Positions 1-41,537 of a stretch of DNA of 41,537 nt are shown in pieces; position 1 is the stretch's first letter; the number at the start of each line of letters is the position of its first letter. Origin of the DNA: a virus; IMG/VR virus record IMGVR_UViG_3300036820_000624, positions 1 through 41,537 of that record, one strand, 5' to 3'. Below the pieces are notes generated by a model. That model searched no databases, was not told where the DNA came from, and saw nothing but the letters and a program-made list of their open reading frames with translations. A program made the position numbers and the translations under genes.

Positions 1-198
1 ATGCAGCGCGTCTACTTCATCTGTCCGAATAGTGAAAAGGAAATAAGCGCCACTTTCGATATTTCCGACAAACAAACGCCTAAAGGAATGTTTGACGTGA
101 CATGTCGCCAGTGTGGGGAGAGTCACCGGTTTTACGGGAGAGACGTACAGAGGTCGCGCATTGTGAAGATGCCGAAGCAGATGCGACTCTCACGATGA
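1..198 (+). CDS. Small zinc-ribbon-like protein, 65 aa (may be 5'-partial)
   Basis: I do not recognise a named family. Visible features are an early C-P-N (Cys8), a later C-R-Q-C-G-E-S-H (Cys35, Cys38, His42) and a basic tail (MPKQMRLSR). The spacing resembles the small CP...CPxCGxxH zinc ribbons found as short hypothetical proteins in many bacteria, although the first pair lacks its second cysteine. The reading frame begins at base 1 of the window, so the true start could lie further upstream. It ends 35 nt before the next small gene on the same strand and probably shares a transcript with it. The function is unknown; metal or nucleic-acid binding is a guess from the motif. Confidence 0.5.
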   Translation: MQRVYFICPNSEKEISATFDISDKQTPKGMFDVTCRQCGESHRFYGRDVQRSRIVKMPKQMRLSR

Positions 199-233
199 TC
201 AGATTACAATCCCCGTGGAGGCAAAAACCACAG

Positions 234-446
234 ATGACGACAGCCGATATTGTAGCCAGCATTGATGCGGAAATCGCGAAGTTGCAGACAGCTAGGGCTG
301 CTCTCACCGGAAGTGCACAGGGACGTGCGGTGAGCGGCGGAACTGAGAAACCTTCCAAGAAGCGGACTCTCAGTGCGGAAGCTCGGGCCAAGATTTCGGC
401 CGCACAGAAGAGGCGCTGGGCGAAGCAGAAGAGGTCTATCAAGTAA
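234..446 (+). CDS. Small basic NUMOD3-like protein, 70 aa
   Basis: The N-terminal third is a predicted helix (MTTADIVASIDAEIAKLQ). The C-terminal half is strongly basic with the block LSAEARAKISAAQKRRW (residues 46-62). That block resembles NUMOD3, the helical DNA-binding module attached to many homing endonucleases, but no nuclease domain is present. I chose ATG 234 because GGAGG lies at 217-221 and because the homologous gene at 33565-33777 begins at the matching place; the frame is open upstream to 102 but that part overlaps the preceding gene. The two proteins have the same length (70 aa) and the same design. A role as a small DNA-binding protein is inference. Confidence 0.72.
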   Translation: MTTADIVASIDAEIAKLQTARAALTGSAQGRAVSGGTEKPSKKRTLSAEARAKISAAQKRRWAKQKRSIK

Positions 447-464
447 TTAGGACAGTCAAAGCGC

Positions 465-1505
465 ATGTACAGAGAGGTGAATTCACTCCCGGAGAATGAC
501 AGGGTCAGAGCGGTTTGCCCTATATGCGCAAGTGCTGCCTATTCGGATAGAAGTGCGCCATTCCAGACGATGGTTATTTGCCGGACGTGTGGCAAATTTG
601 TCTTTGAGAATTCCGCCGAATTGTTTTTCATGGGCTTAAAGCAAGCGCCCAATGCAAACGTCTCGTATCGAATCTCATTTCATCTTAGGACCATCTCGGA
701 GCGAGCTTGGGGAAAGCGTGACAACTCGTTCTTTCCACAATATTCGGGGCGTGACTTCTCCGAGATGACGGAACATCGTGATCTTCCCCTTTCGGAAAAG
801 CTGGTTCTTCTGCTGCGACATCTGGGAAATCTCAGCGAATACCCGGGGCAGATTGTGCGCTTTAGCCCGTTCTCTGATTATTCAGTTCTCGATGCCAAAA
901 ACCCAGCAGAAGCTGATTATCACATTCGCACGTTGGCAGACCAAAAGCTGGTTTTGCTTGAGTCCACGAGTGGCGCGATTGAACAACAACTGCAGTTGAG
1001 GTTTGGCAACGAGCAGCAGAGCTATTCGCCCAAAATTACGTCAAATGGATGGAGTGAGCTTGCCAAGACGGAACAATCCGGATGGCAATCTGACAACGCC
1101 TTTATTGCAATGTGGTTTGATCCGAGCCGTCACCCCTTCCACGAAGCCATGGAGCGGGCCGTGACGAAGGCGGGATACGTGCCAATTCGGATCGATCAGG
1201 TCCAGCACGTAAATCGAATCGATGATGAGATTATCGCCCAGATTCGCAGATCGAAATTTGTGATCGCGGATTTCAGCGGGCAACGGGGCGGAGTCTACTT
1301 CGAGGCCGGGTTTATGCTTGGACTAGGTCGGCAAGTTCTATGGGTTTGTTCAAAGCCCGAACTGCATGATGTCCACTTCGACACTCGGCAATACAATTTT
1401 ATCGACTACACCGACGCCGGGGACTTGGAGCGAAGATTGCAGATGAGAATTGAGGCAATCTTTGGAAAGGGACCGCACAGGACAAGCGCAGAGGTCATCC
1501 TTTAA
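465..1505 (+). CDS. Zinc ribbon / winged helix / TIR-like (deoxyribosyltransferase-like) protein, 346 aa
   Basis: There are three visible parts. Residues 18-42 form a C-x2-C...C-x2-C zinc ribbon (CPIC and CRTC). Residues about 105-200 end in a winged-helix-like ITSNGWSELA. Residues 211-335 have the fold signature NAFIAMWFD, GYVPIRID, IADFSGQRGGVYFEAGF. The Glu in VYFEAGF (residue 280) sits where nucleoside 2-deoxyribosyltransferases and TIR-type NADases place their catalytic acid. Proteins of this kind are usually annotated as hypothetical or TIR-like. In a prophage cargo position, a nucleotide- or NAD-consuming anti-phage effector is plausible but unproven. It is transcribed against the virion genes, and its 3' end overlaps the convergent holin candidate by 11 nt. 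ATG 465 has no clear Shine-Dalgarno; GTG 477 is an alternative start. Confidence 0.8.
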   Translation: MYREVNSLPENDRVRAVCPICASAAYSDRSAPFQTMVICRTCGKFVFENSAELFFMGLKQAPNANVSYRISFHLRTISERAWGKRDNSFFPQYSGRDFSEMTEHRDLPLSEKLVLLLRHLGNLSEYPGQIVRFSPFSDYSVLDAKNPAEADYHIRTLADQKLVLLESTSGAIEQQLQLRFGNEQQSYSPKITSNGWSELAKTEQSGWQSDNAFIAMWFDPSRHPFHEAMERAVTKAGYVPIRIDQVQHVNRIDDEIIAQIRRSKFVIADFSGQRGGVYFEAGFMLGLGRQVLWVCSKPELHDVHFDTRQYNFIDYTDAGDLERRLQMRIEAIFGKGPHRTSAEVIL

Positions 1506-1755
1506 CCACCCAGGCCACGAGGGAAAGTAGCCCAGATACCCCAGCCACAGCACCCAGGCACCACCAAATGCGCTGCCTGATGCCCTGAATGGCATCCTCT
1601 GCCTTATTCAGACGTCCTGGCTGGCCGTTCCCCATCACAGCATAGTTGTCCGTCTCCAGTGCGGTGAGGCGTGCCTCGCACTTTCGTGAGAACTCATTGA
1701 AGGCGGAGCGCAATTCGCGCATTTCGTCGAGAAGGATGTCTGAAGTATCTGGCAT
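1495..1755 (-). CDS. Small membrane protein, holin candidate, 86 aa
   Basis: The N-terminal half is a charged, coiled-coil-like helix (LLDEMRELRSAFNEFSRK). It is followed by MGNGQPGRLNKAED, then one hydrophobic segment near the C-terminus (IWWCLGAVAGVSGLLSLVAW) and a short positive tail. The M-G-N-G-Q-P-G-R-L pattern with one terminal membrane helix is common in small phage proteins encoded beside lysis or tail-fibre genes. AAGGAAA lies about 10 nt before the ATG. It is the last gene of the leftward virion block, 15 nt after the tail spike, where a holin or spanin is expected. No endolysin is visible nearby, so the lysis assignment rests on topology and position only. Confidence 0.6.
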   Translation of the reverse strand: MPDTSDILLDEMRELRSAFNEFSRKCEARLTALETDNYAVMGNGQPGRLNKAEDAIQGIRQRIWWCLGAVAGVSGLLSLVAWVVKG

Positions 1756-1770
1756 CGTGTTGCGGTTTCC

Positions 1771-4700
1771 TTACTGTACGCGACCGAATGAATACTGCAT
1801 TACCGCGTTCCCCGGCGATCCCCCGAGCACGCTGGTGAGAGTCACAGTCCCGGTGCATGTCGCCGTGCCGCTCGTGCAGGTTGCCGTTGTCGGCGCTGTA
1901 GTACACGCGCCGCCGCGAGCCGTTATCGTGATCGCGCCAGCGGTTCCGCCTGACACCGCCATCGTCGCTGTTGTACCGGAACAGGAGTCATTGAAAGTCG
2001 CCAGACTGACATTCCCCGTGCCGCTCAGCGTTCCACCGCTCGCGTAGGCCGCGCTGGCGACACCGGTAGCTGTGAAGTATATCGAGTCGGTGATCGTGCT
2101 GGCTGCGGTCGTCAGTCCCACGGACGGCGTGATGATGATGTTCGACCACGAGCCGTTGGCCGCAGAACTATAAGCTGTGGTTGACGATAGATTCCCGAAA
2201 CCCTGCGTAGTCGTGAGGCCTGTTAGTGACCAGGAGAGAACTCCGCCTATGCCCACGCCATTGCTGCTGAGGGCGATGGTTGATTCGTTCTCGTAAATGG
2301 TTTTTGCTCCATAGACCAGGCGCAGACCTGTGTTGGCGATAGAGGCAGGGCTCGACGAGGGAGAAAATACTCCAACGTTCGAGACAAACCGCTGATAGGA
2401 GCCAGCCGCGACCATATTTGCCGGCGTCGTATAACTGTTAGCGAAAGTGTAAGGCGTCCCGCTAATCGCGTCATTCGTCGTGTTGGCGCAGGCCAGCGAT
2501 AGTGTCCCACCCGACCCGAAGGTTCCGGGGTTGGAGCTGTTGGTGATGGTAATACTCGTGGAGGTTGAACTTGTGACGGTGAACGGCGTGCCGAGCGTCG
2601 AGTTCGTGCCGAGCGTGCTCAGGATATTGATAGGCTCGCCGATAATCTGATATAGGTTCGGGAGAGACGACACCGTATAAGTGATGGTGCTCGATGTCGA
2701 ACTGCCACCCGTAACCGACACTGCATCGATGGTTGAATCGTTAGCTACGGCGCAGGCGAGATCGCCAGGTGCCTGGGTGAATGTCGGCACGAATCCGGGG
2801 CATCCTGAAGTAGTCGCCCCTCCCACCGAGTCGGTGCACAGTGGATTTCCAGCCCCGCCAGCAACTGGTCCCGCACTGAGCAATGTTGAATCAGTGCCTT
2901 GGATACCAGTCACGGCTCCGCTGCTTCCGACTGCAAGGGAAGGAAATGTGCAAACGGCTCCTGTACACGAGTACTGAAGTGTGTACGAGGGTGTGCCTGC
3001 CGTAGCCGGAGCACTGTAGACACCGAGCCACGTCGCTCCCGATGATCTGCCGGTGCAGTACTCGGTGTAGTTGAAAGAGGATGGCGTTCCGTTCCAGACC
3101 CTGTATTGAGAGCAGACTTCCAACGATGATCCGGGTCCGTTCGTGTCTGTCGTCACTGCCATCAGGCAACTGCTGGTGAGCTGATTGTCGGATGAGCAGG
3201 ATGTCATGCCCGGAATCGAAGACGCGGACCCGATGAACGCGCTGTTCACGTTCTTGCCCATCGAATTGACATAGTAGGTCAGCGTTCCGCCCACGTCTGA
3301 CAGCCAGACCATGTAGTTGCTGCCTGCAGTCGGGAAGCCCTGACTCTTGCCGCCGTCGAGCACGATGTTCGACACGAGGCTTACGGTTCCGCCCGTGCAT
3401 CCAGTGATCGAGGTTCCGGTGACTGTCGTGGTGTAGAGCACCATTTGCGTGGAATTGGCCGACAGCAAATACATCGGCGTAGTGGTATTCAGACCGCTGC
3501 AACCTGCGCCCCCGGTGTACCCGGAGGTGGTGAATTGCCAGCCGGTTACGAAGATCGCAGATGGAATGACTGAGCAATTGCCCTGCGTGCCGATCGTTGC
3601 GGAAGCGACTGCCGTTCCACTGAGAACGGCGGTTGCTGACGGGTTGACCGTACAAGTGCCCCCGATGAACAAGATCTGAGGTGGCTGGCCAGGGGGATAT
3701 GTTCCACCGGCGGTAACCGTAATCCCGGTTACAAATGTTCCCGATGGAGTGACAGTTCCTGTTGCTCCCCCTACAGGTGCATTGTTGGCGAGATTCGTGA
3801 TGGTCAGCAGGTTCGACGCGACCGAATAGCCGACACCACCCGACATGTTGTAGGTATTCGCCTGAGCAACAAGTTCAGCACCTGCCGCCGAGAAGTTCAG
3901 AATGTAGGGCTGGCCGGTCTCCTGACCACCTGCAAGAGTGGTGATGGTTCCGTTGAATGCGCTGGAGACTGAAGCAGAGACAGTTCCTGGCAGGGTAAGC
4001 GTGGAACCGACAACTCCGCTACTGCCGATGGGGGCTGGAACGAGGTTCTCTGTGATGTCGTACGATGACTGGGCGAAATCGTTGACGAAGTTCACTCCCT
4101 GCTGTCGATTGAATGCAGCACCCAGATAAAGCTGTGTCGCCTGGTTGGCGATGCCCCAAGTGCCTCCGACCACATTCATTGCGGCTTTAGTTCCGGAACT
4201 TTGCAGGTTGTAGAGCCAGCTATTCGCTGTGCCGAGGTAACCGGCCCAGTATTCGCCGTCATCTTCGATGCCGTAGTTCTGTGACCCTCCGCTGGTCAGC
4301 AACCACCCCTGCGTGATTCTGTCGCCACCAGTAGTGAGATTGCAGCCTTCGTGATGCAGGCCAAACATATTGATCGCATTCGCGCCGTTGAACTGCCCGA
4401 TTCCACCGCCGCCCTGCATCGTTCCGCCAGTGATCGTCAGGTTGTAGGGGTTCGTAGTCGCATTCAGCCATGCGGTGCCGCTGCTCGTCCCGGTGCCAGC
4501 AGCTACGCTGGCTCGGAATGTCAGCGTGCCGGAGCGGACTCTCGTTGTCCCTACGCCGCCGATATTGACGGTCAGACCGTTGAGTTCCTCACCCACCGTG
4601 TCCGAGTAGCCGATGATTCCGATTCTGTTGCCGTTAACCAGCGGGACGACAGATGTGAATGGGATAGAGACGTTTCCGCTGCCGTCAATGGTCGGGGTGC

Positions 4701-6489
4701 CGAGCGAGATCGTGTTCGCATTCCAGCTTGAGATCGTATAGAGGTTTAGTGTGTCCGAATATGATCCCGATGGTCCTGTGAACGGAACCACAAGGTTCAT
4801 GGTGCCGGTGTATGTAGTCGTCAGCGACCCAGACTGAACCACAGCAGTTCCGGTCTGCCATATCAGGTTGACAGGCAGAAGATCAGAGCTGGTTGCTCTG
4901 CTGATGTAGTAACTGGCCCCGCTGGCAATCGGTACAGATGATGTGTAAGTCGCCTGAAGCGTGGTTGTGGTCGAGGTAGATGACAGAACGCTGACCCCCG
5001 TCAGAGTGATGTTCTGTGGGGAGCCATTCGCGCCAACATAGAAGTCAATTCCCTGATTCGGTGCTTGCGTCGCATCCGTCGTGTTGCACCAGTTGTTGTA
5101 TTGCGTGTCGAACTGACTGTCTCGGATCGCATTGTTGCCAGCAGACCCTGCCAGATAGTAAGCAAAATCTCCGTTCTGAGGACGCCAATCAATTACTTTA
5201 TCCAAAGTCACATACTGAACAGAGGAGTTATATGTAGGACCTCCAATCAAAGCAATCGTCTTGCCGAGAAAGAAGTTGAACGAAGAATTGCGAATCAGCC
5301 AGTAGCCGACCTGTGTCCCCAGAAGTTTCGAAACGTCCGCATTGAAGCAGCTTTGCCCGACCGTGGTGTCGTCGCCCACCCAGCCCATATTGTCGATGCC
5401 GCCGTTCGTGATGTTCTGGTTGTCGTAGCCCGTTCCCGTGCCCTGCGCCACATCGAAGCAATCCACGCCCGATACCGTGACTTTGGTGGTAAAGCCGCTC
5501 GTGGCGGGTCCGGCTCCGATCACCCATAACCCCTGCCTCAGAGTGATAGAACTGCCATTCATTGTGTAGTCAGCGAACGGCCCCAGCAGGAGCTTGATTC
5601 TCTTTGCGCCAGGATCGAAGCCAGTAAAGGCATGTGATCCGAACCCGCCTCGTGCATCAATCGTGCAGCCGGAATACGGGCCAGCGAGACAAGCAGTGAC
5701 GGCTGCATTGATGGTGTTGTAGACGATCCCGTCTACGAAGTAGATTCCGCTCAGCTCAGGTGCTGTTAATGGGCCTTGAAGACTCTGCTGGGCAGTGAGG
5801 ATTGAGGAGACCGCATTCAGGTTGCTGAGGGCAGTGGATGCCGTATTCGCCCCAGTTCCGCCGCTGACAATGGGCGTGACACCGGGAACTGGCGACAGGA
5901 CTGCAATGGCCGCAGCGCCGCCTCCTGTTCCGCCCGTGAATGCGATGGTGGGAACGTTGATGTAGCTGCCGCCAGCCGTAATGTTGATGCCGCTGACGTA
6001 ATAGCTGCCACCCACTGACGTGCAGACGGGCGTGCCGGCAGCACCGCTACCGTCGCCACCGCTAAACGTGATCCCGGTAGGGCAGGCGGAGTACGATCCA
6101 CCCGAGGTGATCGTTGCGGAGACGACCTCTTCGGTCGATCCAGTAGGAGCGGGCACGTTTTGGTCGGGATAACACGCTTGCCCTGTGTAGGGGCTGACGT
6201 AGCAGACGGTGTAGGTGCCAGGATTGAGGTACGCACTGCATTGCCCAGACCCGTTCGTAGTGAGGGGCTGAGGTGTCGAGCCGCCAGTCGAGGAGGAATA
6301 GACGTTCGCGAGAGGGGTCAGAGACTGGGTGTTGGACGGTTGCGTGAGGAAGTAGACCGAGGCTCCCGCGACAGCCTGTCCCTGAGCTGTCTGAAGCTGA
6401 CAGGTCTGGTATAGACCATAAGACTGTGCTTTTGCGGCCCCAAAAGATACACCAAGAGTGACGAGTAGAAAGACAAGTTTACGGAACAT
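1771..6489 (-). CDS. Giant tail spike/fibre with signal peptide and predicted beta-helix, about 1,572 aa
   Basis: The protein opens with a classic signal peptide, MFRKLVFLLVTLGVSFG then AKA, with likely cleavage at AKA|QS. An Ig-like carbohydrate-adhesion-type N-terminal domain follows (VAGASVYFLTQP ... YLNPGTYTVCY). Next are glycine-rich repeats of the form G..Y...P.I.F.GG (for example GSYINVPTIAFTGG), the fibre motif IVSGGTGANTASTAL, and a stretch with short alternating strands (LIRNSSFNFF, IRDSQFDTQY) typical of right-handed beta-helix spikes and pectate-lyase-like depolymerases. ATG 6489 was chosen: it sits one base after the preceding stop (TAA-T-ATG) and starts the signal peptide cleanly. 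TTG 6501 is also in frame. A Sec signal on a virion protein is unusual. The role would be receptor binding, possibly polysaccharide cleavage. Confidence 0.8.
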   Translation of the reverse strand: MFRKLVFLLVTLGVSFGAAKAQSYGLYQTCQLQTAQGQAVAGASVYFLTQPSNTQSLTPLANVYSSSTGGSTPQPLTTNGSGQCSAYLNPGTYTVCYVSPYTGQACYPDQNVPAPTGSTEEVVSATITSGGSYSACPTGITFSGGDGSGAAGTPVCTSVGGSYYVSGINITAGGSYINVPTIAFTGGTGGGAAAIAVLSPVPGVTPIVSGGTGANTASTALSNLNAVSSILTAQQSLQGPLTAPELSGIYFVDGIVYNTINAAVTACLAGPYSGCTIDARGGFGSHAFTGFDPGAKRIKLLLGPFADYTMNGSSITLRQGLWVIGAGPATSGFTTKVTVSGVDCFDVAQGTGTGYDNQNITNGGIDNMGWVGDDTTVGQSCFNADVSKLLGTQVGYWLIRNSSFNFFLGKTIALIGGPTYNSSVQYVTLDKVIDWRPQNGDFAYYLAGSAGNNAIRDSQFDTQYNNWCNTTDATQAPNQGIDFYVGANGSPQNITLTGVSVLSSTSTTTTLQATYTSSVPIASGASYYISRATSSDLLPVNLIWQTGTAVVQSGSLTTTYTGTMNLVVPFTGPSGSYSDTLNLYTISSWNANTISLGTPTIDGSGNVSIPFTSVVPLVNGNRIGIIGYSDTVGEELNGLTVNIGGVGTTRVRSGTLTFRASVAAGTGTSSGTAWLNATTNPYNLTITGGTMQGGGGIGQFNGANAINMFGLHHEGCNLTTGGDRITQGWLLTSGGSQNYGIEDDGEYWAGYLGTANSWLYNLQSSGTKAAMNVVGGTWGIANQATQLYLGAAFNRQQGVNFVNDFAQSSYDITENLVPAPIGSSGVVGSTLTLPGTVSASVSSAFNGTITTLAGGQETGQPYILNFSAAGAELVAQANTYNMSGGVGYSVASNLLTITNLANNAPVGGATGTVTPSGTFVTGITVTAGGTYPPGQPPQILFIGGTCTVNPSATAVLSGTAVASATIGTQGNCSVIPSAIFVTGWQFTTSGYTGGAGCSGLNTTTPMYLLSANSTQMVLYTTTVTGTSITGCTGGTVSLVSNIVLDGGKSQGFPTAGSNYMVWLSDVGGTLTYYVNSMGKNVNSAFIGSASSIPGMTSCSSDNQLTSSCLMAVTTDTNGPGSSLEVCSQYRVWNGTPSSFNYTEYCTGRSSGATWLGVYSAPATAGTPSYTLQYSCTGAVCTFPSLAVGSSGAVTGIQGTDSTLLSAGPVAGGAGNPLCTDSVGGATTSGCPGFVPTFTQAPGDLACAVANDSTIDAVSVTGGSSTSSTITYTVSSLPNLYQIIGEPINILSTLGTNSTLGTPFTVTSSTSTSITITNSSNPGTFGSGGTLSLACANTTNDAISGTPYTFANSYTTPANMVAAGSYQRFVSNVGVFSPSSSPASIANTGLRLVYGAKTIYENESTIALSSNGVGIGGVLSWSLTGLTTTQGFGNLSSTTAYSSAANGSWSNIIITPSVGLTTAASTITDSIYFTATGVASAAYASGGTLSGTGNVSLATFNDSCSGTTATMAVSGGTAGAITITARGGACTTAPTTATCTSGTATCTGTVTLTSVLGGSPGNAVMQYSFGRVQ

Positions 6490-6490
6490 A

Positions 6491-7186
6491 TTAGCTGGCA
6501 ATCTTGGCGACGATCTTGCCGGAGCCGGAGGTCCCGGTAATGGCGTAGCGGAGGAAGCCCCACTTGCCAGTGACCTGGGTGGTCCCGTAAGCGGCAGAGC
6601 CCGCCGACACAGTGACCACGTTGGCGATTACCGTCTGCCATTGAGTACTGGGCGTATTGGTCTGAGCACCCTGAAGGGAAACGACACAGGCCGTGGGAAG
6701 AGTCGGGAAGTTAACTTCACACCCGATGGCTTCCAAGCCCTGTCCAGCATCCTGAGGAACCGTGTAGGGGAGACCGACCGGAACGGAGTAGCCGTTGGCG
6801 ACTGTTTCGCCCAATTCCGGCTGAGGGACATAAGCCACTCCGCCGTCGGCAGTCGTGGAGACGTCGCTGGCCGTGAGAGCGAACGTGACAGTGCCCACAC
6901 CCGTTGTGGCATTGATGGTGACACCGGTGAGAGCTACGTTAGTGACGTTGGCTGCGCCAGACTGAGTGGCGGTACCCTGCACGGTGATGAGCGAGCCTAC
7001 GGAGGGAATGTTTCCCTCTGTGACGGTCACGCCCAGAGTGCAAACATCAGTGGCAACCGCAACCGAGGACACCGCCAGCCGCGTAGGGGCCACATCAGAG
7101 GGCCACGATCCGAGTAGGTAGGCCACCTGGCCTGGAATGAGCTTCTGGGGAATCGCCGCGAAGGGCGATGCATTGAAAGATGGCAT
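6491..7186 (-). CDS. Phage structural protein, Ala/Val/Thr-rich, 231 aa
   Basis: I recognise no named family. The protein is low in Lys and Asp, rich in beta-formers (VSSVAVATDVCTLGVTVTEG) and ends in a compact strand-rich section (KWGFLRYAITGTSGSGKIVA). That composition is typical of capsid-decoration, head-fibre or tail-fibre adaptor proteins. The ATG follows GGGAG by about 6 nt. It lies directly before the tail spike with a one-base gap, so the two are probably translationally coupled and may act together at the tail tip. Its upstream neighbour on the same strand is separated by an opposite-strand insert (7300-7590). Confidence 0.65.
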   Translation of the reverse strand: MPSFNASPFAAIPQKLIPGQVAYLLGSWPSDVAPTRLAVSSVAVATDVCTLGVTVTEGNIPSVGSLITVQGTATQSGAANVTNVALTGVTINATTGVGTVTFALTASDVSTTADGGVAYVPQPELGETVANGYSVPVGLPYTVPQDAGQGLEAIGCEVNFPTLPTACVVSLQGAQTNTPSTQWQTVIANVVTVSAGSAAYGTTQVTGKWGFLRYAITGTSGSGKIVAKIAS

Positions 7187-7270
7187 AAGTACTCCCTACC
7201 TTCGGGGCAAGAAGTCTGAAGACGGAGCACTACGCTTGGGGGGTATTTACGCGGCGGGCCGGGGCCGGGG

Positions 7271-7276
7271 TATAAT
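7271..7276 (+). promoter_or_regulatory. Candidate -10 element (TATAAT) for the 7300-7590 gene
   Basis: A perfect TATAAT lies 23 nt before ATG 7300. No good -35 box lies at 16-18 nt upstream. Transcription beginning about 7 nt downstream would give a very short leader that still contains the Shine-Dalgarno GGGGGA near 7287. An own promoter is expected for a gene facing against the virion block. Confidence 0.4.
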
Positions 7277-7299
7277 TCGCCGAAGTGGGGGAAACGCGG

Positions 7300-7590
7300 A
7301 TGGTTACGATAGCGGGCGGTATCTTACTGGCGATGGCCGTGATCTTTATCGGACTGCCAGTGTGTTTCTATCTGCTGTGGGGTGTCGGCTATGTCCTTAT
7401 AAAGCTTCCAAGGGCATTGGCCGACGGTCTGGACCACCTCTGGGATACGCTGTTCCCGCCCAGACCAAAAAGGCAGACGCCGCAGGCGGCAATGCCAGTC
7501 GATCAGCCAATTCAGGAGAAACCTATCCCTTTCGCCAAGGTTCTAGAAGTGCGGACCAATTCCGCGATTCCTCGCGAGAGACAGGCCTAA
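7300..7590 (+). CDS. Small membrane protein, opposite-strand accessory gene (moron candidate), 96 aa
   Basis: The N-terminal 35 residues are almost wholly hydrophobic (IAGGILLAMAVIFIGLPV then CFYLLWGVGYVLI), giving one long or two short membrane helices. A cytoplasmic-type basic and Pro-rich tail follows. ATG 7300 is preceded by GGGGGA at good spacing and by a TATAAT at 7271; GTG 7285 is also in frame. The gene sits between two leftward virion genes and faces the other way, overlapping the 3' end of the next one by 4 nt. A self-contained gene with its own promoter inside a structural block is the classic layout of a prophage moron. A superinfection-exclusion role is possible, but nothing in the sequence proves it. 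Confidence 0.62.
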   Translation: MVTIAGGILLAMAVIFIGLPVCFYLLWGVGYVLIKLPRALADGLDHLWDTLFPPRPKRQTPQAAMPVDQPIQEKPIPFAKVLEVRTNSAIPRERQA

Positions 7591-9587
7591 CTGTTTGCCG
7601 TCTTCTTAGGCTTAGAGGGCTTTGGTTTCTCAAGCAGTCCCTTCGGAAGACCAAACGGGTTCTCCGGTGGTCCTTTGAACTTCGTCGGGACAATCCTCTC
7701 CCGAGCAAAATCCTCTGCGAGTGGCGGATAGCGATTGGCACGAATGCCGATCATAGGCAACGGTTCGCCTTCTCCCGCTTCAGAGGGCAGAGCAAACAGC
7801 GGGCGAGGCTCAGGCAAAGCGAGTCCTCTCTGGGAAGACGGGAGTGTACTCCCTCCCATTCTGTTCACCTGGGTCTTAGTTGGCACGACTCTTGTTCTTG
7901 CGAAGTCTTCGGCCAGAGCAGGGTACGGTGTGTTCCGAATGCCGATCATAGGCTGTACTTCGCCTTCTCCGGCTTCTGCGGGGAGGGCGAATAGAGGACG
8001 TGGCGCGGGTGTCGTCACGCTTCCGCGAGAAGGAAATCCGCCTTCGGAATAGACCTCTCCATCTGTGGCATTAGTTGGTACCGCACTTTCCAGTTGCAGA
8101 GGCTTGCTCGAGGTCTTCAAGGAGAATCCAGGTATTGCGTAGCCACCAGTTTCGCCAGAGAGACCGCGCAACCCTCTGCCAAGCCGATAGATGCCACTCG
8201 ATATCGTTGTGTTCACCGGCGTGGAGTTGATCGTGGCATCCGTCAACTGACCAAACAGGCCACGGGGCCGTAGTACAGGGGACGAAGAGCGTGGTACGGC
8301 GGTCCTCGCAGCTTGCAAGTCGCTGTAGGTGTGGCTGAGTCCGGGAATGGCAGGATCGGTGGCATCCAAAATCGGACGGAGGCCCCCTCTGATGGATCGA
8401 CGTGTCTCGTTGACCGACTCCACTTCCGGGTCTGTGTGGAAGCGTGTGTTTTCGTCAATGTTGCGAATCGTCTTCCAGAGGTCCGACGGAAGGACCGTTT
8501 CAGGAGCTTCCGCCCCATAGATTGGCGCAGTAGCCCCCGGCGCTTTGCGAGTCATGCTTTGACGCAGATCATCGTAGGGCTGGCGAGGAGTCGTGCCGCC
8601 AGGTCCCTCGATGCGGTCGATTGCCGACTGTATCGGGGCCTCAATCGGCTCTTTGGTTGAAAAGGATGTCAATCTGGGAATGTCAGGGTCTATGGGCGGG
8701 CTGAGGCGCTGGGAAGACGCAAATGGCCCCTGAGGAGTATCCGATTGGATGACGGGGGCATTGGCATTGTGGTCGGCGCGCTCCACCGCTTCGCCGATAC
8801 GCGAACCAACTGCATCGGAGGCATTCTCCAGCTTAGTGGCGAGATTCCCCTTACTGAGAGTCGGTCCGATTCCGGACCGCAGCATTCCTCTACCGGGATT
8901 TTCATCACGGAGTATTTCTTTCGTGCTCGGCCTGAACACCCTGTTCAGGTTTCCTTGGGCTGTGTTCTCTAAAACGGTCCCGGCCTTCTTGAGGAGTGGC
9001 TTGGAAGCGTCGAAAGCTCCCTCAGCCGCCCGGCCACCTTCCACCGTGCCAATGGCATCACCGCCAGCGTTCTCCAAAGCGAGGGCGGGAGATTTGTTCC
9101 ATTCATCTGAGAACTCCTCTGCGCGCTGCTCAAGAGGACCAGGCTTCACAGCCAGGGCGGCAGGGTTGTACAGGGGACTCTCCGGTGATCCTAGCGCGGC
9201 CTCGCGCACCATTCCGCCAACACCCTTGAGAGTGGCAAGCGGGTGGAGCACGGGCGAGAGAAGAGTCTGCATAGCACGTCCGGCAACTTGCTCAGCGCCG
9301 CCCGCTACACCCTGGGCGTGCGCCCCAGAGCCGACCGGATTGAATAGTGCGTCACCGTACAGGCTGAGAGTCGAGGGCGGCGCAACGGAACCATAGCGCC
9401 CTGAAGAGTCTTTCACCACGCCTTCAGGTAGTGGATGCGCGGCGTTAGGATCGCGAAGAATCTCTAAATATGGATTGCCATTGTCCCCGTCTGTGGCCTT
9501 GCTTTGGGGCGGGGCACTGGGATCACCCGACTGCAGGATGTTGAGGTACGGATTGTCGGACTGTGACTGTTTCTGCGTCTGGGGCAT
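7587..9587 (-). CDS. Putative internal/ejection virion protein with repeats, 666 aa
   Basis: No named family is recognised. The protein is Pro-, Gly- and Ala-rich and largely hydrophilic, with predicted helical segments in the middle (LATKLENASDAVGSRIGEAV). Two short N-terminal repeats, NPYLNIL (residues 12-18) and NPYLEIL (38-44), are seen. The C-terminus carries two 44-residue copies (528-571 and 593-636) sharing RPLFALP, EAGEGE, PMIGIR and LAEDFAR. It ends in a Lys/Pro-rich tail. The position after two other non-globular virion candidates and before the tail genes matches the internal or ejection protein slot of podoviruses. The role is inferred from position and composition. Confidence 0.6.
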   Translation of the reverse strand: MPQTQKQSQSDNPYLNILQSGDPSAPPQSKATDGDNGNPYLEILRDPNAAHPLPEGVVKDSSGRYGSVAPPSTLSLYGDALFNPVGSGAHAQGVAGGAEQVAGRAMQTLLSPVLHPLATLKGVGGMVREAALGSPESPLYNPAALAVKPGPLEQRAEEFSDEWNKSPALALENAGGDAIGTVEGGRAAEGAFDASKPLLKKAGTVLENTAQGNLNRVFRPSTKEILRDENPGRGMLRSGIGPTLSKGNLATKLENASDAVGSRIGEAVERADHNANAPVIQSDTPQGPFASSQRLSPPIDPDIPRLTSFSTKEPIEAPIQSAIDRIEGPGGTTPRQPYDDLRQSMTRKAPGATAPIYGAEAPETVLPSDLWKTIRNIDENTRFHTDPEVESVNETRRSIRGGLRPILDATDPAIPGLSHTYSDLQAARTAVPRSSSPVLRPRGLFGQLTDATINSTPVNTTISSGIYRLGRGLRGLSGETGGYAIPGFSLKTSSKPLQLESAVPTNATDGEVYSEGGFPSRGSVTTPAPRPLFALPAEAGEGEVQPMIGIRNTPYPALAEDFARTRVVPTKTQVNRMGGSTLPSSQRGLALPEPRPLFALPSEAGEGEPLPMIGIRANRYPPLAEDFARERIVPTKFKGPPENPFGLPKGLLEKPKPSKPKKTANS
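7680..8006 (-). repeat. Two 132-nt tandem-type coding repeats, period 195 nt
   Basis: The copies lie at 7875-8006 and 7680-7811 and encode 44-residue near-duplicates within the 666-aa virion protein. The DNA is still recognisably similar (both carry cgaatgccgatcatagg), so the duplication is fairly recent. The intervening 63 nt encode an unrelated linker. Confidence 0.85.
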
Positions 9588-9599
9588 CTTTAATATCTC

Positions 9600-10892
9600 T
9601 TACTGCGCCAGCGCGGCTCTCGCCTGGCTGTCGATTTTACGGAGGGAATCAATGTCCCTTGCGTCCCCCAGGTCATCGAGGACCCTGTTCATGAAAGACT
9701 CTTTGCGAGCGGCCAGAGAGTTGATGCCTCCGAGGACGCTCTTGAGTTGACCCTCTTGGTCGGGGGTTAAATTGCGGCCGTCGCCGAACTTCTGCAGCCA
9801 CGCCATCGCGTCGCCACCGTAGCCACGAGCGTGGACAATGGAATTCAATTCGGCCTGAGTGATACGAACACCGCTGCCCATGCCAGCAGCCATGCTGGAC
9901 AGAGATTTGATGGCACCGATGGCATCACCCATTGCGCTCTTGCTGATGAAGGTGTTGGCTTCGTTTATCTGATCGCGCTGTTTGTCGTAGGTATCAAACT
10001 TCTTTGTCCATTCGTTTCTGTACCAGTCGTAGTCCTTCTGGGTCTGCGAATCGCGCCGGTTCTCGGCGTTAGAGTCCGCGGTTTTGTTCTCAATCACAAT
10101 CTTCTGACCTGACTGATTGCGAGAGATGACATTGTTAAGCTCACCGGCCAAGGCGTTCGCGTCCGCAAGAGACATACCGGGCTTGAACTGTCCAGACGGG
10201 AGACCGTACTGCTGCGCTACTTTGTCCCAAACACCATTACGTGCATCGGCGTCCTGTTGAGAGATGGGCTTCTCCTGCATGGCCAGAAAGCCCTGAACGG
10301 TGCCGGTCGGATTCTGTGAGTGCCACAACTCGAATGGAGTCGTAGCGAGAGGGTTGCGCTCTCTGTCAGCCTGAGCGTTTTCCAGATTGTCCTTTGCGGC
10401 TTCGCTCGCCGGTAGCGCCTGCGTCTGAGTAAGCTCCAGATTGCGACGAGCGGTGTCATCTTGCGCAGCCTGATCCTCGTTCTGCAGCTGGGCCAGCTGC
10501 CGGATACCCGCATTGCGCTGGGCTGCGCGATTCAAAGTTGTGCCGGGGATGGCCGCCATGTTGTTTTCGCCCAGGATGACATCGCCCACAGCGTTGCCAA
10601 TTCCACTCAGGATGTGTCCCGCCTTACCGAAGAATCCTTGCGGTTTGGGGGCCGGAGTGTTGTACAGAGAGTTCGCAAGTGCGGACTCGTAGTGTGCGCG
10701 TGAAGGATCCACCTGGTACGGTCTCAGGGCGGGAATCTGCGTAGCAGTGGGCCGGATGGTGGGCAACACATCGGGTACTGCGGGGGTCACGGGCGTAGCG
10801 GATGTTGCCGCTGCGACTGGCGGCACTTCCGTAGGAAGCGTAGGGTCCGTTGGATCATCGGTCGTCGGCTTGAGTGGCTGTATCAGGGTCAT
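9600..10892 (-). CDS. Putative internal virion protein, 430 aa
   Basis: No named family is recognised. A Pro/Thr-rich N-terminal 80 residues precede a short hydrophobic glycine-rich segment (AGHILSGIGNAVGDVILG), then long charged helices rich in Gln, Asp and Asn (RNLELTQTQALPASEAAKD; EWTKKFDTYDKQRDQINEAN). A mostly helical, soluble protein with one amphipathic segment is typical of ejected core proteins of podoviruses. ATG 10892 was chosen because it follows the previous stop by one base (TAG-C-ATG); the frame is open 25 codons further upstream into the previous gene. It is followed 12 nt later by the 666-aa protein. Confidence 0.62.
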   Translation of the reverse strand: MTLIQPLKPTTDDPTDPTLPTEVPPVAAATSATPVTPAVPDVLPTIRPTATQIPALRPYQVDPSRAHYESALANSLYNTPAPKPQGFFGKAGHILSGIGNAVGDVILGENNMAAIPGTTLNRAAQRNAGIRQLAQLQNEDQAAQDDTARRNLELTQTQALPASEAAKDNLENAQADRERNPLATTPFELWHSQNPTGTVQGFLAMQEKPISQQDADARNGVWDKVAQQYGLPSGQFKPGMSLADANALAGELNNVISRNQSGQKIVIENKTADSNAENRRDSQTQKDYDWYRNEWTKKFDTYDKQRDQINEANTFISKSAMGDAIGAIKSLSSMAAGMGSGVRITQAELNSIVHARGYGGDAMAWLQKFGDGRNLTPDQEGQLKSVLGGINSLAARKESFMNRVLDDLGDARDIDSLRKIDSQARAALAQ

Positions 10893-10893
10893 G

Positions 10894-11595
10894 CTAAAAA
10901 CTCGGGTATATGGGTGCGCTGCTTCCCATTTGTTGAAGCTCGTCGGGGCTGAGGCCGGGTGGAGCATTGAGCATCAATGGATCGCCACCCGCGTTCGGAT
11001 CAAGCATTTCTGGACTAGCCCCACCACCGCCGCCGCCCATGGTTGGAGACGCACCCTGAGTGCTGCCTCCGCCGCTGCGAAGTGCCGCAATCATGTTGGT
11101 GAGGTTCTGGAACCAACCGTGGCTTCCAGCATTCACTTCCTGGCCGATAGCGTCGTTCTGAACTCCCATAGCACCAAGCTGCGCATTCACATCGGTGCCA
11201 TACATCTTGCTTAGTCCCTCCGCGCCTTCCTGTTGCTGGTTGAGTTTGGTGTCGGCATTCTCGGCTGCAATAGAGGATGACTCTCCAGCGGACGCCTTCT
11301 CCCGCTGCCGCGCAATGTCGTCCAGAGCGGAAGTCAATCCAGAACTGTTACCAGTTGCACCGGACCGTTCCTCTGCTTGCGTAGCCAGCCCGCCCGCGAG
11401 TCCCCCCGCTCCGCCTTCTGCGGCCGAGAGCATGGAGGTTTGATCCTGCTGGCTGATTCCGCCTGGGCTGTTCAGTTCACGGGTGAGAAACGGTGTCAGC
11501 GTGGAGGAGATGTCCGCCGCGCCCGACCCGTACCCCGCTGCTGTTGAGGAGGCATTGTTTTCCAACGAATTAGCTTGGTTGACTGCTGACCGCAT
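10894..11595 (-). CDS. Putative internal virion protein, Gly/Ser-rich, 233 aa
   Basis: The sequence is low complexity, helix-prone and Ala/Gly/Ser/Gln-rich, with no cysteine. It has a coiled-coil-like middle (LTSALDDIARQREKASAGES) and a poly-Gly run near the C-terminus (MGGGGGGASPEML). I do not recognise a family. ATG 11595 (MRSAVNQANSLE) is preceded by AGAGAGAAG and overlaps the end of the GNAT gene by 26 nt; upstream codons in the same frame lie inside that gene. The location between the GNAT protein and the 430-aa protein suggests a set of small internal-core or ejection proteins. The function is inferred only from composition and neighbours. Confidence 0.55.
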   Translation of the reverse strand: MRSAVNQANSLENNASSTAAGYGSGAADISSTLTPFLTRELNSPGGISQQDQTSMLSAAEGGAGGLAGGLATQAEERSGATGNSSGLTSALDDIARQREKASAGESSSIAAENADTKLNQQQEGAEGLSKMYGTDVNAQLGAMGVQNDAIGQEVNAGSHGWFQNLTNMIAALRSGGGSTQGASPTMGGGGGGASPEMLDPNAGGDPLMLNAPPGLSPDELQQMGSSAPIYPSF

Positions 11596-12004
11596 TACTT
11601 CTCTCTTTATGGTTGCTGAGGAACAGACACCACGGTGTCCAGCCCTCACTTTGGCGAATCCACCCTAATGTGGACAGTCGCCGGAAGAAACCTCTCAAAC
11701 TGTTGGGAACGTAGGCCACGAGTTGCTCTAAACCCAGAGCGACGGCCTGCTTTACGATTCGTCTCTGCAAGAGGCGTATCGCATCCCACTTGACCACCGC
11801 AGGAGCATCCGGCCTGATGAACAGATAAGTCTCTGCCTCCAACTTGATGGCAGCCGCTCCCACGATTTGCCCTCCGTCTTCGCAGACGGCTTTGGCTACT
11901 ACTAAGGGGGAGGAAAGATCAATCATGGGGTAGCCCAGGTTTTGCTGAGCGTGAATCTCCTTCACGACTGCTTCATCTCCGGGTTTGAAATCGCGTGTAA
12001 TCAC
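11570..12004 (-). CDS. GNAT-fold acetyltransferase-like protein, 144 aa
   Basis: The order of elements fits a GNAT fold: MITRDFKPGDEAVVKEIHAQQ (beta1-alpha1), IVGAAAIKLEAETYLFIRPDA (beta2-beta4), an acetyl-CoA-loop region AIRLLQRRIVKQAVALG, then LVAYVPNSLRGFFRRLSTLGW and a final strand. The usual R/Q-x-x-G-x-G/A loop is degenerate here (around AVVKWDAIR), so catalysis is doubtful. As I recall, the internal virion protein gp13 of T7-like phages also has a GNAT-like fold, and this gene sits in the equivalent region, so a structural or assembly role is as likely as acetyl transfer. The start is GTG 12004, immediately after the TGA of the previous gene. Confidence 0.68.
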   Translation of the reverse strand: MITRDFKPGDEAVVKEIHAQQNLGYPMIDLSSPLVVAKAVCEDGGQIVGAAAIKLEAETYLFIRPDAPAVVKWDAIRLLQRRIVKQAVALGLEQLVAYVPNSLRGFFRRLSTLGWIRQSEGWTPWCLFLSNHKERSNAVSSQPS

Positions 12005-12598
12005 TCAGCCTCCGACACTTCTCTTCGGCCCCTGAGGGGGACGAATCGGTGCCAGGCCGAAGCCCTGACCGCCCTGGCCTCCGGTGGGGCTGGCCGTGCC
12101 GCTGCCCGTGGATTGAAGGGGCGTCAGGCGAGTGCTGCCTGAGAGAGTGATTGCGGTAGGCGCCAGACCGCCGAACGGTATCTTTCGCGAGGGATTGCTC
12201 CCCACATACTGCGAATACGCCTGGAAATACCAGTTCTGTGCAGTGCCGGTGTCATCCAGCGAAGGAAGGTTCACAAAGTGAGTGCGCGAGGTTCCCAGAT
12301 GGAACACTTGCGGCGCGGGGAACGTGGGGTCCGTATCAGCCTCTAGGAAATAGTTGATGCCCTTGCGGACGGGAGAGGCATCGCTGATGGTCGCGTGAAC
12401 CAGTTCGCCACTGGCTTTGATGTTCAGCGCGCCGATAGTCGGGGGAGGATCACTCTTCCCCACAGGCGACACTCCGGTGGATTGTGAGATTTGCGTGAGA
12501 GACCTGATGATTCGCCGGAGCAGATTGCCCAGCAGCGGATTGCTGTTCTGAATCTCTACGAGTTCGCGTCCACCGTCGAAATTGTTTCCCTGTGCCAC
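12005..12598 (-). CDS. Virion protein with fibronectin III-like domain, 197 aa
   Basis: Residues about 55-150 read like one fibronectin type III domain: LVHATISDASPVRKGINYFL, then a DTDPTF turn, VFHLGTSRTHFVNLP, and WYFQAYSQYV. The N-terminus is a short helix (LLGNLLRRIIRSLTQISQ), and the C-terminus is a flexible Gly/Pro-rich tail. Fn3 domains are common on phage tails and are thought to bind cell-surface sugars. The start is GTG 12598, overlapping the stop of the large tail gene (TAGTG). Its own stop abuts the GNAT start. A tail-associated protein is the best reading. Confidence 0.62.
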   Translation of the reverse strand: MAQGNNFDGGRELVEIQNSNPLLGNLLRRIIRSLTQISQSTGVSPVGKSDPPPTIGALNIKASGELVHATISDASPVRKGINYFLEADTDPTFPAPQVFHLGTSRTHFVNLPSLDDTGTAQNWYFQAYSQYVGSNPSRKIPFGGLAPTAITLSGSTRLTPLQSTGSGTASPTGGQGGQGFGLAPIRPPQGPKRSVGG

Positions 12599-15500
12599 TA
12601 CGAGGAGACCCCTCTCCAGCCGCCCCAGGGGTGCGCGCCAATTTCCATGAGCAACTCACCCAACTCGAAATAGCCGGCAACGGGGGTGCCCGTCTGGTTC
12701 ATGGACAGTTCCGTAAAGATTCTCTGGCCGCGTACTTCCACGCGACGCTCAATGTTGTTCTGCGCTGGGTCTTGCAGCGCCACGTTCAAGGGACTGGTCT
12801 GCGGGTAAGTAGCTTCTAGCGTGTTCGGGTACCAGCGCAATTGCAGAGTGCCCGACCCTTCCAGATTGGCCATGAACTTCGTTGCCAGTTTTTGCAGCGA
12901 GCCGGTTTGCTTCTCGAGACCCTCGGCCATGGTCGTCAGGCCGTAGGTCGTATAGAGGGGAGCGATAGGCACACCGTCATCGGTGGGCTGCAACTGCGGA
13001 GCCAACAATCGATAAATCTTGCCGGTGCTCGTGCCGTTGCAGATGAAGAGAGTTTCGGCGCTCAGTGCGCCATCGAGAACTGTGGCGGCATACGGCGAGA
13101 CAATCTGCCAGATGGACCACTTCCTTCGCATGTCCAGAGCCTTTAGCGTGCCGAACATGGTGATGTGTACCGGCGCAGCGCCTTCCATCTCTTCGTAGGA
13201 AGGCACACCGTCGTAATTGCACATGAGGATGACATTCGGTTGCGTGGGATTCGTGTTCGATGGAGCATTCGGCAGCCAGAAGTTGGGTGTCTTCATCGCC
13301 ACGCCGACGTAGAAACGACGAGCGCGGAGGTCATTGGCAAGCCAAAATGTTTTGCTGGCAGACCAGTTGATTTGGTCCCAAAGCCCTTCGCCCGTATTCA
13401 ATCCCTGCAACTCGCGGGAGATGATCATGGGCGTACCGCCGTTGTAGGCGTAGAGCCCAGACTGGTGCAGCGTCAGGTCCCACTCATCGCCGTAGTCAAA
13501 TGCATTAGGACCGCAGGCACCCACACGTTGCGAGACTTCTCGCGTCGTCCAGAACGAAGGCTCATAGTTGGCCGCGTCCTCACATTCGATGATGGAATTG
13601 AGTTTCTTGAAGTGGAGCGCATCCCGAATGATGACCGCGCCCATCACCTGATCCTGCGATTGCGAAGCAAGAGTAATCTGGCCGGTCACGCCGTCTACCT
13701 GCTCCGGCTCGCCCTCATAGGAAACCAGAACTGTGTTGTTGAGCACTGGCTGGTTAGTCGGGAAGACTTCGACGCGGTCGATTTCGTAATCCGCAATTGC
13801 AGGCAGATTCTGGCCCCAGACGCGGAGCAGCAACCCCGTGGGCACGGTAGAGAGTCCGGTTCCCCCCACGAGAGTGCCCGTGTACGTTGCCATGGTGTTG
13901 GTGATCGAGGAGAGCGCCAGCGTATACGCGCCCAGGGTGCTTCCGTACACACCCTGATTGGAATTGGTGAGGTCTACGACTATGCCCCCTCCGGTAGCTC
14001 CCGAGGGTGTGCGACAGGTTACGCGCACTGAATAGGGTGTGTTCGACTGCAAGATGCCCACGTTCCACGCATCTTGATATGCGCTTTGCGTGATGATTCC
14101 GTATTGCGCCTGCGTGGAGGCGGTCTGGTTCTGCACATACAGCGACTGGCCAAAAATGGGGGAGGGCAATAGCTGGAGTGAAGTGACGATGGAGGCCACG
14201 GTCCCAGAGTCGGAGGTCACCCCGACATTGGCGTGCGAGAAAGCAGCGGTGAACTGTGAGCCGGTCGCACTGATGACATTGAGGGTTTGGCCGTTGAGAT
14301 ATGTACCCGTGCTCAGACCGTCAATCTGGACGTTCAGGCCCTGGGTCAGGGTATTAGTGCAGAGCACCGTTACGACATTGCCCGAGATCGAAAATCCAGT
14401 GACCGTAAAGCCGGTGCCATAGGCGGGGTTCGACGGGCCGTCAATGCTCCAGGCGCAGGGAACTGCCGCGGCACTGCCCGTCGGCTGGAGGTATCCACCA
14501 TTGAACGAGAGGTTGGTGAAGTTCTGAATCTTGTTCTGACAGCCGCCGTAGAAGGTCCGATCGGCATATTGCAAAATCCACGCTGGGTTGCCAATCTCAA
14601 TCAGGTTGAAGAGATTATTCCCCGGAACGTCGATAGCCTCGGCTTGCAGGAGCACTGAGTCCGAAAAGGTGAATTGCGCCGTAGTGGTCTGGTTGTCCGG
14701 AATGAGGAATGGACTGGAGATGTACTGCACTCCGCCGACATTGAAGATCGTCGGGACAGTGATGGTGTAGAAGTTGGCTCCCGGCACACCGTTCTGGCCC
14801 GCTTGGGTTAGACCAATCAGGCGCGCGATCACATTCGGAGGACCGATGGGGATCTGGCTAGCGGTGATGTAGTTGCAATCCTCGGCAACCGAGAACGTGA
14901 TGGGCGAGCTTGCAGGCCCCCAGGTTCCATTACGGGTGATGAAGATGACCACACCCTGACGGGTACCGGCCCCAATGGGCAAAGTGCCGCTGGAGGCCGC
15001 ACCAACAACCGTGAGAGCACCGCCCGTGGAGTTCCCATAGATGGGATTGACGGTGGTGCTGCCTACGTTCGGCGCGGGGTCGATGATGAACTGCGTGCCG
15101 GCTGTGGTTGCCTGACCTTCCTCAACGGCAGTGGGATAGCTGAGGTTGGAAGAAAATCCAGTGATTGTGAATGTGCCGCTGTTCGTGCCCGTCGCGGAAG
15201 CGATCACAGCATCGGTCACGTTCAGAATGCCGTTGGCATTCAGGGTGTTCGTGATAGTGACGAGCTGACCCGGCGCAGGAGCTTCGCCTGATACCAGGCT
15301 CCAGGTATAGGTCGCCGTGCCGCCCGCGAGGGCAGTCTGGGAAATGTTGAATGCGCCGGAATTGAGCGCCTCGACAATCGGGTAGACACCGTCCCACGCC
15401 GTGACGCCCGCGCCAGAAATGGAGACTTGCGCGCCGGGCGCGAGACCGGGAACCGGGCTGCCGGTGGTGACGGTACCCTGCGTGATCTGGTATTGACCGG

Positions 15501-17907
15501 TGGGTTCAATCGCCAGCCGATAGTCGGATGTGGGGACCTGAATGGTGTAGTAAAAGCGCCAATGGTCCACGCCGGGGGGCAGGGCATTGCCGATGCTCGT
15601 TACCTGATAGACCCCGTTCGCAAACGGCGCTCCAGTGATATAGACGTAGACCGGATAGCCCGCATTGAAGGCAGTGACGAGCGTTTCGTCAGGTTGAGTG
15701 CCGGGAGGCCATGAGGACTTGTAGTAGACGGTTACGACATCGCCTGAGGAAGTGCTTCCAGGACCGTCGCTCCACAACATCACACTCAGGTGTCCGGGGT
15801 CGCTCGGGTCTGACTGAACAGACGGCTGGGTGATACTGGTGACCGGATAGGTGTACTGCGGAGTGAAGGTCCCAGTGTCTGATGTCGTGCCGACGTTTCC
15901 TGTAGTGAAGGCAACCTGGAACTGCGTGGAAGACAGACCGGTGGAAAGAACGATGAGGGTCTGCCCGTTCAGGAATGTTGCGCTGGTCAATGCGGCGAAG
16001 GTTCCAACTGCTCCTGCGGAGTAGCTGTTGTTCGCGGTCAAAGTGACTACGTTGGAATTGACCGAATAGGCCGTGATGTCCGCAATAGCACCAGAAGACT
16101 GCGAAGCAGAGAAGGCGGGCGGTACTCCGGGACCTTCCTGCGTGATGCGGTCCCACCACTCTTGTTCGAGGTTGTATTGGCGAGGAATATCTGCGCCGGT
16201 GATGAGGGAACTCGTGAGATTGGAGTTGGCAACGAATGCACGGTCGTAGACCGTCGCGCCACTCCCAAAGCTGTTCGCCGTGGTCCCGCTTAGGGCGAGG
16301 GTGAGTGTGCCGGGGTTGTTGGTGATCTTCTCCAGCCACCAGTTGCCCGCGTTATCCAGAGCGAGGTTGTACTCAATGCCTGTCTCCGTCTCAAAGGTCT
16401 GAACGAAGTTGAAGTTGTTCCGGCCAGAGGTGAGGTAGACCGTCACCGTGAGGTAATCCAGGTAAGCGGTCCCGGAGCCGGTCACCTTGATCCGCACTCC
16501 AAACTGAGACTCATTGACTATGGCGGAACTGAGGGATGCACCCCAAGAGTCACTCGCGCTTCCCAGTGTGGTGACACCGTCGGTGCCGGGAAGGGTGAAG
16601 GTTTTGGGAGGATCGAGGGCGGTACCCCCAGCCAGCATTTGCACTGAGCACGTCTGTGAGCCGCTGGAGTATCCCTTGAGAGCTACTCCGACGCCGGTGA
16701 TCGCCTGTGTATTCGGGATAGAGAAGGTGAAGGTCGTGACGTCGAGGTAGTCGCTGGCAAGCTGCCCGAGCGAGTAGTACACCGTGACAGAGAGGGAGTT
16801 GACGTTGACAGTGGAAGTGCCTGTCGTCGAGGCGATGAAGTTTGCGACCAGCGAAGGAAGAGTGGACGCTGACCAACTGTTGTAGCCCCACAGAATGCCG
16901 GGACCGCCAACCGTCCATGTGTAGGGGCTGGTGGTGAGAGCGACGGAGCGACTGGAGCCGACGTTGAGGCTGACGGTGAAAGAAGGATCGGTTCCGCTGT
17001 AATCCGCCTGGAACGAAATGCCCAGACCGGTGATGGTGGCATTTGCCGGAATGCTCAGGCCGGATACTGCCGCTGCCAGGGTCTGGCTGGTTGGTTGCGC
17101 CGCGCCATTTGTTGTCGCATACCAGTTCGTCACCGTCACGGTGCCCGAAACGGCATATCCGCTGGTGAGAGTGGATTGGGCGGTAACTTTTATCTGGACG
17201 CTGTCGAGGTTCGTCAGGCCGGAGACCGGAACTGAAACGACCGTGCTGGGAAGATTGGAAGACCAGCTTCCAGCAGAGGCCCAGGTGCTCCCGTTGTTTG
17301 TCGAGTAGTACAGTCCCAGGGACGACGAGCCGGAGCCGGAGATGCTTATCGTCGCCTGCACGGTGATGTACAGCGTTGCGGACGATGCCGCGACGGACGG
17401 CAATCCCGACAAGATCGTGGATTGCACCGGGGGGTTCTGGTTATAGAGGGTTGCAGTCGAAGTCGCGCCGCCCTCGGTGGTCGAGGGAGTGTGATTGCTG
17501 GAGGAACTGGCGCTTATGACAACTGAGGCATACGCGGAGCCGCTATCGATATTCTGTGGATTGGTCCAGGCGACGCCTCCGCCGCTACTGGTCCCGGTTG
17601 AAGCGCTGGAGGTATCGGAGGTTGATGAAACCAGAGTCGCGGTCGCGTAGTTTTCGTCATCCTCAAGAATGCCCGTGGGGTTTGACCACGGAACATTTCC
17701 CGAGTGAGTGTCCACAGCACTGAAGGCTGGATTTGGACCCTGCTGCACCCCGCTGTAGGAGTACACGCTCTGTTCGCCAGGTCGCTGGGTTACGCGGCTG
17801 GTGAGGAAATCTGTGTCGAACGTGCGGGCTGATGCACCATTGGGAAGGTTGCTGGGCCGTACACTGGCCACAAGCCCACCCAGGGCTTCCAGAAAAACCT
17901 GAGCCAT
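12598..17907 (-). CDS. Very large multidomain tail protein, 1,769 aa
   Basis: The N-terminus (LEALGGLVASVRPSNLPNGA) and the C-terminal third look like one structural unit. The latter includes FFICNG-type beta strands, e.g. DALHFKKLNSIIECEDAANY, GDEWDLTLHQSGLYAYNGG and a closing GSLQKLATKFMANLEGSG. Between them are many Ig-like or lectin-like beta domains. One repeated domain is recognisable at least twice by NVVT, LNGQTL, NVG.TSD.GT. The repetitive propeller-like strands near the C-terminus suggest comparison with podoviral tail nozzle proteins (T7 gp12, P22 gp10), but I cannot establish homology by eye. It is the largest gene here and lies between the connector-region genes and the small tail proteins. 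ATG 17907 is chosen with no competing start. Confidence 0.7.
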   Translation of the reverse strand: MAQVFLEALGGLVASVRPSNLPNGASARTFDTDFLTSRVTQRPGEQSVYSYSGVQQGPNPAFSAVDTHSGNVPWSNPTGILEDDENYATATLVSSTSDTSSASTGTSSGGGVAWTNPQNIDSGSAYASVVISASSSSNHTPSTTEGGATSTATLYNQNPPVQSTILSGLPSVAASSATLYITVQATISISGSGSSSLGLYYSTNNGSTWASAGSWSSNLPSTVVSVPVSGLTNLDSVQIKVTAQSTLTSGYAVSGTVTVTNWYATTNGAAQPTSQTLAAAVSGLSIPANATITGLGISFQADYSGTDPSFTVSLNVGSSRSVALTTSPYTWTVGGPGILWGYNSWSASTLPSLVANFIASTTGTSTVNVNSLSVTVYYSLGQLASDYLDVTTFTFSIPNTQAITGVGVALKGYSSGSQTCSVQMLAGGTALDPPKTFTLPGTDGVTTLGSASDSWGASLSSAIVNESQFGVRIKVTGSGTAYLDYLTVTVYLTSGRNNFNFVQTFETETGIEYNLALDNAGNWWLEKITNNPGTLTLALSGTTANSFGSGATVYDRAFVANSNLTSSLITGADIPRQYNLEQEWWDRITQEGPGVPPAFSASQSSGAIADITAYSVNSNVVTLTANNSYSAGAVGTFAALTSATFLNGQTLIVLSTGLSSTQFQVAFTTGNVGTTSDTGTFTPQYTYPVTSITQPSVQSDPSDPGHLSVMLWSDGPGSTSSGDVVTVYYKSSWPPGTQPDETLVTAFNAGYPVYVYITGAPFANGVYQVTSIGNALPPGVDHWRFYYTIQVPTSDYRLAIEPTGQYQITQGTVTTGSPVPGLAPGAQVSISGAGVTAWDGVYPIVEALNSGAFNISQTALAGGTATYTWSLVSGEAPAPGQLVTITNTLNANGILNVTDAVIASATGTNSGTFTITGFSSNLSYPTAVEEGQATTAGTQFIIDPAPNVGSTTVNPIYGNSTGGALTVVGAASSGTLPIGAGTRQGVVIFITRNGTWGPASSPITFSVAEDCNYITASQIPIGPPNVIARLIGLTQAGQNGVPGANFYTITVPTIFNVGGVQYISSPFLIPDNQTTTAQFTFSDSVLLQAEAIDVPGNNLFNLIEIGNPAWILQYADRTFYGGCQNKIQNFTNLSFNGGYLQPTGSAAAVPCAWSIDGPSNPAYGTGFTVTGFSISGNVVTVLCTNTLTQGLNVQIDGLSTGTYLNGQTLNVISATGSQFTAAFSHANVGVTSDSGTVASIVTSLQLLPSPIFGQSLYVQNQTASTQAQYGIITQSAYQDAWNVGILQSNTPYSVRVTCRTPSGATGGGIVVDLTNSNQGVYGSTLGAYTLALSSITNTMATYTGTLVGGTGLSTVPTGLLLRVWGQNLPAIADYEIDRVEVFPTNQPVLNNTVLVSYEGEPEQVDGVTGQITLASQSQDQVMGAVIIRDALHFKKLNSIIECEDAANYEPSFWTTREVSQRVGACGPNAFDYGDEWDLTLHQSGLYAYNGGTPMIISRELQGLNTGEGLWDQINWSASKTFWLANDLRARRFYVGVAMKTPNFWLPNAPSNTNPTQPNVILMCNYDGVPSYEEMEGAAPVHITMFGTLKALDMRRKWSIWQIVSPYAATVLDGALSAETLFICNGTSTGKIYRLLAPQLQPTDDGVPIAPLYTTYGLTTMAEGLEKQTGSLQKLATKFMANLEGSGTLQLRWYPNTLEATYPQTSPLNVALQDPAQNNIERRVEVRGQRIFTELSMNQTGTPVAGYFELGELLMEIGAHPWGGWRGVSS

Positions 17908-17927
17908 CTATTACCTATGGAGCGCGG

Positions 17928-18329
17928 TTACGCCTTCGAGGTGAAGACAGCTAGGAACTGGATGGTGTCGCCGGTCACTCCGGCAGGCAAGGCCGATCCA
18001 GAAGTGATATCGACCGCAGGGCCAGCGGAGCCGGCACACTCCTGAATGCGAAGTGTTCCATGTACGGAATCCCAGGCATAGAGATATCCAGCACCAGTAA
18101 TGGACTGGAAATACACGATGCTCGGCGTAGTCTGGAGGCTAGAGGCGGGAAGGAAACTTCCGCCGCTCGCACTCGTCATCGGGTTCCACGTGAGCGGAAG
18201 CCCATTGGCGATGTAGTTGCCTGCGGTGAGCACAACCGTACCGCTGACAAGCTGCCAGCTTGGGCCGAGGGTACTCGTCTGTCCAGAAGGATAGTTAGAA
18301 ACCTGAAGTGTTGCAGCTGCGTTTGACAT
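17928..18329 (-). CDS. Conserved phage structural protein, 133 aa
   Basis: This is a small Ser/Thr/Gly-rich all-beta protein (LGPSWQLVSGTVVLTAGNY; PSIVYFQSITGAGYLYAW) without cysteine clusters or membrane segments. No family is recognised. The composition fits a decoration, head-fibre or tail-accessory protein. It starts at ATG 18329, 83 nt after the connector candidate, behind two small hairpins that each display a GAGGA loop. It ends 20 nt before the 1,769-aa tail protein. Confidence 0.6.
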   Translation of the reverse strand: MSNAAATLQVSNYPSGQTSTLGPSWQLVSGTVVLTAGNYIANGLPLTWNPMTSASGGSFLPASSLQTTPSIVYFQSITGAGYLYAWDSVHGTLRIQECAGSAGPAVDITSGSALPAGVTGDTIQFLAVFTSKA

Positions 18330-18336
18330 GATGAGA

Positions 18337-18409
18337 CAGCCCTCCTCGGGCTGGGGTTATGTATGGGCACTCCTCGTGCCAATAAATGAATTCGGTTTAT
18401 GAAGCCGAA
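18337..18409 (-). promoter_or_regulatory. Weak terminator plus two hairpins with GAGGA loops before the 133-aa gene
   Basis: Read on the minus strand: TTCGG/CCGAA (18405-18409 with 18391-18395) followed by a T-rich stretch could be a weak terminator. Then GGCAC-GAGGA-GTGCC (18380-18366) and CAGCCC-GAGGA-GGGCTG (18353-18337) form two small hairpins with the same Shine-Dalgarno-like loop. The second sits about 12 nt before ATG 18329. Confidence 0.4.
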
Positions 18410-18412
18410 AGC

Positions 18413-19234
18413 TCAATTCAGACTGTCTGAGGAATCGCCATCACCAAATGGAATTACGTGGTAAGGCATTCCCTGATTGCGCTTTGTCTGTTCGTTAAGG
18501 AAGTCGCTGATCTGCTCGTTAGCCCAGTCCAAGACCGCTGGTAGAACTGCGGCTCCCTGCCTGATGCCAATTTCCTTGATGATCAAACCCGCCAGCGCAT
18601 CCTGGCAGTCATTGATGGGGATGTAGGTAGTCGCTGTGTTTATGCCGTTGGCATAGAGGGTGACTAACTGTCCCTGGTAGCGTAAGCGGAAGTCCATTGT
18701 TTGAATCGACCCAGGCATCCACACGGCGTCGTTGCGCCATTCCCAATACAGGTTGTAGACATTCTGGTATCGACTCGGCAGGCCCTGGGGAGGCTGTGAC
18801 ATGGGACGAAAGTCATCGTTAGAGCCACTGACCCGCTCCCACATGCGCTCTACCATCAGGCAGTTTGCCGGAAGGGAACAGTTGCTGTTGTAGGTCAGCC
18901 CGTTGAAGTAACCGACGTAAGACAGACAGACTTGTACACCGGGGTCGGGTGCTGCGCTGCCCTGGGTTGGAGAAACCAGAGGGGGCACGTTCAAGACGAG
19001 GATGTTGTCGTAGATGAGTGTGGGACCGGTGCTCGTGCGCAGCTTGCGGCACAGTGTCCTCAGGCCGGAATTGAAGAAGTTGGACATTGTGACTGACAGA
19101 GTCGTGTCGTCAACGAAAACCTGGCCCTCGCCGAGAGTGTCTGTTGCTCCGGCCATGTCGTCCTGAACCAGCGAGCGGACCAGATTTGTCACGCTCTGGA
19201 TGTTGGGATACGTGTTTACTGCGCCAATTGCCAT
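18413..19234 (-). CDS. Head-tail connector/adaptor candidate, 273 aa
   Basis: The N-terminus is helical (YPNIQSVTNLVRSLVQDD), a central section contains aromatic strands (VYNLYWEWRNDAVWMPG; FRLRYQGQLVTLYANG), and the C-terminus is a pair of helices (ALAGLIIKEIGIRQGAAVLP; WANEQISDFLNEQTKRNQ). The size, the helical ends and the mid-block position between capsid and large tail genes match ring adaptor proteins of podoviruses (P22 gp4 / T7 gp11-like). Homology is not established by eye. ATG 19234 has only a weak upstream GGTTG. A structured 95-nt gap precedes it. Confidence 0.5.
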   Translation of the reverse strand: MAIGAVNTYPNIQSVTNLVRSLVQDDMAGATDTLGEGQVFVDDTTLSVTMSNFFNSGLRTLCRKLRTSTGPTLIYDNILVLNVPPLVSPTQGSAAPDPGVQVCLSYVGYFNGLTYNSNCSLPANCLMVERMWERVSGSNDDFRPMSQPPQGLPSRYQNVYNLYWEWRNDAVWMPGSIQTMDFRLRYQGQLVTLYANGINTATTYIPINDCQDALAGLIIKEIGIRQGAAVLPAVLDWANEQISDFLNEQTKRNQGMPYHVIPFGDGDSSDSLN

Positions 19235-19252
19235 GTCATCAACCGTCTAAAT

Positions 19253-19314
19253 GCCGGGGCGAAGGCAGACCGGAGACTGACTGCCCTCTTTAGGTGATGG
19301 ACACTAGCCCCGGC
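19253..19314 (-). other. Long-range inverted repeat in the gap before the connector gene
   Basis: GCCGGGGC (19253-19260) and GCCCCGGC (19307-19314) are perfect 8-nt complements. A nested GGCAG (19264-19268) can pair with CTGCC (19281-19285). The element lies between the 273-aa zinc-motif gene (stop 19329) and the connector start (19234). It may be a terminator-like or processing structure; there is no T-run. Confidence 0.4.
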
Positions 19315-19328
19315 AACCCAAGCCCTTG

Positions 19329-20150
19329 TCATTTCGCCTTCTTCTCCGGCTGGTCAATCCACCAGCGCAGGTCTTCAGGCACGTCTTCTTTCTTGCGCTT
19401 GCCCGCCGTTACGGTGCGCTTCCAATCCAAAATGCAAAGATCGCCGTCCAGGTCACGGTGGTACGCCACCCCCTGGGGAATCTGCTGGGCACAATTGGGA
19501 CAGGAAATCATGGCAACGAATTTCTTGTGCCATGTGCGCTCCTCGCCAAAGTGATCGAGGGCGATGCGGTGATCCTCTGTGATTTCCTGAGAGGCACGGC
19601 GAGGATCTGAAGCGAATAGTTTGTCCGCGTACTGGATGAGGTACCGGTAGTAAGTGTCACGGCGCGTTTCCGCAGCCTTAATCTCTTCCTCAGTCGGAGT
19701 CTCGTTTCGACTCCAGAACACACCATATTTGGAGAAGTTCGCGCCCTCTTGTGAGAGCCAGTAGGGATCAATTTTCTGGTAGTCAACGCCCTGTGTGAGC
19801 GTCGGATTTCCTGGATCGCAGATGTCCTGAGCGATGCGCTGGGCATCGTGATAATGAAACGGCTCTGCGCCGACACCGAAAACGTCTTCCACCCCCTGGG
19901 GAAAGGGATGAGGAATGAAGCGAACTTTGCGGTAACGGGTTCCTGCCTCGCAGGCGGGAATCCTCACCTCTGCCAGGAGCGCGTGAGTGGTTGTCAGCTC
20001 GCGCTTCGCTGTGGTGTAGAGATAAACTTTGTATTCTTCTGGACGAGGAAGCCATGCGCCTTCTGCTAGTGGGCGATTGGCGGCCTTCGTGAGTTTCGCC
20101 GCTCGCTCCCTGGCTTTGGGTGTTTCCTCTCCCTTGGTAATTACTGCCAT
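19329..20150 (-). CDS. Conserved phage protein with C-terminal zinc motif, 273 aa
   Basis: No named family is recognised. The N-terminal domain begins after a basic leader (RPLAEGAWLPRPEEYKVYLY). The C-terminal part has C-P-N-C (Cys217, Cys220) with a further Cys239 (DLCILDW), consistent with an incomplete zinc knuckle or a site completed by a nearby His. The end is Lys-rich. It is in the block between capsid and connector together with the 220-aa gene, 12 nt downstream of it. In many podoviruses this interval encodes head-completion proteins. The function is not assigned. Confidence 0.6.
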   Translation of the reverse strand: MAVITKGEETPKARERAAKLTKAANRPLAEGAWLPRPEEYKVYLYTTAKRELTTTHALLAEVRIPACEAGTRYRKVRFIPHPFPQGVEDVFGVGAEPFHYHDAQRIAQDICDPGNPTLTQGVDYQKIDPYWLSQEGANFSKYGVFWSRNETPTEEEIKAAETRRDTYYRYLIQYADKLFASDPRRASQEITEDHRIALDHFGEERTWHKKFVAMISCPNCAQQIPQGVAYHRDLDGDLCILDWKRTVTAGKRKKEDVPEDLRWWIDQPEKKAK

Positions 20151-20162
20151 GATTTGTGTCTC

Positions 20163-20825
20163 CTAATTAAGCTGTTGAAAGCCGCGATTTGCGGCCGGTT
20201 TGTTCTTGAGGTAGCCAGCCCACTGCTTTTCCATGAGCCGAATGCGGTCATCAATCTGGCTGGGGAGGAGTAGAGGACGCTTCGCGTCATTCATCACGGC
20301 ATCAATTGCCGAATCCAATTTGCGTTGAGCCTGGGCGCGCTGGGTTTGAGCGAACTGCCGCCGACGCTGGGGGGAATCCCTCTTGCCGGCCATGATGACG
20401 GGCATCAGCCGGTCAATCACCGTGGAGTTAAGTGACCACGGCTCGATGATCATCTTGCCGTCGTCAATCGTGGTCCAGATGAGCTTTACGGCAATCTGGT
20501 ACCGGCCTCTGTGCGGATATGGACCGAGAACGCAGAGCCCAGTGGCTTCGTCGCGATTGATGAAGTGATAGAAAGTCTCGCCCTGGTACTGCTCCGGAGA
20601 AGTCCATTCCATGAGCATCCAGTACCCCTGACGGGGCTGGTAGGGCGACCAGGTAGCGACGAAGAGTTCTCTGTAGCCGACATACCGCTCATGGGGCCAA
20701 ACGCCACCGGCAAGCTGGGTCTCGCTTTGGGACCAGGCGAGCTTAAAATTCGGTTCACCGTATCGGTTCAGGCCACCCGCCCGCGTGATTCGCTCCTGGT
20801 ACTCGGCAGGACATGCAGGGCGCAT
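20163..20825 (-). CDS. Conserved phage protein, 220 aa
   Basis: The protein is rich in aromatic residues (VWPHERYVGYRELF, WSPYQPRQGYWMLMEW, ETFYHFINRDEATG), with a strand-rich N-terminal domain and a basic helical C-terminal third (RRRQFAQTQRAQAQRKLDSA). I do not recognise the family. The start ATG 20825 overlaps the stop of the GroES-like gene (TAATG), showing translational coupling. Its place directly after the capsid and GroES-like genes suggests a capsid-related role, but this is positional inference only. Confidence 0.6.
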   Translation of the reverse strand: MRPACPAEYQERITRAGGLNRYGEPNFKLAWSQSETQLAGGVWPHERYVGYRELFVATWSPYQPRQGYWMLMEWTSPEQYQGETFYHFINRDEATGLCVLGPYPHRGRYQIAVKLIWTTIDDGKMIIEPWSLNSTVIDRLMPVIMAGKRDSPQRRRQFAQTQRAQAQRKLDSAIDAVMNDAKRPLLLPSQIDDRIRLMEKQWAGYLKNKPAANRGFQQLN

Positions 20826-21223
20826 TACTTACTGCCCCATTTGCCGAGGGAATCCTGAGCGCGAATGATCCGGTATTGGTGACCTTCTAGTCCATCGGTG
20901 AACTCGAAAGTGACTCCGACGCAGTCGAGGAAGCGGACGACATCACCGGCCTTGAGAGCTTCGGAAGCAACGGATGACTTCCCGACAGAGATCACTTCAC
21001 CAAATAGGGTGGGTTGCGCGAAGGCGTCAGGGGACGCGATCAATCCCTTCTCTTCCAGTTTCAGAATCCGTAGGAGCACCGCGTCAAAGAGAGGCTCGAA
21101 GCCCTCCAGAGTGCAGTTGAAATCGTCGTAGCCCAGGGCATCTCGCTCAGCCTGCGCGGTTGCGTATGCGTTCGCAAGAGTCTCACCATCGCTGGTGAAT
21201 TTGCGCTTGTCAATTACTTCCAT
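20825..21223 (-). CDS. GroES (Cpn10)-like co-chaperone, 132 aa
   Basis: Residues 42-128 follow the Cpn10 pattern closely. FEPLFDAVLLRI matches the first GroES strand (IRPLHDRVIVKR). EEKGLIASPDAF occupies the mobile-loop position that docks on GroEL. GEVISVGKS matches GEVLAVGNG. ALKAGDVVRFLDCVG matches VKVGDIVIFNDGYG, and YRIIRAQDSLG matches VLIMSESDILA. About 40 extra N-terminal residues are present. Phage T4 gp31 is a GroES replacement needed to fold its capsid protein, and this gene sits directly downstream of the major capsid gene. A role in folding the 450-aa capsid protein with host GroEL is therefore the natural hypothesis. The start ATG follows GGAG by about 7 nt. Confidence 0.72.
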   Translation of the reverse strand: MEVIDKRKFTSDGETLANAYATAQAERDALGYDDFNCTLEGFEPLFDAVLLRILKLEEKGLIASPDAFAQPTLFGEVISVGKSSVASEALKAGDVVRFLDCVGVTFEFTDGLEGHQYRIIRAQDSLGKWGSK

Positions 21224-21254
21224 GGTTGTCTCCGGTTGGGGTTGAAAAGGTAAA

Positions 21255-21277
21255 AGGGCCGGTATTGAACCGGCCCT
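21255..21277 (-). terminator. Intrinsic terminator after the major capsid gene
   Basis: A perfect 9-bp stem AGGGCCGGT/ACCGGCCCT with a 5-nt loop is followed on the minus strand by TTTTACCTTTTC. It lies 15 nt after the capsid stop. Partial readthrough would give high capsid and lower downstream expression. Confidence 0.75.
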
Positions 21278-21291
21278 CAGTGAGGTTGCGT

Positions 21292-22644
21292 TTAGGCAGC
21301 GAGGACAGCCGCATTCTGGATGTACACACCGCTACGAGGAGCGACGTTGCACAACTGGAAGAAGGCGTCGTACACGAACATGCGGTCGGTGATGTAGCTT
21401 CCGCCGGAAGTTCCGATGTCGGGGACGGGCATGATGGTGTTGCCGCCGCCGAAGTCGTACAGGCCGCACTCCTTGAGAACGCCCATCCGCCAGTTGTCCA
21501 TGACGAGCAGGTCAACGCGGTTGGGGTTTGCCTGGAGGCTCTCGTGGAATTCACGCCCACCGAACGTGGTGGAGAGGTTCTTACGCCCAATGTTGGGAGC
21601 AGAATCCCCGCTTTCCAGGTTCTGGGTGATGAGGCGCTCGTACCACTGAGCATCCTGGGTGTAGAGCTGATCCGGCTGACCGTACCAAACTCCAGACTGG
21701 ATGGCCTCAGCGTCCTTCCCCATCGCACGCTTGAGCAGGATGATGGCGCGCTGGAACGTGGAGGGAGTAATCTGCGCTCCGTTCAAGTTGATGGTCGGAG
21801 TGGACAGACGGCCAGGGAAGTTGGCGCGGTTCAAGCCGCCAACGGTGCCTGAGTTGGAGTTGACGTCCCAATACTGAATGTTGGCGAGACCAGCCTGCTG
21901 AGCGCCGGAAGCGCCGGAGATAATCAGGTAGTCGCCAGTCTGGGTAGCTCCGCCCGTGGAGGGGAGAGCAGTGGAGAACCAGACAGTCTGGGTTACAGGA
22001 TCGGTGAAGCTGACCGTTGCAGTTCCGCGGTTGGTTCCACCTTCCGCCGAAAAGACCTGAACAACCTGTTGGTCAGTAAACGATGCCGCATTGGTGATGC
22101 CGGAGATGTAGCTGTAGGTAGCGGAACCAGCCCCACCGCCACCGGAGGCGCTGGAAACAGTCGCAGTCGAAGGAATGATTGCGATAGTGCCTGACCCCAC
22201 ACCAGGACCAGCAATCTGTGCGGAGATACCAGTCAGGAAGGAGTTGAGGCTACGCTTCACCAGATCCTTGCTGATTTCCGTGATGCCGCGCTCGCGGCCC
22301 TCGGTAGCAATCTCAGACAGGTAGGTGTACTCGGTAACGCCGAAGAACCCGACCGGGGACTGGGCGAAGGCGGCAGTAGTGATACCCGAACCGCGCAGAA
22401 GCGAAGTCTGGTCACCCGTGCCGGTGACGATGGGCGCGCCACCCTGAATCACCATGGAGTTACGCCATGCGGGACGGTCGCTAGTTCCACCCGCAGCAGT
22501 TGCGTTGGCGATAGGAACCTTCTTGGCACGCTTGCTGAAGAAGTTGTAGTCGTCGTCAAAGAGCGGGACGACCTCCGCTAGATAATCGCTAACCTGTTCG
22601 AGTTCGATTGACTCGACGGCAGCCTCTGTCATTGGATTTGCCAT
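21292..22644 (-). CDS. Major capsid protein, 450 aa
   Basis: The assignment comes from order (portal, scaffold, then this gene), length and sequence style. The N-terminus is an acidic helix (AAVESIELEQVSDYLAEVVP), followed by an extended arm. A Gly/Ser-rich inserted domain lies in the middle (STATVSSASGGGGAGSATYS), and HK97-like C-terminal strands follow (NRVDLLVMDNWRMGVLKECG; MFVYDAFFQLCNVAPRSGVY). It has its own leader with several hairpins upstream and an intrinsic terminator just downstream, as expected for the most abundant virion protein. ATG 22644 is preceded by TGAGG about 10 nt upstream. The fold is inferred, not proven. Confidence 0.8.
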   Translation of the reverse strand: MANPMTEAAVESIELEQVSDYLAEVVPLFDDDYNFFSKRAKKVPIANATAAGGTSDRPAWRNSMVIQGGAPIVTGTGDQTSLLRGSGITTAAFAQSPVGFFGVTEYTYLSEIATEGRERGITEISKDLVKRSLNSFLTGISAQIAGPGVGSGTIAIIPSTATVSSASGGGGAGSATYSYISGITNAASFTDQQVVQVFSAEGGTNRGTATVSFTDPVTQTVWFSTALPSTGGATQTGDYLIISGASGAQQAGLANIQYWDVNSNSGTVGGLNRANFPGRLSTPTINLNGAQITPSTFQRAIILLKRAMGKDAEAIQSGVWYGQPDQLYTQDAQWYERLITQNLESGDSAPNIGRKNLSTTFGGREFHESLQANPNRVDLLVMDNWRMGVLKECGLYDFGGGNTIMPVPDIGTSGGSYITDRMFVYDAFFQLCNVAPRSGVYIQNAAVLAA

Positions 22645-22678
22645 GACATTAAAACCTCAGAATGAAAGTCACGAGTTA

Positions 22679-22880
22679 CCGTGCAAATCGATTCGAGGCA
22701 GTCACGGAGCGGCTATCCTGCGCCCAGAGGGTGCCAGCGTCTTACGACGCGGCGACGGTGGTGCTCGATTCGGTGTAGCTTTGCGTCCTACTGACGATGC
22801 GGCTTATGCTCCGCACTGGCTGTGCAGCTTATGCCCTGCAAGGCTTACGACATCGGCGGAGAACCGCAGAAGTCATTCTG
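22679..22880 (-). ncRNA. Structured leader of the capsid gene (several tetraloop hairpins)
   Basis: The 260-nt space 22645-22904 has no credible coding frame. On the minus strand it can form CAGAA-TGAC-TTCTG (22880-22867), a GC..GC stem with ATAA loop (22839-22824), a second of the same design (22815-22798), GCC-GCGTC-GTAA-GACGC-GGC with one bulge (22753-22733), and a CCGTG/CACGG closing pair (22707-22679). Four have four-base loops, one of them GNRA type (GTAA). It could be a cis-regulatory leader, a stability element or a small RNA. I know no named family that it matches. Confidence 0.42.
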
Positions 22881-22904
22881 TAGAAGAGGTCGGTAGTTCA
22901 AAAA

Positions 22905-24164
22905 TCACGCGAACTGCCATTTACCCTGGACTTTCTTCAGCTTCTTTCCGTCCTTGGAGTAGCCTTGACCACTAAGGATGGCGTCCATCGCTTTATCGCG
23001 GGAATCTAGCTTTTTTGCGGTCATCGCCTGATCCAGAACCGCAAGCGATCCCGTTGGGGCGGAGGTGGGAGACTTCTTTACCGGAATGGCGGTCGTGGAC
23101 GTTGCCTTCAGGTGGCCATAGCGAAGACGAACCGCCTTCTCGCATGCATCCTGCGCCTTGTCATCCGTCTGTGCATTCAGGAAGCCAAGGGCATCGCCAG
23201 CGATGGTCCGTGACTTTGTATTGATCTTGTTTCCGAGAGAGGACTTGAAGACACCGTCTTCGTTCCGTGCTGACTGGAGGTACTTCCACGCATCCTCACG
23301 CAGTAGCTGATACGCTTCCGTCGAGAGGCCGAGACGCTTCTTATCCGCCGCCAAATGCTTATCGAGAGTCTGTTCGGCGTGCGAGACGACCTGATTGAAC
23401 AGGGTGGTGACTTCACCACTGAATTTCTGCTGCGCGAATGTCTCGCGCTCTTTCTCGAATGCTTCGCGCTCCGGGTCTACTGCGGGAGTGGCCTGGTTCG
23501 CCTTGGAGAGATTGTTGTACCAGTTGACGATCTTGTTCAGAATCCCGCGAGCGTCCTGGGCTTTGCCTTCGTTGAATAGCGAAACCATGGAGTCAATTGC
23601 CTCGGTGAGACCCTGACTGTCCATGAATCCGAGCGCGTGCGGGGTCACGGCTTTGGCATATGCTTGCGGGTTACTCTGTGCCAGACGATCCAAAATCGCC
23701 GGAGCCAACTTCGCCATGCCCTGGGGAGCCTGCTTAAAGATGTCGTCCAGAATCTTGGGATCACCGGCCTCCAGAAGGGAATCGACCTCCGCCATGTGCG
23801 CGGCGGAATGCTGTAGCTCTGCGATCTTCGCCACACCGCCAACTGAATCGACGGCAAGTTTGGCTTCGCGAGCCTCCTTCACTGTGGGATAGACGGATTT
23901 GTACGACTTGTTCTCGCCCAGGTATCGCTCAATCTCTTGAGCGCGCTCCGAGTGCTCCCCACCGTTCTCACGCAGCCACTTGAGGGTCTTGCGCAACGCG
24001 TCGGGATTGCGGCGGCGGTCCGCCTTACCCTGACCATCATCCTGAGATTCCGGTCCCGTGCCTGGCGCGGGGGATGCTGTACTCTCGTTGCCGGTCTCCT
24101 CGGCAGCTACTACTTCTGGTGTGCTATCGACTGGTGCGTCTAGAACTGCTGATAAATCTTCCAT
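22905..24164 (-). CDS. Scaffolding protein candidate, 419 aa
   Basis: The protein is highly charged and largely helical. It has an acidic disordered N-terminus (about 1-50), coiled-coil-like middle segments (EAFEKERETFAQQKFSGEVT; NQVVSHAEQTLDKHLAADKK) and a basic C-terminus (GYSKDGKKLKKVQGKWQFA) suited to binding the capsid protein. No cysteine-rich or catalytic motif is present. Its place between portal and major capsid genes is the standard scaffold position. AGGAGA precedes the ATG by about 10 nt. It is longer than P22-type scaffolds but in range. Confidence 0.7.
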   Translation of the reverse strand: MEDLSAVLDAPVDSTPEVVAAEETGNESTASPAPGTGPESQDDGQGKADRRRNPDALRKTLKWLRENGGEHSERAQEIERYLGENKSYKSVYPTVKEAREAKLAVDSVGGVAKIAELQHSAAHMAEVDSLLEAGDPKILDDIFKQAPQGMAKLAPAILDRLAQSNPQAYAKAVTPHALGFMDSQGLTEAIDSMVSLFNEGKAQDARGILNKIVNWYNNLSKANQATPAVDPEREAFEKERETFAQQKFSGEVTTLFNQVVSHAEQTLDKHLAADKKRLGLSTEAYQLLREDAWKYLQSARNEDGVFKSSLGNKINTKSRTIAGDALGFLNAQTDDKAQDACEKAVRLRYGHLKATSTTAIPVKKSPTSAPTGSLAVLDQAMTAKKLDSRDKAMDAILSGQGYSKDGKKLKKVQGKWQFA

Positions 24165-24177
24165 CTATTTCTGTCTC

Positions 24178-26742
24178 CTAACTCAAACTCTTGCCAACCA
24201 ACGATGTCTTCACGGTCTCCTCGGCACCGCTGGCGTTTACTCCCTTGACCTCATGAGTGACCTCATGCGGTCCCATCTGCTCGAAGTTCTTCGGGTCGGC
24301 AGGAATGCCGATCTTCTGGAGCATTAGGGCCTGTTCCTGTGGCGGCAGCTTGTCCACGGCGAGCGTGATGCTGGCCTTGGGCTCAACGGGCTGCTGATTC
24401 TGCTGGGCGAGCTTCTCCTTCGCCGCACGGTGCTCCGACCAATGCAAATGAAGGTTCTGAAAGGCGAGTTTCTCCGCAGGATTCTTTGAGTTCGCCAGTC
24501 GGCGTCCTTCAGGCGAAATCATCTTCTGGAGGCACGCTGCTTCTTCAATGCCGTCCTCCTCTGAGCCATCTCCACGGACCGGGATCGAGGATACGAGCGG
24601 CGGTAGCTGCTGGGACTGCTGTATGAGTTGCTGCACGAGAGCCAATCCATGCTGTAGCGAGGCCATCTCATTCGGGTCCACAGGCGCGGCTGTGAGTTGC
24701 CGCTGTTTCACGTCTGCCGCTCCCGCTTCCAGTTCCTTCCGCAGCGCGGCAACCTTCAGGTTGATGGCGATTACTTGCGGATTAGGTTGAGGCTTGCCGT
24801 TCAACAACAGAACGAACTCGCCTTCCTGCTTCTCCCACGACTCGGCACCGGGGATGGTCATGCCCATTCGGGCCGCGTCCTTCACCAATTTGGCGTTGGC
24901 GGGCTGCGTCATGATGGTGCTGATGAATGCGTTGTTCGGCATCTGTTGGATCATTTGCCAGACGCGCTCTTCGCGGTCAGACCACGACTCTGGGAAATTG
25001 GTGTCAGTCTCGGCGATGGTCAGGACGGAATCATCTAGTTCCGCCATTTCGACACGCAGACGGCCGAAATCTCCGATAGCGCGCTCAAATACTTTGTTCT
25101 TCGGTTGCACGCGTGCCGTCCACGACACACCCTGGCGGGTGACAGTGGAAAAGGCTTTGCAGAGTGCTGACCACGGTTCGGAGAGACGGCTGAGTGCCGA
25201 TTCGTTATCCATCTGGGCTTCACCCAGGGTGGTCTCCGTACTGCCTTCCTGACCGGAGAGCGTGATTTCTGCGCCGGTGAGCAAATCGGCCAGCGGTCCG
25301 GCGAACCACTGAATAAAGCTGGGGAGCGCAGGCTGATGAGTGGGCATCGGCATCTGCAACATCGGCTGAGTGCCTGGCGCAACCAGGCCAGACTGGAATC
25401 CTTCTACGCGACCCACGGAATTGCCGGAACTACGAATCTGGGCAACGTTGAATACTCTGTCGTCCAGGAAAACGCGGGGCACAGTGGCGGTAAAAAACTT
25501 GTTGAGAAGATCGACCCAGTTGTCGAGGTGCTGATTGGCGCCAGCGTACGCTTCGGTGATCGCACGGCGATTCTGGCCCTTACCGGTGCGGGCGTGGGCG
25601 ATGGTGAGAACTTCCTGCCATGCCTCGTTACGAGCGAAAGCAAGCTCTGTCCCGGCATACACAGCCAGACAGCCCTTGGGGAAGTTTTCCAGGTACCATT
25701 CGCGCGCTTCCGTAGAGCATGAATTGTCCCAGTACATCTTGGGCGTCAACCAACAGCGGAGAACCGTGGTGTCGTGGACGTTGCTCTGGCCCGTAGGCAA
25801 TCCGGTCTGGATGGCCAGTTTGATCGAGGCGCGGGCGATGCGGTCTAGTTCGATCTCGGCAATACCTGGACTGCCGCCCTCAATGAGTTTGGCGATCCAC
25901 GGAAAGCAGGCGCGGGCGGAAGCCGTGTCCCACTCGGTGGCAATGATTTGATAGGGAGATTCCGAGTCGTCATCGGTAGCAATCTGGGATTTGTGCTCCA
26001 GCTTGCCAAACACATCCAAGACCATCTGAATGCGTGGCCTCTTGCTGGGCTGAGTGGCTGGTGTGGTTTCCTCAGTCTCGGGGACTACATCCTCGCCATC
26101 ATCTTCGAAGCCGAAACGCTGGGCGTCGGCCACTGGGCGCATGTAGAAGGCGGACCGTTCATCGGTGCAGAATGCCCGACCGGCCTTTGCCTGCGCTGAT
26201 TTGTAGCAGGCGTCTTCCTGAATGAATAACTTGATCTTGTTTGCGGCGGCGGCAGCGGTGACAGCTTTATCGTCTTCAGTCTTTGCGGAAAACTCGGTTT
26301 TCGGGATGTCGCGGGTGAGCGCCGACACGATAATGTCGTTCTTCACTCCGATGACATTGATGTCATGGAGATTGGCTCCGTACATTCCGCCGAAGATTCC
26401 CTGGGGGCTGTTTTGATAGGCGATACCCCACCCACCACCCTTACGGGGTACCAGGCGATGGAATCCGCGGTCCATCAATTGCAGCTTCCAGGCCTGCTCT
26501 ACTTCCAGACGGCGGCCCATGGATTCACGCTGGCAGGCGGCCACGACCATAGCGCGGAGGTTCTCCGCCAGCTTCAGGTCGCCATCGACGGCGTCCAGGT
26601 CTTCCTTCGTCAGTTCTTTTTGGTCGCTGACATCGAACGGGGCATACATCCCCAGGGGAGTTGATTCACGGGTCGGCTCGGTAGAACCACCTTCTTCTCC
26701 GGTTTCTATGTCCGCATCAGCAAGCTGCGTCTCTTCAATCAC
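24178..26742 (-). CDS. Portal protein, 854 aa
   Basis: The protein is a large podovirus-type portal. A charged N-terminus leads into a wing/stem region (VVAACQRESMGRRLEVEQAW; NSPQGIFGGMYGANLHDINV). A central part follows with NRRAITEAYAGANQHLDNWV and the crown-side helix near LTGAEITLSGQEGSTETTLG, a pattern (SGxE...TLGE) often seen in portals. A long Gln-rich helical C-terminus (LALVQQLIQQSQQLP) would form the barrel. Length and order between terminase and scaffold agree. The start is GTG 26742, overlapping the previous stop (TAGTG). The ring forms the DNA channel and the docking site for the terminase. Confidence 0.87.
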   Translation of the reverse strand: MIEETQLADADIETGEEGGSTEPTRESTPLGMYAPFDVSDQKELTKEDLDAVDGDLKLAENLRAMVVAACQRESMGRRLEVEQAWKLQLMDRGFHRLVPRKGGGWGIAYQNSPQGIFGGMYGANLHDINVIGVKNDIIVSALTRDIPKTEFSAKTEDDKAVTAAAAANKIKLFIQEDACYKSAQAKAGRAFCTDERSAFYMRPVADAQRFGFEDDGEDVVPETEETTPATQPSKRPRIQMVLDVFGKLEHKSQIATDDDSESPYQIIATEWDTASARACFPWIAKLIEGGSPGIAEIELDRIARASIKLAIQTGLPTGQSNVHDTTVLRCWLTPKMYWDNSCSTEAREWYLENFPKGCLAVYAGTELAFARNEAWQEVLTIAHARTGKGQNRRAITEAYAGANQHLDNWVDLLNKFFTATVPRVFLDDRVFNVAQIRSSGNSVGRVEGFQSGLVAPGTQPMLQMPMPTHQPALPSFIQWFAGPLADLLTGAEITLSGQEGSTETTLGEAQMDNESALSRLSEPWSALCKAFSTVTRQGVSWTARVQPKNKVFERAIGDFGRLRVEMAELDDSVLTIAETDTNFPESWSDREERVWQMIQQMPNNAFISTIMTQPANAKLVKDAARMGMTIPGAESWEKQEGEFVLLLNGKPQPNPQVIAINLKVAALRKELEAGAADVKQRQLTAAPVDPNEMASLQHGLALVQQLIQQSQQLPPLVSSIPVRGDGSEEDGIEEAACLQKMISPEGRRLANSKNPAEKLAFQNLHLHWSEHRAAKEKLAQQNQQPVEPKASITLAVDKLPPQEQALMLQKIGIPADPKNFEQMGPHEVTHEVKGVNASGAEETVKTSLVGKSLS

Positions 26743-26960
26743 TACTTTTTCTTCTTCATTGCCTTGAAGCCTTCGGCGCTAATGGCACGACGGCGTTCCA
26801 GCGGGTCGGAGGAGTGCTCTGCCTCTTCAAGGCGAGACTCGGGAATCGTTTTGTCGAGAGGAATATTGAGCATCTCGTGCAGAGCGCCTGGCTGCACGCT
26901 GAAGCTGCCCTTCTTACCCAGGTCCACGTCTTCGGCCTTGCGACGCTTGGTTCCGTACAT
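26742..26960 (-). CDS. Small phage protein of the terminase-portal interval, 72 aa
   Basis: This is a basic, hydrophilic protein: MYGTKRRKAEDVDLGKKG at the start and FKAMKKKK at the end. It has no cysteine, membrane segment or recognised domain. Its start overlaps the previous stop (TGATG) and its stop overlaps the portal GTG (TAGTG), so it is firmly embedded in a translationally coupled chain. The function is unknown. Confidence 0.7.
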   Translation of the reverse strand: MYGTKRRKAEDVDLGKKGSFSVQPGALHEMLNIPLDKTIPESRLEEAEHSSDPLERRRAISAEGFKAMKKKK

Positions 26961-27337
26961 CAGTACTCGCCCTCGTCGCCCGGATCTTCCATAGGCTGTT
27001 CATCGCCCTCGTCAGGCCCGGCAAGCTCGCGAGCGGTGTCGTGTGCTTCGCTCTTGGAGGAGTGCACAGAGTGGTGTTCATGACCGTCTTCGTGCGAGGA
27101 GTGAACGTGGTGTTCATCGGGGCGGTGCTCAATGCGAACTTCGTGAGCGGGGCCGTGCTCGGCCACAACCGCTGCCGCATCGGGAGATTCGTCATCTTCC
27201 TGGCCAGGGGCCTGAAGCATGGTTTCCGGGGTCTTGGTGGTTTGGTTCATCTTGGCGCGCAATCCGCGATCATGCGCGTTGCGCCGAGAAGCCATGCTGA
27301 ATTTGCGACTGGGGTCTAGGGTGGATTCAAATGCCAT
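26960..27337 (-). CDS. His/Asp/Glu-rich small protein, 125 aa
   Basis: The N-terminal 30 residues are basic (FESTLDPSRKFSMASRRNAH). The rest is acidic and very rich in histidine (EHRPDEHHVHSSHEDGHEHH), suggesting disorder and possible divalent metal binding. ATG 27337 (MAFEST) was preferred over an in-frame start 11 codons upstream because AGAGG lies before it and it leaves a clean 29-nt gap after the coiled-coil gene. The stop overlaps the next start (TGATG). No family is recognised. A role in head assembly is possible from position only. Confidence 0.62.
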   Translation of the reverse strand: MAFESTLDPSRKFSMASRRNAHDRGLRAKMNQTTKTPETMLQAPGQEDDESPDAAAVVAEHGPAHEVRIEHRPDEHHVHSSHEDGHEHHSVHSSKSEAHDTARELAGPDEGDEQPMEDPGDEGEY

Positions 27338-27366
27338 TTGTGGTGCCTCTTTATGGAGCGAAAAGC

Positions 27367-27843
27367 TCAAATAGTGGTCTGAGTTCCCATCTCCGGTGGA
27401 GGAACGGGCTGCGCTGGCAGGCTCATCTCATCAATCTGCTGGCGCAGAATCGAGGTCCAATCAGTGGGGTCCTCTACTGCTACGGGCTGGGAGGGGCGAA
27501 GTCGTTCCTGGTTCCGCTGATGCAACTCCGCATTGAGTTCGCGCTGTTCCAACTCCAAAACAGCAATCCGCGAAGTCTGCCAGCCGATGAGGGTTTGTTT
27601 CTCTCCTAGGAGAGCGTCAAAGTGCGCACGAGCCTGAGCGACGTGGTCGGCGGCGGAAGTGCGAACGTTCTCCAGCAGTTCGCGGCTGAGTTCTAGTTCG
27701 CGCTGCTGGTGCTCCTGCTCTACTTCGAGCCGATACTCGATGGTGTTTTCGGTCTGCTCATGCAGACGTTGTTCGGTCTCGGCAATCGCTGCCCTTACAG
27801 CAGAAGCAATCGCCTGATTGAATGTGGTTTTCGTAATGAACAT
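27367..27843 (-). CDS. Coiled-coil phage protein, 158 aa
   Basis: The protein is almost entirely helical and charged, with long heptad-like stretches (RLHEQTENTIEYRLEVEQEH; LIGWQTSRIAVLELEQRELN) and a Pro-rich C-terminal 30 residues. There is no catalytic motif. AGGAG precedes the ATG. It lies immediately after the large terminase gene and before the portal, an interval that often encodes small packaging or scaffold helpers in podoviruses. The role is inferred from position. Confidence 0.62.
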   Translation of the reverse strand: MFITKTTFNQAIASAVRAAIAETEQRLHEQTENTIEYRLEVEQEHQQRELELSRELLENVRTSAADHVAQARAHFDALLGEKQTLIGWQTSRIAVLELEQRELNAELHQRNQERLRPSQPVAVEDPTDWTSILRQQIDEMSLPAQPVPPPEMGTQTTI

Positions 27844-27852
27844 CTATTTCTC

Positions 27853-29520
27853 CTAGCTCCTGGCCTCTCTGAGCCAATCGGGGCGGTTATCTTCATCCAG
27901 GCTGGATAGCCAGTCGGGACGGGAATCTTCGGCAACCACGCGGTCACGGTCTAGCGTGGCTTTGAGTTGTTGAAGGTGGCGGATGAACGGGTCATCAATC
28001 GCCTTGAGTCGTTCACGCAGTGCAACCTGCTCTTTGCTCTCCAGGTCTTTACCGGCGAGTTGCCCGAACAGGCCCAGGCTGAATCCGTCGTAGACGTCGT
28101 CAGCTTTGGTTTCCTGTTTGAGAACGTCCTCAATGTTTTTCTCGTTTCGGATCAACTGAGGAATGGCGTCGATCACCTGGGGACAGGTATCGAGAACCAC
28201 GAGTCCACACGTTTTGAGCGCGTCGTACAGCAGAGTGGCGCGGCCTACACGGTCGCGAGTTCCCTGACGGGCAGCCGGCAACCCCAATCCTGTGAGGTAA
28301 CCAGACATCACCATGGCGGGAGACTGCCGCTCCATCTGGAGGGCGAACTTTTCGTGTGAGAAGTAAATCGTGTCCAGAGTGCCGGACTGCTTCTGCACGT
28401 CATCTGTGGCACCGGGCAATCCCATTCGCGTGAGTGAAGAGATTGTGTTGGCAAGAGCGCGATAATCCTTGCCCTTGTCCACGTACTCCCGGTAGACGAC
28501 AATCTTCTGCTTGTAATCGCCACTGGGCTGCTTCACCAGGGCCAGCGTCATCCAGACCGCCGCACCAAAGTGAACACGTCCCCAGTCCCAACCCAGCCAA
28601 CGCGGCTGCCACGGCTGCCAGATAACGGACGATTCGATCTCTTCCTGCCGGAGAACATGCACTCCTTGGTCCCAGCAGTCGTAATACTGACCAGAAAGCG
28701 CGTCCATCTCTCCATAGAGGTAGCGATCGCGCTTGTCTTTGGGCATTGCCTCCAGACGCCGAATCAGTCCGAGGTCGCGTGCCAGGTGGATGGGATTGTC
28801 CAGTACGGTGCTGTGGACGTAGTCGTAATCGAAGGGGTTGTAGACGCAGACGGCCTTCCCGGCATTTAGCGTCCAGAACGAACCATCGTGGGAGCGTTTG
28901 GCTTCTGGCTCAATGTTCCAGGGCTTCTTCTTTACGAACACATCGCGGTAGTATCCCCAGAACGGTCCCACAGGGTTGGTGCACAGCAGCATGATGGGCG
29001 TGGGGAACTGGTCTCGGTGGTCAGGCTTGCACTCACGGTTCACCTGGTTACGGGACCGCATGAACTGGTAGCCCTCGGGAGAAATCTGAGAGCATTCGTC
29101 AATGACGATGACCACATAACGAGCAGATAGATACTGCTGGAGGTCCGCCTCGTTCTGGTTGGCCATGTACCCGAATTGCAGCCGGGAACCGTTGTGCTTG
29201 AACTCCGCGAAATACTTGCTGCCGTTCCAGGTGTAGAGGTCTTCGGGGATGAACTCCTTGAAGTCCAGGATGGAAGACTTTTCCAGGTCAGTGAGCGACT
29301 TGCGCAAGAAGAGCGCATGGCAGCCGTCATAGCGCAGGAGATAGTTCTGCACGACCTCCATGAGCGCGTCCGAGGACTTGGAGGAGCCGGTACCACCGAC
29401 TCTCATACGCTGGGAGGCACGGGAGCGGCGCAGGACGACATTCTTCGGAGTCGGGGTCCAAAGTTTGTGCGGGTCTAATGTTCCATCGGCGGAAAGGACG
29501 TCACTGAGTAGGCGCGGCAC
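27853..29520 (-). CDS. terL: Terminase large subunit, 555 aa
   Basis: This is the DNA-packaging motor ATPase and nuclease. Walker A is VGGTGSSKSS (residues 41-50; Ser replaces the usual Gly before Lys). Walker B is VVIVIDE (136-142). The coupling motif is LLCTNP (178-183). The nuclease domain begins at WLGWDWG with Asp312 and has acidic partners near the C-terminus in KADDVYDGF (Asp474/475). The C-terminus carries a short duplicated motif, RPDWLSSL and RPDWLREA. The start is GTG 29520, 18-20 nt inside the end of the preceding 53-aa gene. The small subunit lies 2.5 kb upstream, separated by accessory genes. Confidence 0.96.
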   Translation of the reverse strand: MPRLLSDVLSADGTLDPHKLWTPTPKNVVLRRSRASQRMRVGGTGSSKSSDALMEVVQNYLLRYDGCHALFLRKSLTDLEKSSILDFKEFIPEDLYTWNGSKYFAEFKHNGSRLQFGYMANQNEADLQQYLSARYVVIVIDECSQISPEGYQFMRSRNQVNRECKPDHRDQFPTPIMLLCTNPVGPFWGYYRDVFVKKKPWNIEPEAKRSHDGSFWTLNAGKAVCVYNPFDYDYVHSTVLDNPIHLARDLGLIRRLEAMPKDKRDRYLYGEMDALSGQYYDCWDQGVHVLRQEEIESSVIWQPWQPRWLGWDWGRVHFGAAVWMTLALVKQPSGDYKQKIVVYREYVDKGKDYRALANTISSLTRMGLPGATDDVQKQSGTLDTIYFSHEKFALQMERQSPAMVMSGYLTGLGLPAARQGTRDRVGRATLLYDALKTCGLVVLDTCPQVIDAIPQLIRNEKNIEDVLKQETKADDVYDGFSLGLFGQLAGKDLESKEQVALRERLKAIDDPFIRHLQQLKATLDRDRVVAEDSRPDWLSSLDEDNRPDWLREARS

Positions 29521-29662
29521 TCGGAACTTCCATTACGTCGGGCGGGAACCCATACAGGGTGATGAACTCTTCTCTGGTGAGCACAGCCCGGTCCCAGGCA
29601 ATCTGGGATAGACGGGAGGGATTCACTGGAACAGAGAATGGGGCGCTGGAGAGGTACTTCAT
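29501..29662 (-). CDS. Small phage protein upstream of large terminase, 53 aa
   Basis: The sequence begins MKYLSSAPFSVPVNPSRLSQ and continues with TREEFITLYGFPPDV. It is a compact protein with a conserved-looking Y-G-x-P-P-D block and no cysteine. The ATG overlaps the stop of the YodC-like gene (TGATG), and the 3' end overlaps the terminase GTG by 20 nt, so translation is coupled on both sides. It may help regulate terminase translation or act as a packaging accessory. I do not recognise a named family. Confidence 0.65.
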   Translation of the reverse strand: MKYLSSAPFSVPVNPSRLSQIAWDRAVLTREEFITLYGFPPDVMEVPSAAPTQ

Positions 29663-29823
29663 CACTGATCTACTCGCAGAGCGACAACGGCAATTCGCAG
29701 GGTCTGTAGTTCGCCGTCAGCAAACCAAACGCAATGGGCATCCGAATCGATGACCTCTGCAACCGTCATGAGCGGGCCGCCAGATGCAAGCCGCACAAGG
29801 TCTCCAGGGTTGAGTGAATTCAT
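29662..29823 (-). CDS. YodC/DUF2158-like small protein, 53 aa
   Basis: The sequence is a short SH3-like barrel pattern: NPGDLVRLASGGPLMTV, then HCVWFADGEL and a final strand. This is the signature of the DUF2158 (YodC) family, whose function is unknown; members occur in phages and bacterial genomes. ATG 29823 was chosen because AGGAG lies 9-10 nt upstream and the start overlaps the stop of the zinc micro-ORF (ATGA). Its stop overlaps the next start (TGATG). Confidence 0.7.
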   Translation of the reverse strand: MNSLNPGDLVRLASGGPLMTVAEVIDSDAHCVWFADGELQTLRIAVVALRVDQ

Positions 29824-29897
29824 GGGGTGTGTCTCCTGGGAGGTCTGCAACAGCAGCACGCGATACGGGATTGTCCGCAATAGGGGCAGCGGTCCAT
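29820..29897 (-). CDS. Cys-rich micro-protein (zinc-knuckle candidate), 25 aa
   Basis: ATG 29897 opens MDRCPYCGQSRIACCCC followed by a Pro/Arg-rich tail and TGA at 29822-29820. C-P-Y-C with a CCCC cluster six residues later can supply two C-x2-C pairs. AGGAG lies about 10 nt before the ATG. The stop overlaps the next start as ATGA, the same coupling used along this operon, which argues for real translation despite the length. It may serve as a leader for the next gene. Confidence 0.5.
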   Translation of the reverse strand: MDRCPYCGQSRIACCCCRPPRRHTP

Positions 29898-29931
29898 GCA
29901 GATATGTCTCCTACTAGAGGGGCAGATAGTG

Positions 29932-29965
29932 TGAAAACAAGAAAGCCCCCATCCGGCGGGGAGGC
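29932..29965 (-). terminator. Candidate intrinsic terminator on the minus strand
   Basis: On the minus strand GCC-T-CCCC pairs with GGGGGC (one bulged T, 7-nt loop) and is followed by TTTCTTGTTTTC. It would stop leftward transcription from the small terminase/secreted-protein segment before the main virion block. That in turn implies a promoter downstream of 29932 for the block; I see no convincing one. Confidence 0.5.
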
Positions 29966-30003
29966 CTCATTTAAAATGGGAGCCGTTCGGAAGGGGTCAG
30001 CTG

Positions 30004-30933
30004 GTGACGAAAGGCAAGTTCTTCGGTGTGGGTTTTGCCCTCATCGCCCTTGGGCTGGGAATGCTGGGGGTTATCTATCCTGACGACTTCAAGCCATGGG
30101 GAGAGTTCTTCATCGGGGTGACCTCATTCGGCTTTGCCATATGTGTTGTGACCCTTTGCTTCTGGCTTCTGGAGTTAATTCTCGACGCTTCAAAAAAGGC
30201 TCCGGGGGTGCCACTCACACCGCCGTCTCCCGCACAAGGTCCGAAGGCAGAAGCGAAAAGCGAGACTGGGCACATTGAACAGAAGAACATCGGCGCTCAC
30301 GCCGTCGGGAACGAGTTTCATCTGCACGTGGCTCCGCCCGATACCCCGATCCCGACATCTCGCATACCGGCCCGAAGTGTGATGCCAGTGCCGAGCTTCG
30401 AGATCCAACTCACCCATGCAAATGTGGTCGTGGAAAGCACCATGGTCAGATACCAAGAGCCTGGCGAAACTAATGGGGAGAAATGCCTGGTGCTCCAGGT
30501 CATGAACAAGGCTGCCGCAAAGGGACAGCAAACCCGTGCTGCCCGTTGCGTCTTTGCGACTCTGGAATTTGAATTAGGTTCGAGGAGAACAACCGTGAAC
30601 AGGGCTTGTTGGGTGGGAGAGGAATCAAACGAAATTTCCATCGATATCTCTGAGATGGAGTTTGTTCTTGTCGGCCTTCCTAAGAGCGAGGAATGGGTGA
30701 CCTACCACAATTCCAATCGAGTCAACCCGCGCGTGCGCGAACATTGGGATTCTCCCGATGAACTTGCAAAGCGGACTATTGCCTGGGGCAGGCACTCTGC
30801 TTACACGGTCGACATCAAGATCATCTCCAATGACAACGGACCCACGCTTGGCCAGACTCTTGCTCATAGGCAATTCATGCTTGAGAGGCATGAAGTCGGG
30901 TACAGGGCGAAAATGCTAGCTGAGACTGAATGA
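30004..30933 (+). CDS. Two-helix membrane protein, opposite-strand accessory gene, 309 aa
   Basis: Two membrane helices lie at residues about 6-25 (FGVGFALIALGLGMLGVIY) and 34-60 (FFIGVTSFGFAICVVTLCFW). A Pro-rich linker and a soluble domain of about 190 residues follow, with alternating strands (FEIQLTHANVVVESTMVRY; CVFATLEFELGSRRTTV; ISIDISEMEFVLVG). I do not recognise the domain. The start is GTG 30004, with AAGGGG upstream. It faces against its neighbours between the small and large terminase genes, so it is probably cargo with its own promoter. A membrane-anchored sensor or exclusion protein is a guess. Confidence 0.66.
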   Translation: MTKGKFFGVGFALIALGLGMLGVIYPDDFKPWGEFFIGVTSFGFAICVVTLCFWLLELILDASKKAPGVPLTPPSPAQGPKAEAKSETGHIEQKNIGAHAVGNEFHLHVAPPDTPIPTSRIPARSVMPVPSFEIQLTHANVVVESTMVRYQEPGETNGEKCLVLQVMNKAAAKGQQTRAARCVFATLEFELGSRRTTVNRACWVGEESNEISIDISEMEFVLVGLPKSEEWVTYHNSNRVNPRVREHWDSPDELAKRTIAWGRHSAYTVDIKIISNDNGPTLGQTLAHRQFMLERHEVGYRAKMLAETE

Positions 30934-30992
30934 GGGTTCACCCAAGGCCGGAGGCTAGGGGTGTGGTGAATCTGTGTGTTGGTGAGTTGCGG

Positions 30993-31556
30993 TTAGCGGT
31001 TGAGCCAGTATTTTAGCCAATCGCTCGGCAGGCTGTGATTCGGCCACGGCTGAAGGTACCGCCCTTGACCTGCTTCACTCTGCCTGAACCTAGAAGGAGG
31101 AGGACCCTGCATTGCCTGAACATTCCAGGATCGAGGGTACTTTGTTGCGCCACATGCGGTACGCAGTCCGCTCTGAGCCACATCGAAGTTATGGCCAGTG
31201 GCAGGAGAGTAGGATTTTCGGTTCGCAGCGGGAACAGCAATATGGACGCTGCATGTAGTCGCACTGCAAACAGCCGAAGATTTAAAGAAGAAATTCTGGG
31301 TTCCCGCTACCTTGTGGTAGTTGGGGCTGCAATCTGTTGAGCCGACCTTAATTGGCTCTGCTCCGGCTCTAATTTGAAGGAAATATGCGTCGGCAGATGT
31401 GATGGGCTTCCACTCGTAAGTGCTCCAAGGATCTGAAGTCACCCCTTTGGGCGAAACGGGTACTGGTGTGGAAAGGCCCTGACCGAAACAGCCGACAGAG
31501 AGACAGAAGATTCCGATTCGTACTGCAACTCTAGTGGCAAATCTGCGACGACGCAT
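30993..31556 (-). CDS. Secreted protein with Ig/Fn3-like domain, 187 aa
   Basis: A basic N-terminus (MRRRRFATR) and hydrophobic core (VAVRIGIFCLSVGCFGQG) form a signal peptide. L-S-V-G-C could be a weak lipobox, so the protein may be a lipoprotein. The mature part begins TPVPVSPKGVTSDPWSTYEW and contains ADAYFLQIRAG, the opening strands of many Fn3/Ig-like secreted domains. Several cysteines (CSP, CSATTC, CGA) could form disulphides. AGGAG lies about 8 nt before the ATG. The gene sits between the terminase subunit genes in the same direction, and it is more likely cargo than virion. The function is unknown. Confidence 0.62.
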   Translation of the reverse strand: MRRRRFATRVAVRIGIFCLSVGCFGQGLSTPVPVSPKGVTSDPWSTYEWKPITSADAYFLQIRAGAEPIKVGSTDCSPNYHKVAGTQNFFFKSSAVCSATTCSVHIAVPAANRKSYSPATGHNFDVAQSGLRTACGATKYPRSWNVQAMQGPPPSRFRQSEAGQGRYLQPWPNHSLPSDWLKYWLNR

Positions 31557-32074
31557 GGTTCACTCTCCTCCCAGATTCGTAGCCTCCCCAAAGGTCCCGA
31601 TAACTGTAGCGCAATCCTTCGGTAGATGACAAGGATGAAATCTGAGGTTGCTATTAGAAATTGTCAAAATTGTTCTCGGCTCCCAGACGCAAATCCTGCC
31701 ACGGAACTCGGGGGTGTGGGGTCCACCAACTCCAGATCGTGGTGTGCCAGTGTGCTGCCTCCAGACAGACATGACCACACATCCATGAACACACACACAC
31801 ATGTTCTGGCTGGGATTGCACAGACAACACACACGGCTGCCCGGTCGATGCTGGGGGTGCGTTCGTGGGTAGGCGGGCGGCCTGCGGGTACCGGCTCAGG
31901 CCGTCCTATGCCGTCTCTCCTCCCGGTAGGCGGTAGGCGCTGGGTAGGGTAGCGGGCGGGCGATGCGGTCCCTCTATAGCCGTTTACGGGGTGCGACGGG
32001 GGCCGAACTATAGCCCGGCTATAGTAAACGCCAGCTAAGTGACTGATTCCCTGGGCGTCAGCGTATAAGGAAGC
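31557..32074 (-). other. 518-nt intergenic region after the small terminase gene
   Basis: I see no gene with a credible start and ribosome-binding site. The contents include a CA-dinucleotide run near 31788-31802, G-rich stretches repeating ggtaggcg (31870-31960) and a nested inverted repeat at 31973-32030 (separate entry). The base composition changes visibly between the A/T-richer left half and the G-rich right half. Confidence 0.5.
31973..32030 (-). repeat. Nested inverted repeats, ctatag/gtttac elements
   Basis: ACTATAGCC (32007-32015) and GGCTATAGT (32017-32025) form a 19-nt palindrome with one central base. CGTTTAC (31981-31987) is complementary to GTAAACG (32024-32030). A further direct copy of CTATAGCC lies at 31973-31980. 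The element is just past the small terminase stop, where packaging (pac/cos) sites or operators are sometimes found. Confidence 0.6.
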
Positions 32075-32557
32075 CTAATCCGTACCGTCGTCAGGCGGTG
32101 GCAGGAGCATTTCCCTTGGTGGTGAAGGAACACAGATCGCATCAATGATTGGCGGGAGGGCCGGAGCCTCATCGTAGACGATCACCTTCGTGACCCTGAT
32201 GTCGGTCTCCACATGAACCTTGTCTCCGTATTTCTTGGGGCGCAGGTGCGCGGCTCGCCACTTGAGCGCGTCAATCTTCACTCGGGTGCTGTTGTAGTTG
32301 TCTTCAGTGCAATCCAGGGCGGCAAGGTGGACAGCCTCGTCCATCGCATCTGCTTGCAATTCACGCGCATGCGCGTAGGAATTAGCAAAATCCGGCCACT
32401 TTCTCAGCCAGTCAAACACCGTAGACATCTTCGGCATTCCGTCTTCTTTGCAGATGCGGACGAGGGCTTCACCCTCCGACAGTCGCCTACAGATTTCCGA
32501 TCCTACTTCTTTGACCCGATCTTCGGTCCAGACCGGGGGTCTCCCTTTTTCTGCCAT
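32075..32557 (-). CDS. terS: Terminase small subunit, 160 aa
   Basis: The sequence matches the Sf6 gp1-like small terminase pattern: an N-terminal helix-turn-helix region (GEALVRICKEDGMPKMSTVF then DWLRKWPDFANSYAHARELQ) followed by the oligomerisation helices IDALKWRAAHLRPKKYGDKV. It recognises the packaging start site and feeds the large subunit. ATG 32557 (MAEKGRPP) was chosen as the natural domain start; GTG 32560 and GTG 32602 are in frame but add a hydrophobic, atypical leader. No strong Shine-Dalgarno precedes it. The C-terminal 30 residues are Pro-rich and probably contact the large subunit. Confidence 0.82.
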   Translation of the reverse strand: MAEKGRPPVWTEDRVKEVGSEICRRLSEGEALVRICKEDGMPKMSTVFDWLRKWPDFANSYAHARELQADAMDEAVHLAALDCTEDNYNSTRVKIDALKWRAAHLRPKKYGDKVHVETDIRVTKVIVYDEAPALPPIIDAICVPSPPREMLLPPPDDGTD

Positions 32558-32655
32558 CACTAAGGGGTTCTTGAAGTTCAAGAACAGACACAGACACCAC
32601 ACCCGTTTGCCCTCCGGGCCGGGGTGAACAGCCTACTCTATGCTCAAGTGAGCTA

Positions 32656-32684
32656 ATTCTAGTGTGGTTTACGTCCGTTAACGG
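32656..32684 (-). promoter_or_regulatory. Candidate promoter with palindromic operator upstream of small terminase
   Basis: On the minus strand TAGAAT (32661-32656) resembles a -10 box. At a 17-nt spacing the -35 position falls within the perfect palindrome CCGTTAACGG (32675-32684). A palindrome over a -35 box is a common repressor layout. The -35 itself is poor, so this is tentative. Confidence 0.3.
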
Positions 32685-32780
32685 CCCCGTATCCTGCTGG
32701 CCTATCGCTACCCCTGTAATCGTTTTAATGAATCCTCAGGTTTTCATCCGCCCTGTTAGCCTTCCACCCACCTTCAGGTA

Positions 32781-32992
32781 GTTACCCATCCTCGACTAGC
32801 TGAGAATTATCACCAGGTTACTAAGGTTTTTGCGCTCACCTTAGTCCTGGGAGATGACACGCTTCTGTCTGCTGCGAGGTAGTTTTGGGTCGGTTACTTA
32901 CTAAAGTTACGCTTCACTTCCTCCGGGAACTCCCTATGGTTAGCGACGTTGGCTGCGGTAGTAACGAAGTAGTACACAGCCGACCGCGTTAC
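32781..32992 (+). promoter_or_regulatory. Divergent control region with repeated GTTAC and leader hairpins
   Basis: No gene is seen in 32603-33042. GTTAC occurs at 32781, 32817, 32893, 32906 and 32988, with its complement GTAAC at 32961. Perfect CTAAGGT/ACCTTAG arms (32821-32827, 32838-32844) and GTTGGCTG/CAGCCGAC arms (32948-32955, 32977-32984, one G-T pair) could form hairpins in a rightward transcript. The region separates the small terminase gene from the (+) operon and probably holds promoters and regulator sites. Confidence 0.4.
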
Positions 32993-33042
32993 GGCGCGCA
33001 TATAGGCACCGGCCCTTTAGCCCGGCAGGAAGGAATACCCCG

Positions 33043-33453
33043 ATGACCGAACAAAACGTAGTGGCCGCATTGAAGGCGAAGTACGAAGAGGCTCTCTCGC
33101 AGCTGAAGGCTCTTGAGACCGAGAAGACGGAGTTCCTGAACAAGCTGACCGAGCGTCGGAACGGGATCGTCAACACCGTGAAGCCAACCGTACTGGCGCT
33201 TCAGGCTTTCGGCGAGAAGGTTGACCCGCTGGTGGGTGCGAGCGGGGCAGGCAAGCCCATGAGCGAGGCAGGGAAGGCGAACATCAAGGCTGGTCTGCAA
33301 AAGTACTACGACCGCAAGAAGGCGGAAGCAGGTCAGGTGACGGCTGCTCCTGCTGCTCCTGTGCCTGTGGTGTCAGGTCCGGTTCCTTCTGCCGTGACCA
33401 AGGCTGCTGTTGCTCCCAAGACCTCCACCCGGAAGGTCGCGGCCAGCGCGTAA
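33043..33453 (+). CDS. Coiled-coil, NUMOD3-like and Ala/Pro/Lys-tailed protein, 136 aa
   Basis: Residues 1-45 are a coiled-coil-like helix (VAALKAKYEEALSQLKALET). Residues about 82-101 read MSEAGKANIKAGLQKYYDRK, a divergent relative of the motif in the other small basic proteins of this window. The last 40 residues are Ala/Pro/Val-rich with spaced lysines, like a histone H1-type tail. AGGAAGG precedes the ATG by about 8 nt. It is the first gene of the rightward operon and is followed by a strong hairpin. DNA binding is inferred from composition and the motif; the partner and purpose are unknown. Confidence 0.72.
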   Translation: MTEQNVVAALKAKYEEALSQLKALETEKTEFLNKLTERRNGIVNTVKPTVLALQAFGEKVDPLVGASGAGKPMSEAGKANIKAGLQKYYDRKKAEAGQVTAAPAAPVPVVSGPVPSAVTKAAVAPKTSTRKVAASA

Positions 33454-33475
33454 GCGGAGTTGGTGTCACGCGCCT

Positions 33476-33516
33476 GAGCGCACACCCTAGTTGGGGAGTG
33501 GTGGGGGTGTGCGCTC
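33476..33516 (+). repeat. 12-bp perfect inverted repeat between small genes
   Basis: GAGCGCACACCC (33476-33487) and GGGTGTGCGCTC (33505-33516) are perfect complements with a 17-nt loop. No T-run follows, so a simple terminator is unlikely. It may act as a processing or stability element between the 136-aa and 70-aa genes, or as an operator. Confidence 0.65.
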
Positions 33517-33564
33517 CACGGGTGGCATCGGCTGCCCATTCCGCACGACCAAGGAAGGAACAGC

Positions 33565-33777
33565 ATGACACGTGAACAGATCATCCAGGCGCTGGATGAG
33601 GAGATTGCTCGGTGGCACCAGGTGCGTAACCTGCTGGCACCGCGAGCACAACACATGACCCACCCACCTAAGCGTGGTCCTCGACGACGTATGAGCGCGG
33701 AGGCACGAGCGCGTATCGGGGCTGCTCAGCGGAAACGCTGGCGACTGCAAAAGGCGCGACTCAAAGCAGCAGCCTGA
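33565..33777 (+). CDS. Small basic NUMOD3-like protein, 70 aa
   Basis: The N-terminal helix (MTREQIIQALDEEIARWHQV) is followed by an Arg/Pro linker and the block MSAEARARIGAAQRKRW (residues 44-60), then a basic tail. It matches the gene at 234-446 in length, layout and motif, so the two are paralogues at opposite ends of the window. AAGGAAGG precedes the ATG. NUMOD3 modules contact DNA in homing endonucleases; here the module stands alone. It is in an operon with other small genes and is followed by a terminator-like hairpin. Confidence 0.75.
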   Translation: MTREQIIQALDEEIARWHQVRNLLAPRAQHMTHPPKRGPRRRMSAEARARIGAAQRKRWRLQKARLKAAA

Positions 33778-33791
33778 CAGACATCCCTTGC

Positions 33792-33826
33792 GGGGCCGGG
33801 TTACCTTACCGGCCCCAAACCTTTTT
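33792..33826 (+). terminator. Terminator-like hairpin inside the rightward operon
   Basis: GGGGCCGG (33792-33799) pairs with CCGGCCCC (33809-33816), 9-nt loop, followed by AAACCTTTTTG. It separates the 70-aa gene from the 65-aa gene, whose GGAGGAG site follows at once. Partial termination or attenuation is likely. Confidence 0.65.
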
Positions 33827-33841
33827 GCGGAGGAGACGCAG

Positions 33842-34039
33842 ATGGAGCACCAGTACATGACGACGAAGGCTCTGCTGAAGGCGGCGGGCTATGACGAGAA
33901 CAAGGTGTTTGGCCTCTATGTGGAGGGGCGGTGCTATCGGCTCTATGTGGAGGGGCGGTGCAGCCTGGAGGTCTATCGCTCTGCTGTGCGAGAGCTATTT
34001 GCAGTCCAGAGAACTGAGAGAGGTGCTCATGCCAGCTAA
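33842..34039 (+). CDS. Small protein with a 9-residue tandem repeat, 65 aa
   Basis: ATG 33842 (MEHQYMTTKALLKAAGYDEN) follows GGAGGAG. The centre contains LYVEGRC twice (residues 25-31 and 34-40) from a 27-nt tandem duplication in the DNA. Removing one unit would give an ordinary small helix-strand protein, so the duplication looks recent and in frame. Its 3' end overlaps the next start by 11 nt. The function is unknown. Confidence 0.65.
   Translation: MEHQYMTTKALLKAAGYDENKVFGLYVEGRCYRLYVEGRCSLEVYRSAVRELFAVQRTERGAHAS
33914..33961 (+). repeat. In-frame 27-nt tandem duplication
   Basis: The 21-nt unit beginning ctctatgtggaggggcggtg occurs at 33914-33934 and 33941-33961, period 27 nt, with no base change inside the shared unit. 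It adds nine residues to the 65-aa protein. Confidence 0.85.
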
Positions 34040-34316
34040 GTTTGCCCTGGGGCGGGTAGTCGTCACACCGGGCTGTTTGGAGGTGCTGATGAAAGTGGGA
34101 GTGGGTCCACTGAGCCTGCTGGCAAGACATGTGGCAGGAGACTGGGGCGACCTGGATCTTCACGACCGGCTGCAAAACGACATGGCCATCACAAACGGTG
34201 CCCGAATCATGTCTGCCTATGTGGTGCGGGGAGTCAAGATTTGGATCATCACAGAGGCGACAGACGATGAGGGTGAACGCGAGTCCACCTGTCTGTTGCT
34301 GCCGGAGGAATATTGA
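34029..34316 (+). CDS. Conserved hypothetical protein (GDWGDL family), 95 aa
   Basis: The sequence has the widely conserved layout of a small mobile-element protein: FALGRVVVTPGCLEVL, then LARHVAGDWGDLDLHD, then ARIMSAYVVRGVKIWIITEA and a final TCLLLPEEY. Relatives occur on plasmids, integrative elements and prophages and are of unknown function (some are mislabelled as restriction subunits). ATG 34029 is preceded by GAGAGGTG. Its stop overlaps the next start (TGATG). The family identity is fairly sure; the role is not. Confidence 0.72.
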   Translation: MPAKFALGRVVVTPGCLEVLMKVGVGPLSLLARHVAGDWGDLDLHDRLQNDMAITNGARIMSAYVVRGVKIWIITEATDDEGERESTCLLLPEEY

Positions 34317-34585
34317 TGGACCGGCGACTGTTCATCGTGGAACTGGAGGCACTGGACGGAGACGACACCTGTATCCGTCTGGAAGCTGACGGCGAGGTAG
34401 TTTCCCGGCTGTGGTGCATCGTGCGCGTAGGCTCGGAGGGTGCGGGGATCGTTGACAACGGCTATCGCGCCCTTGCGGAGGCACAGCAGGCGTGGCCGGA
34501 AGCAATTGCGCCCAAACCACCGGCTCTGACGAGAGAGGCAGGAGACCAGGGCTACACAATTGAAGGAGAGCCGAGTATCGAGTGA
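34316..34585 (+). CDS. Small acidic protein, 89 aa
   Basis: The N-terminus is strand-rich (DRRLFIVELEALDGDDTCIR), then LWCIVRVGSEGAGIVDNGYR and a helical, Pro-containing end. No family is recognised. ATG 34316 overlaps the previous stop, and GGAGGAA lies at the correct distance. It is the last gene of the rightward operon; a strong terminator begins 28 nt downstream. Confidence 0.62.
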   Translation: MDRRLFIVELEALDGDDTCIRLEADGEVVSRLWCIVRVGSEGAGIVDNGYRALAEAQQAWPEAIAPKPPALTREAGDQGYTIEGEPSIE

Positions 34586-34612
34586 CAGACGAGACTTCTC
34601 CTGTTGTCCCGG

Positions 34613-34645
34613 CCCCGTGTCACCACGACGCGGGGTCTTTCTTTT
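34613..34645 (+). terminator. Intrinsic terminator of the rightward operon
   Basis: CCCCGTGTC (34613-34621) pairs with GACGCGGGG (34627-34635) through nine pairs including one T-G, with loop ACCAC, followed by TCTTTCTTTT. This is a textbook rho-independent terminator. Confidence 0.85.
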
Positions 34646-34746
34646 GTGTCGAAGCTGCGGTGTACTCTGTGAAGATAGAAAGGAAGAGACCATTGGAATG
34701 ACAAGGGCTCTTGTCTTCTGCTTTGCGCTGCGGCATGGAATCTAAT

Positions 34747-34787
34747 ACGCAAGAAAAGAGGCGCACAGCATGTCAGGACCGTGCGCC
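34747..34787 (-). terminator. Intrinsic terminator after the GIY-YIG gene
   Basis: On the minus strand GGCGCAC (34787-34781) pairs with GTGCGCC (34766-34760), with a 14-nt loop, followed by CTCTTTTCTTG. It ends the leftward transcript facing the rightward terminator. Confidence 0.68.
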
Positions 34788-34805
34788 GGAGGTAGGGACA
34801 ACTGT

Positions 34806-35324
34806 CTAGGATTCGGAAGTCCGATTCCATCGGCTACGATTGCCCACCCCGTTCTTGTTGCCTCGCATACCGTCACTCAGTTTGCGGCGCGTCTCGGCAG
34901 GTAGATTTCTGCGATGGGCTGCGACCTTCGCCCGATGCTCTGGGGATTGCGGTCCCAGTGGCACACCACGCTTGCTGGCGCTGATGCGCTTGCAGGACTC
35001 GGGTGTATGAGGTCCTCCGCCACCACCCAGTCGGACGTTGTATCCGCCGTCAGTCTCAAGGCTGCCCCACGCCCAGATGGCCCGAACCTCCATCGCGTTT
35101 AGTTCTTCTGGACTGAACGCCTGATGCAGGAGCACCATCTGGAAGCCATCGGGTCCGTATTTGCGGATCGCGTTGTAGAGCGGGTAACCGGTGCCGGTCT
35201 TGCTGTAGCGGGCATCGCGCAGATGTCCGGCCCACCGTTGGGCCAGTGACTTAGTTGTCTGGCCCACGTAGATTTTGCCGTTGAGCAGATTTCGGATCAG
35301 GTAAATGCAGCCGTGTGGTCTCAT
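34806..35324 (-). CDS. GIY-YIG endonuclease with NUMOD3 motifs, 172 aa
   Basis: The GIY-YIG domain covers residues 5-100: C-I-Y-L (Tyr8), K-I-Y-V-G-Q-T (Tyr19), Arg30 in QRWAGH, the catalytic Glu79 in NAMEVRAI and the closing GGYNVRLGGGG. Three NUMOD3-type repeats follow: TPESCKRISASKRG (about 107-120), SPEHRAKVAAHRRN (127-140) and PAETRRKLSDGMRG (142-155). This is the standard architecture of phage and mobile-intron homing endonucleases. I chose ATG 35324 because the domain starts there; the frame stays open for 121 codons upstream but that part shows no homology or ribosome-binding site. The role is probably a free-standing homing endonuclease. Confidence 0.88.
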   Translation of the reverse strand: MRPHGCIYLIRNLLNGKIYVGQTTKSLAQRWAGHLRDARYSKTGTGYPLYNAIRKYGPDGFQMVLLHQAFSPEELNAMEVRAIWAWGSLETDGGYNVRLGGGGGPHTPESCKRISASKRGVPLGPQSPEHRAKVAAHRRNLPAETRRKLSDGMRGNKNGVGNRSRWNRTSES

Positions 35325-35485
35325 ACCACAGGGGCCAGAAGCTGCATTGCCGGGTCTGCGGACCGCCCGCGTGCCGAGAATCCGTTCTGAGCGTTTCGGG
35401 GTAGGGTAACGCCAGCCCGTGGCCGCGGATGCCTCGAACGGCAGAGCGCGGACGAGGCGAGCCAGTTTATGCGGTGTCGAGAGGG

Positions 35486-35578
35486 CTACTTCAAGGCCAC
35501 GGCGACTACGAATGCAAGAAACTGAATGATCAGGGTTCCGAAAAGAACTCCGCACAGGTGTGTCCGAGTGAGGTTCAT
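35486..35578 (-). CDS. 30-aa membrane peptide coupled to the DUF1376 gene
   Basis: ATG 35578 opens MNLTRTHLCGVLFGTLIIQF and continues hydrophobic to the stop TAG (35488-35486). It is a single membrane helix with a positive N-terminal end. The start overlaps the previous stop (TGATG), the same junction seen elsewhere in this phage, which supports translation. No family is recognised. A toxin-like, lysis-linked or regulator peptide is possible. Confidence 0.5.
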   Translation of the reverse strand: MNLTRTHLCGVLFGTLIIQFLAFVVAVALK

Positions 35579-36606
35579 CAATGCACCATCCCTGCCGTCG
35601 CGTGCGTCTGCATGTGTTCCTGCATCTCGCGTCCCGAAAACAGATTTCCACACAGTTCACAGAAATCCATAGTCGAATTCTCCACAAAGGAATTGTCTGA
35701 AAGCGCGACGGTCTGGGCCACCGGCTTGACGAAGTCGCGGCGGCTCCGCTCGTCCATAATCTGGGGCAAACAGCAGACCAGCATGGCCGGAGGCAACTTC
35801 ACGCCTTCGCCCAAGACCTTCTCCTGCCACAGAGGCTTCTTCATTGCGGCGGTCATGGTCTTCAGAATCTCTTCCTCGGAGTTCTCTGTCAGGACGGCGT
35901 AGACCTTCTCTTTCTGCTTTTCCCAGGTCTCTGGTTTGCGGATTTTCACGCCTGTCAGTTCTTCGGCTCGGATTAGGATACGGTCTGCAGGGCCAGAATG
36001 GCCTTCGGACTCAACAGGCGTATGAGGCTTCATTCCAATCACAGACAGAGAAGTGTTCGCGTTAGGGGGAGTCTGTTTCCTGTTCAACGTCTCCTGTTGT
36101 GCGGGGGTTTCTCCTAACCTACCTAAACCTAACCCTTCCGAAGGCGAAAGCGAAAACGAAAGGTTACAGTTCCGTTGTAACGACTCTGTAACGGAAGTGT
36201 AACGGACGTTATCATCTAACTTGTTCGATACCTCGGGCTTCGCAGACTTGGGCTCGGAACCCCAACGGAACCTGGCTGATTTCTTTCCCGCTTCCGACGC
36301 AAATTGCTTTTGCTTTTGCTGTTTACTGCGCTCTTTTTCAAGTCGCGGATTGATCAGCCGAGACGGGTCTCTCCGGTCCGGTACGAAGCAATCGATAACG
36401 ACCCTTACAGTGCGTTCGCATGCGTCCTTCAGCAGTCTGCTCAGGCGCTCGGGGTCTGCTGGAATGCTGCCCTGGTTCCACGCAATGCAAAGGGCCGTAA
36501 TGTAGGCCCCGCGCTCTTCCAAACTCATTGCCATCACGTTTTCGTCTGCGAGGAAATCGCCAGCGTAGAACCGGAAGGCCGGACTTTTTTCATTCGCTTT
36601 TGCCAT
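35578..36606 (-). CDS. DUF1376 (YdaU-like) protein with C-terminal C2H2 finger, 342 aa
   Basis: Residues 8-75 carry the DUF1376 signature FRFYAGDFLADENVMAMSLE then ERGAYITALCIAWNQGSIP and RLSRLLKD. This family is found in replication regions of many lambdoid-type prophages and is thought to help start phage replication. A basic linker follows (KERSKQQKQKQFASEAGKKS), then a long middle part with RAEELTGVKIRKPETWEKQK. The extreme C-terminus has a C2H2 finger (Cys316, Cys319, His331, His335; CELCGNLF ... HMQTHA), an unusual addition. The start overlaps the end of the NUMOD3 gene by 17 nt. Confidence 0.78.
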   Translation of the reverse strand: MAKANEKSPAFRFYAGDFLADENVMAMSLEERGAYITALCIAWNQGSIPADPERLSRLLKDACERTVRVVIDCFVPDRRDPSRLINPRLEKERSKQQKQKQFASEAGKKSARFRWGSEPKSAKPEVSNKLDDNVRYTSVTESLQRNCNLSFSLSPSEGLGLGRLGETPAQQETLNRKQTPPNANTSLSVIGMKPHTPVESEGHSGPADRILIRAEELTGVKIRKPETWEKQKEKVYAVLTENSEEEILKTMTAAMKKPLWQEKVLGEGVKLPPAMLVCCLPQIMDERSRRDFVKPVAQTVALSDNSFVENSTMDFCELCGNLFSGREMQEHMQTHATAGMVH

Positions 36607-36979
36607 TGACTGCCCCCTTCAGCATTGCGGCCGCCAGCTCCGGATTGTTGCCCAAGGCGAGATCCCATTTCGCGATAGTTGCCGGCGAGAACTGCCCGCC
36701 GTTTGCCTGGCGGCGGAGGAAAGCATGACGGTTGGCAGCGCGAACAGGCCGATACCCCAACTTGGCAACACTTTGTTTCTTCCGGGTCTCTGGACTGTGC
36801 CGGCGACCTGTCTTTCCCTTGTTCGCGCGTCCATTGACACTGCCGATTTTCTTTGCGATAGCGCGTCTCCGCCCGTCGTCCTGTGCCCATGATGCCAGTG
36901 ATGCCGCCTTCAGCTTCACCAACTGCTCCGGCGAGCGGGGACCGCGTCGTTTATCTACTTTCGGTGCGACAAAATCCAT
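36590..36979 (-). CDS. NUMOD3-like DNA-binding protein without nuclease, 129 aa
   Basis: Basic throughout. Two NUMOD3-like blocks are visible: GPRSPEQLVKLKAASLASW (about residues 13-31) and HSPETRKKQSVAKLGYRP (61-78). Between them is a basic segment RRRAIAKKIGSVNGRANKGK. No GIY-YIG or HNH motif is present. ATG 36979 (MDFVAPK) follows GAGGAG by 8 nt; the frame is open 19 codons further upstream. It is the first gene of a leftward unit with the DUF1376 protein, a small peptide and the GIY-YIG enzyme. A regulator or origin-binding protein is a guess. Confidence 0.7.
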   Translation of the reverse strand: MDFVAPKVDKRRGPRSPEQLVKLKAASLASWAQDDGRRRAIAKKIGSVNGRANKGKTGRRHSPETRKKQSVAKLGYRPVRAANRHAFLRRQANGGQFSPATIAKWDLALGNNPELAAAMLKGAVNGKSE

Positions 36980-37033
36980 AATGATAACTCCTCTAACTTG
37001 GTACTCGGGAAACGGAACACAAGAGGGCATTAT

Positions 37034-37072
37034 CAAAAAGAAAGGCCCAGCCTCTGCATAAGGGGCTGGGCC
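37034..37072 (-). terminator. Intrinsic terminator after the dioxygenase gene
   Basis: GGCCCAGCC (37044-37052) and GGCTGGGCC (37064-37072) are perfect complements. On the minus strand the stem is followed by TTTCTTTTTG. It isolates the dioxygenase unit from the genes to its left. Confidence 0.85.
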
Positions 37073-37087
37073 GATATAGATAGCCGA

Positions 37088-37918
37088 CTATTTGGTGCAC
37101 AAGTGCATTCGCTCGCGGACATAGAGGACGACCGACAAACGATGACCAATCAGCGGCGGATTTGCATGAGCCTGGTGCGGGTCAAAGAGCAGAACGTCGC
37201 CAGCGCGGATATCAAAATGTAGATTGAAGCGGGGCAGGACCAGACCAGAACCTTGAAAGTTCCCGTCGGCAATGAGCGCGGCAGTCCCATTCGGCAAGTC
37301 GTCAGCGTCCACGTGAACCGCCGCACGACTGTCAACATTCACCGTCAGCGTTCCGAAACCGTGGCGACCAATCCGATAAGCCGGGTCGATCTTTTCAACT
37401 TCGACCATTTGCGCCGCGTGCTGAATCGGGCAGTATTCCATGAAGACTCTATCTACAGCGGCGACCAGAGGAAGGACTCCCTTGTAGGCGGTGATATCAG
37501 CCAGTGTCCACTGGCTCTGACGACAGGCAATTTCTCCGGTAGGGGAATCGCGATAATCAAAATATCCCAAGATTCCAGTGCGACCGAGCTTCTTGACGAT
37601 GGACTTTGGCACACCCCGGCGCTGGCTCATCGTGCCGTCCTTCCGAATGCGGTTCTCCTGCGTGACGCCGGCAAATCCAGAACGATTGCTGAAGTCGCCG
37701 GAGGCGCGCAGCAGCCCCGGACGGGCATTGCACTGGAACTCCAGAGACAAGCAACCCTTCACAAACGTGGCGATGAACCGGCCCTGGTCGTCAATGACGT
37801 TCACCGAGCGGTCAATCAGAGTGCAGCCTTCGGCAGTAATCCGCGTGCCCATGAGACGCTTCATCTGTTCAGGGGTGCGTGGAGGAGCACACACAAATCC
37901 ATCGAGTTTATTGAACAA
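37088..37918 (-). CDS. TET/JBP-like 2-oxoglutarate/Fe(II) dioxygenase, 276 aa
   Basis: The C-terminal half has the full set of residues of the nucleic-acid-type double-stranded beta-helix dioxygenases. FGTLTVNVDSRAAVHVDADD supplies H-x-D (His202, Asp204). A glycine turn follows (ADGNFQGSGLVLPRF), then DIRAGDVLLFDPHQAHANP with the distal His251, and HRLSVVLYVRER with the 2-oxoglutarate Arg260. The NxxxRTA/VHxDxxDLP-like order is typical of phage members of the TET/JBP group, which hydroxylate 5-methylpyrimidines in DNA. The N-terminal 180 residues are family-specific. The start is TTG 37918 with an ideal GGAGG six bases before it. It overlaps the upstream gene by 11 nt and is followed by a terminator. 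Activity on phage DNA is inferred. Confidence 0.78.
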   Translation of the reverse strand: MFNKLDGFVCAPPRTPEQMKRLMGTRITAEGCTLIDRSVNVIDDQGRFIATFVKGCLSLEFQCNARPGLLRASGDFSNRSGFAGVTQENRIRKDGTMSQRRGVPKSIVKKLGRTGILGYFDYRDSPTGEIACRQSQWTLADITAYKGVLPLVAAVDRVFMEYCPIQHAAQMVEVEKIDPAYRIGRHGFGTLTVNVDSRAAVHVDADDLPNGTAALIADGNFQGSGLVLPRFNLHFDIRAGDVLLFDPHQAHANPPLIGHRLSVVLYVRERMHLCTK

Positions 37919-38591
37919 GGGGAACCTCCATTTCCTGCACAGCCGGTACCGGCGCGGCGGTCGGGCGAAGGTCCACCAGCGAAATGAGAGCCTGTTCGGC
38001 GCTCACCCCTTCCAGAACGCACATGACGACTTCGTGAAACAGCGACTGGCACGTTTTGACGTTCTTCAACTGCCACTTCTTGAAGCTCTCACGCTCCTGC
38101 GGGGAGAGGTTGTGCACATGAAGCGTCAGCGTGGAGTGATTGCCCTCATTGCTGCGTTTGCGTGCGTCGTCTGCCTTTTTCTGTTCTTCGGCTTCCAACT
38201 GTTTTAGTTCCTCATCCTGGGGGTCAGCCTGTGCTTCACCGGTTGCAAACGGCTTCGGTTCATCTTGGGTCTCAGGGGAAATCGCCCCGTTCGGTGCCTT
38301 TTCGAATTCTTCAATCCAACGGTCGGCTGAAGTGCGAGGGAGCCGAACTTCACGCAGAAATGCCGCCCACTTGCCGCTGCGTCCCTTGCGCGCCAGTTCC
38401 GCCTTCATCTCGCGCAAATACTTGCCGAGTTCCCACTTGTTCTCCCGCCGCGAAGCAAGCAGGCCCTTAATCTGACCGGCCAAAAACTCCTCGCGGGAAT
38501 TGTCTTCCTGAATCTCTTCGGTCACGGGGCTGGCTTCTTCCAACGCCGTCAACTGAGGTTCAGGTGCGTTCATCACAGCTTCCAGGTCCAC
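37908..38591 (-). CDS. DUF3102-like protein paired with the dioxygenase, 227 aa
   Basis: Residues about 35-98 fit the DUF3102 layout: GQIKGLLASRRENKWELGKY, LREMKAELARKGRSGKW, FLREVRLPRTSADRWIEEFE. The pattern (helix, W-x-x-F, T-x-D/A-R) suggests a helix-turn-helix used in phage and plasmid replication or partition proteins. An acidic Glu/Gln-rich linker follows. The C-terminal domain (TLTLHVHNLSPQERESFKKW ... ALISLVDL) is not recognised. GTG 38591 was chosen because AAGGAG lies six bases upstream; TTG 38615 and ATG 38573 are alternatives. The 11-nt overlap with the dioxygenase suggests a shared job, perhaps guiding the enzyme to DNA. Confidence 0.68.
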   Translation of the reverse strand: MDLEAVMNAPEPQLTALEEASPVTEEIQEDNSREEFLAGQIKGLLASRRENKWELGKYLREMKAELARKGRSGKWAAFLREVRLPRTSADRWIEEFEKAPNGAISPETQDEPKPFATGEAQADPQDEELKQLEAEEQKKADDARKRSNEGNHSTLTLHVHNLSPQERESFKKWQLKNVKTCQSLFHEVVMCVLEGVSAEQALISLVDLRPTAAPVPAVQEMEVPLVQ

Positions 38592-38703
38592 AGCTTTCTC
38601 CTTTATTTCGCCCAAAATCCGTCTGTCTCGGGGGCGTAAAAGGAAATACCAGGTTGGTGAGGATTTTCCGGAAGAGAATTTGCTCGCTCGCGCTGCAAAC
38701 GGA

Positions 38704-38725
38704 AACCCCGGCTTTCGCCGGGGTT
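38704..38725 (-). terminator. GNRA-loop hairpin, terminator of the integrase-side genes
   Basis: AACCCCGGC-GAAA-GCCGGGGTT (minus strand, 38725-38704) is a perfect 9-bp stem with GAAA loop, followed by TCCGTTTGC. It lies 30 nt after the 146-aa gene. The T-run is short. Confidence 0.65.
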
Positions 38726-38754
38726 GCTGAGGTGTTCAGGAGTCGTTGTCAGGC

Positions 38755-39195
38755 TTATTTCGCCTTCAGCATTCCTTCCCAGAAGCTGAGGCCGACGGTT
38801 TCCGGTACGGGCACCACCGACCGGCTCCACGCCGAGATGAGGTCGAAAGAATCCTCCGGCTTCGGTTGACCCAGTAACGCGAGCATGTGCCCCATGTCGC
38901 GCAGCGTGGTCTCGACCGGGGGCAAGTTGTAGAAACGGATGGGCTCATTGCCTCCCGACACCACAATCGAAACGTTTGGGTCCACCTCAGTCGCCGCCTG
39001 GATCGCCGTTGTTATCACCTGCTGGGAGTTCGCGTACGATTCCGTCCAGTATGCCCCGGTGGGCATATGGTGCTTCTTGCCTGATACAGAATCGATGACA
39101 AAACGGCTGAAGGACGCCGCCTCCATCCGGCTGTGCAGGGTCGCGTACATCTCATCGGTGGCGTGGTGCATTTCGATTCGGGCCATGAATTGCAT
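38755..39195 (-). CDS. Unknown phage protein with ferredoxin-like start, 146 aa
   Basis: The N-terminal 80 residues (FMARIEMHHATDEMYATLHS, RMEAASFSRFVIDSVSG, HHMPTGAYWTESYANSQQV) alternate strands and helices as in small Cas2/ferredoxin-like folds such as the GhoS antitoxin. This is a fold-level impression, not homology. The C-terminal part is unassigned. ATG 39195 was chosen because AAGGAG lies 8-9 nt before it; ATG 39270 is in frame and possible. It is downstream of the excisionase and ahead of a terminator. Confidence 0.6.
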   Translation of the reverse strand: MQFMARIEMHHATDEMYATLHSRMEAASFSRFVIDSVSGKKHHMPTGAYWTESYANSQQVITTAIQAATEVDPNVSIVVSGGNEPIRFYNLPPVETTLRDMGHMLALLGQPKPEDSFDLISAWSRSVVPVPETVGLSFWEGMLKAK

Positions 39196-39302
39196 GGAGG
39201 GGATCTCCTTGTCGCCAGCTTGGCCCTGATTTGCTGGTGTGTCAATGGGTATTTCAGTAACCTGGCCCATTCCGGTTTGAGCACCTCCGAGACAGTGCGG
39301 TG

Positions 39303-39497
39303 TCAGAGACTCCGAGCCTCCAGCCAATCCGCAAGCCGCGCCGGATCGAACATGAGCCGCGACCCAATCCGCAAATGCGGGAGCCGACCGTCCCAGGCCC
39401 AGCGATAAATCGTCTGGCGGTCCTTGCTCAAGACGGCGGATACCTGGCGAACCGTGATCAGGCCCTCGAAGGCCCGCAGCTTCTGAACAACATCCAT
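39303..39497 (-). CDS. xis: Excisionase/HTH protein, 64 aa
   Basis: A short winged-helix protein of the MerR-like/HTH_17 excisionase type: LITVRQVSAVLSKDRQTIYR for the helix-turn-helix, WAWDGRLPHLRIGSRLMF for the wing and DPARLADWLEARSL at the end. Such proteins bend attachment-site DNA and direct the integrase towards excision. It lies 79 nt after the integrase on the same strand, the reverse of the common xis-int order in transcription. Its ribosome-binding site (GGGGGA) is buried in a hairpin (see 39500-39532). Confidence 0.85.
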   Translation of the reverse strand: MDVVQKLRAFEGLITVRQVSAVLSKDRQTIYRWAWDGRLPHLRIGSRLMFDPARLADWLEARSL

Positions 39498-39499
39498 AA

Positions 39500-39532
39500 A
39501 ATCCCCCGACGGGTAGTTCCCGCCGAGGGATT
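39500..39532 (-). promoter_or_regulatory. Hairpin covering the xis ribosome-binding site
   Basis: On the minus strand 14 consecutive pairs form between 39532-39519 and 39513-39500 around the loop AACTA, including two G-U pairs. The 3' arm contains the Shine-Dalgarno GGGGGA, and the AUG (39497) follows two bases after the stem. In the opposite strand the two G-U pairs become A-C mismatches. Confidence 0.68.
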
Positions 39533-39576
39533 AGTACTGGGCCGTAGGCGAACACAGGCCGCCACAGGCGATTTAT

Positions 39577-40833
39577 TTATGCCTGTTTCTGAACGAGCAC
39601 CGGCCCTCGCGCGGCGAGCAGTCCCGCGAACGTCGCGTTCACTACTGCCTTCGCTTCAGATGTAGTCTCGCCGCAGAGGTATCGCTCCGTGACCATCAGC
39701 GAAGAGTGACCCAACCAGCTTTTGAGTATCGCGGAACTGACGCCACCGTTGTGATGCCACGTGGCGAAGCTTCTCCTGAACGAATGCAACGTCCACTTGT
39801 CGCAGACGGGATTGTCGCGGCAGGTCTTCCCAGTTTCCGTCACGCACTGACCACAGTTCAATCCCGCTCGCAGCGCCAATCTCTTCAGCGGAAGCAGCAG
39901 ATTGGATTGCACGCCGCCCTTGAGAGCAGGGAAGATGAGGCTCTGGCCCGGATGAGCGTCTCGACGGGCACGCAGGTCACTCAGCAGGTCGTCCGGCAAC
40001 GGCACAAAGCGTACGCGGCGCGATTTCGGAGAGAAGTCGTACTGCTTCTTTTCGCCGACCATGATGTTGCCTCGTTGGAAGTCGATGTCGGAATAGCAGG
40101 CGACGGCGAGCTCCGCCGAGCGAAAGCCGCTGCCCAAAAAGAACCGATACAGAATCTGTTCTTCCGGCTTCGCAGCCGCCAGCAACGCACTGATGTCTTC
40201 CCGCGAGTAGGACACAGCCGGTTTGTCTGTGAAGCGCGGCCACTCGCGTGGTTTCAGGAGTTGGGGCCGGTCCATGCGGCGGAGGAAGGACGACAAAACC
40301 TGCAACCGATGACAAATGCTGTGGGCGCTCAATCCCTGCCGCTGAAGGTCCACGATGAATGCCTGGGCGTCGTCTCGGGTCAGTTCGTCCAGGAACCGCT
40401 TCTTGCAGGACGCGACGAACTTCTCCAATGACAAGTTGTAGCTGGCGTATGTGCCCGGCGATTTCGTTCGGTCTACTTCGTGCAGATATTTATTGACCGC
40501 CTCGCGGAGCGTAACCCGGTCGTCTCCACCCGTTTCTGATACAGGGACCGGGGCAGCAACAACCCCCAGAAGAATTCCTTCCACGCGGTTGGCGATGCGC
40601 CGCTGCGCGATGAGGGCTGCGTCCCCATCAGGCCCCAAAGACTCAAAGACGACGCGACCATTGAGCCAGTAGCGGACGGCGTAAATGCCGCCTGTGAAGG
40701 AGGTGGGTTTGCCTGCGAGGACAGCCCAGTTGGGCTTGAGCTTCCCGCCAGTGAAGACGGGGCGAAGATAGCGGCGGCGACCCTCAGGAGTTACGACCCT
40801 GAGGAGGAGCGTGATGGCTTTGCGAGACGGCAT
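39577..40833 (-). CDS. int: Tyrosine recombinase integrase with zinc-type insertion, 418 aa
   Basis: The enzyme carries out site-specific integration and excision. A SAM-like core-binding domain spans about 105-190 (LREAVNKYLHEVDRTKSPGT). The catalytic domain shows Arg238 (GSGFRSAEL), Lys270 (FSPKSRRVRFVPLP), His350 and Arg353 (LHSFRRSFATW), His376 (WLGHSS) and Tyr385 (VTERYLC), so all expected residues are present. Before the HxxR box is a four-cysteine insertion (Cys327, Cys330, Cys338, Cys344; CGQC...C...C) that should bind zinc. An N-terminal arm-binding part begins AITLLLRVVTPEGRRRYLRP. It is the outermost prophage gene on this side. Confidence 0.95.
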   Translation of the reverse strand: MPSRKAITLLLRVVTPEGRRRYLRPVFTGGKLKPNWAVLAGKPTSFTGGIYAVRYWLNGRVVFESLGPDGDAALIAQRRIANRVEGILLGVVAAPVPVSETGGDDRVTLREAVNKYLHEVDRTKSPGTYASYNLSLEKFVASCKKRFLDELTRDDAQAFIVDLQRQGLSAHSICHRLQVLSSFLRRMDRPQLLKPREWPRFTDKPAVSYSREDISALLAAAKPEEQILYRFFLGSGFRSAELAVACYSDIDFQRGNIMVGEKKQYDFSPKSRRVRFVPLPDDLLSDLRARRDAHPGQSLIFPALKGGVQSNLLLPLKRLALRAGLNCGQCVTETGKTCRDNPVCDKWTLHSFRRSFATWHHNGGVSSAILKSWLGHSSLMVTERYLCGETTSEAKAVVNATFAGLLAARGPVLVQKQA

Positions 40834-41014
40834 CTGGATTCTCCGGTGTGTGTAAATACCGGGAAAACTCTCCAGAGACCGAAACTTTCTAGTGGCAATT
40901 TAGGGCCGGGCTTTAGGGCCGCGCTCCGTTCCCCTCATAAACAGAGGGGCGGCGGAAAAGACTACAGAATCAGTACGCCGGGTGTCACTCGAACGGATTA
41001 TTTTTTTGTTTTGG

Positions 41015-41100
41015 TTCACGGGGCGTTCACAGTGGACCTGGCCGGGCGGCGGGATTTGGTGCGGGCGCGCCTTCAGGAGCATCTCAGGACGATGTGGTAA
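41015..41100 (+). pseudogene. Possible 3' remnant of a host gene
   Basis: After a T-rich stretch, the frame FVLVHGAFTVDLAGRRDLVR then ARLQEHLRTMW-stop uses G/C-ending codons unlike the noncoding DNA before it. It stops 29 nt before the MFS start. It could be the tail of a host gene cut by integration. No family is recognised and the fragment is short. The rest of 40834-41129 holds no gene, only a CCCCTC/GAGGGG hairpin at 40931-40949. Confidence 0.25.
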
Positions 41101-41129
41101 ATGTCACAGAAGAGGAGGGTTCTGGCTGC

Positions 41130-41378
41130 ATGAGGGTTGCCGGATCCGAGACGAACAGCGACCGGCGCAGCCTGGCGCTGCGGTTTGTGCTGATGATCGG
41201 CGTGGTCAGCTTTTTCGCGGATTTTGTGTACGAAGGCGGGTGGAGCATCGGCGGATCGTTCCTGGCGACGCTGGGAGCGAGCGGCGCGGTGGTGGGGATT
41301 GTGGCCGGGTTGGGGGAGTTGCTGGGCTACGGGCTGCGCTTTTTCTCGGGCCGGGTGAGCGAGCGGACGCGGCACTAT
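41130..41378 (+). pseudogene. MFS transporter, 5' fragment (first two membrane helices)
   Basis: ATG 41130 follows AGGAGG by about 11 nt. The protein begins MRVAGSETNSDRRSLALRF and then reads VLMIGVVSFFADFVYEGG, VVGIVAGLGELLGYGLRFFS and GRVSERTRHY, which are helices 1-2 and the conserved loop of an MFS permease. After about 41378 the frame continues as a basic low-quality sequence (QRRRHASRNRHRRKR) with no membrane helix. That sequence is the antisense of another part of an MFS gene (next entry). The gene is therefore broken here. Confidence 0.7.
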
Positions 41379-41495
41379 CAGCGCCGCCGTCACGCAAGCC
41401 GGAATCGCCACCGACGCAAACGAGATTCGACACTTGCCGCGATGCGCCAGAATCAGCGCCAGCGCCAGCGGCCCCAGCAGCGCGCCCGCCTGATG
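41379..41495 (-). pseudogene. MFS transporter, inverted middle fragment
   Basis: Read on the minus strand, this piece encodes HQAGALLGPLALALILAHRG then KCRISFASVAIPACVTAAL. It fits the helix 5-6 region of MFS permeases of the same kind as the 5' fragment (typical text DQAGAxLGPL ... YRLxFAxLxIPAL). No start codon or ribosome site precedes it. The last 42 nt of the window (41496-41537) look non-coding and C/G-run-rich. Confidence 0.6.
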
Positions 41496-41537
41496 GGGTT
41501 GACAGTTTTTTGGGGGAACCCCGGGGATCTGGGGTAA

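Follow-up and report, generated by a model that had tools for sequence, protein, structure and literature searches.

What does a TET/JBP-type gene do in a phage genome that carries no recognisable gene for methylating the base or for building on the oxidised product? Human TET proteins oxidise the methyl groups of DNA bases, and phage TETs are usually regarded as initiating DNA hypermodification. Here, we analyse such a gene in an IMG/VR virus record of 41,537 bases (the window, meaning throughout the whole stretch of DNA analysed), for which an earlier note, made from the letters alone, had proposed a TET/JBP-like dioxygenase coupled to a DUF3102-like gene in a prophage. Our preferred reading, at a probability of about 0.55, is that the gene encodes a stripped-down, free-standing DNA 5-methylpyrimidine hydroxylase, made from a two-gene unit of a temperate phage, whose product would stay unelaborated; it draws on sequence comparison and structure prediction. 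The unit and its probable limits are as follows.

37088 to 37918, minus strand: predicted TET/JBP-family 2OG-Fe(II) dioxygenase gene, 276 aa from a TTG start, with H202, D204, H251 and R260
37925 to 37929, minus strand: ribosome-binding site GGAGG of the TET gene, 6 nt 5' of the TTG, read from sequence
37908 to 38591, minus strand: TET partner gene, 227 aa from a GTG at 38591, sharing 11 nt with the TET gene
38598 to 38604, minus strand: ribosome-binding site AAAGGAG of the partner, read from sequence
about 37034 to 37072, minus strand: intrinsic terminator directly 3' of the TET gene, a 9-bp GC-rich GGCCCAGCC/GGCTGGGCC stem with a U-rich tail
38704 to 38725, minus strand: GAAA-tetraloop hairpin, AACCCCGGC GAAA GCCGGGGTT, with a weak T-rich run after it; it lies between a YmfI-like gene and the partner

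The overlap of the two genes (37908-37918) is exactly the 11 nt first read, and the far end of the unit, 38591, coincides with the partner's best start, the GTG behind AAAGGAG that gives 227 aa as against a mechanical 235 aa. The strong terminator described 3' of the TET gene is borne out by RNA folding (-26.7 kcal/mol, z -3.66); the loop being longer than a simple terminator scan allows, that scan found it only in part. On the other side, the hairpin at 38704-38725 is the probable upstream boundary of the unit, the stretch 38680-38760 folding with z -2.82. Both genes have a GC and codon-position pattern native to the record. The next gene upstream (38755-39555), which separates the TET unit from the integrase side, encodes a phage protein of YmfI-like type (NCBIfam NF051477, E 1e-6; PHROG 8894).

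Profile, sequence and fold prediction agree that the 276-aa protein truly belongs to the TET/JBP family of 2OG-Fe(II) dioxygenases, as had been proposed from its HxD, distal histidine and arginine, which are present as H202-V-D204, H251 and R260. It matches Pfam PF12851 (Tet_JBP), which spans both TET and JBP enzymes, with E 5.9e-19 and 68.3 bits (curated cut-off 34.9), residues 116-269 aligning over positions 2-164 of the 164-position profile, and it matches PHROG 24024 with E 5.1e-25. Among PDB sequences it matches CcTET entries alone (E 0.02); when 43 phage TETs are combined into a profile, the three best PDB matches are all to human TET2 (E 0.009). An AlphaFold2 model built on an alignment of 43 phage TETs (pLDDT 85.8, pTM 0.85) was searched against the PDB with Foldseek, and ranks 1-26 are all TET enzymes (CcTet, NgTET1, TET2 and CMD1), running from E 2.8e-13 for CcTet to 6.4e-9; FTO comes next at 1.8e-6, and ALKBH1 likewise ranks after the TET enzymes. 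In the profile and structure checks that the earlier note had suggested, TET thus came first and prolyl and small-molecule hydroxylases were not the best match; with the first 26 fold ranks all TET, such an identity is ruled out.

Phage TETs are, by sequence search, a large known class that is common in phages and rare in the bacterial genomes searched. A six-sequence alignment retrieved at least 562 virus-contig stretches encoding relatives, so the enzyme class counts as known and common in phages; the same alignment found only two relatives in 84,980 species genomes, and among 399 genomes drawn from one phylum the one TET match was the seed itself. Eight phage records with TETs were found by tblastn, annotated as 'SNF2 DNA repair protein', 'DnaJ' or hypothetical. 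The protein of the window stands apart within this class: exact peptide patterns found no close relative of the TET or its partner in viral and genome contigs, and a narrow alignment with the two nearest TETs, those of loci L012 and L051, brought up 65 loci whose identity across most of the domain does not exceed about 37%, a figure of 43% being reached only over a 90-aa end fragment. Two loci met in these searches have features of their own: L089, one of the two in the species-genome collection, is a 1006-aa ORF with a TET domain on a bog gammaproteobacterial MAG contig (5539-8559), and in L147 a second 2OG-Fe(II)-like dioxygenase (3515-4132, by eye) lies immediately 5' of the TET gene.

The family is tied to DNA modification because relatives adjoin DNA-modification genes: 40 genes lying 3' of relatives' TETs include TAGT (13), amidotransferase (10), FkbM (4), N6/N4 methylase (3) and ADDT (2) genes, and aGPT-Pplase3 family genes also occur 3' of some. 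TAGT (PF20691, E<=0.001) is found in 12/42 and 6/12 other TET records. The earlier note had taken a methyltransferase to be the usual neighbour of phage TETs; for the two families tested, C5 (PF00145) occurs in two and N6/N4 (PF01555) in one of 42 other TET records, counts that are lower bounds, many records being fragments. Since the two together are this rare (3/42), the lack of a methyltransferase in the window is normal. The earlier note's reading of the window itself was right: no TAGT (PF20691), C5 (PF00145) or N6/N4 (PF01555) methyltransferase was found in this possibly incomplete record, and no other tested modification family was recognised. The window gave no ParB_N match either.

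On the 5' side, the gene immediately before the TET matches ParB_N in 26 of 29 loci, and a profile built from those ParB_N-matching genes detects a ParB-like gene no more than about 3.5 kb from the TET in 110 of the 118 loci with enough upstream DNA, loci that are not independent, having been gathered by similarity to the window TET or its relatives. In some loci the companion is shorter: gp25 of phage P12024L is a stand-alone copy of the domain that forms the C-terminus of the ParB-like companions. Stand-alone copies of this domain also lie 5' of the TET at L003 (16207-16422, 71 aa) and L132 (5679-5939, 86 aa). The near-constant 5' companion of phage TETs in the sample is a ParB-like gene or just its C-terminal domain, and from the sequences the more constant element would seem to be this domain rather than the ParB part. 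The survey points to the ParB-like protein as a neglected core partner of phage TETs. It is truly unusual for the window to lack both the sugar-adding genes and the customary ParB-like gene, and a minimal TET cassette, though unusual, is plausible.

We infer that the enzyme is active and that its substrate is DNA, in which it would hydroxylate a 5-methylpyrimidine at its methyl group with the help of Fe(II), O2 and 2-oxoglutarate. It would be made from a short two-gene unit along with an orphan small protein. As no gene for adding a sugar, an amide or an amino group is recognised, the product would most likely remain hydroxymethyl (or be further oxidised). The modified base would, by the same reasoning, shield phage DNA from base-sensitive restriction, or would alter methylation made by the host. 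Host methylation is a possible source of 5mC, and host-made 5mC would be a somewhat likelier substrate than thymine, which is an equally simple alternative.

That alternative, a JBP-like hydroxylase converting T directly to 5-hydroxymethyluracil in phage DNA with no need of a methyltransferase, can be held only tentatively. It agrees with the rarity of recognised methyltransferases in TET phages, with the inclusion of JBP as well as TET enzymes in PF12851, and with the ADDT and aGPT-Pplase3 genes 3' of some relatives' TETs, which we take to be families named after thymine hypermodification. However, the solved structures nearest to it are of TETs that act on cytosine (CcTet has also been solved bound to 6mA DNA), and the commonest neighbour is TAGT, which Burke and colleagues are said to have linked to 5hmC.

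A 5-methylpyrimidine hydroxylase with an unelaborated product would have to be read in its genomic setting, for which three further genes matter.

39577 to 40833, minus strand: tyrosine integrase (Phage_integrase, E 4.6e-14)
39303 to 39497, minus strand: AlpA/excisionase-like HTH protein, 64 aa (HTH_17, E 1.5e-12; PHROG 66 excisionase, E 6.8e-8)
35578 to 36606, minus strand: DUF1376/primosomal-like replication gene (PHROG 9327, E 7.7e-13)

The integrase and the AlpA-like HTH gene, as identified by profile, support a temperate phage. Beyond that the label prophage is not borne out: no att repeat of at least 12 nt was found between the record ends and no clear host flank within the record, the right-end ORF having no Pfam match. 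At the record's far end, 465-1505 encodes a nucleoside 2-deoxyribosyltransferase-like protein (PHROG 16139, E 8e-40) that may belong to host or phage. By TerL there is no close cultured phage relative (at most about 27% among the matches listed); the related phage G038 (L090) has a TerL at 67% and shares much of the terminase-to-tail module with the window. The integrase-side genes of the window, TET and partner included, have no match in G038, in which no TET was found, so the TET unit lies in a variable, accessory part of the genome. The replication gene is the only gene besides the TET that resembles an ORF in the first set of TET loci, and distant relatives of it lie about 1 kb 5' of the TET in some TET phages. 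Its product has at its end a zinc-finger motif of C2H2-like type, CELC...HMQTH (the zf-C2H2 match is weak, E 0.13), and the gene is flanked by a GIY-YIG homing-endonuclease-like gene with NUMOD3 motifs (34806-35687) and, on the other side, by a second, small NUMOD3-like gene (36590-37036).

An integrase is present in the window as against 1/32 other TET virus or phage records, which lends something to the idea that the TET serves in the prophage state as a methylation eraser, oxidising host-made 5mC (or 6mA) in host or phage DNA and so altering expression or restriction; the best fold match, CcTet, was solved with both 5mC and 6mA DNA, and the window has no recognised writer or downstream modifier. 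We nevertheless consider this unlikely, as the TET gene runs on the same strand as the replication and virion genes and its relatives sit mostly in integrase-free phages.

The small protein made with the hydroxylase is an orphan. The 227-aa partner has nothing meaningful in Pfam, PHROGs, NCBIfam or PDB sequences, and no relative was found in phage records, plasmids, virus contigs or 145 TET loci. The label DUF3102-like did not hold up, PF11300 giving no match at E<=10 and a Pfam hmmscan likewise returning no DUF3102. The proposed pairing is likewise unsupported as a conserved two-gene module: as far as the searches reach, the partner turned up at none of the other TET loci, among no phage or plasmid records, and not in G038. 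In a single-sequence AlphaFold2 model, helices spanning residues 26-98 are predicted at pLDDT about 90 (66.5 overall), followed by a low-confidence strand-helix-helix tail, and the model has no match under E 0.3 among PDB folds. The partner occupies the position held in relatives by the ParB-like gene, and the predicted topology of its tail resembles the domain at the C-terminus of those ParB-like proteins; neither HMM nor hhalign comparison matched the two, and in a shuffling test against that domain the partner tail gave p 0.07-0.29 as against p<0.005 for P12024L gp25 and the L132 small ORF. By analogy of position, a role comparable to that of a ParB-like helper is a fair guess, and the partner may help the TET to bind or target DNA. 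We consider it improbable that a dedicated, unrelated partner steers the TET of a temperate phage to erase host-made 5mC/6mA or to counter restriction, with no hypermodification involved. If true, this would parallel in a phage the part that TET plays in eukaryotic demethylation.

The favoured hydroxylase is also the most divergent of the TETs compared. All 42 other phage TETs and five named phages share H202, D204, H251 and R260 without exception, and S262 and R268 are also conserved. C132 and C274 are invariant in the 42 relatives and both missing in Cr30 and DLP_6, a pattern that suggests a paired structural or metal site joining the start and the end of the catalytic domain. Among the 52 columns with conservation of 95% or more, the window TET parts from the other 42 at 14, including N196D and G206D near the HxD; no other sequence shows as many departures (L051: 12/55). 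The window TET stops just past C274, the C-terminal tail of its relatives being missing, and it has the longest branch in the phage TET tree, where its nearest neighbours are L012 (34% identity) and L051 (31%), the three forming a clade with support 0.98 (0.05 for the window-L012 pairing alone). Judged from the alignment, the divergence and the short C-terminus could mean a changed substrate, weakened function or relaxed selection. Least probable of all is a decaying relic that has lost its ParB-like and TAGT neighbours, since the long branch, altered columns and shortened C-terminus, and sister lineages L012 and L051 that each keep both neighbours, are set against intact catalytic residues and C132/C274 pair, an open frame, good ribosome sites and terminator and a confident model.

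If the preferred reading is true, this phage, with an integrase and a TET but no elaborating enzymes, would offer a simple system in which to study what bare base hydroxylation brings to a phage, and to ask whether TETs in bacteria target host methylation. The window TET is a real though modest variant within a familiar kind of DNA modification, its enzyme class being already known.

Among known systems, gp26-gp27 of Nonlabens phage P12024L, which we take to be a phage TET with TAGT of the Burke et al. 2021 class, are close in plan: the TET has a Tet_JBP domain, 28.5% identity, the same catalytic residues and a similarly small size, and a small upstream gene overlaps it. No relation could be shown between that gene, gp25, and the window partner, and P12024L differs in having TAGT and an N6/N4 methylase directly 3' of its TET, of which the window has neither. 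In Pelagibacter phage HTVC112P, gp17-gp18-gp19 are a ParB-like protein, a TET and an FkbM methyltransferase; the TET shares 30.7% identity over 99% of the protein and is overlapped by its upstream gene, and a distantly related replication gene lies nearby, whereas the ParB-like gene upstream, the FkbM gene downstream and the lack of a detectable integrase set this phage apart. The two nearest loci in the tree, L012 and L051, likewise differ from the window in having a ParB-like gene 5' and TAGT 3' of the TET, and in the L012 record no integrase was found. Further afield, CcTet of Coprinopsis, NgTET1 and human TET2 are eukaryotic, some with large extra domains, and share 10-15% identity with the window TET over the fold matches, R268 being His in TET2; even so, they have in common with the predicted model the DSBH fold and the arrangement of the active site.
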